Below, piece by piece: positions 1 through 64,000 of a stretch of DNA of 64,000 bases (the stretch's first letter is position 1; each line of letters starts with the position of its first letter). Source of the stretch: an uncultured Desulfomonile sp. (lineage in GTDB: Bacteria > Desulfobacterota > Desulfomonilia > Desulfomonilales > Desulfomonilaceae); assembly GCA_903952205.1 (NCBI GenBank), contig CAJBEZ010000095.1:1-64000 (forward strand), in the 5' to 3' direction. The notes below the pieces were generated by a model, which did not search any database, had not been told where the DNA came from, and worked only from the letters and a program-made list of their open reading frames with translations. The position numbers were made by a program, and so were the translations under genes.

Positions 1-107
1 ACATGCTATGAGGGTATCATGGGTCTGAACCCATGTCAAGTAAATAAACCACCCGGGGCACTACATCTGAAGCAGCCAATTCAGCCCCAACCATTACAGA
101 CAGTTAG

Positions 108-764
108 GCTGATGAACCGAAAAAAAGTGTCAAAGTCGGGAAAAGGGGAAAACTCTATGCCAGTAATGTTGCTTTGCAGAATGCATGGCTAAGTTTAAAG
201 GGGATAAATTGTTCTATAGACATTTGCGGAGATTCTTTTGACAAGCTCATAAAAGTTGTTCAATCAACGATTGGTCGTGTTGATGTTTTGATCACATCAG
301 GGGGAGCGTGGACAGGGGATCGTGACCTTATTGTGAAGGTTCTTGCCAAGCTTGGTTGGAACCCTCTTTTTCACAGGGTTCGAATGGGACCGGGAAAAGC
401 GGTAGGAATGGGCCTGTTACACGGTAAACCTGTTTTTTGCCTTCCAGGAGGTCCTCCATCAAACGAAATGGCTTTTTTCATGATTGTCCTGCCCGCCACT
501 TTACGCATGGCCGGCCACCGGAAGGCGCCGTTCCCTGAACTCTTCGGCCGGCTCTCCATGGAGTTGACAGGTCAAAAGGACTGGACCCAGTTCGTGCGTT
601 GCGACGTTACGAGACAGGGCTATGAATACCTCTTGACTCCGTTGGATATGACACGACGCATCTCAGGCATGGGAAGAACCAGAGCCATAGTGAAAATTCC
701 CGAAGGAGTGGATCAAATCAAATCTGGGGCTATAGTTCCCTTCGCAGCCATGGACCTGGATTAG
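108..764 (+). pseudogene. moeA: MoeA C-terminal remnant (molybdopterin molybdenumtransferase), 5' end missing
   Basis: The frame encodes the second half of MoeA, which inserts molybdate into adenylated molybdopterin. Visible are the linker before the SN motif (LYASN), the MoCF domain core with TSGGAWTGDRD (usual form SGGVSVGxxD), the substrate loop LPGGPPSNE and the C-terminal barrel domain to the stop. Family members are about 400 residues; here the frame closes at a TAG at 105-107, and the only early start codons are internal (TTG at 174). The preceding 100 bases do not translate into recognisable MoeA in any frame. I read it as a truncated or frameshifted copy; a sequencing error near base 105 or a rearrangement at the window edge could also explain it. 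Confidence 0.7.
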
Positions 765-833
765 TTCTAGATTCAAAGAGAGGATGATCCATTTAGCGCG
801 CAGGCTTTCAGGTTTACTTGCCGAGCGATTTTA

Positions 834-1640
834 TCAGTCATCGTTGACAAAAGACCTGAACCGAACCGAAGCGCCGGCAGGCTTGGGCGCAACACGGCTT
901 TCTCTTACAGACAGGTTGAAAGCAGCTTCAGGTAATGGCCCCAATTCTTGAGACAGAAAAAACAACTGTAACAAACATTTGATAAACAGGTCGTAGTGAG
1001 CTATCCGTTTCTCGTGGTTAATATCGACAAAATCTCCGAGGGTCTTAGATCCTGAGAATATGTCATTTCTTAAGGTGTAAACGAAATAACGGCACTTCTG
1101 TATCATTTCGAAATTCTGCTTGGTCGCCGCAAATATGCCGTCCCCTGATTCCTGAGCAACCTGAATGGCACGGGACAGTTCTGACAAGTGCCTGAAAAAA
1201 CTCTCTACAGACTCTCTATGAGTCTTCGAGGTTGATACGAACAAGGAAGTCCATCGACCATTGAGATCCGAAAGTCTCGAGAGCGGAATCAGAGCGCTGT
1301 GAAGAATTGCGCTGTTCCTTTTACAGGTTTTTCTTATAAATTTTTCTAGTCTTTTTTGTCTGGCGAACTCGGAATCTGATTTTGAAGACGCTACCGCCTC
1401 ACCAGATGTCCGGGTTTCCAGTTCTATGGACCATGGAGTAAGAGTCTTCTGCCTTATAGATGTCTCCCAATCATATTGGTAGATAGTGTTGTAAATGAAA
1501 AAATTGTAAAGGAATGACGTAACCGGCATAGTGGAATAAATTCTTGATCCATCATACTCCGCGTAATGATTCATTTTAGAATTGTCACGGAATGCGTTGA
1601 AAATCTGTTCAAGGAAAGTTGTCGTTTGGTCAGTCATCAC
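834..1640 (-). CDS. Hypothetical protein coupled to a radical SAM gene, possibly HEPN-like
   Basis: A 268-residue predicted soluble protein of unknown function. Its start overlaps the stop of the upstream radical SAM gene by four bases (ATGA), so translation is probably coupled and the two products are likely partners. No signal peptide is visible. Near residues 190-230 there is an RNDIFSG stretch followed by a long hydrophobic helix, reminiscent of the R-N-x(3)-H helix pair of HEPN-type proteins, but with Ser where the catalytic His would be. That resemblance is weak and is inference only; a purely structural helical protein is equally possible. Confidence 0.75.
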   Translation of the reverse strand: MMTDQTTTFLEQIFNAFRDNSKMNHYAEYDGSRIYSTMPVTSFLYNFFIYNTIYQYDWETSIRQKTLTPWSIELETRTSGEAVASSKSDSEFARQKRLEKFIRKTCKRNSAILHSALIPLSRLSDLNGRWTSLFVSTSKTHRESVESFFRHLSELSRAIQVAQESGDGIFAATKQNFEMIQKCRYFVYTLRNDIFSGSKTLGDFVDINHEKRIAHYDLFIKCLLQLFFLSQELGPLPEAAFNLSVRESRVAPKPAGASVRFRSFVNDD

Positions 1641-2791
1641 ACAAATCTCTTCTTTATTGCCTGAATGTATTCCGGAATACCACCAGGCAGGTCTTTTTCA
1701 ATTTCTTTCTTAGCCATTTCCAGGCGGGCAAGAACACCGGGCTCGTAAAGGTCGTTGACGCTCCTGAATGCTCCCCCTCTTCTCCCCAGTTGATACATAA
1801 GCCTTTCTTCATAAGGTAAATTGAGATACTGATCAATGATTTTCAGGATTTTCTTCTTATCTTCTGGGAGCTTACCTTCAACTTCCTCAAGAAGGTTGAG
1901 GACATGATCACTGACAATCGTCGTGGTTATGTTGTGAAGCCTGTCAACAATGTCCCTGATTTCCATGACAATGTGATCTTCATCCGGAGGATTGAATTTG
2001 CCCTGCGCTTTCATTTGCTCCAGAGCGGTGTTTGTTCGTACGTAAAGTGATCTGAATCTTACGAAAGTTGGGTTGACCGCATTTATAGCTTGAGCAGTCT
2101 CGCTGGTGTGCTCCGCTGACAGTTCGATTCCTCCAATGCCTGGAATTACATAAAGAGACAGAGAAATCCCGGCGTCTACAACACGCTTGCCGCCTTCAAT
2201 CAACTGTTCTGATTTACATCCCTTATCGATCAGCTTCAGGACCCTGTCGGAACCGGACTCCATACCCACGTGGAGCCGTGATAGGCCGCATTCTTTTAGC
2301 CTAATGTATTCATCCACGGTTTTTTGTTTTAGTGTCGACGCCCTGGCATAAGATGTGACGCGTATGACCTGTGGGAAGTTTCTGCGAATATGGTTGAGGA
2401 TATCTATAAGTGATGCCGTTGAAAGCATCAACGAATTGGCGTCCTGAAGAAAGATCGTCTCACCACCTGAAGCGATCCAATATGCTACAGACCGAAATGC
2501 GTCCGGTAACACCGAGTCCTTTAACACGGAACTGATCACACGATTTGTAAACTGACCAGCATCGCCCATGGTCCACGATATCTTTTTGATCTCGTTGTAT
2601 ATGGTCGCCATTGTATCGATGTCAGTCAGGATTTCTTCAATGGGCCGCCTTGAGAATTTCTTACCCTTGTAAGTAGAACAGAAAGCGCACCTGTTCCACG
2701 GACAATTTCTTGTAACCCTTAGAAGTAGGCTCCCTGATTCACTTGGGGGTCTAATAGGACCCTGTTCAAAATCCAGTTCGCTTTTTTTCAT
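1637..2791 (-). CDS. Radical SAM protein
   Basis: A 384-residue radical SAM enzyme. Near the N-terminus it carries RNCPWNRCAFCSTYKG, a Cys-x4-Cys-x2-Cys variant of the usual Cx3Cx2C motif that binds the 4Fe-4S cluster and S-adenosylmethionine. A later segment, GLSRLHVGMESGSDRVLKLI, matches the HVGxESGS strand typical of the radical SAM/Elp3-like barrel. There is no B12-binding or TRAM domain, so it is not a MiaB- or HpnP-type enzyme. The substrate cannot be told from sequence. It ends in a four-base overlap with the next gene, an unknown that may be its partner. Confidence 0.9.
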   Translation of the reverse strand: MKKSELDFEQGPIRPPSESGSLLLRVTRNCPWNRCAFCSTYKGKKFSRRPIEEILTDIDTMATIYNEIKKISWTMGDAGQFTNRVISSVLKDSVLPDAFRSVAYWIASGGETIFLQDANSLMLSTASLIDILNHIRRNFPQVIRVTSYARASTLKQKTVDEYIRLKECGLSRLHVGMESGSDRVLKLIDKGCKSEQLIEGGKRVVDAGISLSLYVIPGIGGIELSAEHTSETAQAINAVNPTFVRFRSLYVRTNTALEQMKAQGKFNPPDEDHIVMEIRDIVDRLHNITTTIVSDHVLNLLEEVEGKLPEDKKKILKIIDQYLNLPYEERLMYQLGRRGGAFRSVNDLYEPGVLARLEMAKKEIEKDLPGGIPEYIQAIKKRFV

Positions 2792-2966
2792 GTTTGTTTG
2801 TTGTACAACACCTTACGAATCCGGAAAGCCGCTTGCGCGATTCTCCTTCCACGCCCTTTCGAACAGGAATGGTTCGATTTGTTATTGGTTATTGAAAGAG
2901 TAATTGTCAACCACTATTAGGATAATGAGGTCATCCAATTAACTAAATGGTCTTAACAGATCAATC

Positions 2967-3260
2967 CTAGCCACACGCCGCCCATTTTTCTTCTTCACCA
3001 AGTCCGTCGATGACCCCAGTTACACCGTTGTCTACTGGCTGAAGGTTCTTGAGCGCCTTTGCTAGTACTCGGCAGTTCTCACAGGGATTGTACGTTGATT
3101 GTAGACGCTTGACACCGCCCCTAGATCTTATAGCCATCTCAATCTTTAGATCCTTGATTTCGCAATATATCTTGAGACAATGACGAATAGACCATCGTCC
3201 CTTGAACACTCTGCAGAAAACCGCATGCTTATCAAGCCAGTCTTCCCTATCCCGTTTCAT
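2967..3260 (-). CDS. Small cysteine-containing hypothetical protein
   Basis: A 97-residue frame with a convincing ribosome binding site (GGGGAGG seven bases before ATG). It contains a Cys/His-rich first half (AVFCRVF, RHCLKIYC) and a CxxC in NPCENC, suggesting a metal or disulfide site. No family is recognised. A plus-strand frame overlaps it, but it lacks a ribosome binding site and shows no family signature, so the minus-strand reading is preferred. Confidence 0.55.
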   Translation of the reverse strand: MKRDREDWLDKHAVFCRVFKGRWSIRHCLKIYCEIKDLKIEMAIRSRGGVKRLQSTYNPCENCRVLAKALKNLQPVDNGVTGVIDGLGEEEKWAACG

Positions 3261-3460
3261 GGTCGCCTCCCCGGAAACCGCACTCGCGCCAGCCCCCTCC
3301 GACTCGAGGGAAAATGGTTTCTTTTAAAAACCTTTTTGAATTTAGACCATCACGAGATTTTTTTGTTCCCAGTCGTTATCGACCCTAGGCTCCTGGTAGG
3401 CTGTCACAAATCCTCATTGACTAAATCAGCTTTTCATGCTAGTTTCCCCAATAATTAGAG

Positions 3461-4861
3461 GTGCACGAGCAAGCTATGGCAACTGACCGTGCTATTTCCA
3501 TAAAATTTAATAAACCCCGCAACGGGCTGAAAACCCGTGTACTGGCTGTAGGTCTGTGTTTGCTGGTTACTGGCGCCGTGATCTACGTCTGGCCTAGTTT
3601 TGGCTCAAAAATTCCACATTCATGTGACATCAGAGAAACATCAGCGAACAAACAACCGCCTCCTTTTGGCCCTACCTGTGCCATCAATCCTGACAATTCC
3701 ACCAAAGATAAAGTCGACCCAATGCTCAACGGATCTCAGGAGGCTACCGATGTTACAGGTCCCGGCGATACCCTGATTTCCATTCTCAACGACAACCTGC
3801 TTGACGAAGCGTCTGTCCCACGGGTGGCGGAAAGCATGGCGTCCTCAATTCAGAACGCCCTCAACATCAACTTTACTCCTGACACCGCTCTTCCTCCGGG
3901 TAGACGTTACAGCATCACTATTGACAGTGAGGGCAGATTCTTAAAAGCAGTTCTTGAACTTGAGCCTGCCCACGTATTTCACGCTTCGAGAGAAGATGGC
4001 GCAATAAATTCATGGAAAGAAGAAGTGGTGCTCGACTTCAAGACGGAAGTCGCATGTTTTGAAATGAAAGGGAGCCTGTCAGAATCCATCGCAAGCGTTG
4101 GAGAAGGAATCGAACTGGCGCTCAAGTTAGCCAATGTCTTCAGGTGGGACGTTGATTTCCACTCTGAATCGGTCAAAGGGGATACTTTAAGAGTCCTTTT
4201 TGAACGTCGTTACGCTGATGACCGGCCGTCTGGTTATGGTCGCGTACTCGGGGCTGTCTATGAAGGGAAAAAGACAGGGCCTAAGACTGCGATCTATTTT
4301 AACAATGAATACTATGACGAGAAAGGCACAGAACTTAAGAAAAACTTTCTTCGATCTCCCTTGAGCGTCATTAAAGTCACATCAAGGTATGGATATCGTC
4401 TCCATCCCGTACTCAAGATCTGGCGCAAGCACAATGGTGTAGATTATGGCGCTGCGCACGGCACGCCAGTTTGGGCTGTATCAGGAGGAATTGTTACCTA
4501 CGCCGGATGGAATAACGGTTACGGAAATTATGTTTGCATAAAACATGATAACGGCTTTGAGAGTCGTTACGGACACCTTCAGAGGTTTTTTGTAAATAAA
4601 GGCCAACGGGTGAAACAACGTCAGAGAATTGGACTGGTGGGAATGACGGGTATTACAACAGGGCCCCATCTAGATTTCCAGCTATTGGTAAACAAGAAAC
4701 ACATGGACCCTCTTAAGGTTACCATGGTCAAAAGCCTCCGGTCGGTCCCTACGGCGTTGGCGCCAAGATTTTCTGCACTCGCTCAGGACAGGCTGTCCTG
4801 CATTAAGGGCAATCTTTTAGCCAAGGGATCCAATCGACTTACAAAGCTCAAGTTGGATTAG
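3461..4861 (+). CDS. M23 family (LytM-like) envelope peptidase with altered metal site
   Basis: A 466-residue membrane-anchored protein of the LytM/OapA type. A short cytoplasmic N-terminus is followed by one membrane segment (about residues 27-46), a Pro-rich linker, a GPGDTLISIL segment resembling a LysM/OapA-like domain, and the C-terminal M23 domain. The first metal motif HNGVDYG is intact (His324, Asp328) and so is RYGHL, but the terminal HxH motif is HLD (GPHLDFQ, His403-Asp405). The GTG at 3461 gives the longest frame; ATG at 3476 is an alternative, 14 bases after AGAGG. It probably acts on peptidoglycan cross-links or regulates amidases in the periplasm. Confidence 0.88.
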   Translation: MHEQAMATDRAISIKFNKPRNGLKTRVLAVGLCLLVTGAVIYVWPSFGSKIPHSCDIRETSANKQPPPFGPTCAINPDNSTKDKVDPMLNGSQEATDVTGPGDTLISILNDNLLDEASVPRVAESMASSIQNALNINFTPDTALPPGRRYSITIDSEGRFLKAVLELEPAHVFHASREDGAINSWKEEVVLDFKTEVACFEMKGSLSESIASVGEGIELALKLANVFRWDVDFHSESVKGDTLRVLFERRYADDRPSGYGRVLGAVYEGKKTGPKTAIYFNNEYYDEKGTELKKNFLRSPLSVIKVTSRYGYRLHPVLKIWRKHNGVDYGAAHGTPVWAVSGGIVTYAGWNNGYGNYVCIKHDNGFESRYGHLQRFFVNKGQRVKQRQRIGLVGMTGITTGPHLDFQLLVNKKHMDPLKVTMVKSLRSVPTALAPRFSALAQDRLSCIKGNLLAKGSNRLTKLKLD

Positions 4862-4987
4862 ATACTTCATGTTCCCTCTATGAAGAGGATTCATTCCCTC
4901 ATAATCCATAATAGCGCACCCAAATAAAAAACCAGACTTACAATATTGTGAAACAGTATAGTTTTCAGGCATATCCTGTCTGAATTC

Positions 4988-5016
4988 TTGACTGATTAAT
5001 GTCAAAGCTGTATACT
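4988..5016 (+). promoter_or_regulatory. Sigma70-type promoter of the Gln/Tyr/Pro-rich gene
   Basis: TTGACT at 4988-4993 and TATACT at 5011-5016 are separated by exactly 17 bases, a near-consensus housekeeping promoter. The expected transcript start is near 5023, giving a leader of about 30 bases with GGAGATC before the ATG at 5055. Confidence 0.75.
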
Positions 5017-5054
5017 GGACCAATCAATACAGCGTTGAACGGAGATCGCATTAA

Positions 5055-5522
5055 ATGAAAAGAGTCCTTGTTGGCCTTGTGTTTCTGGTGTCTCTCTGCG
5101 CCACATCAAATAGTTTCGCATTCCTGGACTATCTGTTTTCTGGATCTTCGAGTAGAGACGCGATAGACAATTCGGCGGTCGGCGATATACGGGCCTGGTG
5201 GTCAGGAAATCCTGCTTACCAGTTCAACCCATATTATTCTGGAACTCAGAATCCAGGCCAGGCTCCGGTACAACAGCCTCAGCAACCGGCTCAGCCTCCA
5301 CAGCCAACAATCAACTATTACCCGCCTTCACAATCCGGTTCTCAGTATGAGCAACCCCAATATCAACCTCAGTATCAACCACAGGCAATACCACAACAGC
5401 AGGCCCAATACGGTTATGGACAGCCACAGCAGCAATCGTATCAGGCTCAACCAGGGATACCACAGTATCCTCAACAGCAGATGGCTCCGCAACCTTATCA
5501 ATATCAGAACGCCCCCCAGTAG
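5055..5522 (+). CDS. Secreted Gln/Tyr/Pro-rich low-complexity protein
   Basis: A 155-residue protein with a clear Sec signal peptide (MKRVLVGLVFLVSLCATSNSFA). After a short segment containing RAWWSGNPAYQFNPYY, roughly residues 70-155 are almost entirely Gln, Pro and Tyr with imperfect repeats of the QYQPQ and YGYGQPQQQ kind. There are essentially no charged residues in this tail, a composition found in prion-like and extensible surface proteins. No catalytic domain is visible. It has its own strong promoter and a good ribosome binding site, so it is probably well expressed. Its function is unknown; an exported matrix, adhesive or cell-wall-associated role is possible. Confidence 0.8.
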   Translation: MKRVLVGLVFLVSLCATSNSFAFLDYLFSGSSSRDAIDNSAVGDIRAWWSGNPAYQFNPYYSGTQNPGQAPVQQPQQPAQPPQPTINYYPPSQSGSQYEQPQYQPQYQPQAIPQQQAQYGYGQPQQQSYQAQPGIPQYPQQQMAPQPYQYQNAPQ

Positions 5523-5589
5523 TTAAGGGAGGGCCGAGAATCGTTAGGGATTACCGTTAAGGAGCAAATTCACTGGCTTCCTGATTGTT

Positions 5590-6426
5590 TTATTCCGCAG
5601 ATGAGCCTATCGATTTGAGCCTACCGGCGGCAAGTCTTCCGTGTGTTGTATGAGGATGGTTCTTGACGATTTTTTGGAAAATGATTTTAGCGGATTTATT
5701 GTCCCCCATTTTTTCAAAAGACTGACCCTGCTTGAACTGAGCGCTGAGTTCCTTCTTGGAGCCCGGATATTCCTTGATAACCCTGTCAAACAGGAGTACC
5801 GCCTCTTCGAAACGACCCTGTTCCAATCTGGCTTCCCCTATCCAGTATACGGCATTCGGGGCAAACTGACTCTTTGGGCTTTTCTTTAGAAAATCCTCAA
5901 ATTGACTTACCGCGCTTTCAAGTGACCCATTCTTAAATGTTGAATAGGCCGCCCGGTACGCTTTTTCGTCTTGAGTCATCGGCATGTTGCGAACTTCAGT
6001 GAGTTCATCACTCTGTCCTAGAGCCGCAGTAGTAGTCGCCTGTTTTTTCGCTGTGGCGCTGTCCGGTTTTCCTGAAATATCAGAAGCCTGCGAAGGTGAA
6101 CTTGATCTGTCGCCTCCCTCGTTGCTGGGGAGGCTCTTTTGCCCATCAGTGCCCAGCTGTTTCTCGATTTGGCTCATTCTATCCTGAAGTTCTTTTATTG
6201 ATCGTTCTCCCCCTGAATATTCGAGTTTTTCGAGGGAATCACGAATTTTTCTAATTTCAGCTTCCAAATCCTGAATCTTGGAATTGGTCACAGCCGAATT
6301 TGACTCTTGCGTGATCGGAGAGTTTGCCGGTCTGACAGTCGGCAGAGTCGGACTAGAAGTCCTGGTAAGGCAACCACCGCAGATAACAGCAGAAAAGAGG
6401 ACGATGACTAGGGAAATTTGTGCCAT
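5590..6426 (-). CDS. cpoB: Cell division coordinator CpoB (YbgF), tol-pal system protein
   Basis: Last gene of the Tol-Pal cluster. From the ATG at 6426 it encodes 278 residues: a lipoprotein-type signal (lipobox ending ICGGC), a coiled-coil trimerisation segment (IQDLEAEIRKIRDSLEKLE), a Ser-rich linker and C-terminal TPR repeats starting at AYRAAYSTFKNGSLESA. The frame is open 13 codons further up, but the internal ATG places the signal sequence correctly and is preceded by GGGAA. CpoB couples Tol energy to peptidoglycan synthesis at the septum. E. coli CpoB is not a lipoprotein, so the lipobox is a difference. Confidence 0.9.
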   Translation of the reverse strand: MAQISLVIVLFSAVICGGCLTRTSSPTLPTVRPANSPITQESNSAVTNSKIQDLEAEIRKIRDSLEKLEYSGGERSIKELQDRMSQIEKQLGTDGQKSLPSNEGGDRSSSPSQASDISGKPDSATAKKQATTTAALGQSDELTEVRNMPMTQDEKAYRAAYSTFKNGSLESAVSQFEDFLKKSPKSQFAPNAVYWIGEARLEQGRFEEAVLLFDRVIKEYPGSKKELSAQFKQGQSFEKMGDNKSAKIIFQKIVKNHPHTTHGRLAAGRLKSIGSSAE

Positions 6427-6476
6427 TCTATTCCCGATTCTTGCCCGTGCGGGTATTTCAATCATTTATCGTTCTA

Positions 6477-6977
6477 TCATTTTGAAACCCGCAAGTATGA
6501 TCGCCTGTTCTTTGCCCAGGCCTCTTCATTATGATTCGGGTCAACCGGCAACTCTGAACCAAAAGATACGGTGTTCATCCTGCTAGAGGGAATTCCTAAC
6601 GCAGCAAGACGCTCCGCAACCGAACCGGCCCGGCGTTCACCAAGAGCCAGGTTATATTCCGCTGTTCCCCGTTCGTCACAATGACCTTCGACCACGACTA
6701 TAAGGTTCGGATATCGCTTGAGAACTTCAGCGTTGTAGTCTATGGATGTCTGAGCTTCCGGGCTGAGAGAATAGTTGTCAAAATCAAAGTATACCGTTTT
6801 TAGACTGGATTGAACGCCTTGAAGCTCCCCTTCAGCTATGGACCCAGGTCCACCCATTCCCAGACCAGGAGAGATCATCCCATCAGGTTTGACTATTTTC
6901 CTGGCGCACCCTCCAGCGAGAATGATTATGAAAATCAGGGCCGTGAAATATATTATCAGGTGGCGGTTATACATCAA
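6477..6977 (-). CDS. pal: Peptidoglycan-associated lipoprotein Pal
   Basis: A 166-residue outer-membrane lipoprotein with lipobox ILAGGC and a C-terminal OmpA-like domain. The peptidoglycan-binding signature is complete: VYFDFDNYSLSPEA, VEGHCDERGTAEYNLALG and the NRRSYL terminus. It binds diaminopimelate-containing peptidoglycan and TolB. It lies between tolB and cpoB in the canonical order. The length is typical. Confidence 0.97.
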   Translation of the reverse strand: MMYNRHLIIYFTALIFIIILAGGCARKIVKPDGMISPGLGMGGPGSIAEGELQGVQSSLKTVYFDFDNYSLSPEAQTSIDYNAEVLKRYPNLIVVVEGHCDERGTAEYNLALGERRAGSVAERLAALGIPSSRMNTVSFGSELPVDPNHNEEAWAKNRRSYLRVSK

Positions 6978-7004
6978 TCCTTCTCTCCTTCCTCCAAGGC
7001 CAAT

Positions 7005-8327
7005 TCATTTCAGCCTCGGAGACCATGCCGGGCTACGTCCGGGGATAGGCGAAACAGGGGCTTGAACCGTGCCCTTGGCATCCATGACAAATATGCGTTT
7101 AGTCCCATCCCTGTTGGAACAAAATGTGATCATGCGTCCATCCGGTGACCATGATGGATTCTGGTTTGAACCCTTGCTTGTAAGAATCTTGAATTCGCTT
7201 CCATCAGGCTTTATCACACAGACCTGGAATCGACCGTCCACTTTTGCTGTAAAAGCTATTAAATCTCCCCTCGGTGACCAACGAGGGTCGGTATTATACG
7301 AGGTCGTCAATGTTATACGCCGGGGCGCTCCTCCAGTAGCTGGAACCGTATATATCTGCGGGGAACCGGCCTGGTCGGAAACATAAGCTAAATAAGTCCC
7401 ATCTGGCGACCATGCAGGTGAAATATCATTTCCCAATCCATTAGTCAATTGTTTTATTATGTTTCCATCAGTACTTATAATAAATATCTTAGGTATAGCT
7501 TTAACACTTAAGGCCAGTGCAATACTCGCCCCGTCGGGGGAAAAACGTCCGGCTGCGTTTAATCCCTTCCGGTTTGATACCGGAATTACTCTTTGGCCGT
7601 CAACGCTCACGTACCATAGATCCGGATTTCTATTAATGTATGAAGTGAAGATAAGACCTTTTCCATCCGGAGCCCAATCTGGAAAAAGATTAATTGTTCC
7701 AGTGGCGGTCAATTGACGAACATTGTAGCCATCGTAATCCATGGAAAATATTTCTCTGGTTTTTGCATCGTCTACAAAGGCTATTCTCGTGGTGAAACTC
7801 CCCGGCAAATTGGTGAGTTTCTCCAGAATTCGATCGTCAAACATGTGCATGATGTAGCGATGATCTGACAAAGAACCGGTGAATCTCTTTCCAAGGTCTA
7901 GTCTTTGCAAACTGATATCGTATAGCCTACATTCAACCGAGAGTTCTGAGCCATTGACGTGGAAGGACCCCACTACTAGGGCCTGGGCCCCGCTTGAAGA
8001 AAGGCTATTTAGATCAGGATCACCATTTTTGGTGAGCGGCAGGGGTTGTGGAGCTTCAATTACATCGAAAAGACCGCATAAAGTGAGGTCTGTCCTAATT
8101 ATTGAAGCCAAATCTGAACCACTTAATGACCCGGGTTGATTGCTTGTAAAATGGCCGACCATTATTGGCATTTTCCCTAGGTTAGGGTTGTCTACGTCGA
8201 TTAAAAGTTTTGCGGATGAAGAATCGCAGATAAGACAGATTGCCAGGATTGCCCAAAGCAGAAATCCGCCTGCCTTGATGAACCACTTCCACTCTACGAC
8301 ATGGCTGTAATGAGGATAAGCGCTCAC
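7005..8327 (-). CDS. tolB: Tol-Pal system beta-propeller protein TolB
   Basis: A 440-residue periplasmic protein with a hydrophobic export segment, an N-terminal alpha/beta domain and a C-terminal beta-propeller. Propeller blades are seen as repeated FSPDGxxI, WAPDGKG, WSPDGTYLAYVSD and WSPRGDLIAF motifs (WD40-like PD40 repeats). TolB links inner-membrane TolA to Pal. Its ATG overlaps the tolA stop by four bases, implying translational coupling. Confidence 0.97.
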   Translation of the reverse strand: MSAYPHYSHVVEWKWFIKAGGFLLWAILAICLICDSSSAKLLIDVDNPNLGKMPIMVGHFTSNQPGSLSGSDLASIIRTDLTLCGLFDVIEAPQPLPLTKNGDPDLNSLSSSGAQALVVGSFHVNGSELSVECRLYDISLQRLDLGKRFTGSLSDHRYIMHMFDDRILEKLTNLPGSFTTRIAFVDDAKTREIFSMDYDGYNVRQLTATGTINLFPDWAPDGKGLIFTSYINRNPDLWYVSVDGQRVIPVSNRKGLNAAGRFSPDGASIALALSVKAIPKIFIISTDGNIIKQLTNGLGNDISPAWSPDGTYLAYVSDQAGSPQIYTVPATGGAPRRITLTTSYNTDPRWSPRGDLIAFTAKVDGRFQVCVIKPDGSEFKILTSKGSNQNPSWSPDGRMITFCSNRDGTKRIFVMDAKGTVQAPVSPIPGRSPAWSPRLK

Positions 8328-9217
8328 TGGAGACCACCAGGGGTAAATCTCAGGGCTAAGCCTCCCGCCGCTTGAATCTTCGCTGAGACTTCAGCGGTCA
8401 TGGCAGGAAACGGCGCGGCCTGATGGAGGGCTCTCATGGCCGAACTATCAAAAAAGCGGTCTCCGGAACTTATATCAATCGAGGCGTTTATCAATTGGCC
8501 GTCGTCGGAAAGTTGCAGGGATATGATTGTCACTTTCGGGACTCGCTGTTCGTCCGCAAAAACGGACCAATGTGAATTGATTCTCTTTCGGACAGCGTCG
8601 AACCACTGTGAAATCTGAGCGTCACCTGAAGCTCCGTTCCCCGAACCCCTACTACCTGCGCCGGCGGGAGTTTCAAGTCCCTTATCATCGATGTTTCGGT
8701 TTTTTTCAGATTTCTTGGTCTCCATGTTCTTCTTTATGGCCGCCAGACGTTTTTCAAGAAACTCATTGGGATTACTTTTCTTTTCTGGCTCCTTCCTGTT
8801 TTTGTCAGGTTTGGGTTTAGCCTCTGCCTCCTTTTTCTTTGGCTCAAGCTTTTCTGGTTTCTGTTTCCTCTTTTTTATCTGAATCACGGGCTCTACAGGT
8901 TCCGCTTTTGCAAAAACGGTTTTGAGCTGCTCAGTTCTGGGACTTGGGTCCCGAGGGATTTCTTCGGATTCAATTGTCGATAAAGGCTGCGCTGTGTTTT
9001 GGGTGTGTTTGAACTCCTGTTCAGGAGCGTCTGAATTTGAGGGCCGTGACTCGACCAACCTTACACTTGTCACCCTGGAATCGGAGAGTTTGGGTCTAAC
9101 ATTCAAATACTGTGCTCCAACGATCAGAAAAGCAATAGCGACAATATGGATCCCAGCCGACAACGCAAGCATTCGCGGGGACGTCGCTCTTCGATGTTTC
9201 AAAAGGTCTGTAATCAT
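8324..9217 (-). CDS. tolA: TolA/TonB-like energy transducer
   Basis: A 297-residue protein with one N-terminal membrane segment (about residues 18-40), a long Lys/Glu/Pro-rich helical stalk (residues 90-180, very rich in KK, EK and PEK) and a C-terminal TonB_C-like domain ending FTPGGLQ. The C-terminal signature DAVRKRINSHW and the SSGDRFFDSSAMRAL segment are typical of the TolA/TonB family. It carries the proton-motive force from TolQR across the periplasm to TolB/Pal. Four-base overlaps join it to both tolR and tolB. The family is certain; the name rests on context. Confidence 0.93.
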   Translation of the reverse strand: MITDLLKHRRATSPRMLALSAGIHIVAIAFLIVGAQYLNVRPKLSDSRVTSVRLVESRPSNSDAPEQEFKHTQNTAQPLSTIESEEIPRDPSPRTEQLKTVFAKAEPVEPVIQIKKRKQKPEKLEPKKKEAEAKPKPDKNRKEPEKKSNPNEFLEKRLAAIKKNMETKKSEKNRNIDDKGLETPAGAGSRGSGNGASGDAQISQWFDAVRKRINSHWSVFADEQRVPKVTIISLQLSDDGQLINASIDISSGDRFFDSSAMRALHQAAPFPAMTAEVSAKIQAAGGLALRFTPGGLQ

Positions 9218-9651
9218 TTACCCGATTTGCTGGACTCCTCCTGAGGGGTCGTGATCATTCCGAGGTTGGAAACGCCTGCAGCCTTCAAACTGGCCATAAT
9301 TCTGACCACAACTCCATAAGGAACAGTCTTGTCTGCGCGTAAAAATACATCCTTGTTCGTTTTGTCCTTCGTCGCCTCGAGTACAGTTGAGGCCAACTGG
9401 TCCTCAGTGACGGCTTTTTCGTTGACAAAGATGGATCCTACACCCGATACCGATATGACAATTTCCTCCGGCTGCTGAGCTTTTTCAATTGGTTCCCCTT
9501 TGGCCGCAGGCAACTCCACTGAGACTCCTTCCTGAAGCATAGGAGCTGTAACCATAAAAATGATCAGGAGAACCAGCATTACGTCAACCAGTGGGGTTAC
9601 ATTTATGTCTGCCATAGGGGCCCTGCTGGACCTGTTTGAGCTAAACGCCAT
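9214..9651 (-). CDS. tolR: TolR, ExbD/TolR family
   Basis: A 145-residue inner-membrane protein with a short basic N-terminus, one membrane segment and a periplasmic domain. The signature ADINVTPLVDVMLVLLIIFM carries the conserved membrane Asp that conducts protons with TolQ. It is in the expected place between tolQ and tolA. Confidence 0.96.
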   Translation of the reverse strand: MAFSSNRSSRAPMADINVTPLVDVMLVLLIIFMVTAPMLQEGVSVELPAAKGEPIEKAQQPEEIVISVSGVGSIFVNEKAVTEDQLASTVLEATKDKTNKDVFLRADKTVPYGVVVRIMASLKAAGVSNLGMITTPQEESSKSGK

Positions 9652-9693
9652 CTGTTTTTCTCCTTAGAATCGACAAAACGAAAACCCCTTAAA

Positions 9694-10443
9694 TTATTTC
9701 CTTTTCCAATAGATTCGTTCAATAATATTAATTAATTCCGAAGCAAAATTGTCCATTTCCGTAGAAATCACGTTTATTCTTCCCAAGAAGTAGTTGAAAA
9801 ATATGACAGCGGGAATGGCCGCCGCCAGACCTGCCGCTGTAGCCACAAGGGCTTCTGCTATCCCAGGAGCCACAACAGCCAGAGAAGCGCTTTTCATAAC
9901 TCCGATGCTTCGGAACGATTCCATTATTCCCCACACAGTTCCAAAAAGTCCTATGAATGGAGCAGAAGATCCCGTGGTCGCGAGGAAATTTACACCCCGT
10001 TCCAGTCTGGCCCTCTCTGCCGTGACGGCCTGTTGCAGGGAGCGAATGATGTTGTCCATACCGGTCCGTTCGTATTCCGGCTCTCCACCTGCGTCCGTAG
10101 AACTTTTCTGTCCACCGGCCTGAATTCTGGAAAGTCGGGACAATTCCGCATAGCCTGCCTTGAATACATGAGCCAAAGGACTGTGAGTAAATTGCTTGGA
10201 TTCGGTGTATAGAGTCGAGAATTTTCGCGACTCCCGGAAAGCGTCAAAGAACAGTTGCGTATGTTTCTTGGCCCTCGAAAGCGTAATTGCCTTGGTAAGG
10301 ATTATTCCCCAACAAATGATCGAAAACACCAGCAGCATTAGCATAACGCATTTTACTACAATACCGGCGCCGGCTATAATCGCCCACAAGCTCTGGTCGT
10401 TTAGATTATGAACTGGAAGAGCCGCCAGATAACCGTTTATCAT
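9694..10443 (-). CDS. tolQ: TolQ, MotA/TolQ/ExbB proton channel
   Basis: First gene of the cluster. The 249-residue protein has an N-terminal membrane helix, a cytoplasmic loop and two C-terminal membrane helices. The diagnostic segment FIGLFGTVWGIMESFRSIG and the following GIAEALVATAAGLAAAIPAVIFFNY belong to the TolQ/ExbB family. An AAAGGGGAAAAGTTT leader precedes the ATG, and a good promoter lies 31-59 bases upstream. It forms the proton channel with TolR. Confidence 0.96.
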   Translation of the reverse strand: MINGYLAALPVHNLNDQSLWAIIAGAGIVVKCVMLMLLVFSIICWGIILTKAITLSRAKKHTQLFFDAFRESRKFSTLYTESKQFTHSPLAHVFKAGYAELSRLSRIQAGGQKSSTDAGGEPEYERTGMDNIIRSLQQAVTAERARLERGVNFLATTGSSAPFIGLFGTVWGIMESFRSIGVMKSASLAVVAPGIAEALVATAAGLAAAIPAVIFFNYFLGRINVISTEMDNFASELINIIERIYWKRK

Positions 10444-10473
10444 AAACTTTTCCCCTTTCAGTCAGTCCTGAAC

Positions 10474-10502
10474 TAATTAATCCATTGGAGTCGCTATGTC
10501 AA
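10474..10502 (-). promoter_or_regulatory. Promoter of the tol-pal operon
   Basis: On the minus strand TTGACA (10502-10497) and TAATTA (10479-10474) are 17 bases apart. The -10 box lies about 30 bases before the tolQ ATG, giving a short leader with a purine-rich ribosome binding site. It would drive tolQ through cpoB, whose genes overlap or lie within 51 bases of one another. Confidence 0.75.
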
Positions 10503-11062
10503 GTTTTACTCGTATTTATTATATGTTATATGTATTCATTAAACCCAGATATTGTGTGTCGCGTGTTTTAGGCCCATCTGGCTGATCCAAGAAACCGCAT
10601 ATTATGTGCCCACACAGAAACAACTATCCAAGATATATTTATCTTAAGGTTGTTACTTCCTGTTATTTCCAGTAATTGTGATAGAAAAGTCACTTTTTAA
10701 TTGAAGACACCTCATGGGCGAACTTGTTCCCCATTTTTGGCGCTCACAGAATTTTGCGGGGTTTTGCTTTCGAACTCTTGACCGTGGGCTAAGACGACAA
10801 TGACGATCAGGCGTGTTTTACCATTCAAAGCCTCGGGATATAGTTTCCGCGTAGCCGCTCAACCGAGGCCCATCAATCCCAACGACGCGAAGCCTGCAAA
10901 TCTTTATTCAGTCAGACCCTCATGCAGACATATTATTTATCCTTTCAAAAAATTACACTAACTATTGCTTGCCACGCACGGGTTAGAACCGTTCTCGATG
11001 AAGGTTCGGCCCCTTGAAGCCTGGAATACCTTGAGAGAAAAGACTCGCCTTGTAAAAACCTT
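10503..11062. other. Gene-free stretch between tolQ promoter and cooC
   Basis: About 560 bases without a convincing gene, RNA or terminator. The part near tolQ is AT-rich. No frame on either strand has a ribosome binding site with a plausible protein. I see nothing I can name here. Confidence 0.6.
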
Positions 11063-11833
11063 TCAGTCCAACACTCCTGTCTCCTTAAGCATATTCTTTA
11101 CAGCAACATAGGCTATAGAATCGGACGAAATATCCACTAAAGGCTTGCCTGCAAGGTCCAGAGACACCAGTTGTTCATCATAAGGAATCAGGGCTAAAGG
11201 AGTCGCAGGCAAGGCTTCAATTTCCTTGCGGGTAGTTTCCGGCAGATCGGCCAATGATCCCTGAACCCTGCTTAATACAATGTGTTGATTGTGAATTCTG
11301 CCTTCCATTTCATCAATCAGTTGGTAAATACGTCCGATTGTCCGAACGCTCCTCGGGGATGGATCGGATATTATGAACAGATGATCGACTTCTTCCTCGG
11401 TACGCCTTGAAAGGTGTTCCATGCCTGCTTCATTGTCAATCACAACAAATTTGTAGTTTGTGGTTAATCTGGATATGACATCTCGAAGTATATTGTTGGC
11501 CATGCAATAGCATCCGGGACCTTCAGGACGTCCCATGGAAAGAAAATCAAGATTCTTGGTTTCTTCAAGGTTAGCCTGTATCTGGTAGTCCATGAATCGG
11601 TCTCTTGTCATGCCGCCAGGGATGTCCTCACCCATCTTCCTGGCGTCTTCCCGAATGCATCCTACACTTTTCGGTTCACGGATTCCAAGGACTTCATGAA
11701 GGTTTGAGTTTGAATCCGCGTCAATCGCCAATAAAGGCCTCTGTCCAGTATCTATAAGGTTTTTGATTATTAGTGATGTAATAGACGTTTTTCCCACACC
11801 ACCCTTCCCCGCTACCGCCAGGGTTACTCCCAT
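11063..11833 (-). CDS. cooC: CooC-type nickel-insertion ATPase (CO dehydrogenase maturation)
   Basis: A 256-residue MinD/ParA-type ATPase with the deviant Walker A motif GKGGVGKTS and the CooC hallmark GCYCMANN, a CxC that binds nickel or zinc at the dimer interface. The Walker B region reads FVVIDNEAGMEHLSRRT, also typical of CooC. CooC loads nickel into the C-cluster of CO dehydrogenase in an ATP-dependent way. It sits 26 bases after a core methionine synthase gene, which fits a Wood-Ljungdahl setting, although no CO dehydrogenase gene is in the window. Which CooC paralog it is cannot be told. Confidence 0.93.
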   Translation of the reverse strand: MGVTLAVAGKGGVGKTSITSLIIKNLIDTGQRPLLAIDADSNSNLHEVLGIREPKSVGCIREDARKMGEDIPGGMTRDRFMDYQIQANLEETKNLDFLSMGRPEGPGCYCMANNILRDVISRLTTNYKFVVIDNEAGMEHLSRRTEEEVDHLFIISDPSPRSVRTIGRIYQLIDEMEGRIHNQHIVLSRVQGSLADLPETTRKEIEALPATPLALIPYDEQLVSLDLAGKPLVDISSDSIAYVAVKNMLKETGVLD

Positions 11834-11859
11834 TTTTTTTCCTTTCCTTTTCCGTGATT

Positions 11860-12939
11860 TTATCTAAAAACTTGATCGAATTCCATTTTATCAATGCTGG
11901 AGAGAATTTCGTAAACTTTTTCAACCTCCCCCACCGTGAGACCAGCGCATCCGCAGGCTGGTGTTACAATTATCCTCTTGAGCAGCAGCTCTCTGTTGAC
12001 ACCTTTTTCTTCCAAAAACGAAACTCCCTTTCTCAACCTCATCAGACTATCGGCTACAGTTTCCTGATTAATCCTCCCGTCATTCGGAACTGCGCCCCAG
12101 GCAAGCACACCTCCTCTTTCCAGAAAATCCGACAGTTGCTCGGGGTAAATTGCAAGCGATTCCATATAATCTACAGCGTCAAAGTTGATGATATCAACAT
12201 CTGTTTGCATCAATAAAGACCAGTCGGTATTGCCGCAGCAGTGAACTCCGGTCAAGGCGCCTCTCGAGGAAACCATAGAGAAAACGTCATTCAGGGATTC
12301 TATTACATCCGAACTCGAAACCCCTAAAAAGGCTGATGAACCGTAGGCGCTGAGACTGGGTTCGTCGAAAAACACAATTATATTTTCTGCAAAAGGCTTA
12401 AACTTCTCGATAAGCCAGATCGCTTTCAGGCCCATTCCCTTGACGGCCACATCTCTGAACAATGGATGGTAGAATATTGGTTTGCCATTTTCATCTGTTA
12501 CAGCAAGGGCAAAACTCAGAGGTCCTGTGACCTGGGCCTTTATGATAGAATATCTTGATTGATTCCGACTAAGCTCATCAAAGAAAAGTTTTATTCCTAA
12601 CCCGTAGTCTGAGCTTATCTTGAACGCCGAACTAGAAGCCCCTTCGACAATTGCCATATAATCTTCATAAAATTTTTCTACCAAAATTGAATGTTCTTCA
12701 GATGTCTGAAAATAGTATTTGAGTTTATCAAGATCCGCCTTAAATCCGGGAAGCCCTTCCGAAAACTGAATCCACATTTGTTCTCGCGGATCCAATCGTG
12801 ATAACTGAGGCAGATGTGGAGCTACGCTTAAAGACTTGAGTATTAGCTCAACCGCAGATCCGGCTTCAAGATGGGGTAAGCTCCCAATTGCGGTTGTCAG
12901 AAGTCGGGGAAGAGCCTCGGTATGGACATTCTCAATCAT
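11860..12939 (-). CDS. Core (folate-domain-free) methionine synthase-like methyltransferase
   Basis: A 359-residue protein of the UROD/MetE_C fold, the size of a catalytic domain alone; full MetE is about 750 residues. The zinc-site residues are visible as GVHCCGNTDW (His and Cys) and TPACGCAGLT (Cys). The start at 12939 is set by a perfect AAGGAGATAA; the open frame further upstream only overlaps the ChaN-like gene. Core synthases of the MesB kind are known to take the methyl group from a corrinoid protein, in anaerobes the CO-dehydrogenase/acetyl-CoA-synthase corrinoid protein. Immediate linkage to cooC supports that, but the family assignment is from motif, length and context only. Another corrinoid-dependent methyltransferase role is possible. 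Confidence 0.75.
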   Translation of the reverse strand: MIENVHTEALPRLLTTAIGSLPHLEAGSAVELILKSLSVAPHLPQLSRLDPREQMWIQFSEGLPGFKADLDKLKYYFQTSEEHSILVEKFYEDYMAIVEGASSSAFKISSDYGLGIKLFFDELSRNQSRYSIIKAQVTGPLSFALAVTDENGKPIFYHPLFRDVAVKGMGLKAIWLIEKFKPFAENIIVFFDEPSLSAYGSSAFLGVSSSDVIESLNDVFSMVSSRGALTGVHCCGNTDWSLLMQTDVDIINFDAVDYMESLAIYPEQLSDFLERGGVLAWGAVPNDGRINQETVADSLMRLRKGVSFLEEKGVNRELLLKRIIVTPACGCAGLTVGEVEKVYEILSSIDKMEFDQVFR

Positions 12940-12940
12940 T

Positions 12941-13957
12941 TTATCTCCTTGGATTGCCGGAGTTGTTCTGCTGAATTTTTGCAATATTTGGAGCGCTATC
13001 GACTGTTTCATTGCCACTTGATACAACAGGGAGAACGCTAAGATAATCCGCAATAGGCCTGTCAATAAATTTTACATCTTCGTGAGAAATATCTATATCC
13101 ACCGCCTGCCGCTTTTCAGCCTCAGAAAGCTGAAGCTCTCCGCTTTCTGAGGGCAGGATTATCCTGAAGGAGACATCCACATGCCTTGCGACTCTTTCTG
13201 GGATTCCAAATCCGTAGTTGATATGACCACTTCCAGCTATCACCATCAGAGGCTTATCCGCCAGGGGATGTTTTTCCAGAAACCTGCTTATATTTGAGGC
13301 CATGACAGCGTCTCTCAATGCCTGGGAATAAATGATCCTCTGCAGACTCTTACCCTCAAATGCTCGATGAACCCTCAACTTCAAACTGAGCAGACGCGAG
13401 TAAACAGGGTTGACAGGTTCAATGTCTTTGGGCAGAAGTCCTCTCTCTATCTCTGAAAGAGAATCCAATCCTTCTCTCGATATCTTTCTTACTATGTTTT
13501 CAGGCGCGTTCATGCAAATTATGGGAATCCTAAGATCACGAGCGATCAACAAAACTGACTCATAATCTTTAAGATTCGTCCAGGATCCAGGCCCGAGTTT
13601 CTGGAGCAAAAGGGAAACGGAATCGCTCGAGTTAAGCCACTGGTCAACCAGAGATTGTTGGTCCCACGTAAACATCTCCATAGCCAAACCTGAAATACCG
13701 TTACGTTTGGCAAGACCTCGCATGATGTCTGCCTGTAACTGGTGGTGCCGCGATATCGTATGGTATTCACCAACATAGACTACACCGGCCCGGGCCATAT
13801 CATCCAGAGCGACATCGAGCGAAACCGGCTCCCCAAGATGCAGATCAACTATTATCGCAGGACATTGCATTGAAGAACTCGCATTGTCTGGAATACAAAA
13901 GCCGGCTATCAAAACCCATAGCAAAAGATATGCAAGGCCAAGACATCTAACGACCAT
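12941..13957 (-). CDS. ChaN-like haem-iron regulated protein
   Basis: A 338-residue exported protein with an N-terminal hydrophobic signal (GLAYLLLWVLIAGFCIPDNASS). It shows the ChaN/DUF399 signature VYVGEYHTISRHHQLQ near residue 60 and a conserved AGSGHINYGFGIP segment around residue 235. Family members bind haem as dimers or form lipoprotein erythromycin-esterase-like folds; the actual role is poorly known. The signal ends near CIPDN without a clear lipobox. Its start overlaps the acylphosphatase gene by 11 bases and its stop abuts the next gene start, so it belongs to one operon. Confidence 0.85.
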   Translation of the reverse strand: MVVRCLGLAYLLLWVLIAGFCIPDNASSSMQCPAIIVDLHLGEPVSLDVALDDMARAGVVYVGEYHTISRHHQLQADIMRGLAKRNGISGLAMEMFTWDQQSLVDQWLNSSDSVSLLLQKLGPGSWTNLKDYESVLLIARDLRIPIICMNAPENIVRKISREGLDSLSEIERGLLPKDIEPVNPVYSRLLSLKLRVHRAFEGKSLQRIIYSQALRDAVMASNISRFLEKHPLADKPLMVIAGSGHINYGFGIPERVARHVDVSFRIILPSESGELQLSEAEKRQAVDIDISHEDVKFIDRPIADYLSVLPVVSSGNETVDSAPNIAKIQQNNSGNPRR

Positions 13958-14255
13958 GCCAAAATTCCCATCCGTCGAAGGTTATCTCAAAGTCCTGGAA
14001 TTCCCCGGAAGGTTTTTCTTCATAGATTCTAACATCATCTACACTACTGAGTGGAGGCCCCTTCCTCAACCACGCAACCATGGAATTGACCATCTCCGGT
14101 GTTCCTTCCATCAGAGCTTCCACTGAACCATCCGGAAGGTTTCTTACCCAGCCGGTAACGAGGGCTTTGCGAGCGGCCGACCTTGTATAAGCGCGAAAGG
14201 CGACTCCCTGAACCCTTCCCCGAACTATGACTCTGCGTCTTATTGTTGGTGTCAT
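13947..14255 (-). CDS. acyP: Acylphosphatase
   Basis: A 102-residue acylphosphatase that hydrolyses acyl phosphates such as acetyl phosphate. The catalytic loop VRGRVQGVAFR supplies the phosphate-binding Arg, and GWVRNLPDGSVEA carries the catalytic Asn. Length and fold are typical. It precedes and slightly overlaps the ChaN-like gene. Confidence 0.95.
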   Translation of the reverse strand: MTPTIRRRVIVRGRVQGVAFRAYTRSAARKALVTGWVRNLPDGSVEALMEGTPEMVNSMVAWLRKGPPLSSVDDVRIYEEKPSGEFQDFEITFDGWEFWHGR

Positions 14256-14338
14256 CGCAATACCAGAAACATCGATTCTGTTAATTTTTACTATAATTCA
14301 CCATTGCAGGGATGCCAAGCAATCGTGACAATTTGTGG

Positions 14339-16420
<2,082 letters not shown>

Positions 16421-16496
16421 TCACCCACGTCTTGCAACTCTTAAAAAAGCTTAATTCAAGAAAGATTGCCACAAATCAGCGCAAACAACAATGAAC

Positions 16497-16522
16497 AAAA
16501 AAAGAGGCCCAAACAGGGCCTC
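16497..16522 (-). terminator. Rho-independent terminator after the LEA-14-like gene
   Basis: GAGGCCC (16504-16510) and GGGCCTC (16516-16522) form a seven-pair stem with a five-base loop. On the minus strand it is followed by a run of seven T (16503-16497). It would end the long branched-chain transporter transcript about 90 bases past its last gene. Confidence 0.85.
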
Positions 16523-16610
16523 CACATTTAAATAAGACATCCCGGGACTTTGTGCACAATTCAAACCACCCGGAATTTATCTTGTTCGCAAGATCATGAC
16601 ATGATGAATA

Positions 16611-17201
16611 TTATTTCTTGGGCCATTTGTCAGAAAAGGTTACTCTTATTTCTTTACCCTTTTCATCCTTGAACAATGCCGTACCGGCTGTAACCTCTAT
16701 GGGAAAAGAAAAATCACCGACATTTTCCCACCATTTCTTGACCAAATCTGGCGCCTTAACCTTCATTTCCTGCATTTTCTGGACATTATCTGCTCCAACC
16801 ATAAGACTTGTAACAGTTGGAACTGTTTCGTTAGTGGTTATCACTTTGAGTTGATTGGTTTTCCCTGGAGGAATCCAGCTATCTTCATAAGAGAAAGCAG
16901 TATTGATCTCAAAGCCTTCGAACGCTGTGCTAAATGTCAATTCATCAAGCATGACCGGGACTTTGTTAGGGTTTTTTATATTAAAAATATACCCCATGTT
17001 CAGGATAGCGCCACTCCCTAAGACTGTCCCTGGTTCTTTTTCATTCTTATATCCATCTCTCGGCTTGAAGAAGTAAGGTTGAATACTCGCGACTTCGATT
17101 CTATCCAGAGTGATTACCGGGGCTTCAAAAGCCATACAGGCCGATACAAAAGCCAATGAAACCAACAATGCGGTAGCGATTAACACTGCCCCATTTTTCA
17201 T
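16611..17201 (-). CDS. Secreted LEA-14-like (WHy/LEA_2 type) protein
   Basis: A 196-residue exported protein with a signal peptide (MKNGAVLIATALLVSLAFVSACMA). The mature part has the immunoglobulin-like LEA_2 pattern: GYIFNIKNPNKVPVMLDELTFS, then a WIPPGKTNQLKV strand. The start at 17201 has AAGGAGGGAAT; an upstream alternative lies seven codons earlier. It is the last gene of the branched-chain transporter run, so it may assist the periplasmic step, but its role is not known. Assignment to LEA_2 rests on the N-P-N-x-V pattern and is moderate. Confidence 0.7.
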   Translation of the reverse strand: MKNGAVLIATALLVSLAFVSACMAFEAPVITLDRIEVASIQPYFFKPRDGYKNEKEPGTVLGSGAILNMGYIFNIKNPNKVPVMLDELTFSTAFEGFEINTAFSYEDSWIPPGKTNQLKVITTNETVPTVTSLMVGADNVQKMQEMKVKAPDLVKKWWENVGDFSFPIEVTAGTALFKDEKGKEIRVTFSDKWPKK

Positions 17202-17232
17202 ATTCCCTCCTTGTGTTGCCATAGTGGCGATG

Positions 17233-18039
17233 TTAAGAGAGCCATCTTTTCCTTCGTTTATAGTGCTTCACATCTCTGAAGCTTTTTCGACCTCCCACAT
17301 CAGCGAGTCCCAGGTAGAAATCTCTGATATCGGGGTTTTCTTTAAGTTTCTCCGAAGTATCATCCATAACTATGCGCCCATTTTCCATGACGTATGCGTA
17401 AGGCGCTACAGTCAGGGCAAGCTTGACATTCTGCTCGACCAAGAGGATGGGAATCTTCTCCTCTTTGTTGAGACGTTGGATTATCTCGAAGATTTCTTTT
17501 ATCAGTAGAGGCGCCAAACCCATCGAAGGTTCATCCAGAAGCATCAACTTGGGCTGAGCCATCATGGCGCGGCCGATAACGCACATCTGCTGCTCACCTC
17601 CGCTGACAAATCCCGCCATCACGTTGCGACGTTCCTTGAGCCTGCGGAAATAGTGATAAACCATGTCGAGCCTGTCCTTCAGTCCCGTTGGTCTCAGATG
17701 ACCACCTACGATTAGGTTTTCTTCAACAGTCAAGTGCTCAAATACGCGTCTCCCCTCAATGATCTGAAAAATACCCCTCTTGGATATCTCTTCAGCCGGT
17801 AGCTTATGAATCCGGTCACCCATGAATTCTATGCTACCGTCGGTGACTTCACCATCTTCGTGATTCAGCAAACCCGAAATGGCTTTTAGTGTAGTGCTCT
17901 TTCCTGCGCCGTTAGCTCCAAGAAGAGCCACTATTCCGCCATGAGGGACCTCTATTGAGACCCCCTTAAGCACAAGAATAACCTCGTGGTACCTCACCTC
18001 GATATTGTTGATCTTCAAGATGCTATTGTTCTCGGCCAC
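17233..18039 (-). CDS. livF: Branched-chain amino-acid type ABC transporter ATP-binding protein (LivF-like)
   Basis: A 268-residue ATPase with Walker A GANGAGKST, a Q-loop, the signature VSGGEQQMCVIGRAMM and Walker B LMLLDEPSMGLAP, which is the LivF-type wording. The best start is GTG at 18039, behind GGGAG at seven bases; a longer frame to 18105 has no ribosome binding site and ends in a non-conserved tail. It pairs with LivG to energise the LivHM channel. Confidence 0.93.
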   Translation of the reverse strand: MAENNSILKINNIEVRYHEVILVLKGVSIEVPHGGIVALLGANGAGKSTTLKAISGLLNHEDGEVTDGSIEFMGDRIHKLPAEEISKRGIFQIIEGRRVFEHLTVEENLIVGGHLRPTGLKDRLDMVYHYFRRLKERRNVMAGFVSGGEQQMCVIGRAMMAQPKLMLLDEPSMGLAPLLIKEIFEIIQRLNKEEKIPILLVEQNVKLALTVAPYAYVMENGRIVMDDTSEKLKENPDIRDFYLGLADVGGRKSFRDVKHYKRRKRWLS

Positions 18040-18126
18040 AACCGTCTCCCTTTTCTGCCATGCTGACCCGTTACCGTATGATGGGTCGCAAACTGGGGAG
18101 CGCAAGGCGGACCCCAGTCATGGTTC

Positions 18127-19383
18127 TTACCAGCCAAGCCACTTGGGCCATTGCTCTGGGAACTTCTCTTTCATGTCAATTTTTTCAAAGAGAACTATCT
18201 TGCCGTCTTTGATGGTATAAAGGCTTGCAACCGGTGTAGGTCGGTGATCTTTATCCGTTATGGTATATGGTCCGACTCCGAGGGCATTCTTGGTATCAAA
18301 TGGGTACCAGTCTCTAAGGCTTTCAAGAGCCTCCTTCAATGATGGGCCATCTATATTGCCTTTCTTGTCGGCTCGCTGAAGGCCTGCGGCGCCAAGAGAG
18401 ACTTTCAGCCATCCCTGCACGGTTCTGATGTCTCGTTTGTCCATGGGCACCCCTGGGTTGACCTTTTGGGTGTACTCCCTGACCTTGTCCATGTAAGGAA
18501 CATCCATATTGAGGAATGCGCAGGATGCGGCGCCGATAGTGCCCTCCCCAGCCTGGCCGGTTATCCGTACGAGGTTATGATCCAGACCCCAATTGTTAGT
18601 GATGTTGTCGGCAGTAAACTTCAGAGCGTACGAATCTTTAATGGCCGTTGCGACTGACATGGCGGTATTCCCGTGCCATACAACGTTTGCCCCTTCTTCT
18701 TTAGCGGCAAGCACCTGGCTCTTAGCGTCAAGAGCCGTCAAAGAAACGTCCTGATCTTTACCGACTTCCACGCCCAGCAACGCGGCCTGATCCTTAATAG
18801 CCTTGATTGGAGCGCTGGAATAAGGGGAAGCGAACATGTAAAAACAAACTAGTTTGGGTTTTTTGCCGGCTTCTCGATCCGCCTTCCACTTGTCGCTCGT
18901 CTTCCAAACTTTTTCATACCATGCAGTAAGCGCCGCCCGGGCATTTGTTGAATAATCTGTGCTATAGATAAAGTTGTAAGGTGTTTTTGCCGGATCGCAC
19001 AAATGGCCGGACAAAGAGTCCGAGATCGTAACCATCTTGTCCTTGTTTACTGTAGGAGAGAGAGCTTCGGTGTCTCCAGTTCCCCACTGTAAAAGTAATT
19101 TAATTTTGTCCTGATCTCTAAATCTCTTGTAAATTGTTATAGCTTCAGGGACTCTGTAACCATAGTCGAATAGATGCAGTTTTATTTTCTTTCCGTTAAT
19201 CCCCCCATTGTCATTGATGTAGGTTACACATTCTCTGACTCCAAGGGCGGCGTCCTTACCGACATCCGATGTCGCCCCGGTAAGGTCGTTGATGGAACCA
19301 ACCGGAATAATTTCGTCCGCGGCAAACGCCAGGGAACAGGCAAACGCCATAATTAAACTGAAAAGAAGAATCCTCTTACTCAT
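18127..19383 (-). CDS. livK: Branched-chain amino-acid type substrate-binding protein
   Basis: A 418-residue periplasmic-binding protein (Peripla_BP_6 fold) with a signal peptide (MSKRILLFSLIMAFACSLAFA). The opening IIPVGSINDLTGATSDVGKD is the diagnostic first strand and ligand loop of Liv/aliphatic-amide receptors. The gene is larger than E. coli livK, as common in families taking up organic acids or aromatic compounds; the ligand cannot be told. It lies between the permease and livF genes. Confidence 0.92.
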   Translation of the reverse strand: MSKRILLFSLIMAFACSLAFAADEIIPVGSINDLTGATSDVGKDAALGVRECVTYINDNGGINGKKIKLHLFDYGYRVPEAITIYKRFRDQDKIKLLLQWGTGDTEALSPTVNKDKMVTISDSLSGHLCDPAKTPYNFIYSTDYSTNARAALTAWYEKVWKTSDKWKADREAGKKPKLVCFYMFASPYSSAPIKAIKDQAALLGVEVGKDQDVSLTALDAKSQVLAAKEEGANVVWHGNTAMSVATAIKDSYALKFTADNITNNWGLDHNLVRITGQAGEGTIGAASCAFLNMDVPYMDKVREYTQKVNPGVPMDKRDIRTVQGWLKVSLGAAGLQRADKKGNIDGPSLKEALESLRDWYPFDTKNALGVGPYTITDKDHRPTPVASLYTIKDGKIVLFEKIDMKEKFPEQWPKWLGW

Positions 19384-19488
19384 TCTAAACCTCCGTTTTG
19401 CTTTTTATCAGTGGTGAATGAAGTTTCTCCCTGCAAACCAGTCTATCTTTTTCGAACACCTCCTTCCAGACAAACAGGTAGCAGTCGG

Positions 19489-20607
19489 CTACTTACCAGT
19501 GTACGAGAACGGCCAAAGATTAAAATAGTTTTTCAGTTGCCAGTATCTGTACGCAATTCCATTGGGCTCATAAATGAGAAAGAAGATTATCGCTAATCCG
19601 AAGGCGGATTCCTTGAAAAATATTATTTTCGTTGTGACCCAACCCCATTCCGGGTACGAAGTCATTAGTATATCGCTAAGTCCAAGGACTGATATTTCCA
19701 GCAACTTGAACACTATGACTACGAAAGCCGACCCGAATACAATCCCCTGTATACTTCCCACACCGCCGATCAGAATGATTCCCACCCACAGAAGAGAATA
19801 GAACCATTCGTAATTTTCGGGGCTGACAAAGAATAGCGCGCTGATCCAGAAGGCCCCGGCTATGCCCGCAAAAAAGCCTGACACAAAGAACGCCAGCAGT
19901 TTATATACGACAATGTTGACCCCCATCGTCTCAGCGGCGATATCGTTGTCACGTATGGCTATCCATGCCCTACCCATTTTAGAGCGAAGCAGATTACCCA
20001 TCGCAACGAGGCATATCAAAACTAGTATAACAGAGAAATAATAGATCTTTTCATCACTATCTATAACCCATGGGCCGATTTTTATGATACCGGGGGGAAG
20101 AGGAAAAGACTGTTCCCGACCCCCTATCTTGCTCAACTGGGTGATCACCAGACGTAATGTTATCCACTGGGCGGCCATCGTGGTCATAATCAGGTAAAAA
20201 CCTTTGACCCTTGCCGACGGTAAACCGAATAGAACCGACCAAAGGGCGGCGGCAAACCCGGCGCAAACAATGCTGATCGGATAAACGAGGCCAGCGTCCA
20301 CCATAAACTGAGGCCAAGGAAGAAAAAGGACCATCATGGCGCTGGTGTATCCTCCAACAGCCACAAACGCGGCGTGCCCCAGCGTGATTTGTCCACAATA
20401 ACCGATAAGAAGCTGTACTCCGAGCGCGGCCAGGATGTAATAATTGATTGTGTAAAAAACGCTCATCCACTGGGAACCGACGATGTATGGGGCGGCTGCC
20501 AGCAACACTACCATGAAGATCATCTTGCCTTTTATAAAATTTGTACGCCACCACTTCTGATCATCCGCGTAGGACTCAAAATAAGTTCCACAAGGTAGAT
20601 AGCTCAT
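19489..20607 (-). CDS. livM: Branched-chain amino-acid type ABC permease (LivM-like)
   Basis: A 372-residue inner-membrane permease with about ten hydrophobic helices. LIGYCGQITLGHAAFVAVGGY and MGRAWIAIRDNDIAAETMGVN are LivM signatures; the second is the coupling helix that contacts the ATPases. The start sits three bases after the livH stop with AAAGGG upstream. Confidence 0.95.
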   Translation of the reverse strand: MSYLPCGTYFESYADDQKWWRTNFIKGKMIFMVVLLAAAPYIVGSQWMSVFYTINYYILAALGVQLLIGYCGQITLGHAAFVAVGGYTSAMMVLFLPWPQFMVDAGLVYPISIVCAGFAAALWSVLFGLPSARVKGFYLIMTTMAAQWITLRLVITQLSKIGGREQSFPLPPGIIKIGPWVIDSDEKIYYFSVILVLICLVAMGNLLRSKMGRAWIAIRDNDIAAETMGVNIVVYKLLAFFVSGFFAGIAGAFWISALFFVSPENYEWFYSLLWVGIILIGGVGSIQGIVFGSAFVVIVFKLLEISVLGLSDILMTSYPEWGWVTTKIIFFKESAFGLAIIFFLIYEPNGIAYRYWQLKNYFNLWPFSYTGK

Positions 20608-20610
20608 CGG

Positions 20611-21513
20611 TTAAACCCTTTCTATACGTTCCCAGCCCCAAAGGCCGTATGGTTTGAATAGGAGAAAGATTACCATGAAAACAAACGGCGCAACCTCTTT
20701 GGACCCCGGAACATAAGCCTCTCCATAGCCACCCGCCAGATTTTGCAAAATGCCTATAGTTATTCCGCCTACAATGGCGCCGGGCACAGAATTCAATCCA
20801 CCCAAGACTACTGCCGGTAAAACCAACAAACCAAGACTGCTGACTGAATAGTTCAGACCGTTGATGTTTCCGAGAAGTGTCCCACCAACCCCCGCTGCCA
20901 TGAACGCGATTGCCCACGCTAGAGCATAGACGAACTTTGCGCTTACACCCAGGGATAGAGCCGCCATTTCATCGTCTGCGCAAGCCTGCATGGACAATCC
21001 CCACCGGGTGTACTTAAAGAAACATATAAAAATCACCATGAGAACCATCGCCGCTATGAAACTCCAAAGATAAACCGCACCTACTGTAATACCCCAGATC
21101 ACAATGGGTTCTATGGAAAAAATTCTGGGCAAAAAGACCTGGGTGTCAGTGTCCCAAATCATAAAAACCAACCCTTTGAAAAAGAAAGAAAGCCCGACTG
21201 TAACCATAATAACGGCCAGAACCGGTTCACCTATCATTTTTCTAAGGAATATCCGCTCAGTTAACAACCCTAAAATTAGGCCGATGATGACAGTGCCGAT
21301 CAGGGCCAACACAAATGCGTAGTTAACCGGCATTATGGTTACGAACTTTTGATAAAAGGCCAGGCAGACGTAGCCGCCAATCATGGTAAGCTCGCCCATT
21401 GCAAGGTTTAACACCCCGGAACATTTGTAAATGAGCACCCAGCCCAGAGAGACGAGAGCAAAGATCGATCCGAGCATCACTCCGGTAACTATTAGTTGAA
21501 GAAAGAGTTCCAT
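20611..21513 (-). CDS. livH: Branched-chain amino-acid type ABC permease (LivH-like)
   Basis: A 300-residue inner-membrane permease. GVMLGSIFALVSLGWVLIYKCSGVLNLAMGE and GLSMQACADDEMAALSLGV are LivH signatures, the latter the coupling helix. Its ATG directly abuts the stop of the acyl-CoA ligase gene, so both are in one transcript. Confidence 0.95.
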   Translation of the reverse strand: MELFLQLIVTGVMLGSIFALVSLGWVLIYKCSGVLNLAMGELTMIGGYVCLAFYQKFVTIMPVNYAFVLALIGTVIIGLILGLLTERIFLRKMIGEPVLAVIMVTVGLSFFFKGLVFMIWDTDTQVFLPRIFSIEPIVIWGITVGAVYLWSFIAAMVLMVIFICFFKYTRWGLSMQACADDEMAALSLGVSAKFVYALAWAIAFMAAGVGGTLLGNINGLNYSVSSLGLLVLPAVVLGGLNSVPGAIVGGITIGILQNLAGGYGEAYVPGSKEVAPFVFMVIFLLFKPYGLWGWERIERV

Positions 21514-23469
21514 TTACTTGCTTCCTCCTTCCCTAACATCCTGAAGTCGAATATCTACCTTGATCTTGGAGACCCTTCCATCTTCGTAGTTAATAGTTGT
21601 ATCCATGTGCAGAATCTCTTTGTCACTATAGAGCATGTCTATGATGCTTTTGTACCGATTTTCTACAAACGCTCGACGGATTTTCCTTGTTCGGGTCAAT
21701 TCGTCGTCGTCAGCGTCAAATTCCTTGTAGAGATTGGCGAATCTTCGAATCTTGGCCGATTCTGGAATTGACTTGTTGACATCCCCTATGGCTCTCATTA
21801 TCAGGTCGTAGACCTGGGGGATCTGTGACAATTCGGGGTAGCTCGTGTAATTTATACCGTGATCCTCGGTCCATTTGCCTACCGTGTTGTAATCTATACA
21901 TATAATTGCCGTCACATTAGGCCTGTTGTTACCCACTATTAGGGCCTCCCGTATATAGGGGCTAAATTTCAGGCGGGCCTCGAGAAATTGAGGGGAGAAT
22001 TTGCGACCGTCACTCAGGATCATTACATCCTTCGAACGATCAAAAACAACGAGATGACCATCCTCGTCAATGAACCCCGTATCCCCTGAATAAAGCCATC
22101 CATCTATCAGGGCTTTGGCGGTTTCTTCAGGCGACTTGTAGTAACCTACAAAGACTGATGGACTTTTCGAGAGGATCTCGTCGTTCTCCCCGATCTTTAT
22201 TTCGGTCCGAGGAATAGGAGTCCCAACTGTATCGAACTTTATGTCTCCGTCACGGTGCACAACCGAAATCCCCGCTATTTCAGTTTGTCCATAAATTTGC
22301 TTCAGGTTGACGCCTATCGCGTGGAAGAATCTGAAATGGTCCGGGCCCATCGCCGCTCCACCAGTGTAGGCGTGTCTAACATGGCTTAATCCCAGTTGAT
22401 CCCGCAACTTTGAGAAAAGGCTCCATTCTGCAAGATTTCCCAATATCTTCCAGAGAAACGGAATAGGTTTCTTTTCGAATTTCAGTTCAGCGTTGTGATA
22501 GCCAATCTTCATTCCGAGTTCATAAGTTTTTCTCTTGAGCCAACTAGAATCCAGATACTTTACCTGGACAGTTCTGGTGAACTGCTCATAAAGCCTGGGT
22601 GGAGCAAACATTACGTGAGGTCCTATTTCCCTAACATTGCTCTGAGACGTTTCAGGCTCTTCCGGAAAATTGATCGTGTATCCTATCTGCAGCCCGCACG
22701 AGATGGACATCATCTGTTCGCCTATCCATGCAAATGGCAAGTAAGAAACAAAGTCATCATCAGGTGTGCATGGATCAACTCTCATCAGGTTCTGACCCAT
22801 GGTGAGCATGTTGTAATGGGTTAACAGAGCGCCCTTGGGTAATGAAGTAGTTCCGGATGTATAGAAAAGAAGCGCAATATCCTCGCCTTTTAATTTAGAG
22901 ACAAGGTTATCAAACAGGTCTGGCTCAGCGGCCATCTTCTCTCTGCCCAGCCTCATGACTTCTTCAAGACTTATCAGCATCGGATCATCGTAATGGCGCA
23001 TGCCCTTGGGGTCATCCCAAATTATCTTTTCCAGCTTGGGACAGGAGTCTCTAATAGCCAGAGCCTTATCGACCTCTTCCTGACCTTCAGCGACGTAGAA
23101 CTTGGAGTCAGAGTGATCGACAATATACTTGACTTCCTCCATGAGGCAGTCCTGAAACAGCCAAACACCAACTCCACCTCCGCACATTGCCGCCATTTCA
23201 GTCCACAAGGCTTCGGGCCTGTTGTCGCCAATCATGATTACCTTGTCGCCCTGATTAAGCCCCAGGGACACCAACCCAAGGGTTATCTGCTTAACACTTT
23301 CAAGGTATTGACCCCATGTAACAGGAAGCCAGACGCCATATTCTTTCTCCCTCATCGCCACTTTGGAATCACCAAACTTTTTGGCCTGACTCACAAACAG
23401 CTTGGGTAGAGTCAGGTCGCTGGTAATTTCAATCTCACCCTTGATCCCCTGTTCATCTGCGGCTAACAT
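21514..23469 (-). CDS. AMP-forming acyl-CoA ligase within the liv operon
   Basis: A 651-residue adenylate-forming ligase (PF00501-type, long-chain FadD15-like length). The ATP loop YTSGTTSLPKG, the YGQTE motif, the YSGDTGFIDEDG motif and the catalytic TRKIRR near the C-terminus are all present, so it should be active. The start at 23469 has GGAGG and overlaps livG by 17 bases. Its place between the ABC ATPase and the permeases suggests that it activates the imported compound, which points to a carboxylic acid rather than, or besides, an amino acid. The substrate is not determinable from sequence. Confidence 0.92.
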   Translation of the reverse strand: MLAADEQGIKGEIEITSDLTLPKLFVSQAKKFGDSKVAMREKEYGVWLPVTWGQYLESVKQITLGLVSLGLNQGDKVIMIGDNRPEALWTEMAAMCGGGVGVWLFQDCLMEEVKYIVDHSDSKFYVAEGQEEVDKALAIRDSCPKLEKIIWDDPKGMRHYDDPMLISLEEVMRLGREKMAAEPDLFDNLVSKLKGEDIALLFYTSGTTSLPKGALLTHYNMLTMGQNLMRVDPCTPDDDFVSYLPFAWIGEQMMSISCGLQIGYTINFPEEPETSQSNVREIGPHVMFAPPRLYEQFTRTVQVKYLDSSWLKRKTYELGMKIGYHNAELKFEKKPIPFLWKILGNLAEWSLFSKLRDQLGLSHVRHAYTGGAAMGPDHFRFFHAIGVNLKQIYGQTEIAGISVVHRDGDIKFDTVGTPIPRTEIKIGENDEILSKSPSVFVGYYKSPEETAKALIDGWLYSGDTGFIDEDGHLVVFDRSKDVMILSDGRKFSPQFLEARLKFSPYIREALIVGNNRPNVTAIICIDYNTVGKWTEDHGINYTSYPELSQIPQVYDLIMRAIGDVNKSIPESAKIRRFANLYKEFDADDDELTRTRKIRRAFVENRYKSIIDMLYSDKEILHMDTTINYEDGRVSKIKVDIRLQDVREGGSK

Positions 23470-24253
23470 ACAGATCCTCCACCTCGCCAAGATAGGCCTT
23501 TATAACTTCCGGGTTCTCCTGGATTTCCGCCGGAGTCCCCTCAGCTATTTTGACCCCAAAATTCAAAGCCATCACCCGATCAGACAGATCCATGACAACT
23601 CCCATGTCATGCTCCACAAGGATACAAGTGATGTTCCAACGTTTGTCTTCGTTAATATCAATGATAAAACGAGCCATATCCTCAACTTCTTCAAGGTTCA
23701 ACCCAGCCAATGGTTCATCCAGAAGAATCAATTCCGGTTTTACCGCTAACGCCCTAGCTAACTCGATCCGCTTCTGAAGACCATAAGGAAGCATACCCGT
23801 AACTTCGTTACGAACCGCTTCAATTTCCAGAAGATCTATTATTTCTTCTTCTATAAATTTCCTGGTTTCAATTTCTTCTCTGGATGTCTTCCCCCAATAC
23901 ACGCATGAACTCAACAATCCAGATTTGAGGTGTAAATGCCTCCCAAGTCGAATATTGTCCAGGACAGTCATTCCGCCGAATAATTCGATTTTCTGAAATG
24001 TTCTCGAAAGTCCCATGGCGGCCCTTTTGTGAGGAGAATATTTGGTAATATCAACTCCCTTGAGATGGAGGGTACCTTGCTTTGGGTGGTAAAGACCGTT
24101 GACGCAGTTCATCATACAGGTCTTCCCAGCTCCATTCGGGCCAATTATCGAGAAGATTTCGCCCTTATGCACCTTAAAACTTACATTGGTTAACGCAGCC
24201 ACCCCGTGGAAGGATAAAAAGATGTTTTTGGCCTCAAGTATGACTTCCGACAT
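23453..24253 (-). CDS. livG: Branched-chain amino-acid type ABC transporter ATP-binding protein (LivG-like)
   Basis: A 266-residue ATPase with Walker A GPNGAGKT, a signature region read as LPYGLQKRIELARALA (usual LSYGxQRRLEIARALA) and Walker B LILLDEPLAGLNLEE. The C-terminal LNFGVKIAEGTPAEIQ tail is LivG-type. The start at 24253 follows AGGGGA. It is the first gene of the minus-strand transporter run. Confidence 0.94.
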   Translation of the reverse strand: MSEVILEAKNIFLSFHGVAALTNVSFKVHKGEIFSIIGPNGAGKTCMMNCVNGLYHPKQGTLHLKGVDITKYSPHKRAAMGLSRTFQKIELFGGMTVLDNIRLGRHLHLKSGLLSSCVYWGKTSREEIETRKFIEEEIIDLLEIEAVRNEVTGMLPYGLQKRIELARALAVKPELILLDEPLAGLNLEEVEDMARFIIDINEDKRWNITCILVEHDMGVVMDLSDRVMALNFGVKIAEGTPAEIQENPEVIKAYLGEVEDLYVSRR

Positions 24254-25040
24254 TGAGCGTCCCCTTTTTTGAATCCAGTGGCAGAAATTCAGCTTCCTAA
24301 CGTCCAAACAATCTGTTCTTAACAGTGATTATCCCGGAAAAAAGTGAGTTTCCCAATCCAAATTGCCAATCGGGCTACCTATCGAAAGACGAGAAAATCA
24401 ATGTTATCAAAAACAGTCGCAGCCATCAACTTATTGTTGATTGATCGACTCCAAAACGTATTTGAGTGTCATCAACAGCAAACAGTTTACGCGAATCAAA
24501 AATCAATGTTGATTGATAATCCGAGGCATCTAAATGGCAAACAGCGGCACTTAATAGATCGAAGCGAAACGACTTTGGTCCGTTGCCACTTGAAATAATC
24601 GTATGTTTAGGTTCAAGATTAATTCGATGAGTCATAGATGACCTAATCATGAAGAATCGGGTGTTGAAAAGTCAAGTCGAAAAATGTTATAGGTTAAATG
24701 TTTTTTGAATTTCATCCTGAACTTTCTTTCTATCAGAACGATCTTATATTATAAGGTCTAAAGTCTGCAAACCATTTACTGTAGCCATCTTCATCGTCTA
24801 TGTTATTTGACAATTCAGAGCTAATACGGTCTCGACCCATTACGCAAATTCACTATAATGAATTTGCTTGCAATTAACCGGTTGGCTTTAGTTCTCCGGC
24901 CAATCATGCTCCCTCAAGCAAAGCGATTTTCCTTTTAGGGCCTAAAAAAATGAAAACAGCCTCCCGGAACTTTTTTTGTAAGTCTTTATAGAAAGCGCCA
25001 TTTCTAATTTTATCAGCGTATTACATGGAGGAACATCATA
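24254..25040. other. Divergent intergenic region between liv operon and leucine-degradation operon
   Basis: Nearly 790 bases with no gene I can support. It holds inverted repeats near the liv side, ATCAAC/GTTGAT at 24425-24441 and ATCAA/TTGAT at 24502-24513, and a perfect dyad around a -10 box at 24844-24867. It is AT-rich and probably regulatory for both operons. Confidence 0.6.
24831..24867 (+). promoter_or_regulatory. Promoter embedded in a perfect inverted repeat
   Basis: GCAAATTCA (24844-24852) and TGAATTTGC (24859-24867) are perfect nine-base arms around a six-base centre. TATAAT at 24854-24859 lies in the dyad, and TCGACC at 24832-24837 stands 16 bases before it as a possible -35. A repressor bound to the dyad would block the downstream operon. 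The leader to the first ATG would be about 175 bases. Confidence 0.6.
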
Positions 25041-25832
25041 ATGTCTGAAGAGAACGCCCTGTTGAAAGACTGCCGTAACGGAGTGTTAATTCTGACCATC
25101 AACCGCCCCAACGCGTTAAATTGTTTTGACATGAGTCTGCTCAAGACTTTCCGAGCTACAATAGAAGAACTGACTTTTGACCGAACAATTAAAGTCGTGA
25201 TCATAACTGGTTCAACAGAGGGCAAAAATGCCTTCAGCACTGGAGCTGACCTCAAGGAACGGGCCGGAATGAGCCCGGACCAGGTGAGGCTTTATATTCA
25301 GACAATAAGGGATTTGTTTACTTCTGTTGAGGAGTTACCCAAACCAGTGATCGCAGCGGTCAATGGTTATGCTTTTGGGGGAGGCCTGGAACTGGCGCTG
25401 GCCTGTGATATCAGGATTGCTTCGAAAAGCGCAATAGTAGGACTGACCGAAACGTCTCTGGCCGTAATCCCTGGCGCTGGAGGAACCCAGCGGCTGCCCA
25501 GGGTAGTTGGAATAGCGAGAGCCAAGGACATGATTTTCAGGGCGAGACGGATTTCGGCTCAGGAAGGGCAGGATTATGGTTTATTTTCAGAGGTCACAGA
25601 ACCGGAAAATCTCTTGAAAAGGGCGTTGGAAATAGCGGATGAGGTGGCTCAGAACGGTCCGATAGCATTATCCCAGGCAAAGTTCGCCATTAACAAGGGC
25701 GTTGAAGTTAGTCTGCCGATGGGCCTTGCCATAGAATCCAACGCATACTCTATTACCATTCCAACCAAGGACAGAACAGAAGGCCTGACAGCCTTTAGAG
25801 AAAAAAGAAAACCCGTGTATACTGGTGAGTGA
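25041..25832 (+). CDS. Enoyl-CoA hydratase, methylglutaconyl-CoA hydratase type
   Basis: A 263-residue crotonase-family protein. FSTGADLKERAGMS and NGYAFGGGLELALACDIRIAS give the two oxyanion-hole strands; GLTETSLAVIPGAGGTQRLPR carries the catalytic Glu. The C-terminal stretch TIPTKDRTEGLTAFREKR is very close in wording to human AUH, the 3-methylglutaconyl-CoA hydratase. With the HMG-CoA-lyase-like gene next, the reaction is probably 3-methylglutaconyl-CoA to HMG-CoA in leucine breakdown. The start has GGAGGAACATCATA upstream. Confidence 0.9.
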   Translation: MSEENALLKDCRNGVLILTINRPNALNCFDMSLLKTFRATIEELTFDRTIKVVIITGSTEGKNAFSTGADLKERAGMSPDQVRLYIQTIRDLFTSVEELPKPVIAAVNGYAFGGGLELALACDIRIASKSAIVGLTETSLAVIPGAGGTQRLPRVVGIARAKDMIFRARRISAQEGQDYGLFSEVTEPENLLKRALEIADEVAQNGPIALSQAKFAINKGVEVSLPMGLAIESNAYSITIPTKDRTEGLTAFREKRKPVYTGE

Positions 25833-25847
25833 AGGGAGGACAACAAA

Positions 25848-26987
25848 ATGGGCTTATACGAAATGGACTATCCGAAAAAAGTTCAAATCGGCGACATAAC
25901 CGTTCGAGATGGATTTCAACATGAAGAGATCTGGATTCCAACAGAAGCCAAGCTGTTTTATCTTGAAGAACTTATTCTCTGCGGAATCAAACACCTTGAA
26001 GTTACAAACTTGGGAAATCCGAGATCCATGCCACAGTTCAAAGACGCGGAAGAGCTGTTCAAGAAACTCAGAGATTCCAAAAAATTGTCACGTGCGGGAA
26101 TTAACTGGAATGACGTCACCCTAACCGCAATCACAATTCGCGAGAAAGCGGTCGACAGGGCTATTGCCGCCAAGAAAGAAGGTTGGGGGCCTGACCGCAT
26201 TTTGATGATGGTTTCAACGGATGAAGAACACCACTTCGCCAATTCGGGAACCACTCTTCCAGCTTATTGGGAAGAGGCCAAACGTTGCATTGAAAAGGCT
26301 TCCGATGCAGGAATTAAAATGAACGGCACAGTCTCAACAATTTGGGGCTCTCCAATTTCAGGTCCGACAAAGCTGGAAGACGCTGTGGAATTCACTAAGC
26401 GATGGCTAGAAATTGGAGCGCACGATATCGAACATGCGGACCATGACGGAAGCGCGCCTCCAAACCAGGTTTACAAATACTTTTCGATGATTGTGGACGC
26501 AATCCCGGACAAAAAATTGCATGTAGCGCATTTTCATGTTACGCGCGGATGGGGAACGGCCAATTGCTTGGCGGCGCTTCAGGCTGGAATAGAGATCTTT
26601 GAAGCCACTTTAGGAGGACTTGGTGGTCAACCGGCCAACTTCCTTGACAGGGTCCCGGTAGGTGGAACGGGATCATATTATTATCGGGATCCAAATGTAG
26701 TCGGTTTACAGTGTATTGAGGACATGACCGTCATGATGGACGAAATGGGAATTGACACAGGCATTGATGTGGACAGACTGCTGGATCTTGGATCAATGAT
26801 GGAGAAAACCATAGGTCGAAGATTGCGGTCAGAATCTATCTTGAATCGCAGAATACCGAAAGAACCCAGATTGGAGTTTCAAAGGAAAGGCCTCGCCGAA
26901 TTGAAGCAAAAGTTCGGAGAGTCTCCAGATCAGAAAATACCGGGCACATGGCCCGCAGAATCGACCTACAAACCTAGGGAGGATTGA
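25848..26987 (+). CDS. HMG-CoA lyase-like DRE-TIM metallolyase, divergent
   Basis: A 379-residue protein of the HMG-CoA lyase/pyruvate carboxyltransferase family. IGDITVRDGFQHEE carries the metal-binding Asp and catalytic Arg, and AHFHVTRGWGTAN has the HxH metal ligands. Two usual HMG-CoA lyase features are changed: HCHDTYG is HFHVTRG, and the catalytic-loop GLGGCP is GLGGQP, so the lid Cys is absent. Context, with methylglutaconyl-CoA hydratase before and acetoacetyl-CoA synthetase after, argues for cleavage of HMG-CoA or a close analogue. It might instead use another 3-hydroxy-3-methyl acyl-CoA. Confidence 0.85.
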   Translation: MGLYEMDYPKKVQIGDITVRDGFQHEEIWIPTEAKLFYLEELILCGIKHLEVTNLGNPRSMPQFKDAEELFKKLRDSKKLSRAGINWNDVTLTAITIREKAVDRAIAAKKEGWGPDRILMMVSTDEEHHFANSGTTLPAYWEEAKRCIEKASDAGIKMNGTVSTIWGSPISGPTKLEDAVEFTKRWLEIGAHDIEHADHDGSAPPNQVYKYFSMIVDAIPDKKLHVAHFHVTRGWGTANCLAALQAGIEIFEATLGGLGGQPANFLDRVPVGGTGSYYYRDPNVVGLQCIEDMTVMMDEMGIDTGIDVDRLLDLGSMMEKTIGRRLRSESILNRRIPKEPRLEFQRKGLAELKQKFGESPDQKIPGTWPAESTYKPRED

Positions 26988-26988
26988 T

Positions 26989-28938
26989 ATGACCCCTCTT
27001 TGGTCCCCTCCATTGGACAGAATAGAAAATTCGAATCTTGTTCGATTTATGAAAGTGGTAAACACAAAGTTCACTCTAACTTTGTCAAATTACCATGAGC
27101 TGTATCAGTGGTCGATAGATAATCGAGAGGACTTCTGGGAGAGTGTGTGGGAATTTGGAGGCATTGTAGCATCCAAACCATACGAAAAAGTACTCGAGGA
27201 TTCTCCTGAAATGCTAGGGGCCAAGTGGTTTTTGGGGGCAAAACTCAATTTCGCTGAAAATCTTCTCCGATTCAAGGACGATCATGTAGCCCTGGTGTTT
27301 AAGGGAGAGAACCTGCCTGTTCGTAAGATGACCTACGCCGAACTCTATGACTCGGTGGCTAGAATGGCGGCTGCGATGCGCTCTTCAGGAGTTACGGCAG
27401 GGGACCGAGTGGCGGGATACGTCCCTAATATGAGCGAAACAATCGTGGCAATGCTGGCGGCTACAAGTATCGGAGCAATCTGGTCGTCGTGTTCGCCGGA
27501 TTTTGGTATCAAGGGAGTGCTCGACCGTTTCGGTCAAATAGAACCCAAGATACTCTTCACTGCGAATGGATATTATTACAACGGTAAGAGTCATGATTGC
27601 CTGGAGAAAATATCAGGGATTATAAAGGAACTCCCGAGTATTCAAAAGATTGTGGTCATCCCTTATACACAGGAAAAACCCGATTTGAGCCGGGTTCCAA
27701 ACGCAGTTTTGTTCCAAGATTTCATGTCTAAGGAAAAAGGCCTATCCATAGAATTTGAACAGCTCCCATTTGATCATCCCGTTTACATAATGTACTCCTC
27801 GGGAACAACCGGGTTACCGAAATGCATGGTTCATGGAGCGGGTGGGACATTGATCCAGCATCTTAAGGAGCACCTGTTCCATTGTGATCTCAAGCGTTCC
27901 GACAAGATCTACTATTTTACAACGTGTGGTTGGATGATGTGGAACTGGTTGGTCAGTGGTCTTGCAATTGGTGCTACTGTAATCCTTTTTGACGGTTCCC
28001 CTTTCTATCCCGACTCAGGGGCCATTTTCAAACTGGCTGAAGAAGAAGGCATGACAATTTTTGGAACAAGCGCCAGATATATATCGGCAATTGAGAAAGA
28101 CGGGCTCAAACCAAGGGAACTTTATGATCTATCTTCTCTGCGTATGATGTGTTCAACCGGATCTCCATTGGCGGAGGAAAGTTTTGGTTACGTTTACAGG
28201 GATATAAAAGAGGACATAAACCTGGCGTCTATTTCGGGAGGAACGGACATAGTGTCGTGTTTTGCCTTGGGATGTCCGATACTACCAGTTTACGAAGGTG
28301 AACTTCAGTGCCGTGGGTTGGGTATGAAGATCCAGGCTTTTAGCGGATATGGAAAGCCTGTTCTGGGCGAACAGGGAGAACTGGTTTGCACTGCGTCATT
28401 TCCTTCCATGCCGGTATATTTCTGGAACGATCCGGATTTAAAGAAATACAGGTCAGCCTATTTCTCTATTTTCCCTAACGTTTGGCATCACGGCGATTAT
28501 GTAGAAATAACGCTACATGGAGGAGTCAAGATTTATGGTCGGTCGGACGCCACCTTAAATCCTTCAGGCGTAAGAATTGGCACGGCCGAAATATATCGTC
28601 AGGTCGAATCTTTAGACGAGATCGTTGACAGTATTGTCGTTGGTCAGGACTGGGACAATGACGTGAGGGTGTTGCTTTTTGTAAAAACGGCCGCAGGCAT
28701 AGAACTTGACGAAGCCCTAAAACAAAAAATTAAAAAGACCATCAGGGAGAATACAACTCCCAGGCATGTGCCCGCTCTGATTCTTTCTATTGATGAAATC
28801 CCGGTTACTTTAAACGGTAAGAAAGTCGAACTGGCGGTTAGAAATGTAATTGAGGGAAAACCCGTTACGAATAAGGACGCTCTAGCCAACCCGGGAGTGC
28901 TTGATCAGTTTGCAAAGATACCAGAACTCAAAAAGTAA
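26989..28938 (+). CDS. Acetoacetyl-CoA synthetase
   Basis: A 649-residue AMP-forming ligase of AacS type. It begins PLWSPPLDRIENSNL, typical of acetoacetyl-CoA synthetase, and has the ATP loop MYSSGTTGLPKC, SISGGTD in the place of the Y-G-x-T-E motif, the HGDYVEI motif and the catalytic VTLNGKKVE near the C-terminus. It converts acetoacetate, ATP and CoA to acetoacetyl-CoA, the natural step after HMG-CoA cleavage. It begins one base after the previous stop, with GGGAGG before it. Confidence 0.93.
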   Translation: MTPLWSPPLDRIENSNLVRFMKVVNTKFTLTLSNYHELYQWSIDNREDFWESVWEFGGIVASKPYEKVLEDSPEMLGAKWFLGAKLNFAENLLRFKDDHVALVFKGENLPVRKMTYAELYDSVARMAAAMRSSGVTAGDRVAGYVPNMSETIVAMLAATSIGAIWSSCSPDFGIKGVLDRFGQIEPKILFTANGYYYNGKSHDCLEKISGIIKELPSIQKIVVIPYTQEKPDLSRVPNAVLFQDFMSKEKGLSIEFEQLPFDHPVYIMYSSGTTGLPKCMVHGAGGTLIQHLKEHLFHCDLKRSDKIYYFTTCGWMMWNWLVSGLAIGATVILFDGSPFYPDSGAIFKLAEEEGMTIFGTSARYISAIEKDGLKPRELYDLSSLRMMCSTGSPLAEESFGYVYRDIKEDINLASISGGTDIVSCFALGCPILPVYEGELQCRGLGMKIQAFSGYGKPVLGEQGELVCTASFPSMPVYFWNDPDLKKYRSAYFSIFPNVWHHGDYVEITLHGGVKIYGRSDATLNPSGVRIGTAEIYRQVESLDEIVDSIVVGQDWDNDVRVLLFVKTAAGIELDEALKQKIKKTIRENTTPRHVPALILSIDEIPVTLNGKKVELAVRNVIEGKPVTNKDALANPGVLDQFAKIPELKK

Positions 28939-28954
28939 ACAGGTGTGTTGTTTG

Positions 28955-28988
28955 GAGTCCGCCGAAGTGTATGTTCAGCGGCGGGCTC
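28955..28988. terminator. Hairpin between convergent genes, probable bidirectional terminator
   Basis: GAGTCCGCCG (28955-28964) and CGGCGGGCTC (28979-28988) form a ten-pair stem with one G-T wobble and a 14-base loop. The T tail is weak on either side. It stands between the ends of the acetoacetyl-CoA synthetase and thermonuclease genes. Confidence 0.55.
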
Positions 28989-29020
28989 TATTATCTCAAC
29001 TGTTGTGACCATCATCACAT

Positions 29021-29536
29021 TCAGCGCTCTTGACGCCTTCTAAACTCCCAGGGAGCCGTCGGATTCTTGTGTGACCAGAGTCCAACTTTCTGTTTTCTGG
29101 CATTCGCCTCCAATTCCGCCAGTTCATTCTCTTGACCCGCATATCTTTTGTAATGCCACGCTAAACCTTCTTTCACCAAAGCATGGTTTAACGATGAGTT
29201 TCCAACTCTCACCCAGGAGACTGCCCTACCAAATTGATCGCGGTCTTCAGGTATGACTTCGACATTCTTTCCAAAAACCATGCGGCTCGTGAACTGTCTG
29301 GCCCGCTCTCCAAAATCCTGGCCTCTTTCGGGGCAATCTATCCCATAAAGTCGTATTCTTTCAGTTGACCTTCCTCTGAGGACTTCAATCGTATCGCCAT
29401 CAAAAACCTTAACCACTCTGCCCTCCCAGGCTTCACAAAACTGACAAAGCGCAAAAACCGCAAATATTGATATGAGCAGAAATCTCTTCACCGAATTGTA
29501 AATCCCTACTATCCCAAAACTTACGTTAAGCTTCAT
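29021..29536 (-). CDS. Thermonuclease family (SNase-like) exported nuclease
   Basis: A 171-residue protein with an export signal (KRFLLISIFAVFALCQFCEA) and an SNase domain: VVKVFDGDTIEV with the calcium-binding Asp residues, IRLYGIDCPE with the catalytic Arg, and VEVIPEDRDQFGRAV with a second Asp/Arg set. It should cleave DNA or RNA outside the cytoplasm. The ATG at 29536 lacks a ribosome binding site; GTG 15 codons later, behind GGGA, puts the signal peptide at the very N-terminus and may be the true start. Confidence 0.9.
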   Translation of the reverse strand: MKLNVSFGIVGIYNSVKRFLLISIFAVFALCQFCEAWEGRVVKVFDGDTIEVLRGRSTERIRLYGIDCPERGQDFGERARQFTSRMVFGKNVEVIPEDRDQFGRAVSWVRVGNSSLNHALVKEGLAWHYKRYAGQENELAELEANARKQKVGLWSHKNPTAPWEFRRRQER

Positions 29537-29558
29537 CTATTTAATCAGTAGAATGTCA

Positions 29559-31556
29559 TTAAATCTGCGCCATAGGCCCTGTTCCAATTCTTTCTGGAAT
29601 CAATCCGTCCCTATCCTTGCGATCAGGTTTATAATTAAGGGCCATTATTGTGATGTCGTCCGACTGAGGAACAACTCCACAAAACTCATCTATTTCCCTT
29701 AAGACCTTTTCTGTAATTGATTTTACGTCTGCGCCTCTAATTCGTTCAACAGTCCTTAGCAGCTTGTCATCGGAAAAAGGTTCTCCTTCAACATTAAAAG
29801 CTTCGGTTACTCCATCCGTATAAACAAGTAGGCGGCCATCAGGAACCAGAGTGGTTTTTCCTACCCGAAAAAGGCCTGGATCCATGATGCCCAGAAGTGG
29901 CCCGCCTATAAGTTCTAGAAATGCGACGGGCGCGTCTTGAATCCAGATCAGTGGAGAGTTGTGGCCCGCATTGGCATAGACAAAATCGCCGCTTTTTAAA
30001 TCCAAGATACCCAAGAAAACAGTCACAAACATACAAGTCGCATTGTTTTTTGCGAGAAGCTTGTTAATTTTTTCCAAGGTCTCGTCGATAGGTGTGTCAA
30101 CCGTAGTGCAAGCCTCGATCAGATACTTTGTCACAGACATGAACAAGGCTGCAGGTGTTCCCTTACCGGAGACGTCTCCCACAGATATGCAAAGATGATC
30201 CTCATCCAGCAAAAAGAAATCGAAAAAATCTCCCCCAACCTCTTTTGCCGGCCTCATCAAAGCGTAAATGTCAAAATCATTGCGGTTTGGAAACGCCGGA
30301 AAGCTGCTGGGAAGCATGCTTTTCTGTATGTCCGCCGCTATTCTTAGCTCGCTCTCAATTCGCTCTTTATTGGCGGTGGCTTGCGTAAGGTCCTTCATGA
30401 AGGACCTGAGTGACTTGGACATACTCACGAAAGACCGGGCGAGTTGACCGACCTCGTCGAGCCTGGTCTTCTCAATAAAATCGACATCAAAATAGCCCTC
30501 GCCGACCTTTTCGGTAGCATGAGCCATCCGCTTGAGAGGCGCCGAAACAGAACGCGCCACCATTAAACTTACGGTAGAAAGCAAAAGTATTCCGGCAACA
30601 CCAAAAATAAGCAAAATCTTTTCAAGGGCATAAGTCTGTGCGAACAACTCATGCTTTGGAATCACTACCCCCAATCGCCAGCCAAAATCGGGAAGACTTG
30701 AAAACGCAAGAAAGGATTCTTTCTCCGTTAAACTACGACCAGCGTCCAGAAAACCTGATCCCTGTTTTAACATCTCCTCTCCGACATTCCTTAATTTGGG
30801 GGCTTCGAGCTTATCAGCCAGACTGAATATGGTTTCCTTCATAATCAGGTCTTTCTGTGGCCAAACGATGAGATCTCCTTTGTCCGAGAGAAGAAAAGCG
30901 TACCCGGTCTCTTCGATCTTGATTCCAGAAACCATATCAGTCAAGTGATCCAGGGATATGTCCGCTGTAATGACTCCTTTTAACATTTGGTGAATGGGTT
31001 CAAGATTTTTCTCCATGAATGGGTAAGAGTAAGTGATCATAAGCGTCTCACCACCACCCTCGTCGAAATATGGATTACTCCATGTCGGCTTTCCTGTCTC
31101 CAGGGGTTTCTTGAACCAGTCCCGTTTAAAATAATCGTATGAATCAGCGAGTTGAACAAACGATATCATGCCATTCTTTTTGTAATAGTAAGGGGCATAA
31201 GCTTTAAGAGTCGGGTCAAATCCGAATGGAACAAACGACACCGTAGATCCGTAGATATCCTCGTTAGACTTCACTATCGTCATCAGCAGTTCATCTATTG
31301 ATCTTTTATCCCATTGACCATACCCAATTGCGTAGGCAAGATTCCTAGTTACCATCGCAACGCTGGATAGTTCCTTAGCGAGCCGTCCAGCGGTTACCTC
31401 TGCCACTCCAAGCGCATAGGAGCGGGCGTCGGATTGTACAACTGAGCGGGAAAATATTCCGGTGAAACCCAATACGATCGCCAGCACAATGCTTGTGGTG
31501 AAAAGCACCAGCAATGTTATTTTAGCTTTAATACTCGAACGAAACCAATTCAGCAT
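29559..31556 (-). CDS. dCache-HAMP-PP2C (RsbU-like) sensor phosphatase
   Basis: A 665-residue membrane sensor. A first membrane helix (residues 12-34) is followed by a large extracytoplasmic dCache-type domain (KPTWSNPYFDEGGGETLMI), a second membrane helix near residue 325, a HAMP segment and a C-terminal SpoIIE-type phosphatase domain with AKEVGGDFFDFF, SVGDVSGKGTPAAL, LVYTDGVTEA and SDDITIMAL, the metal-binding Asp residues. Such proteins dephosphorylate a STAS antagonist when a ligand is sensed. The STAS gene lies 67 bases upstream in the same direction. Confidence 0.93.
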   Translation of the reverse strand: MLNWFRSSIKAKITLLVLFTTSIVLAIVLGFTGIFSRSVVQSDARSYALGVAEVTAGRLAKELSSVAMVTRNLAYAIGYGQWDKRSIDELLMTIVKSNEDIYGSTVSFVPFGFDPTLKAYAPYYYKKNGMISFVQLADSYDYFKRDWFKKPLETGKPTWSNPYFDEGGGETLMITYSYPFMEKNLEPIHQMLKGVITADISLDHLTDMVSGIKIEETGYAFLLSDKGDLIVWPQKDLIMKETIFSLADKLEAPKLRNVGEEMLKQGSGFLDAGRSLTEKESFLAFSSLPDFGWRLGVVIPKHELFAQTYALEKILLIFGVAGILLLSTVSLMVARSVSAPLKRMAHATEKVGEGYFDVDFIEKTRLDEVGQLARSFVSMSKSLRSFMKDLTQATANKERIESELRIAADIQKSMLPSSFPAFPNRNDFDIYALMRPAKEVGGDFFDFFLLDEDHLCISVGDVSGKGTPAALFMSVTKYLIEACTTVDTPIDETLEKINKLLAKNNATCMFVTVFLGILDLKSGDFVYANAGHNSPLIWIQDAPVAFLELIGGPLLGIMDPGLFRVGKTTLVPDGRLLVYTDGVTEAFNVEGEPFSDDKLLRTVERIRGADVKSITEKVLREIDEFCGVVPQSDDITIMALNYKPDRKDRDGLIPERIGTGPMAQI

Positions 31557-31622
31557 AATTTGATTTTCTCTCAGGTGAGAAACAACTTTGACCAGAGAAA
31601 CGTTTGTGAAATGTGTATGATT

Positions 31623-31970
31623 TTATCTGTTCTGACGCAATTTATCATCCAAAGCCTCTTCCAATGTATCGAAAGTAGGCACGATCAGAGAAAATTTGCT
31701 TATCTCGAAAACCTTTTTCACCAATCCCCTTAGACGACAACAGGCCAGATATCCATTGGCCTTGCAGGTTTTCTGAGCAATTATAAGAATGGACCTCAAG
31801 CCCGCGCTGCTAATATAGTCCAACTCAGAGCAATCAATGACAATCCTTTCGGTTTCATTATTGATACTTTTCTCAACTTCGCTCTGAAATTCGGAAGCAG
31901 CCACGGTATCCAACCTGCCTGTAACAGTAAATATCAATGCTGAACCTTGTTTTCGGAATCTAACTTCCAC
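31623..31970 (-). CDS. STAS domain anti-sigma factor antagonist
   Basis: A 115-residue STAS protein starting at GTG 31970 behind GGGAGG. The phosphorylation-loop segment IDCSELDYISSAGLRSILII contains the conserved Ser of SpoIIAA/RsbV proteins. It is probably the substrate of the neighbouring PP2C phosphatase. No kinase/anti-sigma factor gene is next to it. Confidence 0.9.
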   Translation of the reverse strand: MEVRFRKQGSALIFTVTGRLDTVAASEFQSEVEKSINNETERIVIDCSELDYISSAGLRSILIIAQKTCKANGYLACCRLRGLVKKVFEISKFSLIVPTFDTLEEALDDKLRQNR

Positions 31971-32012
31971 CTTATCCTCCCGGTTGACTCGCCAAATTGA
32001 CAGGATCACTGT

Positions 32013-32504
32013 CTACGTTTTTCTCAAAGGGAAAATGGCTTCATTTTCTGGCTTCTTAGAGTCTAGTCTCCTCCTCACATAAATGGTCTTTACCGCTCTG
32101 GCTACAGTTTCACCGGCCTCATCTTCAATTTCTACAGCCAATTCAGGCAGATATTTTTCCCCATCGGCAGTCTTTTCAACGATATCGAATATTGTTTCTT
32201 GAGTGATTGAAAATACCGCTTTGACTTTTCCCCTCCCCGGTTTGACAAAATCTATAAACGCGGATTTATCCCAAACTACGTAATCTTTGCCCAGAATATT
32301 AATCAGCATCAGCATGTAAAAAGGATCAACCATCGAATATAAAGACCCCCCGAAGTGGGTGTCAACATAGTTTCGATTGTAGAACCTCTTCTTCATCTGA
32401 ACTACGATCTCTGTGAAATCCGGGGCGACTTTACTAACAACTATTCCTGTTCCCCAGTAAGGAGGATAAATATTCAGCAACAGCCTGAACATCCTGTGAT
32501 TCAT
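32013..32504 (-). CDS. DUF4442/hotdog-fold thioesterase-like protein
   Basis: A 163-residue protein of the hotdog type. The helix NYVDTHFGGSLYSMVDPFYM resembles the N-H-x-G-x-x-x-x-L core of PaaI/DUF4442 proteins, which hydrolyse or bind acyl-CoA. It ends in a charged tail. The exact substrate is unknown. It lies just upstream of the STAS gene, with its stop about 40 bases before the STAS GTG, so the three genes may be one transcript. Confidence 0.75.
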   Translation of the reverse strand: MNHRMFRLLLNIYPPYWGTGIVVSKVAPDFTEIVVQMKKRFYNRNYVDTHFGGSLYSMVDPFYMLMLINILGKDYVVWDKSAFIDFVKPGRGKVKAVFSITQETIFDIVEKTADGEKYLPELAVEIEDEAGETVARAVKTIYVRRRLDSKKPENEAIFPLRKT

Positions 32505-32701
32505 CGGTTTTACACCATCTAATAATTCGTAGAGACCAACTTTTCGGTGGTCATAATTTTTATATGTATCACGGTTGGATCGTTTCAGTCTGTATTCTTA
32601 TCTTTTTCCAAAAACTTCGTTTGTCTTGCAAACATTTCCTGTTGGCCGCCGCGGGTGTTTTTGTTTGTCCCCTGTTCTACCTTTTGAATGTTTCGCCAAT
32701 G

Positions 32702-34888
32702 TCAGTCAACCCAGCCCAAAACGTTTCTAATTATGGACCATCTTGGCTTCTCTCGCTGGGGGGTCTTCCCCCGGATCCAGTAGTCGAATTGTTTGGTCGT
32801 CTCTCCACCACCTTGTTGCAATGTGAGCCAGTTGTTCAGGTATTCCAAGAAAGTATACCCACTTGTGGCGATAGAGACTGGATACGCTATTTCATGTGAG
32901 AACAGGTAAGGTTTTGGCGTCACTACTCCAAATTCCGGGTACAACAGAGCCCATGCCTTACCGATTTTGTCGGTGGTCAACAAAGCGTCGGCAATGTCCG
33001 CCATAACAAAGAAATCCTTCATGCTGTCAAGTTCCACCAGTTTTGCATTAGGAAGGTAATTTCGAAGGCGGCGGCGGTCTTCCTGGCTGTTGGCGTGCGT
33101 TATCGCCACGCGCAGGTTCTTCATTCCCGCGATATCGGAGCGGGTCTGGAATTCCTTCTTTCGATAGTCCTTAACAATCAGGGCTGACTTCATCTCCATA
33201 TAGGGGCGGGTGAAATTCATTTTGCCCAGATAATCCAATCGGATGGGTACGGCTGACATTACTATATCGCAGACACCAGCATCCAGGTACTCGGGGAGAT
33301 TGTCTCTTTCAACGGGAATGAACTCGAGGGATACCCCAAGATCTAGGGATAAACGGTGCGCAAAATAGATGTCATAGCCTACAAGACTATCTCTTGAGTT
33401 GAAAAACGCAAACGGCATGGTTTCCGCATTATATCCGACGCGCAGTACCCGTCTGTCCTTGATTTGCTTTAGCAGGTCATGCTCCTGCTGTATCGGCCTT
33501 TTAGGCGGCCCCGTCAAGTCGGGTGGATAAATCAGGACTTGGGCTGGTGATGGGTCCGTGATCTCCATCCCCATTAGCACGGCATCTTCGTGGTACGTGT
33601 CATAAACCATATAATTAAGGCCGAACCGAGCTGCGACAATCAACAGTGTCACGAGCAGCGCAGTTCCGACGACCGATGCTATAAGTCTTCGTGCGTTGCA
33701 CATGGTTTTATGCAGGATGAGAAACGTGACGATTATAGTTAGGGCCTGCATACTCATCGTCTGAAGCAGGACCTTGAACTTGCGAGTCACCACATCAGCC
33801 ATGATATAAAGATCGAAATACTCTCCAGGCAATTTCATATAGTCCAGGAGGAACGGAATCCCCACCTTGGGAGAACCAAACAGGCTCATTATCCCTGATA
33901 GCGCCAATCCAAAATATTCCCCGATACTAAGGGAGCGATTAATATACCAGGCCACGAAGACTACGAAGAGGATCTCAATTAGCTTGCCGACACTGGGAAA
34001 ACTGTAGGCAAGAGGCAGCACACTGTCGATCAGGTTTCCCGTTTTATCTTCCTTCGGGATAACCTTGGCAAATAATTCCTTCGATTTGTCTGCGATAACC
34101 GTCAATACAACAAAGTTGTTTCCGGTGGCAAAACCTAATACCAGAGCCTCTTTGGAATAATTGAGAATATCTCGGTAAGTGAAGGATGTGAAACAGGCCA
34201 CTATCATCGGCAGTATCCAAAAAGTTAAAACCAGGCTGGCCAGGATGTAGCAGACAAAATATACCTGAAGGCGCTGAAGCTGTTCCACGGAGAAGGTCCC
34301 CGCCGCAGTGGCGGCAAGCGCAAAAACTCCTATCGGCGCAACTTTTATTACCATCTTAGTCATGTTGGAAAAGGCCCGCGCCAAAACCGACAGCACGTTC
34401 ATGAAAGGCTCCTTATTTTCGATGCCAAGGAGCGCTACACCGAGAAACACGCTAAAAAGGACAATGGCCGGAATTAGGGCGTCGGATAGGGCGTCAAATA
34501 TATTGGCCGGAATGTAATAATCGAGGAGATCGGTAGTCTGCAAAGTGGGTGTTTCGGAAACACTGAAAAAAGAGGAACTCTGAACGACGGGAAAGGCCAA
34601 ACTGAAAGCGAAGATCACAATTAGCCCCACGCCCCAGAAGAACCCCAGCACGATGGCCCCCCTCCCAGCCATCAGCCGGCTTTCTAACGGGGAAAGTGAA
34701 CCAATACCATGTATCAACGTCACTACCATATAAGGGAGCACACCCATTTGGAGCAGTTTGAGGAAGGCGGAGCCAACGAATTTCAACGGGCGGCAAAGTT
34801 CTCCAAAAAAAATACCAAAAACCAAGCCTAAGCCAAGGCCGATAAAAATCCACGTTGAGAGGCTAAGACGGAAAATTCGTCCGGTCAT
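32702..34888 (-). CDS. Dicarboxylate/amino-acid:cation symporter fused to a periplasmic solute-binding domain
   Basis: A 728-residue fusion. Residues about 8-400 are a DAACS/GltP-type symporter with eight or more hydrophobic helices, the serine/glycine re-entrant loops and LGFATGNNFVVL. A further membrane helix near 405-425 leads out of the membrane. Residues about 465-705 are a type 3 (SBP_bac_3) solute-binding domain: VLRVGYNAETMPFAFFN, LVGYDIYFAHRLSLDLG and CDIVMSAVPIRLDYLGKMNFTRPYM. A binding protein tethered to a secondary transporter is unusual. Its ATG is two bases after the stop of the histidine-phosphatase-like gene. Likely substrate: acidic amino acids or dicarboxylates. Confidence 0.9.
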   Translation of the reverse strand: MTGRIFRLSLSTWIFIGLGLGLVFGIFFGELCRPLKFVGSAFLKLLQMGVLPYMVVTLIHGIGSLSPLESRLMAGRGAIVLGFFWGVGLIVIFAFSLAFPVVQSSSFFSVSETPTLQTTDLLDYYIPANIFDALSDALIPAIVLFSVFLGVALLGIENKEPFMNVLSVLARAFSNMTKMVIKVAPIGVFALAATAAGTFSVEQLQRLQVYFVCYILASLVLTFWILPMIVACFTSFTYRDILNYSKEALVLGFATGNNFVVLTVIADKSKELFAKVIPKEDKTGNLIDSVLPLAYSFPSVGKLIEILFVVFVAWYINRSLSIGEYFGLALSGIMSLFGSPKVGIPFLLDYMKLPGEYFDLYIMADVVTRKFKVLLQTMSMQALTIIVTFLILHKTMCNARRLIASVVGTALLVTLLIVAARFGLNYMVYDTYHEDAVLMGMEITDPSPAQVLIYPPDLTGPPKRPIQQEHDLLKQIKDRRVLRVGYNAETMPFAFFNSRDSLVGYDIYFAHRLSLDLGVSLEFIPVERDNLPEYLDAGVCDIVMSAVPIRLDYLGKMNFTRPYMEMKSALIVKDYRKKEFQTRSDIAGMKNLRVAITHANSQEDRRRLRNYLPNAKLVELDSMKDFFVMADIADALLTTDKIGKAWALLYPEFGVVTPKPYLFSHEIAYPVSIATSGYTFLEYLNNWLTLQQGGGETTKQFDYWIRGKTPQREKPRWSIIRNVLGWVD

Positions 34889-34889
34889 A

Positions 34890-36125
34890 TCACAGCTCCG
34901 GGAGGTATGATTTCTCCACTAGGACACCTTTTTCGTCTTTCAAGATTGCCTTGTACACTTCTGTGTTCGATGGTTCGTCCCTAATCTTTGTCGCAACGCC
35001 TCCATAGGGTAGCCCGGCCGGAAAGTGAAATCGCTTGTCCCCTAGACCCAAAAGACAAGAAACCACTCCTGATATCACACCCTCGCTTTTGTCCAGATGT
35101 AACTCTACCGGCATATTCAAACCCGGGATAATCTTGCTTTCATCTACATCAGCCACGAATTCCGCCTTAAGGCCCTCTTTATTCCAGGTAAAGGTTATCC
35201 AGGCGTAAGTTTGTTCTAACCCGTCAACCATGGCCGTGAAGTTGTAACGGACCGAACCGTCCCCTGTCGCAATATCGGTCTTGACTTCCGCATGCTTGCT
35301 TTGGCGCAATTTACCCAACGTGGCGCCATAGTACCCGAAGGTGAACCCACCCAATCGGAGTATTGGAACGGTTTCGTCGTCGAATCGTGAGAAATCCCCC
35401 GGCGCCTCTGCGGTGATTCTGCATTGCCAGTTTGTCGCGGGGACCGCCCCTTTCCGCCCATCAGAAATCTCCTGATAAGTTTGGGAGAAACCAAACTTCC
35501 CTGACTGTTCCGCCGTCGAAACAACTTGGAACGAATCACCAAATAAAAGACGCTGAGGGATATCCCGAAAGGACGAAACTTTACCATCCGAAGAAAAATC
35601 GATGAGCCATACTCGGTCAAACGTTTCATGTGGCCACACCGCTTGCCTGATATTAGCCACGCCAAGAGCTTTAGCGATTGACGGTATGTCGAGGTGCTGA
35701 GCGCAGATCAAAACTGATTTTGAGTCCAGATCCCTTTCTGCCCGGAGCCAATCAACCAACTCCGCCACCTCTCCATACGCAAAGCGATTAATTATGTTTT
35801 GTCCCAATACTTTTGCCAGCGGCTCCACTGTTTCTTCACATCTAACTGACTTTTTCTTGGGGCCTGGTCGCTGAGCAATTATTGCTGCCGGGACGCCATA
35901 TTCCAGGACTCGTGGATCGGTTTTAAAAAACTGACTTAATGCTTTAGCTCTAGTAAGTCCCCAGTCGTTGAGATGAATTTTCTGGCGATCCTCATATTTC
36001 TCAGCGTGTCGGATAATCATTACTTGAGCCGGCATCGCGTGAACGTTGAAATCCCACCACGAGAGCCAAGTCAGGACGATGAGGATAGAGGATATCATTC
36101 TCATCCTTGCTTGCCATCCGGACAT
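34890..36125 (-). CDS. Secreted histidine phosphatase-like protein with C-terminal unknown domain
   Basis: A 411-residue exported protein: signal segment (MISSILIVLTWLSWWDFNVHA), then a histidine-phosphatase-like domain with QVMIIRHAEKYEDR (catalytic R-H) and ICAQHLDIPSIAKAL (second His), then about 200 residues with no recognised fold, rich in beta-strand patterns. It starts at an ATG with GGAGGTGAAGT and is coupled to the symporter-fusion gene. It may process a phosphorylated compound whose product the fusion protein imports; that link is inferred from position only. Confidence 0.8.
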   Translation of the reverse strand: MSGWQARMRMISSILIVLTWLSWWDFNVHAMPAQVMIIRHAEKYEDRQKIHLNDWGLTRAKALSQFFKTDPRVLEYGVPAAIIAQRPGPKKKSVRCEETVEPLAKVLGQNIINRFAYGEVAELVDWLRAERDLDSKSVLICAQHLDIPSIAKALGVANIRQAVWPHETFDRVWLIDFSSDGKVSSFRDIPQRLLFGDSFQVVSTAEQSGKFGFSQTYQEISDGRKGAVPATNWQCRITAEAPGDFSRFDDETVPILRLGGFTFGYYGATLGKLRQSKHAEVKTDIATGDGSVRYNFTAMVDGLEQTYAWITFTWNKEGLKAEFVADVDESKIIPGLNMPVELHLDKSEGVISGVVSCLLGLGDKRFHFPAGLPYGGVATKIRDEPSNTEVYKAILKDEKGVLVEKSYLPEL

Positions 36126-36347
36126 ACTTCACCTCCAACCGGTCAACATTAGCAGCCGCTTTGCGTCTCCGGTTATACTTAGTTTTGTTTAGTCCCTTCG
36201 GTCTAGGATACAATGGACCAATAACCAGAGGCAATTGATTGTGTGACGATTTTGATGCGGACTGGGCTAAATCTTTCAGCATGGCTAAGATTTGGGCCCT
36301 GTCGTTATTATTTCTTGGTCAACTTTCTGGAACATTCAGAATTGATT

Positions 36348-36584
36348 TCAGACCCTGCCTGCCAAAGCCATGTAATCCTGTGTTGTAAATCCAGCGTCTT
36401 TCAGAATTCGGGCAGCAAGCCCCCTTCCAATTTCTGCGCCGGTATGAACCGGGACAGTTATTGATATGCGCCGCTGTTCGTGCCACAAAGTAAGATGGCT
36501 CCCCGATTGCCGGTCCTGAACAAACCCCTGTGACATTAGAAATTTGACAAGTTCGCGGGATGTGACCTGCGGCATCCGAGTCAT
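36348..36584 (-). CDS. hicA: HicA-type mRNA interferase toxin
   Basis: A 78-residue HicA toxin with the double-stranded-RNA-binding fold. SRELVKFLMSQGFVQDRQSGSHLTLWH carries the catalytic His in the GSH motif, and EIGRGLAARILKDAGF ends it. It cleaves mRNA in the absence of the antitoxin. It overlaps the hicB stop by four bases; antitoxin-first order is a common alternative to toxin-first. Confidence 0.93.
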   Translation of the reverse strand: MTRMPQVTSRELVKFLMSQGFVQDRQSGSHLTLWHEQRRISITVPVHTGAEIGRGLAARILKDAGFTTQDYMALAGRV

Positions 36585-36820
36585 TCGGGAACCCCCACGG
36601 ATAGCTCCTCGACATGCACCAAGCGCGCGTGCTGAGGAACGATCTGGTCGTGAGCGAGAATGGACTCTAAATGTTGTTCGATGGCTTCACGAATGTTGCT
36701 TTTCGCTTCTTCGATAGTGGCGCCATTGCTGAAACAACCAGGAACGGTAGGGCTGTAAGCGAAATATCCTGGATCATCCTGTTCTTTCTCGATTACTATT
36801 TGAAATGAGTAGAATCTCAT
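36581..36820 (-). CDS. hicB: HicB-type antitoxin
   Basis: A 79-residue antitoxin with the degenerate RNase-H-like HicB fold: YFAYSPTVPGCFSNGATIEEAKSNI. It neutralises HicA. The start at 36820 (MRFYSF) is preferred to an upstream TTG. There is no C-terminal DNA-binding domain in this short form. Confidence 0.9.
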   Translation of the reverse strand: MRFYSFQIVIEKEQDDPGYFAYSPTVPGCFSNGATIEEAKSNIREAIEQHLESILAHDQIVPQHARLVHVEELSVGVPE

Positions 36821-36969
36821 TTGATTGCCCCATTCATGGCCTGATTGTAAACTCAAAAATAGTATAAATCAGACTGCGGATATTTATCAAATTTACTTTG
36901 GAACTTGTGTCTTTGGGATCAAATAGGGCAAAAATGCCTTCACGCTTCACCGATTCATTTAAATCAGTT

Positions 36970-37590
36970 AAATGACTCCCGGCAGAGCCGGGAGCATATT
37001 CTTGTTAGCCCCCCAAGGGGGCTTTATCATCGCCCCCTGAAGGGGGCGTCTCATTATGAATCAGATTTAGCTGTTCGAGGCGTGAGTCTTCGGCTTCTTG
37101 TTCTCGAATGTATTTTTTTACTCCGTCCTCGTCCTGCCCCACTGTTGAAACATAGAAGCCTCTCGCCCAAAAACTTTCGCCCGTGAAATTTCTCTTTCTC
37201 GCAATAAAATTCCTTGCAATCGAAATAGCACTCTTACCTTTGATGTATCCTGTCACGCTTGATACTGCGAATTTTGCTGGGATACTCAGACACATGTGAA
37301 CATGATCCGAGCACAGATGTCCTTCAATAATCTTGGATTCCTTTTGCTTCGCCAATTCGTGGAACATCTCGCCTAGAAGCCTTTTGATTTCCCCGTAAAT
37401 TTGCTTCCTGCGCCGTTTCGGTATAAAAACAACATGATACTTGCAATCCCACTTCGTGTGGTTTAGGCTCTGGTAGTCTTTCATCATAACCTCCCGGAAA
37501 AGTATTTAAGTGTGTTCCGGGAGGTTTGCTCCTATTGCAGCGCACGGTCAAACCTTTGGGAGTCACCCCGGCAAAGCCGGGGGCTTACCA
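36970..37590. mobile_element. IS200/IS605-family insertion sequence
   Basis: The element is about 0.6 kb: one Y1 transposase gene flanked by short hairpins. The left hairpin is CTCCCGGC/GCCGGGAG at 36976-36994 and the right one CCCCGGC/GCCGGGG at 37566-37582; both have a similar sequence and a three-base loop, as in IS200 subterminal ends. The exact tips cannot be fixed without an empty site. No tnpB is present, so it is of the IS200 single-gene kind. Confidence 0.8.
37005..37487 (-). CDS. tnpA: IS200-type Y1 transposase TnpA
   Basis: A 160-residue REP/IS200 HUH transposase. The HUH motif is HVH in GHLCSDHVHM, preceded by KWDCKYHVVFIPKRRRKQ. The catalytic Tyr lies in the VKKYIREQE helix. It cuts and joins single-stranded DNA as a dimer. 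The last 13 codons run over two strong hairpins (37007-37023 and 37031-37048). Confidence 0.94.
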   Translation of the reverse strand: MMKDYQSLNHTKWDCKYHVVFIPKRRRKQIYGEIKRLLGEMFHELAKQKESKIIEGHLCSDHVHMCLSIPAKFAVSSVTGYIKGKSAISIARNFIARKRNFTGESFWARGFYVSTVGQDEDGVKKYIREQEAEDSRLEQLNLIHNETPPSGGDDKAPLGG

Positions 37591-37665
37591 TTTTTTTGTT
37601 AATTTCATTTTCCAACAGAGTATGCAGCGATGAAAGACACAAAACTGACACAGTGGTTTATCTGG

Positions 37666-37693
37666 AAAAGAAAAACCGCCGTGCGACCGGCGG
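37666..37693 (-). terminator. Terminator of tRNA-Ala
   Basis: CCGCCG (37676-37681) and CGGCGG (37688-37693) pair around a six-base loop. On the minus strand a TTTTTCTTTT tract follows. It lies 28 bases past the tRNA 3' end. Confidence 0.8.
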
Positions 37694-37720
37694 TTAACCT
37701 TCAAAATCATTTATCTTTTA

Positions 37721-37796
<76 letters not shown>

Positions 37797-37846
37797 AAGT
37801 CAATCCTTTCTTTATAAAGGACGCTAATATCGTATGTCAAGCACAT

Positions 37847-38728
37847 TTAACCGTCAATATTCAAGGTGAAACCCAATATTTCAGATGGGTCACTTATTCT
37901 CAATAGTCTCAATGGCGGATCGTTTTTTATCTCACCTTCTTTGACTCTATGCATAACATCCTCTATTTCCTCAACTTTTATAGAGGTTTTTGTCGCCAGA
38001 TCGTCAAGTTCCGGTATTTTTCTGAGGCTCAGGAACACATAGAGCATGTCGCCGGCATTTTTAGGGTTGTATGCAAATCCAGTCTTTCCAATCGGTATTA
38101 TCAGGGGATCACCGGCTGTGACCTTTCCGGAGTCTCTCATGAGTGGTTCCGGATTTTTGTTGCGTTTGCCTTTTTTGATCTGGGCGGGGTACAACATTGT
38201 CACTCCATTGACGCCTTTTCTAAATACGTAAATGTTCCCGTTTACGTTAGTTTCAAATCTTAGTTTGTATTGATCGCCCTTCTTGAAAGGAGCCCCCAAA
38301 TTCTTGGGTTCGGAAAAATCCTTGTCCCCCTTAGCTTTGATCATGATCTGACTGATAACCCCTATGAATGGATAGGGAATTACAATCTTCTCTCCAGGGG
38401 TTATACTATTTGGATTGGAAAGTTTGTTGAAAGTGGCTAGGCCCCCTGCCAGAGCAGGATTACCCATCATGGCCTCCGATATGGTGTCCAAAGTCTCGCC
38501 ATCTTTCACAGTAACCGTAATGGTCTCCGGATCATTGCCGTCCCTTTTAGGACTCTGAAGATCCGACCATGGAAAACTCTTAAAATATTCGCTTTTCATG
38601 GTTAGAGGAGGTTTGACTTCTTCTATTGGAGGCAATGGAGGAGGTTCGTCTTTCTTCTGAAAGTAGGCGCACCCTGAAAAAAGAGCGCAAACAGCCAACA
38701 ACGATAACAACGAGAGGAATCGGCTCAT
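37847..38728 (-). CDS. LysM-DUF4384 lipoprotein
   Basis: A 293-residue lipoprotein starting at 38728 behind AGGAGGATCTTA; the frame is open 44 codons upstream but overlaps cvpA. The signal ends in the lipobox LFSGC. A LysM-like domain (VTVKDGETLDTISEAMMGNP to PGEKIVIP) is followed by a DUF4384-type domain (YKLRFETNVNGNIYVFRKGVNGVTMLYP). It probably sits on the outer membrane and binds peptidoglycan. It is 45 bases downstream of cvpA. Confidence 0.82.
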   Translation of the reverse strand: MSRFLSLLSLLAVCALFSGCAYFQKKDEPPPLPPIEEVKPPLTMKSEYFKSFPWSDLQSPKRDGNDPETITVTVKDGETLDTISEAMMGNPALAGGLATFNKLSNPNSITPGEKIVIPYPFIGVISQIMIKAKGDKDFSEPKNLGAPFKKGDQYKLRFETNVNGNIYVFRKGVNGVTMLYPAQIKKGKRNKNPEPLMRDSGKVTAGDPLIIPIGKTGFAYNPKNAGDMLYVFLSLRKIPELDDLATKTSIKVEEIEDVMHRVKEGEIKNDPPLRLLRISDPSEILGFTLNIDG

Positions 38729-38772
38729 TAAGATCCTCCTGAAAAGGTGACCGACTTCAAAAATTACCTCGG

Positions 38773-39375
38773 TTAAGGTACAGCGGGACCTGTTGGCCTG
38801 TCGGCGTGGGCCCCAAATCTCGGAGCGGGTTGCTGAGAGCCGTCTTGTTGTGCCCGCCACTTGGATATAAGGTTGTCAACCTGGCCCCTTGTTTCGCTTG
38901 GGACATAGGCCAGAAGTTTATACGTCACGCCCTCTATGGGAAGAGCCAGCACAGAAGACCTTACGGCCTGCCACTCGGGAGCGGCTATCAGGGCTACCTG
39001 CACACAGGAGGCCGCAATTATAAAACCAGTAACAACGCCCATTACCGCACCCATGATCCGGTCCAACCACCCAAGGCGCGTGAAGTCCAAGACGGCTTCA
39101 AGAATACGCCTCAGAATCACAAAAACCACTTGAACGAGTATAAAGACCAGTACCATGGATATTATCGTGGCAATCTGGGGATTTAGGGCGGATAATTTGA
39201 TGAGTTGAACCTGAACCAGCGGGTAATATTTTGCCGCTGCCCACACACCCACAGCCAACCCGGCCAACGCAGTCAAAGACTTTATAAAACCTTTCCAAAA
39301 CCCCATGATAAAAGTTATCAAGATGGTGGCAAGGATAAATATGTCTATTGGATTGCTAGCTTCTAAAAAACTCAT
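38773..39375 (-). CDS. cvpA: CvpA family membrane protein
   Basis: A 200-residue protein with four membrane helices; IDIFILATILITFIMGFWKGFIKSL and WLDRIMGAVMGVVTGFIIA are CvpA/colicin V production signatures. A Pro-rich cytoplasmic tail follows. CvpA proteins contribute to envelope homeostasis and bile resistance in some bacteria; the molecular role here is unclear. Confidence 0.9.
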   Translation of the reverse strand: MSFLEASNPIDIFILATILITFIMGFWKGFIKSLTALAGLAVGVWAAAKYYPLVQVQLIKLSALNPQIATIISMVLVFILVQVVFVILRRILEAVLDFTRLGWLDRIMGAVMGVVTGFIIAASCVQVALIAAPEWQAVRSSVLALPIEGVTYKLLAYVPSETRGQVDNLISKWRAQQDGSQQPAPRFGAHADRPTGPAVP

Positions 39376-39595
39376 GTATCAACTCACATGGATTGACGGC
39401 AAATATCTCACGGACACTGCCCGGCGCCTAGACAGGCCAAACAAAATCAATCAAAAGACAGGACGATTTCGGCGCGGCGGAGCCGATCCACATTAAACGC
39501 CACTTTTACAAGTTTTCTTCTATTATGATATCAATAATTTGTCAACAATAATTAAAGTATATTTGTCGAGCGCCCTTTCAATGATCCGAAGCTAA

Positions 39596-40873
39596 TTACC
39601 TGCCCGGAATTGATTCCTGCGACGAATTTCCTAAAATCCTCTCCGTGGAAAAGCCGGATTGTTGAGAGCCATTAGGATTTTCTCGGCCGAGAGCCGCAAT
39701 CTTTGATGTTATCGCCTCTCGTCCCCTTTCATCCGTAATCAGCTCTAGTGCCCTCCTATAGTCTTCGCCGGCAAGGACTTTTTCTCCCTTGCTTATGTAA
39801 ACTAGAGCGCGATTTTCAAAAAAAGATGGATTCGAAGAATCTATTGAAATGGCTTTAGTATAATCTTCATAAGCCCGGTCCAAATTCCCCATCTCGTGGA
39901 ATAGTAGTCCACGATTATTGTAACATATTGAGTCTCTAGGATTTATGATTAAAGCTTTGTCATAATCTTCGATACTTTTCTCAATTTTTTTCAGTTTGTA
40001 GTATGCGTCCCCACGAACCCTAAATATTTCTGAATTACCAGCGTCAATCTCAAGAGCGCGATTAAAATTCTCAAGCGCCTTTTGATACTGACCAAGCTTA
40101 TAGTACGTTAAGCCAAGATCTCTGAGTATCTGGACGTTGTTGGGGTCTACCTTGAGTCCGGTTGTCCAAATTGCCGTCGCGTTTTTTGCATTCCCAAGGC
40201 GGTAGTTTTCCAGGCCTTGATTGTACAGTTCCTTGACATAGGAGATTCTTAGACGGTCTATTCTCTGATCTATTTCTTGAGTGTCCCCCTTCTTGCTTAA
40301 TGCCGCCCTCAACTTGATGTAAGAATCAAGCGCTTTTTCATAATCTTTTTTGGCTTCGTAAACTTCTGCCAGGGCTTTTAGCGCCGTGACGCCATTTTTG
40401 TTTATCGTCAACGACACTTTCAGGTTCTTGGCCGCTTGGTCAAGTTCCCCCTTTTCTTTGTAAATCAACCCAAGAGTGGCAAATATGGCAGGGTCTTTCT
40501 TTCGTTGGCCGGCTACTGACTCCAGATCATCGAGAGCTAGATCATAGTCACCTTTGCGATATCTGGCTATTCCTCTATTTACCCGGGCTTGGTAATAGTC
40601 GGGCTTGATTTCCAAGGCTCGATTGTAATCACGGATCGCGTTTTCGTATTCGCCCCTGCGCTTGAAAGCTACTCCACGGTTGTTGTACGCGTAGTGGTCC
40701 ACGGGATCAATCTCTATCGCCTTTGAGAAGAGATCTACAGCCTCGTCAAGCTTACCTTGGGCGAGCGCCTCGATTCCCTGATTATACGCGTCTACAGCCT
40801 CTTGTTGAGCATAAACAACCCCGTAAAAGCATACAATGCCAACCATTGCCAACCAACAAATCGCATTTTTCAT
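39596..40873 (-). CDS. Exported TPR repeat protein
   Basis: A 425-residue protein with a signal peptide (MKNAICWLAMVGIVCFYGVVYAQ) followed by about ten tetratricopeptide repeats, such as AYNQGIEALAQGKLDEAVDLF and AYNNRGVAFKRRGEYENAIRDY. A poorly conserved tail ends it. TPR proteins are scaffolds; the partner is unknown. It stands alone between two intergenic stretches. Confidence 0.88.
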   Translation of the reverse strand: MKNAICWLAMVGIVCFYGVVYAQQEAVDAYNQGIEALAQGKLDEAVDLFSKAIEIDPVDHYAYNNRGVAFKRRGEYENAIRDYNRALEIKPDYYQARVNRGIARYRKGDYDLALDDLESVAGQRKKDPAIFATLGLIYKEKGELDQAAKNLKVSLTINKNGVTALKALAEVYEAKKDYEKALDSYIKLRAALSKKGDTQEIDQRIDRLRISYVKELYNQGLENYRLGNAKNATAIWTTGLKVDPNNVQILRDLGLTYYKLGQYQKALENFNRALEIDAGNSEIFRVRGDAYYKLKKIEKSIEDYDKALIINPRDSICYNNRGLLFHEMGNLDRAYEDYTKAISIDSSNPSFFENRALVYISKGEKVLAGEDYRRALELITDERGREAITSKIAALGRENPNGSQQSGFSTERILGNSSQESIPGR

Positions 40874-41216
40874 GCCTTCTAAAAACCTCTTAAATCAAAT
40901 TAGTTCTGAGACTTCTTCGTTAGTTGCAAAACAGAATTCAGGTCAAGATCAGCCGACTCGGCAAGTTCCTTAACCTTTACATTAATAATTACATAATAGT
41001 GTCGTTAAAACAACTATATATATTATGTAAGTTATATTTTATGCAATATTTACAGTTAACATCAATCTATTTCATATTTTTACTTGACAAGCTAAAAACA
41101 GCATGTTAAAGCCGCAAGTCATTCAAGTCCAGTAATGGGCTGAATTAAAACGTCTTAGGTTTTGCCTCATATTTAAACGGCTACTTGAAGGACGTTAAAC
41201 AAAAGGAGGATCAGGT
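40874..41216. other. AT-rich intergenic stretch upstream of the Cys/Pro-rich gene
   Basis: Very AT-rich region of 343 bases without a convincing gene. TTGACA at 41084-41089 with TAAAGC 17 bases later is a possible promoter for the plus-strand gene at 41217, with a poor -10. Confidence 0.5.
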
Positions 41217-41897
41217 ATGGCGCTAAGAGTTGTCGCTATCTTCGCGTTTCTCACCACGCTCTTATTATCAGTTTCAATAGTTTCAGGAGTCGCCGGCGGC
41301 CCGCCCATGGAAGTCGCTCCATATTGCGCGCCCGCTCCTTGCGCTCCGCCTACGTGCGCTCCGCCCACATGCGGTCCCATGGGACCTCCGTCGCCTTTTG
41401 GAATATGTGGAGCGTTACTTGGAGCATGCACGAATATTTGTGGGGCCGCTATTGGAATTCCATCCGCTATTATGGCCGGAATACTAGCTCCTGCGCCTAG
41501 ACTTCCTATATTTAGAAGGAATTTGTGCGCTCCACCAGTCTGCCAGCCTCCGGTCTGTGGACCGGCCATCCCCTGTGGGCCGCCTCTTTGTGGGCCGGCG
41601 CCGTGTATTCCTACTGGGATTTCCAAATGTAAACCTTCTCGCCAGTCTTATATGAGACATGGCGCCGTCTCTAACCCCTCGTTGTCATCATACCCAATGA
41701 TGATGGCAATGCCTGCGGCAGCGCCATACGACCCAAAGACAGACCTCCCCGGCGGGTTAAAAATAGTTGCGAGTATCATGGAGGTACCTTTAAACCTTGT
41801 TTCAGGGAGCCTTATATCGACAGATTCAAGTCCCTCGATGGGACAACTAGCGGGATCTCGGGAAGGCCAAACCGCCTTGACCGGTCAATACTGGTAA
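41217..41897 (+). CDS. Secreted Cys/Pro/Gly-rich protein
   Basis: A 226-residue exported protein with a signal peptide (MALRVVAIFAFLTTLLLSVSIVSG). The mature part has two Cys/Pro repeats: CAPAPCAPPTCAPPTCGP (residues about 40-58) and CAPPVCQPPVCGPAIPCGPP (about 103-122), separated by a Cys-containing hydrophobic segment with FGICGALLGACTNICGAAIG. Start has AAAAGGAGG. The repeat pattern suggests a disulfide-linked or metal-binding surface protein, but no family is recognised. Confidence 0.82.
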   Translation: MALRVVAIFAFLTTLLLSVSIVSGVAGGPPMEVAPYCAPAPCAPPTCAPPTCGPMGPPSPFGICGALLGACTNICGAAIGIPSAIMAGILAPAPRLPIFRRNLCAPPVCQPPVCGPAIPCGPPLCGPAPCIPTGISKCKPSRQSYMRHGAVSNPSLSSYPMMMAMPAAAPYDPKTDLPGGLKIVASIMEVPLNLVSGSLISTDSSPSMGQLAGSREGQTALTGQYW

Positions 41898-42090
41898 CAG
41901 CTTGAAGCGACAACTCGGGATCAACCTTGTAACCGCTGGGTTCTATATTGAACATAATACGTTTCCTCAATGCTTAAAAATAAAGGACAACCTTCTTTCT
42001 TCATCAATTATCCGATGAACATAACATTAACTCTCATGGAGGCCCGGCCAGGCTTCCATTAACCAACCAAAAGTTTTCCTCCTAATCATT

Positions 42091-42119
42091 GGGGACGATT
42101 TTCGTCCCCACTTTTTTTT
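42091..42119 (+). terminator. Rho-independent terminator
   Basis: GGGGACGA (42091-42098) and TCGTCCCC (42102-42109) form a perfect eight-pair stem with a TTT loop, followed by ACTTTTTTTT. It is 190 bases past the Cys/Pro-rich gene. An imperfect hairpin ATGGAGGCC/GGCTTCCAT lies just before it (42036-42059). Confidence 0.9.
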
Positions 42120-42149
42120 GAATACCACCCAATCTTTACAATCAAATTA

Positions 42150-42296
42150 GATGGAATTTTACGTGACCAGTTCGGGGGAGGACTCAATTCAGCAGTGAAC
42201 GGCATTGGAGCCAATTACAAAAACGGAGTTCTTATTATTAGTTTGCCCCTGGAGGAGGCTACTGGTCCTCGAAAGATAGCAGTTACAACAGAATAA
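42150..42296 (+). pseudogene. Remnant of a small heat-shock protein (Hsp20) 3' end
   Basis: The frame ending at TAA 42294-42296 reads GIGANYKNGVLIISLPLEE then ATGPRKIAVTTE, which is the C-terminal strand pair of the alpha-crystallin domain. The N-terminal 100 residues are missing: upstream the frame loses similarity and runs into the terminator at 42091. It lies directly before the intact hsp20. I read it as the tail of a former tandem copy. Confidence 0.65.
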
Positions 42297-42316
42297 GCGT
42301 CTGGAGGAAAATTCCA

Positions 42317-42715
42317 ATGGCGAATCAAGCAATGCAAGTTGTTGACAAAAAGGAACTGGCTCCGGAAAGCGCGGAGCTGACTAAGAATGGCGTATATTTC
42401 ACTCCTGCCGTTGATATTTTTGAGACGGCCAATGAGCTTACTGTCGTAGTTGATATGCCCGGAATTCAACCGGATGACGTAGAAATTGATTTGCGTGAAA
42501 ATATACTTACGATAGTAGGAGAGTCAAAGGAGGAAACACCACAGGGCGAAGATTTACTCGTTGAGTACAGGTCAGGTGGATATTACAGAACGTTTAGGGT
42601 TAATGACCTCGTTGATCATAACAAAATAGGCGCCTCAATGACTGATGGAGTGCTGACTCTTAAACTTCCGAAGTCTGCGAAAGCTACACCGCGAAAAATC
42701 CCAGTCACGACTTAA
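42317..42715 (+). CDS. Hsp20/alpha-crystallin small heat-shock protein
   Basis: A 132-residue chaperone: PAVDIFETANELTVVVDMPGIQPDDVEIDL opens the alpha-crystallin domain, YYRTFRVNDLVDHNKIGASMTDGVLTLKLPK closes it, and the C-terminal KIPV is the I-x-V/I anchor. GGAGGAAAATTCCA stands before the ATG. It prevents aggregation of unfolding proteins. Confidence 0.96.
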   Translation: MANQAMQVVDKKELAPESAELTKNGVYFTPAVDIFETANELTVVVDMPGIQPDDVEIDLRENILTIVGESKEETPQGEDLLVEYRSGGYYRTFRVNDLVDHNKIGASMTDGVLTLKLPKSAKATPRKIPVTT

Positions 42716-42724
42716 TGTAAATCA

Positions 42725-42757
42725 TACCTCCCACACTTCTACCGTGGGAGGTATTTT
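42725..42757 (+). terminator. Terminator after hsp20
   Basis: TACCTCCCAC (42725-42734) and GTGGGAGGTA (42744-42753) make a ten-pair stem with a nine-base loop, followed by TTTTC. It ends the hsp20 transcript ten bases after the stop codon. Confidence 0.85.
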
Positions 42758-42857
42758 CAAATCAATTTTCGCCGGAAATCCGTAGCCGGCCACCACTCCA
42801 AAAATCTCGGGCTAGCGACAGAAACTGTCTAACTGAGACCTCCAATGCAACCTGTAA

Positions 42858-44321
42858 TTATTTTTTGTCCAGTTTTGCTTTGAATAATTCTCCCAAGGTT
42901 CCAAATGAACTTTTGGTTTCTCCCGACATCAAGAAATTTCGAGCCTGATTGGTTTCCTCGGTATTTTGAAGAGCCTTCACACTGAGAGCTATTTTTTGAG
43001 TCTCTTGATCAACCGCCAGGATCTTGACTGTGATATTCGAATCTACAGGATATTTCTTCCTTAGTTCCCGAGGACTGAAGTCTCCAATTTCAGAAGCCCT
43101 GAGTAGTCCTGTTCTGGAACCGGAAAGATCTACAAATATCCCGTAGTCCTTTAGAGACTGAACTCTCCCGGTCACGATCGCTCCTTCTATGATTTCTGGC
43201 GCTGGTTTATCAGTAACCTCGGGATGGCTTTCGGTCATCAATTCAAGCCCTACACGTCTAGCTTCAGGATTAATCGAAATTACTCTCACGCTGACTGATT
43301 CTCCGCTATTTACAGCTTCTCTGGGATGATTAATTCTGCGCCCTTTACCAAGATTCGATATGTGAATCAATCCTTCAATGCCGGGTTCCAGCTCGACAAA
43401 AGCTCCAAAATTTGTCAGCCTTGTCACAACGCCTGTAGTCTCAAACCCATCTGACAAACGATTTATTGCGGAATCCCAAGGATTTTCCTGAACCTGTTTC
43501 AAGCTGAGTCCAATTCTTGATTTTTCCCAATCCAGGCCGGTTATTTTGACCAAAATTTCGTCCCCAACCGCCAGAACATCCTCCACCGATTCTATCCTCG
43601 CCCACGCTAATTCGGACATCGGAATCAGGCCTTGCGGCCCGCCAATATCCACGAAGGCCCCAAAGGTAGCCAGCTTTCGGACTACCCCGCCAACAATGTC
43701 GCCTTCTTGTAGTGTTTTCTTTAATTCATCAATCTTCTTTTTTCGATCTTCCTCAAGAGTTTCTCGTCTCGACAAAACTATGTTTCTGCCTTTTTCGGAA
43801 AATTCAATTATTCGGAACAAGAACTTCTTGCCCACGTAGTCTTCCGGCGAACCACCAGATGTAATATCGATCTGTGAATACGGGCAGAAGCCCAGCCGCC
43901 CTAGAATATTGACGCTGTAACCGCCCTTTCTCTCTTCTGTAACTAATCCTTCCACTGGAATTCCGCTTTTATGGGCCCCGTGTATGGCTTCCTCTGAAGC
44001 CGCTTGCGTCATCTTCACGCTCAGGATGATATCTCCGTCACGCTGATTAATGACGTAAGCCGTAATTGGATCTCCGACCTTGAACGTCATTTCCCGATTG
44101 GAGTCAAGAAGTTCTTCCCTGGAAATGGCGCCCTCGCTTTTGGCTCCAATGTCTAGAAAAACCCATTCGTCTCCTATTGAGACTATGTTTCCTGTAATTT
44201 TGTTGTCCCGTTGGACAATATTGTCAAGCTGGTTGGATGCCTCAAAAAGTGAGGCAAAATCTTCTTCCTGGTCGCCGTTGAAATCGGCGGTTGGTGATTG
44301 CGAATCCTTGTTTTGAGCCAT
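42858..44321 (-). CDS. S1 domain RNA-binding protein (RpsA-like)
   Basis: A 487-residue protein with four S1 domains, at about residues 40-105, 120-190, 205-275 and 290-365, plus a fifth weaker copy near 382-450. Copies three to five have the G-x-V-x-x-x-x-x-F/Y-G-x-F/I-V-D/E pattern (VVRKLATFGAFVDIGG, VVTRLTNFGAFVELEPG, RVQSLKDYGIFVDLSG). It is shorter than ribosomal protein S1 of E. coli but of the same build. It probably binds mRNA or the ribosome; whether it is the S1 protein of this organism is open. Confidence 0.88.
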   Translation of the reverse strand: MAQNKDSQSPTADFNGDQEEDFASLFEASNQLDNIVQRDNKITGNIVSIGDEWVFLDIGAKSEGAISREELLDSNREMTFKVGDPITAYVINQRDGDIILSVKMTQAASEEAIHGAHKSGIPVEGLVTEERKGGYSVNILGRLGFCPYSQIDITSGGSPEDYVGKKFLFRIIEFSEKGRNIVLSRRETLEEDRKKKIDELKKTLQEGDIVGGVVRKLATFGAFVDIGGPQGLIPMSELAWARIESVEDVLAVGDEILVKITGLDWEKSRIGLSLKQVQENPWDSAINRLSDGFETTGVVTRLTNFGAFVELEPGIEGLIHISNLGKGRRINHPREAVNSGESVSVRVISINPEARRVGLELMTESHPEVTDKPAPEIIEGAIVTGRVQSLKDYGIFVDLSGSRTGLLRASEIGDFSPRELRKKYPVDSNITVKILAVDQETQKIALSVKALQNTEETNQARNFLMSGETKSSFGTLGELFKAKLDKK

Positions 44322-44359
44322 TGAGTCCGAAAGCCTTTCCCTGATTCATGTGAAGTGAA

Positions 44360-44411
44360 TATTTACATTTTTTTATCGATCCTTGCAAGCATGCTAGTAG
44401 AATGCTATCCT
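44360..44411. promoter_or_regulatory. Possible divergent promoters sharing a palindromic -35 box
   Basis: TTGCAA at 44383-44388 reads the same on both strands. To the right TATCCT lies 17 bases away (44406-44411); to the left, on the minus strand, TAAATA also lies 17 bases away (44365-44360). These could drive the unknown gene at 44570 and the S1-domain gene. The -10 boxes are weak. Confidence 0.35.
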
Positions 44412-44569
44412 AACATATAACCATTCAGGTTATTCTGGTCATTTAATACTAAAACAACAACGAGTTTGCCTGAAACGAGAATTGGAGTTCTTCTTACTCT
44501 TAAGTCATCAGAGCTTGTGTGAGGGCATTTCTTAAATGACGGTAAGACTTCCTAAGTAATGAGGCGATT

Positions 44570-45628
44570 ATGCCATTTCTGAGAAGAAATGAAATTGGGT
44601 GGAATGAAAGATTCCGTAGATGTGTATATTTTTTCCTGCGGGACGAGCTTGACGGACTGATGATTACAGAAAGTCTCATCAGATCCTACAAAACTTTCAA
44701 GAGTTGTGGAGAACAATACCCATTTGTGGAAATGAGGGAACTCAAACCCAGAGCGCGGGTTGTAGGTCAGGAGTACAATAGCCACTCACATTTAATGGTA
44801 ATATTTAACGAAGGAACAATACCTAATACAGCCAAAACCTATCTCCATTTCTTTGATTCCAACAAAGTAAATAAAGAAAATCTATTGAATCTGGCAATCT
44901 TCGATCTTAAGGGTCTGTTCAACCAGAAAATGCGGTTTTTTGAAGACACTGCCTTCCCAATACTTCTTCGAGAAGTTATCAAATCCGACTATTCCGTCAT
45001 GATCCAGCAAGATCCGACCATTAAGACAAGATACAGATATGGGCTGACACATTTTCACGTCCGAGTCGATTGGCCGGTCGCTCAGGCAGCGGAGGATCTG
45101 GGAAAGTATCTCAGATATATTTCGAAGGACCTGTACGAAAAAGGAGACAAGGTCGGAGAACTAATCCAACAGAAATTGTATGAGTATTATGGTTTCCATC
45201 ATACAGTTGGGGGCAGAAGAACTGCAGCGCTTGTGGCTGCAAGGTATTTGGCCAGATTCGATTTTATTTCTACCGTATATATTTGTTCCTCGGAGGCAAG
45301 GACACTGTTCCGGTTGGCTGAACAAGGAATATCGAAATATGCGCTGATAAAACTGAGCAATGCGGAAATTGAAGATCTTGCCTGCGAACTTGGAATTGAA
45401 CAAAAAGATTTTATCAGTTCATATCTGATTGACAAGACAGACGAATACGGCGTTGGAATCTTTCTGGTTACTTATGATCACAATGAGCATTCAACACCAC
45501 CGACGGACGGTAAACTTCGAGACCTGAATCCTGACTATCAGTGGCTCAATGTGGACCTGCAACTCTTGGTTCCACCGCCCACTGTCGGAGATGCAAAACC
45601 AATTCACCTGTCTAGGGTTTACACCTGA
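44570..45628 (+). CDS. Hypothetical protein
   Basis: A 352-residue soluble protein not recognised. It is rich in aromatic residues and has no signal peptide or membrane helix. Segments such as TYLHFFDSNKVNKENLLNLAIFDLKGLF and HTVGGRRTAALVAARYLARFDF suggest a folded alpha/beta protein; no catalytic motif stands out. The ATG is preceded by GAGG at five bases. Upstream it faces the S1-domain gene; downstream it converges on nikR with 21 bases between stops. Confidence 0.8.
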   Translation: MPFLRRNEIGWNERFRRCVYFFLRDELDGLMITESLIRSYKTFKSCGEQYPFVEMRELKPRARVVGQEYNSHSHLMVIFNEGTIPNTAKTYLHFFDSNKVNKENLLNLAIFDLKGLFNQKMRFFEDTAFPILLREVIKSDYSVMIQQDPTIKTRYRYGLTHFHVRVDWPVAQAAEDLGKYLRYISKDLYEKGDKVGELIQQKLYEYYGFHHTVGGRRTAALVAARYLARFDFISTVYICSSEARTLFRLAEQGISKYALIKLSNAEIEDLACELGIEQKDFISSYLIDKTDEYGVGIFLVTYDHNEHSTPPTDGKLRDLNPDYQWLNVDLQLLVPPPTVGDAKPIHLSRVYT

Positions 45629-45649
45629 TTTTTATAACTCCGGAAAGGG

Positions 45650-46069
45650 TTAGTCAATTTCCGTGCCGGTCGTAGTCATGGTAATTTTACCATGCTTAAC
45701 GCCTCGTGTGGAAATAAGGAGTTCACCTGTCTTTTTTACCTGTTCCGACTCACCCCTGAGAATCAGGACCTCAAGACAGTTGTGAGCGTCTAAGTGCACA
45801 TGAATTGCGGAAATTATTATGTTGTGGGTCTTGTGTTGGATTTCCGTCAGTTTCTGCGCCAGATCGCTCTGTTCATGATTGTAGACTACAGTCACAGTGC
45901 CCACCACTTCATGTCCCGGTTGGCTCCATTGATCCTCTACAAGTCGATCCCGAATTAAGTCTCGAATCGCTTCTGAACGATTCGTGTAACCTTTCTGGGC
46001 AATCAATTCATCAAAGTTTTCGAGCAAATCATCCGGTATTGAAACGCCAAATCTTACTAGCTCAGACAT
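45650..46069 (-). CDS. nikR: Nickel-responsive regulator NikR
   Basis: A 139-residue ribbon-helix-helix repressor with a C-terminal ACT domain. [36 protein letters not shown] is the DNA-binding part; the high-affinity nickel site is complete, with a His in IQHKTHN and the HVHLDAHNC segment (two His, one Cys). The start at 46069 follows AAGGGAAGTTGTC; an upstream extension of 32 codons is not conserved in kind. It should control nickel uptake, which fits a nickel CO dehydrogenase elsewhere. A consensus NikR half-site pair is not seen upstream. Confidence 0.94.
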
Positions 46070-46404
46070 GACAACTTCCCTTTTCTTGATTGTGTAGGAA
46101 TGACAGGTTGGATATTTCCAAATATCATCTGTACAAAAATTGACCCCAAAGGCGTATGGTTTCAATTATTCAAAATTCCGCCGCCCGGAGTTTCAATCGA
46201 TAATATATCGTAACAGAGAATGCAAAGGCCGGAAGCCTAAGAACTTTGTCCGGACGATGGAAATATATCATGATTGAAGGAATTTGCAAAAGGAGAAACC
46301 ACCACACAATGCGGCAAATCGACACGGACGGCGATTCAAGTCCCTAAACGTATGAAAAAAATCTAATTGCGGATAGATTCAATGATCAAGTCAAGTTAAG
46401 TTTC
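46070..46404. other. Intergenic region with two dyads upstream of nikR
   Basis: 335 bases without a gene. GATATTT/AAATATC at 46111-46126 is a perfect dyad 42 bases before nikR, and CGATA/TATCG at 46198-46210 is a second. They may be operators. Nothing else is seen. Confidence 0.5.
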
Positions 46405-46842
46405 CTAGTCTAATTTCAGATCAGAGGGTTCGATCCTGTTCTTTTCAATGTTGTCCACGATACACTTGGCCCAAGTATCGGTAACCGTATAGACCATTTC
46501 CAGCCCCTGCCGGTAAGATTGGATAATCCCCCTCGTCTTAAGGTGGATTAGATGCTGAGAAACTGTCGCTTGATGCAACCCCAAACATTCCTGCATGTTC
46601 TTAACGTTGCAGCCCCCGACTTTGAGAAGGCCATACACTATTTTTAGACGTATGGGGTGCCCTAAAGCCTTAAATATTTCAGCTTCCCGAGAAAATTCCT
46701 TTTTCTTTATCGCAACGAACAAATCTTCTTTGTTGAACTCTCCAGTCATATCGGCGCTAAGTTTATTTTCCCGGGATACGACGGATCCTTGAATTTCGTT
46801 TTGCATTACGTTTTTACCTGATTCTATTGTTGCTCGGCCCAT
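46405..46842 (-). CDS. ArsR family winged-helix regulator
   Basis: A 145-residue ArsR/SmtB-type repressor. IFKALGHPIRLKIVYGLLKVGGCNVKNMQECLGLHQATVSQHL is the winged helix-turn-helix, with Cys residues just before and inside the recognition helix (GGC and QEC), so it may sense a metal or a thiol-reactive compound. There is a long N-terminal extension of about 40 residues. The ATG at 46842 has GAGG nine bases before; a GTG five codons earlier and an ATG at 46806 are alternatives. It lies 140 bases downstream of a selenoprotein gene on the same strand, probably in one transcript. Confidence 0.88.
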   Translation of the reverse strand: MGRATIESGKNVMQNEIQGSVVSRENKLSADMTGEFNKEDLFVAIKKKEFSREAEIFKALGHPIRLKIVYGLLKVGGCNVKNMQECLGLHQATVSQHLIHLKTRGIIQSYRQGLEMVYTVTDTWAKCIVDNIEKNRIEPSDLKLD

Positions 46843-46982
46843 TGGAAATAACCTCACAGTGGTCTTAGTACTGTTTTTATTAATTTAGATATCTTGCACG
46901 TCACTGAGGCGTGTTTACAATATGTCGCCAAGACCTGACTGGGCTTAATTAAACTATTTTAGGTAAAAATCAGTTTCGAAAA

Positions 46983-47141
46983 TCATTTCCTTAAATCTTG
47001 GGTCTCTGAGGTCTTAGCTTTTCCCCTGTTCACGGGGGAACAACTTGGCGACATTCAGGTTGACACTCCCATCTTGGGCAAAAGCCAGCGGTTCAAAATA
47101 AACCATCCAACTACTACAGCTATTATCAGCGCCAATTCCAT
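46983..47141 (-). CDS. Small membrane-anchored selenoprotein (UxxxC, in-frame UGA)
   Basis: A 52-codon gene hidden by an in-frame TGA at codon 29 (47057-47055). From ATG 47141, behind AAGGA at seven bases, it reads a membrane helix (ELALIIAVVVGWFILNRW), then LLPKMGVST, Sec, MSPSC and a hydrophilic tail ending at TGA 46985-46983. The Sec and the Cys are four residues apart (UMSPSC), a thiol/selenol redox pair at the membrane surface. A SECIS-like hairpin lies directly after the UGA. If the TGA were a stop, the product would be a 28-residue helix, and the conserved-looking UxxxC tail would have no explanation. Selenocysteine insertion genes are not in the window. Function is unknown; a thioredoxin- or metalloid-linked redox role is inferred. 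Confidence 0.7.
47016..47045 (-). promoter_or_regulatory. SECIS-like hairpin for selenocysteine insertion
   Basis: On the minus strand AGTTGTTCCCC pairs with GGGGAAAAGCT around the eight-base loop CGTGAACA: ten pairs with one G-A mismatch. The stem begins nine bases after the UGA, the apical loop about 20 bases after it, and a G is the second loop base. These distances and the loop G match the known bacterial SECIS rules. Confidence 0.65.
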
Positions 47142-47242
47142 GCCTATGTCCTTTTTCCCCACGCCTAGGGATAGAAAACACCATGAAGGTGGTTTGAGAC
47201 TTATGTGGCGAGGCGTGAGGAGGCGAAAGTCTCATTTATTTA

Positions 47243-47276
47243 ATATGTGAATATCTGAATATATCGTTTCTGTCAA
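47243..47276 (-). promoter_or_regulatory. Promoter and probable ArsR operator of the selenoprotein-arsR unit
   Basis: TTGACA (47276-47271) and TATTCA (47253-47248) are 17 bases apart on the minus strand. An AT-rich imperfect dyad of the GAATAT/ATATTC kind (47243-47264) covers the -10 region, as ArsR-type operators do. Leader length to the ATG is about 100 bases. Confidence 0.5.
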
Positions 47277-47302
47277 GACGCTTCTTTTCTTTCTCTGAAT
47301 AA

Positions 47303-48646
47303 TCACAAAAATGAGGATCGCTCATCATCGCCAAATATCGAGACTCGTCCATATTCTCCGTCATACCCCGCCTCAATCTTCACCTGTCCGGCCCTTACCC
47401 TACGCAACGCTTCCACTACTATACCAGGAGAATAGACTTCCACATCATCGAGTGGCGCCGACCAAAGGATATCCAATTCAGGACCTAAAGCTTCAACAAG
47501 CTTATGATGCAGATGTTTTGCTTTTTTGGCCTGAACTCCACACCCCAGACAATCCGCCACTATCTCAATTAGTGGCAGCATTCTCCAATAGTACCCGGCT
47601 TTAGGGGGAGTATATCCCTCTGGTCGGTCTGCAAGTTGATTGACTCTGTTCATAACCCCTACTGTTACGGCGTGGCCACACACTGGGCATTTCCCCCCTA
47701 AGTCATCTGTTTCTTGAGGCTTGAGGCGCACCCCGCATTTTCGGTGCCCGTCCATGTGATATTTGCCCTCTTCCGGGAAAAACTCTATTGTCCCTACAAA
47801 GCTTGATGCGCCATCACGAACTCGCTTGTCTTCGAGTATCGATTGTTTCGGGCCGAGAAAATTCTCTGTGACCCTGGATCCTGTTCCACCTCGGTGTAAT
47901 GCTTCTCTAATAGCCTTGTACGAAGGATTTCCAGAAAAGATGTTGACCTCTCTACCAAGCTTGGACGGAGAATGCGTATCAGAATTTGAAACAAGAGTAT
48001 ATTGGTCAAGCTCAGATACCCTGAAGTTCATCTCCGGATCCGATGAAAGTCCTGTTTCCAGAGCCGGAATATAATCAGTAAGGTCTTCAAAACATTCCTC
48101 AATCGAATCAAACCCTGACCTGGAACCCAGAACAGAGAACCATGGGGTCCAAATATGAGCAGGAATCGCAAAAGACAGCGCCGAGGTTTCTAAAGCCATC
48201 TCCAGCAGATCGTGACAGTCGATACCTATTATTGGACGACCATCGGAATTTAGATTGCCTCTTTCACCAAGTCGCTTACAAAACTTGTCCATCGACTCCA
48301 TGTCAGGCATAAAGATCAGATTGTGAGCTTTCCTGACCTTTCCATTCTTCTTGTAAATAGAGCTGATTTCTACATTCAGAATAAAACGCACATCAGCAGG
48401 AGAGTTCCCTGGGGCATTTAAGAGAGGGTCCGGAGTGGCCCCCCTAACTAGGCCAAACAATCCTTCTTCACGTGGTTCCAACGACTCATGTATCAATCTT
48501 CGCCACTCTGGATGGGTAAAGTCTCCCGTGGCCACAACATGAATACCCTTCAGAGCGGCCCATTGGGATAGACCCCTAATGTCGCAGTCCTTTGAAGTGG
48601 CCCTCGAAAATCTTGAATGAACATGAAGATCGGCAAAATAAAGCAT
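47303..48646 (-). CDS. Endonuclease Q family (PHP-domain deaminated-base endonuclease)
   Basis: A 447-residue protein that opens with FADLHVHSRFSRATSKD, the EndoQ/PHP hallmark, and carries VVATGDFTHPEW, IPAHIWTPWFS and VSNSDTHSP metal-binding segments. A four-Cys zinc motif follows (CGVRLKP and CPVCGHAV) with a second Cys pair (CLGCG). EndoQ cuts DNA 5' to uracil, hypoxanthine, xanthine or abasic sites; it is best known from Thermococcales and occurs in scattered bacteria. Length and order of motifs fit. It faces the HU gene across a 440-base gap. Confidence 0.9.
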   Translation of the reverse strand: MLYFADLHVHSRFSRATSKDCDIRGLSQWAALKGIHVVATGDFTHPEWRRLIHESLEPREEGLFGLVRGATPDPLLNAPGNSPADVRFILNVEISSIYKKNGKVRKAHNLIFMPDMESMDKFCKRLGERGNLNSDGRPIIGIDCHDLLEMALETSALSFAIPAHIWTPWFSVLGSRSGFDSIEECFEDLTDYIPALETGLSSDPEMNFRVSELDQYTLVSNSDTHSPSKLGREVNIFSGNPSYKAIREALHRGGTGSRVTENFLGPKQSILEDKRVRDGASSFVGTIEFFPEEGKYHMDGHRKCGVRLKPQETDDLGGKCPVCGHAVTVGVMNRVNQLADRPEGYTPPKAGYYWRMLPLIEIVADCLGCGVQAKKAKHLHHKLVEALGPELDILWSAPLDDVEVYSPGIVVEALRRVRAGQVKIEAGYDGEYGRVSIFGDDERSSFL

Positions 48647-49084
48647 AGTAGATTCCCTGTTTTATCAAAGAGTTCGCCTCATAACATTTTTCTGGCGAAT
48701 ATTCTATATATATTTCAATAAGATGCTAATATGGGTCAAATTACCTTGACTTTTTTTGATCAGAATTCTAAAAATTATTGTTACATCTCGACATGAATAG
48801 AGAACTTAACTGAACAGATTTTCTTTTTATCAATTGACCACAGGGTGGTGTTTGCGCATGCCCTGGCCGAAAAGTGAATTTTTTGCTGGTTCAGTTGGGG
48901 TCATCTAATCAGTCCGGGTAGTTTTGTTTTGGGGAGAGGTTTTTGTCAAGGCTCTTTGTTGTGTGGAGAGACCTGGAGTCTAAATCATGTTCCCCAGCGA
49001 AAAAATGTGTTTGTCCGTACGAAATAGGCGAAAAACTTTTAATAATATACTATCTTGGTTCTTGATCATAAAGAGGAGATTACA
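48647..49084. other. Intergenic region between endonuclease Q and HU/IHF genes
   Basis: About 440 bases, AT-rich, holding the promoters of two divergent genes. No small gene or RNA is recognised, and no near-consensus promoter stands out. The HU gene has GAGGAG before its ATG. Confidence 0.5.
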
Positions 49085-49360
49085 ATGAACAAGTCTGATC
49101 TCGTTAAAGCTTTAGCCAAAGAAACCGATCTCCCTATGAGGAAATCTGAGGAAATCGTTGACATGGTATTCAACACCATGGGGGATGCTTTGGAGCGTGG
49201 AGACCGAATCGAGATTAGAGGCTTCGGCTCATTTGTTGTCAAGGAATACAAAGGTTATACCGGCAGAAATCCGAAGACAGGCGAACAGATTGTGGTTCAG
49301 AACAAAAGCCTGCCATTCTTCAAGGCAGGTAAAGAACTCAAAGAGAATATCAACAAGTGA
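49085..49360 (+). CDS. HU/IHF family DNA-binding protein
   Basis: A 91-residue nucleoid protein of normal length. MNKSDLVKALAKETDLPMRKSE and GDRIEIRGFGSFVVKEYKGYTGRNPKTG give the dimer core and the DNA-bending arm with its NPKTG tip. It bends DNA and may be an IHF-like subunit. The start at 49085 follows AGAGGAG; an in-frame start ten codons earlier is less good. Confidence 0.95.
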   Translation: MNKSDLVKALAKETDLPMRKSEEIVDMVFNTMGDALERGDRIEIRGFGSFVVKEYKGYTGRNPKTGEQIVVQNKSLPFFKAGKELKENINK

Positions 49361-49406
49361 TGTAACAACTTGTTCAACAAGTTTAAACTGTGCGAAAAGG
49401 GGGAAA

Positions 49407-50474
49407 GTGGCCAAAAAACAAAAGAGAAGGTTGCTTTTAAAATTGATCACAAACAATGCTGGGCCGCTCAAAGCTTCCTGGGCAAGTCTTGGTTTCGCAA
49501 CCGCACTGATTTTAATCCTTCTTTCTTTTCCAATTCTTGAGACTTCTTCTGACGCATGGGTTACCGAACACGGGGCAGGCCAAGGTGGATATTTGTTACC
49601 ACCCAACCTGATCAAGGAAGGTTTCTTCTTCGCTGAATCAAAAATACCCATAGAACGGCCCGACGTTCACGAAAGGATAGTAGAACAGTTGAACTACCTG
49701 CTTATGGATCGTAGAGCCTCTGTGACGGAATGGTTCAACATGTATGCGCTGTACGGCCAGATGGTTTCGGAATCATTGAAAAAAGAAAACATTCCGCTTG
49801 ATCTCGTTTACTTGTCTATGCTTTTGAGTGAGTTCGACCCAGACCACAAAACACGTTCCGGTGGAATCGGATGGTGGGCTTTAGGATCTACAAGAGATGG
49901 TTCAGGAAAAACAGGGGCGCCCTGGTTTTCGTCAAACGATTGGGACGATCGGAGAGATCCTGAAATATCCACACGGATTGCAGCGGAAATTCTTCAGGGA
50001 TTGCGCAAGAAACATGAAAAAGAGGATTGGTTGATTCTTATTTCAGCGTTTATCGACGGCGCAGACAAAATTGACCCCATTATCAAGAAATCGCACGGGT
50101 TTTCGTTCTGGGATATAGTGGCGCCGCCACCATCGGATTCATTGATACCGCGACTCATAGCCCTCAAGATAATTCACCAGCACAGAACGTTCTATTGCGT
50201 AACAATTACCCAGGCCAATCACTTAGCTCATGATAACCTTGGAAAGATAAAACTGGCCAAGGACCTTGCCCTAACTCTTGTTGCAAAGTGGACTGGAGAT
50301 GTCCCAAGGAATATTTGGCTGTTGAACCCAGGGGTAAACCCTTTGCTCGGTCTTCTGCCAAAAGTTGACAAACGCGCTCCCAACGGGTTCCCTCTCAGGG
50401 TTCCCAAAGGCACAGGATCGAATGTCAAAAAGCTGCTCCAAACAGACGGGTATCTGAATAACCAGCTCCAATAG
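49407..50474 (+). CDS. Lytic-transglycosylase-like (SLT/MltD fold) protein, active site lost
   Basis: A 355-residue protein starting at GTG 49407 behind AAGGGGGAAA, with a membrane anchor near residues 25-45. The middle has the SLT build: YALYGQMVSESLKKENIPLDLVYLSML, then DDRRDPEISTRIAAEIL, which matches the DxRRDPxxSTRAAA motif of MltD. But where active enzymes have ESxFNP the protein has LSEFDP, so Leu140 replaces the catalytic Glu, and the YNAGxGRV motif is FIDGADKI. It should bind rather than cleave peptidoglycan. It is 46 bases after the HU gene. Confidence 0.78.
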   Translation: MAKKQKRRLLLKLITNNAGPLKASWASLGFATALILILLSFPILETSSDAWVTEHGAGQGGYLLPPNLIKEGFFFAESKIPIERPDVHERIVEQLNYLLMDRRASVTEWFNMYALYGQMVSESLKKENIPLDLVYLSMLLSEFDPDHKTRSGGIGWWALGSTRDGSGKTGAPWFSSNDWDDRRDPEISTRIAAEILQGLRKKHEKEDWLILISAFIDGADKIDPIIKKSHGFSFWDIVAPPPSDSLIPRLIALKIIHQHRTFYCVTITQANHLAHDNLGKIKLAKDLALTLVAKWTGDVPRNIWLLNPGVNPLLGLLPKVDKRAPNGFPLRVPKGTGSNVKKLLQTDGYLNNQLQ

Positions 50475-50671
50475 GCTTCCTGTCGAATTGTTTATCAGTC
50501 GCAGCCTTTTCCCTTTACCTTATAATTTAGACGACCCAAGCCAGGAGATCAGGAAACATTGACTTTATCTGTTTTAGGATTGTTAAACCAAGCGTTTTTG
50601 CTTATAAATGAAGCTTATTCCGTGACTGAACATCCGCTCCAGGCCCGTTGCAACGATAAACGGCAAGGCAC

Positions 50672-53329
50672 ATGAACAAATTCCTCGAGAAATACCTTAA
50701 AATCTATCCTCACGAAGTATCCAAATTCGTCTGGACATCAGGAATATTTTTCGTCATTTTTTTGGGACTTGCTTTTTTCCGAAACTATGTAGACGCGTCG
50801 TTCCTGAAAAGGTACGGCCCCCAGTACATTCCTTACATGTTGGTAATAAACGCGTTGCTGACATTTGTTTTATTCGGCGTATCAAATAGGCTCAGCCATA
50901 TTTTCTTGGACTATTCTATTCTGAGTTGGTTACTCCTCATTTGTGGCGTGTCCGTGATAATCCTTTTTGTGATGGTGAAGGCCGATATTTCATTAGCTTA
51001 TCCCATACTTTATCAAATCCTAAATCTTCTGGATTCTATTTTACTGGTTTACTTATGGAATATAGCAGGTGATCTTTTCGACGCGCGCCAAGGGAAAAGG
51101 CTGTTTCCATACGTTACAGCCTGTCAGGTTCTAGCGAGCACGATTGGAAGTTTTGGAACCGGGCCTCTTACCGCACTAGTTGGTCAAGATCCAATTTTGA
51201 TCCTTTTTGGCGCCGTTTCATTTGGCGTTGGTATATTCGTGCTGGTTTCCGGCCGAAAGTTTTTCGGAAAACTCAAACCAAAGTCTTCTACTCAAAAAAC
51301 TCAGACAAAAAAAATAAGTGAAGTGCCGGGATTAATAGTGCGTTATCCCATTGTGCGCTATCTGATCATAACCGGGCTGATTCCAAATATACTGTTACCA
51401 ATATTTTCTTACCAGTTCAGCGTCATTGCGACTCACACATTCGCCTCCGAACAGACACTTATCACCTTCCTGAGCGTATTCCGAGGCCTGACTACTTCGA
51501 TAACATTTGTGCTTCTTTTCTTTATGGGACGCGTATACCAGTCTATGGGGTTGACTAATGCGTCTCTTGTTCAACCTCTTAACTTTACAGCTCTGTTCGG
51601 TTCCCTATTCTTTTTTTTCAATATTTACGTAGCTGCCTACGGCCAGTTCACAAGCCTGCTAATTCAACGAGCGGTAGCAGGGCCTATCAACAAAATTTTC
51701 TTCAACGTCATCCCATCTGATCTGATGGCCTGGAGCCGGACCTTCATAAGAGGAACCGTACTTAAAGTCGGCATGCTCACCGGGTCCCTTATAATGATAA
51801 TCCTCAAGCCCATCATGAATGCTGAGGACTTCTCGTCGATCGCTTTTGTTCTGGCAGTGTACTGGGTCTACGAGACCCTGCTTTTCCGGAAACGATACAC
51901 GAAAACATTGAAGCAGGTAATCGTAGAGAAAGAAATAGATTTTGATCAGATTGAATCTGTCCGCGCAATGGATAGCGGCACGGCAATAGCGCAGCTTGGA
52001 CCCCTGAATGTTGAGGAAAGATCGACAAAAATTGATCCTGAGTTGCTACAAATAGCCGCTCCCAATATAGAACCGGATACAGCTCTAAGACTTCTGAATG
52101 ACGAGAACGCTTCCACCAGAGCCGAGGCGGCTCTCTCTTTCGCGTGTTCCCTTGATGTTAGGGCTGTAGGCCGCCTCGTGGAACTGCTTGGCGACATGGA
52201 GGAAGAACCGCGTAAATCTGCAATTGAGGCCCTAATGGCCTATAAGGGAGAAATATTACCTTTTCTGGAGGTATCACTCCTGAATGCTCCTATTCGCACC
52301 AAGCAGGGTATCCTGGAGGTAATAAGGCTGTCCGGCCTCAAAAACTTTGAAATGGTCCCGTTTTTGGGTCAGGAACTTTTGCTGGCGTATTCGAATCTGG
52401 TAGCAATTCATGTGCTCAATTCCATGCCTGATTCACCTAGCGTGAATATGCTTAAGGAATATCTTGAGGAACTTAACGACGAGATTCTAAGCCTAATTTT
52501 TTACGCTCTCTGGGTATATCACGCCGACATGCGTCTCATGTACCAGGCGCTCCAGTCTGAAACCGCTTCTATAGCCGTCGAACTGGTGGAAAACTCTATC
52601 GAACGCGAAACTGTTCCTTATTTGATTCCTCTTATAGAAGACATTCCCCTTCATGAGAAAATAGACAAAGGTAGGAAACTTTTTCCTCTTATAAGAAATG
52701 AAACCCCGGAACGGATTCTGACCTTTCTGGCTAATTCGGATGACGCTGTAACAAGGATATTGGCGCTGTATGTGATTGGAGACAGCCAAGCTTCCAAACT
52801 TTACATGCCAACTATCGAATTCCACAGGAATGACACAGATGAAGATGTGCTTCAGGTTGTGGATTACGCTTTGAAACGTGTAAACAATGAGGTGGCTGAA
52901 ATGCCGGACGTAATAGAGAGAATCAACCAATTAAAGCAATTCAGTATTTTTGAAGGAATGGGAGTCCGGGAGCTTCACGCTATAGCCTCGGTCGTAAATA
53001 TCGAGATCTTCTCGTCCGGTGATGTAATGATTAGAGAGAATGATGAAAATTCATCTATTTACATGGTAGTAGAGGGGACAATAGGGATCTACAAGGACTA
53101 CGGAACCCCGGAGCAACTAGAGAAGGTCATACTAGCTCCTGGTTCTTTTGTGGGCGAGTTGAGTCTTTTCACCAAACAGACAGCTAACGCAACTTGTGTA
53201 GCCGTGGGCCCCACTCAAGCTTATGTTCTTCGCCACAGCCAATTCCAGGGAATTATGAGAATTTATCCTCAGATAGGTATTAACCTGTGCAGATTTTTTA
53301 CTCTTAAATTGAGACAATTGTCCTATTAG
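50672..53329 (+). CDS. Nucleotide-transporter-like membrane protein with HEAT repeats and a cNMP-binding domain
   Basis: An 885-residue three-part protein. Residues about 20-420 form some twelve membrane helices of the NTT (ATP/ADP translocase)/MFS type; DLFDARQGKRLFPYVTACQVL matches the NTT signature. Residues about 440-740 are HEAT-like helical repeats (ALSFACSLDVRAVGRLVELLGDMEEEPRKSAIEALMAYKG). Residues about 755-885 form a cyclic-nucleotide-binding domain: FSSGDVMIRENDENSSIYMVVEGTIGIY, then PGSFVGELSLFTKQTANATCVA. Transport or signalling controlled by cNMP is inferred. The substrate is unknown. Confidence 0.85.
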   Translation: MNKFLEKYLKIYPHEVSKFVWTSGIFFVIFLGLAFFRNYVDASFLKRYGPQYIPYMLVINALLTFVLFGVSNRLSHIFLDYSILSWLLLICGVSVIILFVMVKADISLAYPILYQILNLLDSILLVYLWNIAGDLFDARQGKRLFPYVTACQVLASTIGSFGTGPLTALVGQDPILILFGAVSFGVGIFVLVSGRKFFGKLKPKSSTQKTQTKKISEVPGLIVRYPIVRYLIITGLIPNILLPIFSYQFSVIATHTFASEQTLITFLSVFRGLTTSITFVLLFFMGRVYQSMGLTNASLVQPLNFTALFGSLFFFFNIYVAAYGQFTSLLIQRAVAGPINKIFFNVIPSDLMAWSRTFIRGTVLKVGMLTGSLIMIILKPIMNAEDFSSIAFVLAVYWVYETLLFRKRYTKTLKQVIVEKEIDFDQIESVRAMDSGTAIAQLGPLNVEERSTKIDPELLQIAAPNIEPDTALRLLNDENASTRAEAALSFACSLDVRAVGRLVELLGDMEEEPRKSAIEALMAYKGEILPFLEVSLLNAPIRTKQGILEVIRLSGLKNFEMVPFLGQELLLAYSNLVAIHVLNSMPDSPSVNMLKEYLEELNDEILSLIFYALWVYHADMRLMYQALQSETASIAVELVENSIERETVPYLIPLIEDIPLHEKIDKGRKLFPLIRNETPERILTFLANSDDAVTRILALYVIGDSQASKLYMPTIEFHRNDTDEDVLQVVDYALKRVNNEVAEMPDVIERINQLKQFSIFEGMGVRELHAIASVVNIEIFSSGDVMIRENDENSSIYMVVEGTIGIYKDYGTPEQLEKVILAPGSFVGELSLFTKQTANATCVAVGPTQAYVLRHSQFQGIMRIYPQIGINLCRFFTLKLRQLSY

Positions 53330-53353
53330 CGCCCCGCCAAATCGAATCGGGTG

Positions 53354-55120
53354 TTATTCCTTCAACTTGGATATGTCTCCAACAGGAAGCCCTAGGTCTT
53401 TCGAAAACAGGACCCTTCGCAATAGACGGCGGGAACTTATTTTGGGGAATTCATGCAGAAATTCAATTTCGAGGGTTGGCAGGTCATTACAGAATCCTTT
53501 CCTTGCAATTTCCTGAAGCTCCTGGACTAACGCGTCATCATGACATCTTAAGTTCTTCAACTTCACAAAGGCCTTGAAAAAGGGCTCAGCTCCTAAACTT
53601 CTTTTAGAAATAACTCCAGCTTCATCAACGTCGACATGATTAAGCAGCGCTTGTTCAATTTCTGGGGCCCCTGTCAGAAATTGTCCAATCTTGATCAGAT
53701 GATCAACACGGCCGAAATAGTAGTAATAACCGTCATCATCTTTAAGGGCCAAGTCACCAGTCAAAAACCATCCCTCCCGATATCTGCGCCTGGCGTTAAT
53801 GTTTTCGGGCCTCATCTCAATCGCTAGACAGGGGAAAGTCGGTTTCAACGCCAGTTGCCCCAAAGTAAGAGCCGGTAGAGTTTTTCCATGCTCATCGAGG
53901 ATAGCCGTTTCAACTCCAGGCATGGGTTTTCCAATCGATCCAATTTTGATTTGCTCTGAAGGGAAGTTTGCAAGGCAAATCATTCCCGCCTCGTCCATCA
54001 TCCACATTTCGTGGGGGGATTTTCTGAACTTGTCTCTTACCCATTGGAACAAATCAGACGTTAGAGGCTCACCAACAGTGGCTATGTTCATCAGTCTCGA
54101 AAAGTCGTACCCTTTTAACAGGTCGTCCCCTCCGCTTCTTAGTCTCTTCAACTTCATGCTGTCCGTGAACCACACTGACACCCCGAGTCTTTCCAGGGTC
54201 CAATACCATGTTGAAGCGGCAAAGGCGTCTCCTTGGACAACCGTAGTACAACCACAAAGAAGAGGCGCAAAAATGCCATAGATTACAGTTGGCGTACAAC
54301 CCGGATCAGAGTCAGTCCACAGAACACTGTCAGACCGCAAATCGAGAGCGTATTTTCCGGTGACGTACGCTCCGATCATGTCTTTATGAGCATGAGTGAT
54401 GTATCGGAGCCCACCGGCTGGTTCCCATTCCAGGCAGTGATAAAGAGGTTCATCAATGGGCAATCGGGTATTTTCAAAAGATGGTTCCATGTATGGCAAG
54501 GTCTCGCACAGTCGGCATTCCCCTTTTTTGGCTTCATCCCTGGAATTGCCGGCTATAAAGACTGTTTCGAAATTGAGGCCGTCCTTATTCAGGACGTCTT
54601 GCGCCATGTCGCTGTGTATAAGCGCTCCTCGAGGTCTTAGAAGAGCTATCGCAATCTTCAGCCGATCAGTCGAAGGGCAGGCGCCCAGTGCGCAAAACCT
54701 GACTCCGAGCCGCGCGCAAGCAATTACGACAATGTAAACGTCCGGACAGGGTTTTGAACATATAAGGAAAGTGTCGCCTTTCGAGAAGCCCTTCTGCATG
54801 AGGAGGTTGGCCATCCTCGAAGACTCTTGCCTCAATTCTTCGTAAGTCAGTCGCTGCAATTCCCCGGCGTATTCAAATATCAGAGCTGTCCTGTTTCTCG
54901 TTTTTGGGTCTGAAGCCCAACGGTCAACCGACTCCGATACTATATTGGACTGATCTGTCGCGTAGGTCGGAAAAAGATCCATGGCCATATTCCACGAAAA
55001 TCCCCTATAAATCTGGTAATAGGATTTGAGATTGGCGTCTGGATTTTCCGGGCTTAGTCTGGTTTTTATCATTTTTCCAGTAAAAGGTTTTCTAGGGGTT
55101 TCAAGGCACAGGGGTGACAT
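53354..55120 (-). CDS. Divergent AMP-ligase family protein with degraded ATP motifs
   Basis: A 588-residue relative of acetyl-CoA synthetases (GFSWNMAMDLFPTYA, TYEELRQESSRMANLL, GWFLTGDLALKDDDGYYYYFGRVDHLIKIG). Several catalytic motifs are eroded: the ATP loop YTSGSTGKPKG has become PAGGLRYITHAHKD; the YxxTE motif is MMDEAG; and the acyl-adenylating PKTRSGKIMRR is PKISSRRLLRR, with Arg in place of the catalytic Lys. The fold is kept but the adenylation step is doubtful. It lies near acs and may be a regulator or partner. The start is uncertain; ATG 55072 is an alternative. Confidence 0.8.
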   Translation of the reverse strand: MSPLCLETPRKPFTGKMIKTRLSPENPDANLKSYYQIYRGFSWNMAMDLFPTYATDQSNIVSESVDRWASDPKTRNRTALIFEYAGELQRLTYEELRQESSRMANLLMQKGFSKGDTFLICSKPCPDVYIVVIACARLGVRFCALGACPSTDRLKIAIALLRPRGALIHSDMAQDVLNKDGLNFETVFIAGNSRDEAKKGECRLCETLPYMEPSFENTRLPIDEPLYHCLEWEPAGGLRYITHAHKDMIGAYVTGKYALDLRSDSVLWTDSDPGCTPTVIYGIFAPLLCGCTTVVQGDAFAASTWYWTLERLGVSVWFTDSMKLKRLRSGGDDLLKGYDFSRLMNIATVGEPLTSDLFQWVRDKFRKSPHEMWMMDEAGMICLANFPSEQIKIGSIGKPMPGVETAILDEHGKTLPALTLGQLALKPTFPCLAIEMRPENINARRRYREGWFLTGDLALKDDDGYYYYFGRVDHLIKIGQFLTGAPEIEQALLNHVDVDEAGVISKRSLGAEPFFKAFVKLKNLRCHDDALVQELQEIARKGFCNDLPTLEIEFLHEFPKISSRRLLRRVLFSKDLGLPVGDISKLKE

Positions 55121-55226
55121 TATTCACCACCCGACAACCTGTGTCCTAAAATGGATACCGAAACATTTTCTTATTATAAATTCAATGATATTAGATCATT
55201 AAAATTGAAGCAGGCATTTAGGCAAA

Positions 55227-56267
55227 TCAATATATCCAAACACAGTGCTTGCCATGGGTTTGCCTTAATTTCCGCAACATCTCTTCCGCTCGTTTTGTGG
55301 ATCGAAGAGAAAGTCTATCCCTCCTACCGTCGAACGCTAACATGTCCAGCACTTCTCTGATTGATTCCGCTAGGGCGCGATTGTCATATCCACCTTCAAG
55401 TGAGAAAAATATTGGAACGCCATTTCCAGCGTCCGACATCTGAAGTACTATTTGGGTAAGGGTTCGGTAAGCCTTTTCAGTCAGATGGGTCCTTCCGAGC
55501 GGGTCCCTTTCGTGGGCGTCAAAACCTGCGGCCACCATAATAAATTGAGGCTTGTACCTTCTTACGATTCGGTTCAGGACGTTCTGATACAAATAAGTTA
55601 TGTCATCATCTTCGAGTTCTTTAGGCACAGGAACGTTCACTGTGTATCCTGCGCCATCAGCTTCTCCCGTTTCGTCCCAATCGCCAGTATTGGGATACCA
55701 TCCCATGTAATGACTGGAGAAATACAGGACCTTACTGTCCCTGTAGAAAAGGTCCTGCAATGCGTTTCCGTGATGTATATCCCAATCAATTATGAGAATT
55801 CTATCCAACCCGTATTTTTCTATGGCGTATTTTGCGGCTATCCCTATATTGTTGAATATGCAAAAACCACCTGCACGATCAGCAAGCGCATGATGGCCTG
55901 GAGGACGAACCAGGGAAAAACAGGCTCGAACCTCTTCACCCATCAACGCGTCTACGGCGCTTATGCCTGCTCCAACAGCCAGCCATGCCGCAACGTAAGA
56001 CTTTGCGCTGACGAATGTGTCTGATGATAAAGGGGTAAAATCGCGTTCCGCTGTGCTCATTATCAAATCGATGTAGGTAGGAGTATGGGCCATCTGCAGT
56101 TGTTCCAGGGTAGCAAGCTTCGGTTCAATTTGAACAAGCCGATTCTCAAATTCCTTGTCGAGCATTCTGTAAACGCTTCTTAAACGCCCGGGGGCCTCCG
56201 GATGCACAAGTCCAGGCTTGTGTTCCAGGTATCTTTCGTCCCGAATTACTCCGACTTTGCGAGTCAA
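55227..56267 (-). CDS. Class I/II histone-deacetylase family, AcuC-like protein deacetylase
   Basis: A 346-residue zinc deacetylase. HPEAPGRLRSVYRML, RPPGHHALADRAGGFCIFNNIGIAA (catalytic His pair), DWDIHHGNALQDLFY (zinc ligands) and FSLEGGYDNRA (catalytic Tyr substitute region) are all present. It has a TTG start behind GAGG. AcuC of Bacillus removes acetyl groups from acetyl-CoA synthetase; this gene lies just downstream of acs, so the same target is likely here by inference. Acetylpolyamine deacetylase is an alternative. Confidence 0.9.
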   Translation of the reverse strand: MTRKVGVIRDERYLEHKPGLVHPEAPGRLRSVYRMLDKEFENRLVQIEPKLATLEQLQMAHTPTYIDLIMSTAERDFTPLSSDTFVSAKSYVAAWLAVGAGISAVDALMGEEVRACFSLVRPPGHHALADRAGGFCIFNNIGIAAKYAIEKYGLDRILIIDWDIHHGNALQDLFYRDSKVLYFSSHYMGWYPNTGDWDETGEADGAGYTVNVPVPKELEDDDITYLYQNVLNRIVRRYKPQFIMVAAGFDAHERDPLGRTHLTEKAYRTLTQIVLQMSDAGNGVPIFFSLEGGYDNRALAESIREVLDMLAFDGRRDRLSLRSTKRAEEMLRKLRQTHGKHCVWIY

Positions 56268-56380
56268 TTTGATTGGCCTCTTTAAGATAAAAGAATGAGC
56301 CGACCCCTTTAAATTTTATCTCTAATCATAGAACTTTGGCAAGTTTCTTGGATTTCCCTGCCGGCGCCATAAAATTAGGC

Positions 56381-56419
56381 GGCCTACCCGGTATTATAAT
56401 CTAAGCGGGTAGGCCTTTA
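56381..56419 (-). terminator. Terminator after acs
   Basis: GGCCTACCCG (56381-56390) and CGGGTAGGCC (56406-56415) form a ten-pair stem with a 15-base loop. TTTAT follows on the plus strand; on the minus strand an AATTTTAT tract stands a few bases after the stem. It lies 29 bases past the acs stop and before the deacetylase gene. Confidence 0.7.
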
Positions 56420-56443
56420 TTGCCTAACTATTATAATATCAAC

Positions 56444-58402
56444 CTAGAGGCTTACCCTGTCGCGAACCAGTTGTTCCACTATCGTTGGATCCGCAAGGGT
56501 TGTGGTGTCACCAAGCTCTTTGACATCACCCGCAGCGATCTTCTTAAGGAGACGACGCATGATCTTGCCGCTTCTTGTCTTCGGCAAACCATCGGCCCAT
56601 TGGATAGCGTCCGGTGAAGCTATAGGCCCGATCTGGGTCCGGACCATTTTGACAAGATCTTTCTTGAGTTCATCCGTTTTCTCAACGCCCGTGTTGACCG
56701 TAACGAAGGCGTAAATCCCCTGACCTTTTATGTCATGCGGGAATCCAACAACGGCCGCTTCCGCCACATTCGGATGTAACACGAGCGCTGACTCGACCTC
56801 AGCGGTCCCAAGCCTATGACCGGAAACATTGAGGACATCGTCGATTCTTCCTGTGATCCAGTAGAAACCATCCTCATCTTTTTTCGCCCCATCGCCGGTG
56901 AAGTAAAGACCCGGCATACGGCTGAAGTACGTGTCAATGAAACGTTCATGATCACCATAGACTGTTCGCGCCATACCAGGCCACGGTCTCTTGATAAACA
57001 GAGCGCCTTCCTGGCTGGGCACTGTAACCTCGACTCCAGTCTCCGGATCCAGAATTACCGGCTCAACGCCAAAGAATGGAAATGAACACGATCCTGGTTT
57101 AATAGGCGCAACTCCGGGTAACGGGGTCATCATGTGACCACCAGTTTCGGTCTGCCACCACGTGTCCACAATTGGGCACCAATCACGACCGACATTGTGG
57201 AAGTACCATCTCCACGCTTCCGGGTTAATAGGTTCACCTACCGTCCCAAGCAGTTTGAGGGAAGAAACATCATGTTTCTGCACATGAGATTCTCCTTCTT
57301 TAGCAAGCGAACGGATTACGGTAGGGGCGGTATAGAATTTATCGACTTTTCTCTTGGCCACTATTTCCCAGTAACGGTCAAAGCTCGGATACGTTGGGAT
57401 ACCTTCAAACATGACACTGGTAAACCCGTCGATAAGATTGCCGTAAACCGTGTATGTATGACCGGTAATCCAGCCGATGTCCGCTGTGCACCAAAATGTT
57501 TCGTGTGGCTTGATATCAAAAGTGAGTTTGCAGGTCATGGCGGCGTAAAGCAGGTATCCTGCGTGAGTATGCAGAACACCCTTGGGTTTCCCTGTGCTGC
57601 CGCTTGTGTACAGAATGAATAAAGGATCTTCCGCGTCCATGGATTCGGGTTTAACATAGGCCGGTAAAGCTGGATCAGCAACCAAGTCATGCCACCAGGA
57701 TTCCTTGGTCGTATCCAATTTAAGATCCAGACCGCATCTGTTCAGAACTATTACCGTCTCTATTCCAGGACATTGCTGGAGAGCGTCGTCAACGGTCTTC
57801 TTGAGTTGAAGAACTTTTCCGCCGCGGTATCCTCCATCTACTGTGATGACCACTTTCGCACCGCAATCATGAATACGACTCGCTATTGATTCAGCGCTGA
57901 AACCACCAAAAATGACACAGTGCACAGCCCCGATCCTGGCGCATGCCAGCATGGCGACTGACAATTCCACGATCATCGGCAGATAAATGATTACCCGATC
58001 GCCTTTCTTGACACCTTTAGCAAGAAGTGCAGCGGCAAACTTGTTTACGTCCCGATACAGGTCCAGGTACGTAACGGTCTTGGATTCCGCAGGGTTATCA
58101 CTTTCCCAATAATACGCGACCTTGTTTTTGAGCGTGTCGACATGCCGGTCCAAGGCATTGTAGCAAGCGTTGAGCTTCCCGCCTCCAAACCATTCAATAG
58201 TCGCTTTATGGAAATCGTATTTCAGCACGGAATCCCACTCTTTGTCCCAGGTGAGATATTCCCTTGCCTGTTCGGCCCAAAAGTTGTCCGCATCGTCAAG
58301 TGACCGTCTGTACATTTCATTGTACTGATCTATACCCTTAATGTAGGCCACTTCTTTATACCCTTCTAGATGGACATCATACCACTTTGGGGCATTCTCC
58401 AT
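56444..58402 (-). CDS. acs: Acetyl-CoA synthetase (AMP-forming)
   Basis: A 652-residue acetyl-CoA synthetase of usual length. YTSGSTGKPKGVLHTHAGYLL, WWQTETGGHM, GDGAKKDEDGFYWITGR and the C-terminal LPKTRSGKIMRRLLKK with the acetylatable Lys are intact. The sequence DIGWITGHTYTVYGNL is typical of Acs. The ATG at 58402 follows GGAGGG at seven bases. It activates acetate to acetyl-CoA for assimilation or oxidation. An AcuC-like deacetylase next to it suggests acetylation control. Confidence 0.97.
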   Translation of the reverse strand: MENAPKWYDVHLEGYKEVAYIKGIDQYNEMYRRSLDDADNFWAEQAREYLTWDKEWDSVLKYDFHKATIEWFGGGKLNACYNALDRHVDTLKNKVAYYWESDNPAESKTVTYLDLYRDVNKFAAALLAKGVKKGDRVIIYLPMIVELSVAMLACARIGAVHCVIFGGFSAESIASRIHDCGAKVVITVDGGYRGGKVLQLKKTVDDALQQCPGIETVIVLNRCGLDLKLDTTKESWWHDLVADPALPAYVKPESMDAEDPLFILYTSGSTGKPKGVLHTHAGYLLYAAMTCKLTFDIKPHETFWCTADIGWITGHTYTVYGNLIDGFTSVMFEGIPTYPSFDRYWEIVAKRKVDKFYTAPTVIRSLAKEGESHVQKHDVSSLKLLGTVGEPINPEAWRWYFHNVGRDWCPIVDTWWQTETGGHMMTPLPGVAPIKPGSCSFPFFGVEPVILDPETGVEVTVPSQEGALFIKRPWPGMARTVYGDHERFIDTYFSRMPGLYFTGDGAKKDEDGFYWITGRIDDVLNVSGHRLGTAEVESALVLHPNVAEAAVVGFPHDIKGQGIYAFVTVNTGVEKTDELKKDLVKMVRTQIGPIASPDAIQWADGLPKTRSGKIMRRLLKKIAAGDVKELGDTTTLADPTIVEQLVRDRVSL

Positions 58403-58862
58403 GATCAAACCCTCCTTTTCGAATTATTCCTAGGTAGAGATTGGCAAAGTTATTCCCTCTAACTTCCCAAAGGCTATCTAATTCCCCCTTTCAACTAAAT
58501 TTGCTAAAGAGCTTTTCTTGATCGCTACCTACAAAGCCAAGTATAAAGAACAATCGCTTTCAAGCCAAAAACTCGCACTCGCTTTTCCCAAAATTATTTG
58601 TTGGAAGACCGCTGACCGTTAACATATCGAACGGCTCACTTGGGATCTCAAATCCCTGAAACCGCCGAGAATTACGACGCGAACGCTATTGTCACGAGGG
58701 CCTGCCTCGGCCTCGCATTCTTATCGGACAGGATTGATGATTTGTCAGAAGCTGATATATATAGTCTCTTGTTACAATCGCTAAACTGATCTTGTCAAGT
58801 ATGTTAAACTGTCAGAAGAGCGGCGTCAACAAAAATTGACATTTTGATGAACCGAAAGAAAT
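58403..58862. other. Divergent intergenic region between acs and the cNMP-CBS gene
   Basis: 460 bases with no gene. A CGAGG/CCTCG hairpin lies near 58700. Promoters for both directions must be here, but no near-consensus sigma70 or -24/-12 pair could be fixed with confidence. Confidence 0.5.
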
Positions 58863-60788
58863 ATGATGACCGACAACTCTGCTGGTTACGCTGTGACTCC
58901 AAAGGTCGCATTTCAATTCCTGCGAAGATTCTCACCATTCAAGGAACTTGACATCTCCATTAACGAGGAATTGGCGAAGGAGATTGAGGTTGAATTCTAT
59001 CCTAAAGGAACCACCATTTTTAGGCAGGAACTGACGGACATAACGCATTTTCACGTCATCCAAAAAGGAAGCGTGCAGGTCTATTTAAGGAGTGAAAACG
59101 ACACCTATAGTCTAAGAAATATCGGAGGTGAGGGAGAAACTTTCGGAGGCTCCTGTTTGATCAGAAACCAAAAACCGGATGTCACAGTTGAAACATTGGA
59201 GGACACATTCTGCTTTCTAATTCCCAGGACGCTTTTCTTAAGAATCATTTCAGAAAACATTTCATTTGAAAAGTTCTTCCTGGCCGAGTTTCAGAAAGAC
59301 AGGATTTCGGAAGCCTACATAGAAACCCGAAACGAGCGAATTCGTTCAGTAGGCATGAAGCGACTTGATTATTTTACATCGAGAGTTTCTGATGTAATTC
59401 GACCGAATTTTCAGGTTGTGCGCTCGGATTCATCTATCCGGGAGACCGGGGAGATTATGGCTAAATTCAGAATTGGTTCGTTGCTTGTAAAAGATGGGTC
59501 TTCAAATATCGTTGGAATTGTCACAAAGAAAGATCTTCGTTCAAAAGTTGTCTCTTGTGGCATGGATTACAGTCTTCCTGTATCGACCATTATGTCCTCA
59601 CCGGTGAAGACAATACCTGTTCAGGCACGGCTATTCGAAGCTACGTTGCTCATGGTTAAGGAACAGATCAGCCATCTCGCCGCTGTCGGGGATTCGTCAA
59701 TACTGGGGATAATAACCACTCATGACATTATGGTCCATCAGGCCGCTTCACCAATCATCCTATTCCGGGAGATACAGGCGCAGGAGAGTCCGGAATCCAT
59801 GAACTCACTCTTCAAGAAAATCCCCATGGTTATAAAGAACCTAATGGAAGAGGGAGCCAAAGCCAGCCATTGCACAAATGTGATTACGCTTTTTCATGAT
59901 CGAATATTCATTAGAGCGCTAAAACTTTTCGCAGCCCGCTCATCCGGTTCATCTCTATCCATTCTTGCTCCTATTCTTGTCGGAAAAGCCGCACGCATGG
60001 AACAAACATTTGTCCCGGTTTATGATTACATAGCGGTCTATGGCGATGAACCGAAAGCAGACTCCACGGACACAACGGAAATCTATCTTGAAAGGCTCGC
60101 TTCACAACTCAATGATTTTTTTGGAAGCTGTTTTGGAGAAAATCTAAGGTCCAAAATATCAGCGGCAAATCCTAGATGGCGAGGCCCACTAGAAGTTTGG
60201 TCAAAATATATCGATGACTGGACATCAAACCCTATCCCGCCTGAAATTAGAATTGCAAAGAATTTTCTCGACACGCGCTCTTTACCAGGAGCAAATAATA
60301 TTGCAAGATCTTTTCTGAATTTGTTTTTCGAAAAAATATCGTCCAGCGTCAAATTCATGAAGGGGCTTGCTGAAGATTTTCTAAGTGTCAAACCACCGGT
60401 GTCTTTTTTTCGTGAAGCGATCGTGGAAGCTGATGGGACCGAGATCAACAAACTTGATCTCGAAAGTCGTCTAGCTGAACCTTTTGCGGATTTCGCAAGA
60501 TTGATGTGTTTTAGACATGGCATAACGGAAACAAACACTTTGGCCCGCTTAAAGTCGCTCACCCGTTTGAAAGTTATAAACGAAGACCTTTGTTCTGAAG
60601 TCCTGGCGGCTCACGAATTTCAAACACAGTTAGTTTTGATCAACCAGTTGCGAGCGCTTGACGTAGGGGCGGCGCCTGGATATGTAATTGATCCGGCCGA
60701 TCTCTCCGAGCTTGAAAAAAGGACATTGAAAGACACATTCGGAGTGCTGGTGAAACTTCAGGCGATAGTAGCGGAAAAGTTTTTGTGA
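58863..60788 (+). CDS. cNMP-binding/CBS/DUF294 nucleotidyltransferase-like protein, degenerate NTase site
   Basis: A 641-residue cytoplasmic regulator: cNMP-binding domain (residues about 25-140), two CBS motifs (about 175-300), a GlnD-like DUF294 nucleotidyltransferase domain (about 320-470) and its C-terminal partner (about 490-635). The active-site line reads GKAARMEQTFVPVYDYIAVYG where active relatives have GSEGRxEQTxxTDQDNA. Thus the Gly-Ser and one of the two metal Asp are lost, and it is likely inactive as an NTase. It is a tandem paralog of the next gene. Confidence 0.88.
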   Translation: MMTDNSAGYAVTPKVAFQFLRRFSPFKELDISINEELAKEIEVEFYPKGTTIFRQELTDITHFHVIQKGSVQVYLRSENDTYSLRNIGGEGETFGGSCLIRNQKPDVTVETLEDTFCFLIPRTLFLRIISENISFEKFFLAEFQKDRISEAYIETRNERIRSVGMKRLDYFTSRVSDVIRPNFQVVRSDSSIRETGEIMAKFRIGSLLVKDGSSNIVGIVTKKDLRSKVVSCGMDYSLPVSTIMSSPVKTIPVQARLFEATLLMVKEQISHLAAVGDSSILGIITTHDIMVHQAASPIILFREIQAQESPESMNSLFKKIPMVIKNLMEEGAKASHCTNVITLFHDRIFIRALKLFAARSSGSSLSILAPILVGKAARMEQTFVPVYDYIAVYGDEPKADSTDTTEIYLERLASQLNDFFGSCFGENLRSKISAANPRWRGPLEVWSKYIDDWTSNPIPPEIRIAKNFLDTRSLPGANNIARSFLNLFFEKISSSVKFMKGLAEDFLSVKPPVSFFREAIVEADGTEINKLDLESRLAEPFADFARLMCFRHGITETNTLARLKSLTRLKVINEDLCSEVLAAHEFQTQLVLINQLRALDVGAAPGYVIDPADLSELEKRTLKDTFGVLVKLQAIVAEKFL

Positions 60789-60842
60789 AAGTATTGTACG
60801 AATCCGTGGTTTGAACTAAATTTAGTTTGAGAGGGAGATTTC

Positions 60843-62774
60843 ATGCCGCAGGGAAATGATTCGCACAAGGCGGACCCGGAAGCTGTTTTGGGGTTCTTAC
60901 GGTCTACCAGGCCTTTCAATGAGCTTGACGACCAGACTCTAGAGAGGATCTCCAAACGAATGGGCTTGGATTTCTTTGATAGGGAAACACTGGTCCTCGA
61001 ACAAAATGTGTCGGAACTCACCCACCTTTTCCTCATTTTCCGAGGCGCAGTTCGAATTAGCCTCACCGATGCGGCTGATCAGTCGATATTACAAGATGTC
61101 CGAGGCGAGGGAAGCCATTTTGGCGCGTTGTCTATTATTCGTGGTGTCAAGTCTCTGTTTAACGTACAGGCCATTGAGGATACCTTCTGCTATTTGCTTG
61201 ATAAGGAAATATTTCTTGATCTGCTTAAGAAAAGCCCTTCTTTTGCTGGCCACCTTTGGGAAAAGTTTTCAAGTGACGTAATGGACAGCGCGTACGAGGA
61301 GTTACGTAGTCAAAAACTTCAACCGAAAGCTGAACAAGCGCTCAGCCTTTTTACATCACGAGTGAGGGACATTGTGAAACGGCCACTCGAAGTGGTCTCA
61401 GCGTCCGACACAATACAAACCGCCGCCTCTCTCATGACGGAAAAGGGCGTTGGATCGATCCTTGTTCGGGACTCCTCGGATGATATCGTGGGAATTATCA
61501 CAGACAACGACCTTCGGACTAAGGTTGTATCCAGGGGAGTCAGCCCGCAATGCCCTGTTTCGGATGCAATGACATGTCCGGTAAAGTCGATACCTGCGGA
61601 TACTTTATGTTTTGACGCTTTGATCACGATGATGAACCTTGAGACACATCATCTCGCCATTGTCGATGGAACCACGACAGTGGGCGTCGTGTCGGCTCAT
61701 GACATCATGGTAGACCAGGGGATTTCTCCCCTATCGCTATACAGGGAAATTGTGGCCCAAACAGAGATAGAAGGCCTTTACCCCCTGTCGGAAGCCACTC
61801 CGCTCATAGTTAGGAAACTAATTACCGAGGGCGCCAAGGCCAATGACGTGGCAAAGATGATCACCGCGCTGAACGATCACATTGTTACGAGGGTACTCAT
61901 ATTACTTGAAAAACAACTAGGTCCGCCTCCTTACCCCTATTGCTGGATATTAATGGGAAGTGAAGGAAGGCAGGAACAAACTTTCAAGACCGACCAGGAC
62001 AACGCCCTCATTTATGAAACCCCCCCTGAAGATTGGGACCACGTTAAATCAGGAAAACTATACTTCCGCCGCTTCGGTAACCTGGCGATACAGCACCTGG
62101 AAGCGTGTGGTTATCCCCTTTGCAAAGGGGAAATAATGGCCTCGAACCCAAAATGGCGGAAACCTTATGTCGTTTGGAGGAATTACTTTGACAGATGGAT
62201 GAGCGCGCCTGAACCTCAGGCCGTTCTCCACGCGACAATTTTCTTTGATTTCCGCGCAGGTCATGGTCATCAGCAACTCGCTGAGAAACTTAGAGACTAT
62301 ATTGTGATTCAAGCTCCAAACCGTGGTTTATTCTTGATGCATCTCGCCCGGGATTGCATGTCCACCAAAATCCCTCTTTCTTTTTTCAGAAATCTCCTGG
62401 TTGAGAAAGATGGGGAGCACAAGGACCGATTGGACATCAAGTCAAGAGGGCTGACGCCATTTGTGGATTTCGCAAGGATTATGGCTCTGAGACATGGTCT
62501 GAAAGAAACCAATACGCTTTCCAGGTTCAGGATTCTAGGAGAAGCTGGACTGATACCAAGCGAAATATATACTGAAGCGTTGGAAGCTTATGAATTTCAA
62601 ACACAGATTCGTTTGGTGCATCAACTGCGCTTGCTCGAGTCCGGACTTCAACCTGATAACTACGTTAATCCTGCGGAATTATCGGATTTAGAAAAACAAA
62701 CCCTAAAGGAAGCTTTTGCGGTAATCGGCCGAATTCAGGGGTACATCAAAAATGAATTTAGAGTTCTCGAATAG
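60843..62774 (+). CDS. cNMP-binding/CBS/DUF294 nucleotidyltransferase-like protein, intact NTase site
   Basis: A 643-residue paralog of the preceding protein with the same domain order. The line LMGSEGRQEQTFKTDQDNALIYE carries the Gly-Ser and both metal-binding Asp of a GlnD-type nucleotidyltransferase, so it may be active. The cNMP (ILQDVRGEGSHFGALS) and CBS (MTEKGVGSILVRDSSDDIVGIITDNDLRTKVV) domains presumably sense nucleotides. Proteins of this kind are often found beside acetyl-CoA synthetase and DnaQ-like exonuclease genes, as here. The target of the transferase is unknown. Confidence 0.92.
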   Translation: MPQGNDSHKADPEAVLGFLRSTRPFNELDDQTLERISKRMGLDFFDRETLVLEQNVSELTHLFLIFRGAVRISLTDAADQSILQDVRGEGSHFGALSIIRGVKSLFNVQAIEDTFCYLLDKEIFLDLLKKSPSFAGHLWEKFSSDVMDSAYEELRSQKLQPKAEQALSLFTSRVRDIVKRPLEVVSASDTIQTAASLMTEKGVGSILVRDSSDDIVGIITDNDLRTKVVSRGVSPQCPVSDAMTCPVKSIPADTLCFDALITMMNLETHHLAIVDGTTTVGVVSAHDIMVDQGISPLSLYREIVAQTEIEGLYPLSEATPLIVRKLITEGAKANDVAKMITALNDHIVTRVLILLEKQLGPPPYPYCWILMGSEGRQEQTFKTDQDNALIYETPPEDWDHVKSGKLYFRRFGNLAIQHLEACGYPLCKGEIMASNPKWRKPYVVWRNYFDRWMSAPEPQAVLHATIFFDFRAGHGHQQLAEKLRDYIVIQAPNRGLFLMHLARDCMSTKIPLSFFRNLLVEKDGEHKDRLDIKSRGLTPFVDFARIMALRHGLKETNTLSRFRILGEAGLIPSEIYTEALEAYEFQTQIRLVHQLRLLESGLQPDNYVNPAELSDLEKQTLKEAFAVIGRIQGYIKNEFRVLE

Positions 62775-62782
62775 TTGGGGAC

Positions 62783-63523
62783 ATGAACCTCGGATTGAAA
62801 CGTTTGTTCAAATCGCTTGGATTCTTGAAACACCCGTCTTTAAGAGAAAACAAGCGGTTCTTTTATGATCTTAATTGGAATAAACCATTAGAAGATTATG
62901 ATTTTGTTGTCTTTGATACCGAACTGACGGGACTTGAACCTCGTAATGACGAAATTGTGTCAATCGGAGCGGTCCGGGTTCGGAATCTGCGTATAGCGGT
63001 TGGGCGGACATTTTTCTGCTACGCTAGACCTAATAAGCCGCTCCCTAAAGACAGCACATTGATCCATCGCATAACACCCGACCAGATTGTAGGAGCCCCG
63101 CCTCTCGAAGACATCCTTCCGGACTTTGTGAGTTTCCTGCATGGGGCTGTAATTGTGGGACATTTCGTGTCCATTGACATCAGTTTCCTGAATCGGGCCA
63201 CCAAGAGCTGCATGGGCGGGATAATTAAGAACCCCTTCGTTGATACCATGAAAATGGCCCAATATTACGAAGATCACAGACGTCGTCGGTACTACGAAGA
63301 CGCTGCGCAGAAACTGTCTTTCGGTCTGAATGACCTCTCAAAAAAATACGGTTTGCCGCTCTTCGAGAAGCACGACGCTCTCGAAGACGCTATGCAAACC
63401 GCATATCTTTTTCTGTTCCTTATGAAAAAATTCAAGAATCTGGGTATTTCAACCCTGAGAGATCTTTTTACAGGGCAGAAAAAAGCCGCGTTCTCTTCGG
63501 ATCAGGACTCTTATTCAGCATAG
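62783..63523 (+). CDS. DnaQ-like 3'-5' exonuclease (DNA polymerase III epsilon type)
   Basis: A 246-residue DEDDh exonuclease. FVVFDTELTGLEPRNDEIVSIGAV gives the first Asp and Glu; VGHFVSIDISFLNRA gives the second Asp; EKHDALEDAMQTAYLFL gives the His and last Asp. It is eight bases after the nucleotidyltransferase gene, so coupled. Members in this neighbourhood are not the replicative proofreader but a paralog, perhaps acting on nucleotides or modified RNA. Its 3' end overlaps prpE by 13 bases in convergent orientation. Confidence 0.93.
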   Translation: MNLGLKRLFKSLGFLKHPSLRENKRFFYDLNWNKPLEDYDFVVFDTELTGLEPRNDEIVSIGAVRVRNLRIAVGRTFFCYARPNKPLPKDSTLIHRITPDQIVGAPPLEDILPDFVSFLHGAVIVGHFVSIDISFLNRATKSCMGGIIKNPFVDTMKMAQYYEDHRRRRYYEDAAQKLSFGLNDLSKKYGLPLFEKHDALEDAMQTAYLFLFLMKKFKNLGISTLRDLFTGQKKAAFSSDQDSYSA

Positions 63524-64000
63524 CCGATAGTTTTTAGCGCGGAGCCTATTTCATCCAGTGTGACCGGGTCATCAATCGTCGACGGAACAGAATACTCCTC
63601 TTTGTCGGCAATCTTACGCATGGTCCCTCTCAGGACTTTTCCGGACCGGGTCTTTGGGAGCCGATTAACCACCACGGCTTTCTTGAACGAAGCAACCGCC
63701 CCGATGTCACTTCGAACCATTTGGATCACCTCGTTAACTATGTCATCCTTAGGCTTTGTAACTCCTGCCTTGAGCACAATAAATCCGACTGGAACTTGCC
63801 CCTTCAGGTTATCAGCCACACCGACCACGGCGCATTCCGCAACATCGGGATGTCTGGCAAGGACCTCTTCCATGCCTCCGGTGGACAGACGATGACCAGC
63901 GACGTTTATAACGTCATCAATGCGTCCCATTACAAAGACATAGCCATCTTCGTCCATGTACCCGCCGTCACCGGTCAGGTAATATCCAGGGAATGGGCTC
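63511..64000 (-). CDS. prpE: Propionyl-CoA synthetase, C-terminal part (runs off the window)
   Basis: The visible 162 codons are the C-terminal region of an AMP-forming acyl-CoA synthetase. YYLTGDGGYMDEDGYVFV, GHRLSTGGMEEVLARHPDVAECAV and VNRLPKTRSGKVLRGTMRKI are intact; the GHRLSTG-x-M-E-E wording and KGQVPVGFIVLKAG are typical of PrpE rather than Acs (GHRLGTAEVE). The catalytic Lys is present. The gene starts beyond base 64000. It activates propionate. Confidence 0.88.
   Translation of the reverse strand, partial: SPFPGYYLTGDGGYMDEDGYVFVMGRIDDVINVAGHRLSTGGMEEVLARHPDVAECAVVGVADNLKGQVPVGFIVLKAGVTKPKDDIVNEVIQMVRSDIGAVASFKKAVVVNRLPKTRSGKVLRGTMRKIADKEEYSVPSTIDDPVTLDEIGSALKTIGYAE

Follow-up and report, generated by a model that had tools for sequence, protein, structure and literature searches.

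An apparently undescribed family of small bacterial selenoproteins with a single predicted membrane helix

Does a short frame that carries an in-frame TGA encode a selenoprotein, and what might so small a membrane protein do? The question is raised by a locus on the minus strand of the window, the whole stretch of 64,000 nucleotides from an uncultured Desulfomonile sp. that was analysed here. A sequence-only reading of this DNA had proposed a hidden selenoprotein gene of 52 codons, broken only by a TGA at codon 29, with a good ribosome binding site, one membrane helix, a SECIS-like hairpin nine bases after the TGA and a redox site of U-x3-C spacing. The frame and the ribosome binding site are present as described (Table 1). 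The product is MELALIIAVVVGWFILNRWLLPKMGVST-U-MSPSCSPVNRGKAKTSETQDLRK, and its terminal stop is also TGA.

Table 1. Features of the selenoprotein locus, in window coordinates
Feature	Position	Strand	Basis
Gene of the selenoprotein (52 codons from ATG; internal TGA at codon 29 decoded as Sec, terminal stop TGA)	46983..47141	-	Frame; homologs with the same in-frame TGA
Sec codon TGA (U29)	47055..47057	-	Column holds TGA in 171/181 and TGY in 10/181
Cys34 codon, partner of Sec in U-x4-C	47040..47042	-	Cys at +5 in most Sec members
Single predicted transmembrane helix, residues 2-22	47076..47138	-	AlphaFold helix 2-23; hydrophobicity seen directly
Shine-Dalgarno AAGGA, 7 nt before ATG	47149..47153	-	Sequence
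bSECIS-like hairpin: outer stem 47045-47042/47019-47016, inner stem 47040-47035/47026-47021, loop 47034-47027	47016..47045	-	
Upstream PHP-like gene resembling TIGR00375, below model cut-off	47303..48646	-	
ArsR-family repressor, downstream, syntenic in home order	46405..46857	-	NF033788, E 9e-20
NikR, next gene downstream, syntenic in home order (true start probably near 46068)	45650..46165	-	NF003381, E 6e-66

The in-frame TGA as a selenocysteine codon

The protein recurs in three phyla. A stop-readthrough search finds it in 17 of the 18 genomes of the home order, each with exactly one internal stop, which is TGA. A 16-row profile extends the family to 172 of 395 home-phylum genomes, almost always with a single TGA at the Sec place, and a 29-row profile matches 57 of 247 genomes in the phylum of a Bryobacterales (Acidobacteria) MAG and 22 of 246 in the phylum of a Planctomycetales MAG, mostly with TGA. 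The profile does not pick up arbitrary membrane helices, since two profile searches in the phylum holding Cyanobacteriota and Chloroflexi MAGs returned only the two genomes on which they were centred. No family match was found in plasmid records. The recurrence of the same protein with TGA at the same place is far beyond chance.

Over the 181 members examined, TAA or TAG never occupies the Sec column, which holds TGA in all members except the ten with TGC or TGT (Table 1). A Cys-codon pattern scan places Cys versions in MAGs labelled Planctomycetales, Acidobacteriia, Bryobacterales, Deltaproteobacteria, Cyanobacteriota and Chloroflexi. The terminal stops of the 155 Sec members counted are TAG in 57, TGA in 52 and TAA in 45, and because TGA thus doubles as a normal terminal stop, an alternative genetic code is rejected. 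Insertion of Sec at the Cys codon of Cys-form members is likewise unsupported, since the two clear tRNA-Sec genes of those genomes have the anticodon UCA. In the home genus, purifying selection acts after the TGA, with a pN/pS of 0.16 before it and 0.39 over the 12 codons that follow, where the hairpin also constrains synonymous positions. A Shine-Dalgarno-like motif lies upstream in 140 of the 155 Sec members.

The genome of the window contains both SelB (398.6 bits, cut-off 242) and a tRNA-Sec (70.3 bits, anticodon UCA). The sequence-only reading had stated that its gene would be refuted by a lack of selB or selC, or of homologs carrying Cys or TGA at the Sec column, and all of these are found. 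A search of the same genome for SepSecS, which belongs to the archaeal and eukaryotic route, finds none, in keeping with a bacterial genome; the genes identified next to selB or tRNA-Sec do not include SelA or SelD. Since 351 of the 395 genomes of the home phylum have a tRNA-Sec, matching its presence or absence to that of the gene is a weak test. About 11 of the 172 gene-positive genomes lack a clear tRNA-Sec after cross-checking by hand; at laxer settings two of them barely pass, eight give weak matches only and one gives none. Gaps in incomplete, often fragmented assemblies probably account for this.

The published bacterial SECIS model has a loop of 3-9 nt with G in the first two loop positions, a stem of at least 4 bp and a distance of 16-37 nt from the TGA (PMC13188914). 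The hairpin seen by the sequence-only reading fits this model. It starts about 9-14 nt after the TGA, has an inner stem UUCCCC/GGGGAA and the loop CGUGAACA, lies with its loop 20 nt from the TGA and has a stability of -12.5 kcal/mol. Four of 100 synonymous recodings of the window gene are as stable as the real hairpin, so that this single gene provides modest evidence for a SECIS element. Each gene of the family was scored by its best hairpin meeting the model, and compared with 100 control sets in which the same residues are encoded by synonymous codons drawn from local codon usage. The mean best hairpin is -10.2 kcal/mol in the home phylum (116 genes) versus -3.5 in the recodings, -12.6 versus -6.6 in the acidobacterial set (39 genes) and -12.5 versus -7.5 in the planctomycete set (16 genes), and in none of the three phyla does any of the 100 control sets attain the mean of the real genes. 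A limit of -7.5 kcal/mol is reached by 81% of the genes versus 21% of the controls in the home phylum, 90% versus 45% in the acidobacterial set and 88% versus 50% in the planctomycete set. The loops mostly start with GG, AG or GT. This family-wide test is decisive. An Rfam scan of the window at gathering thresholds gives no SECIS family, a result that is uninformative for bacterial SECIS elements.

Three members with a Cys codon (L052:1442-1588, L055:2-106 and L057:4537-4626) retain a strong SECIS-like hairpin at SECIS spacing, and in all three none of 100 synonymous recodings is as stable. The genome of L055 also has a tRNA-Sec(UCA). These three genes may be recent conversions from Sec to Cys with a relic SECIS element.

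That the TGA is a Sec codon can be regarded as very secure. The sequence-only reading was right about the gene but underestimated the reach of the family.

Protein anatomy and comparison with known families

The family signature is LP[KR]xG[VI]x[TS]U-x4/5-C. In the window protein, the corresponding region LPKMGVSTU comes after the predicted helix. All 155 Sec members of the two phyla counted have Pro at -7 and Gly at -4 relative to Sec, an invariance that is partly due to selection since the member search used the Pro/Gly motif, and 143 have Thr at -1. The only departure in L165, the one member that this pattern did not admit, is a single additional residue before U. The partner Cys is at +5 in 128 of the 155 Sec members and at +6 in 16, while five have no downstream Cys at all. 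The window motif UMSPSC is U-x4-C, so the U-x3-C spacing of the sequence-only reading was wrong. L130, L154, L186 and L284 lack Cys at +5 or +6 and have it later or near the C-terminus, with Sec kept. Because five Sec members have no Cys, Sec is the conserved residue and Cys a usual but dispensable partner, and an intramolecular selenenylsulfide is not essential everywhere.

AlphaFold models of 61 members predict one helix, at residues 2-23, with a pLDDT of about 90 over residues 1-20 and a low-confidence tail. The protein is thus modelled as one hydrophobic helix followed by a short, mostly disordered tail, in agreement with the single membrane helix proposed earlier. Lys/Arg residues average 0.3 in the first six positions versus 4.9 in the tail; under the positive-inside rule this suggests that the tail, and the Sec at its root, would lie on the cytoplasmic side.

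The family has no counterpart in the collections searched. Pfam and NCBIfam (June 2026) scans of 1, 16 and 29 members give no model match, only chance-level matches to unrelated membrane segments, and a profile search of solved structures gives no match. No entry of the 119-entry family table of PMC13188914 (2026) fits the motif, earlier mention elsewhere being possible, nor does any in the passages compared from the table of PMC9312934. The small or operon-borne bacterial selenoproteins listed in these catalogues include TsoA/B/C/X/Y, SaoC, UXX-star, hypothetical DG/DW/DF, GOS_A/B/C and OS_HP3-5 (PMC13188914 Table 1; PMC9312934). Like the new family, they insert Sec by UGA and a downstream SECIS in the coding region, and several have no known function and are reported from sulfate-reducing bacteria. 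However, the NCBIfam models built for most of them match none of the 16 or 29 members scanned.

The Tso set has some resemblance in context, through the DsbD-like part of TsoB and through an ArsR/SmtB regulator among its members. Nevertheless, the neighbouring ArsR proteins score only 26.1 and 41.8 bits against TsoR (cut-off 115) and the neighbouring CcdA 49.7 bits against TsoB (cut-off 805); the Tso models do not match the selenoprotein, which was not found to belong to a Tso operon. GOS_A, a hypothetical family of 2 Sec and 155 Cys sequences (PMC2398784), has a Sec/Cys ratio the reverse of that of the new family; there being no GOS_A model or published motif, the ratio is the only point of comparison. 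Selenoproteins of the thioredoxin fold have a UxxC or CxxU motif, whereas here a single helix with a disordered tail is predicted and the spacing is U-x4/5-C. FmdB, a zinc ribbon that was once reported as a rare selenoprotein (PMC2398784), is the most frequent neighbour and always on the same strand, but it has no evident membrane helix and is not homologous. The YgaP-like TM/DUF2892 proteins (PF11127) are likewise small and located in the membrane, with a conserved Cys close to where the hydrophobic part ends (NWCP), but they are not homologous and PF11127 matches no family member. The eukaryotic single-pass proteins SELENOK and SELENOS have one membrane helix and a charged cytosolic tail that holds Sec, an architecture resembling that predicted for the new family. 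However, their Sec is near the far C-terminus, whereas in the new family Sec comes directly after the helix, the SECIS is bacterial and no solved structure matches. The window gene is apparently the founding example of a selenoprotein family not described so far.

Gene neighbourhood

In the window, the TIGR00375-like PHP gene, the selenoprotein, ArsR and NikR follow one another on the same strand, an order that is kept in the home order. Several relatives in that order have a TlpA-like gene between the TIGR00375-like gene and the selenoprotein. Neighbours lying up to 800 nt from the Sec codon were counted for all 181 loci and identified with NCBIfam and Pfam; for the planctomycete loci the flanks are 1.5 kb only, and several contigs end near the gene.

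The FmdB zinc ribbon (TIGR02605) lies within 800 nt in 43 loci, 30 of the home phylum and 13 acidobacterial, in every case on the same strand (L107:2211-2408, L241:2540-2749 and 41 other loci), and none is found elsewhere within 5 kb. FmdB and the selenoprotein are likely to form a physical or functional pair. Within the same distance there are ArsR genes in 24 loci, thioredoxin in 20, YgaP-like TM genes in 16 (14 of them acidobacterial), TlpA-like and CcdA/DsbD-TM genes in 8 each and DUF302 in 7, and except for CcdA nearly all are on the strand of the selenoprotein. In L107 the order is ArsR, selenoprotein, FmdB, thioredoxin and CcdA, while in L241 it is SufS, YgaP-like, selenoprotein, thioredoxin and FmdB, so that the same partners recur in two phyla in different orders. 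The selenoprotein genes cluster with thiol and sulfur redox genes. None of the six scored thiol/sulfur families is within 800 nt in 109 of the 181 loci; the locus of the window is among these 109, with only ArsR adjacent.

Several further features of the neighbourhood were observed. A Cys within a VKNxxxCL segment is conserved among the ArsR neighbours, including that of the window, and might serve to sense redox state or sulfur. In the home phylum, genes for 4Fe-4S dicluster proteins, for a b-type cytochrome-like protein or for c7-type triheme cytochromes precede the selenoprotein in L154, L160 and the L142/L148 group, and may belong to formate dehydrogenase or related respiratory operons. 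In L156, L168 and L174, a MobB-like gene (molybdopterin-guanine dinucleotide biosynthesis) lies upstream on the same strand.

Proposed role and alternatives

The most likely role is that of a membrane-tethered selenol on the cytoplasmic face, exchanging electrons or sulfur with thioredoxin-type partners. The helix would have its short N-terminus in the periplasm and the tail, rich in K/R, in the cytoplasm, which would place Sec at the inner membrane face, directly after the Pro/Gly turn. There the selenol could pair with the Cys at +5 or +6 as a selenenylsulfide, to be reduced by thioredoxin or a similar donor. Such a relay would link the thioredoxin pool of the cytoplasm to membrane partners of the CcdA/DsbD or YgaP type, moving electrons or sulfane sulfur between the two, and the adjacent ArsR-type repressor probably controls the selenoprotein by redox, sulfur or metal state. 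The conserved neighbours thioredoxin, CcdA/DsbD-TM, TlpA, FmdB and rhodanese/YgaP-like proteins support a redox role. That part of the sequence-only reading therefore holds as a proposal from context, while the spacing it gave does not and the partner Cys is not universal. The explanation as a whole, a real selenoprotein of about 52 residues that acts as a selenol relay at the membrane, is moderately probable, its biochemical part being drawn from the neighbourhood.

The main rival shares the chemistry of the selenol relay. The membrane-edge selenol might be a carrier of sulfane sulfur or selenium that takes persulfide sulfur or selenide from a rhodanese, a cysteine desulfurase or a YgaP-type protein and hands it on, thioredoxin only resetting the selenol. 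The stronger conservation of Sec than of its partner Cys would fit such a carrier, as would the 16 loci with YgaP-like TM genes and several upstream genes: SufS in L241, a CoA-disulfide reductase-rhodanese fusion in L229 and a metallo-beta-lactamase/rhodanese protein in L265. A protein similar to the last is found in L057, and a rhodanese in L264. However, the rhodanese and YgaP context, 14 of the 16 YgaP-like loci being acidobacterial, belongs mainly to the acidobacterial and planctomycete loci and hardly to the home phylum, where FmdB, thioredoxin, ArsR and CcdA dominate. A carrier function is a minority possibility and rather unlikely.

Protection against metals or metalloids is less probable still. 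Selenolates bind soft metals strongly, and a membrane-edge selenolate under ArsR-type control could capture Hg, As or Cd; the 24 loci with a nearby ArsR-family gene and the presence of NikR as the next gene in the home order are in keeping with this. However, the ArsR proteins score too low for each of the metal-specific NCBIfam models they hit, and the neighbourhoods show no recurrent metal exporter, reductase or methylase, which makes this function improbable. Finally, the TGA might be a true stop, as an ordinary gene caller would read it, leaving a membrane peptide of 28 residues (such peptides exist) and incidental sequence beyond, but this has almost no likelihood given the Cys at +5 or +6 after the TGA in 144 of 155 members, its replacement in homologs by Cys codons and never by TAA or TAG, the SECIS signal in three phyla and the selB and tRNA-Sec of the genome.

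The selenol relay, if right, has consequences beyond the window. A large share of the home phylum and subsets of two further phyla would depend on selenium for a membrane step of thiol or sulfane-sulfur transfer, by means of a single-helix selenoprotein of some 45-70 residues that has been missed because gene callers stop at UGA; we hold this broader statement to be evenly poised. The family would then be among the most widespread uncatalogued bacterial selenoprotein families, with 172 of the 395 home-phylum genomes sampled, and its architecture, a single membrane helix with Sec at the membrane edge, matches no catalogue entry found. It would change counts of selenium use and give annotation pipelines a simple signature to add. 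The FmdB, thioredoxin, CcdA and YgaP-like neighbours would raise the testable question of how selenium is used to move electrons or sulfur at the membrane, and the selenoprotein would offer a way into the function of the FmdB zinc ribbons, which are still little understood.
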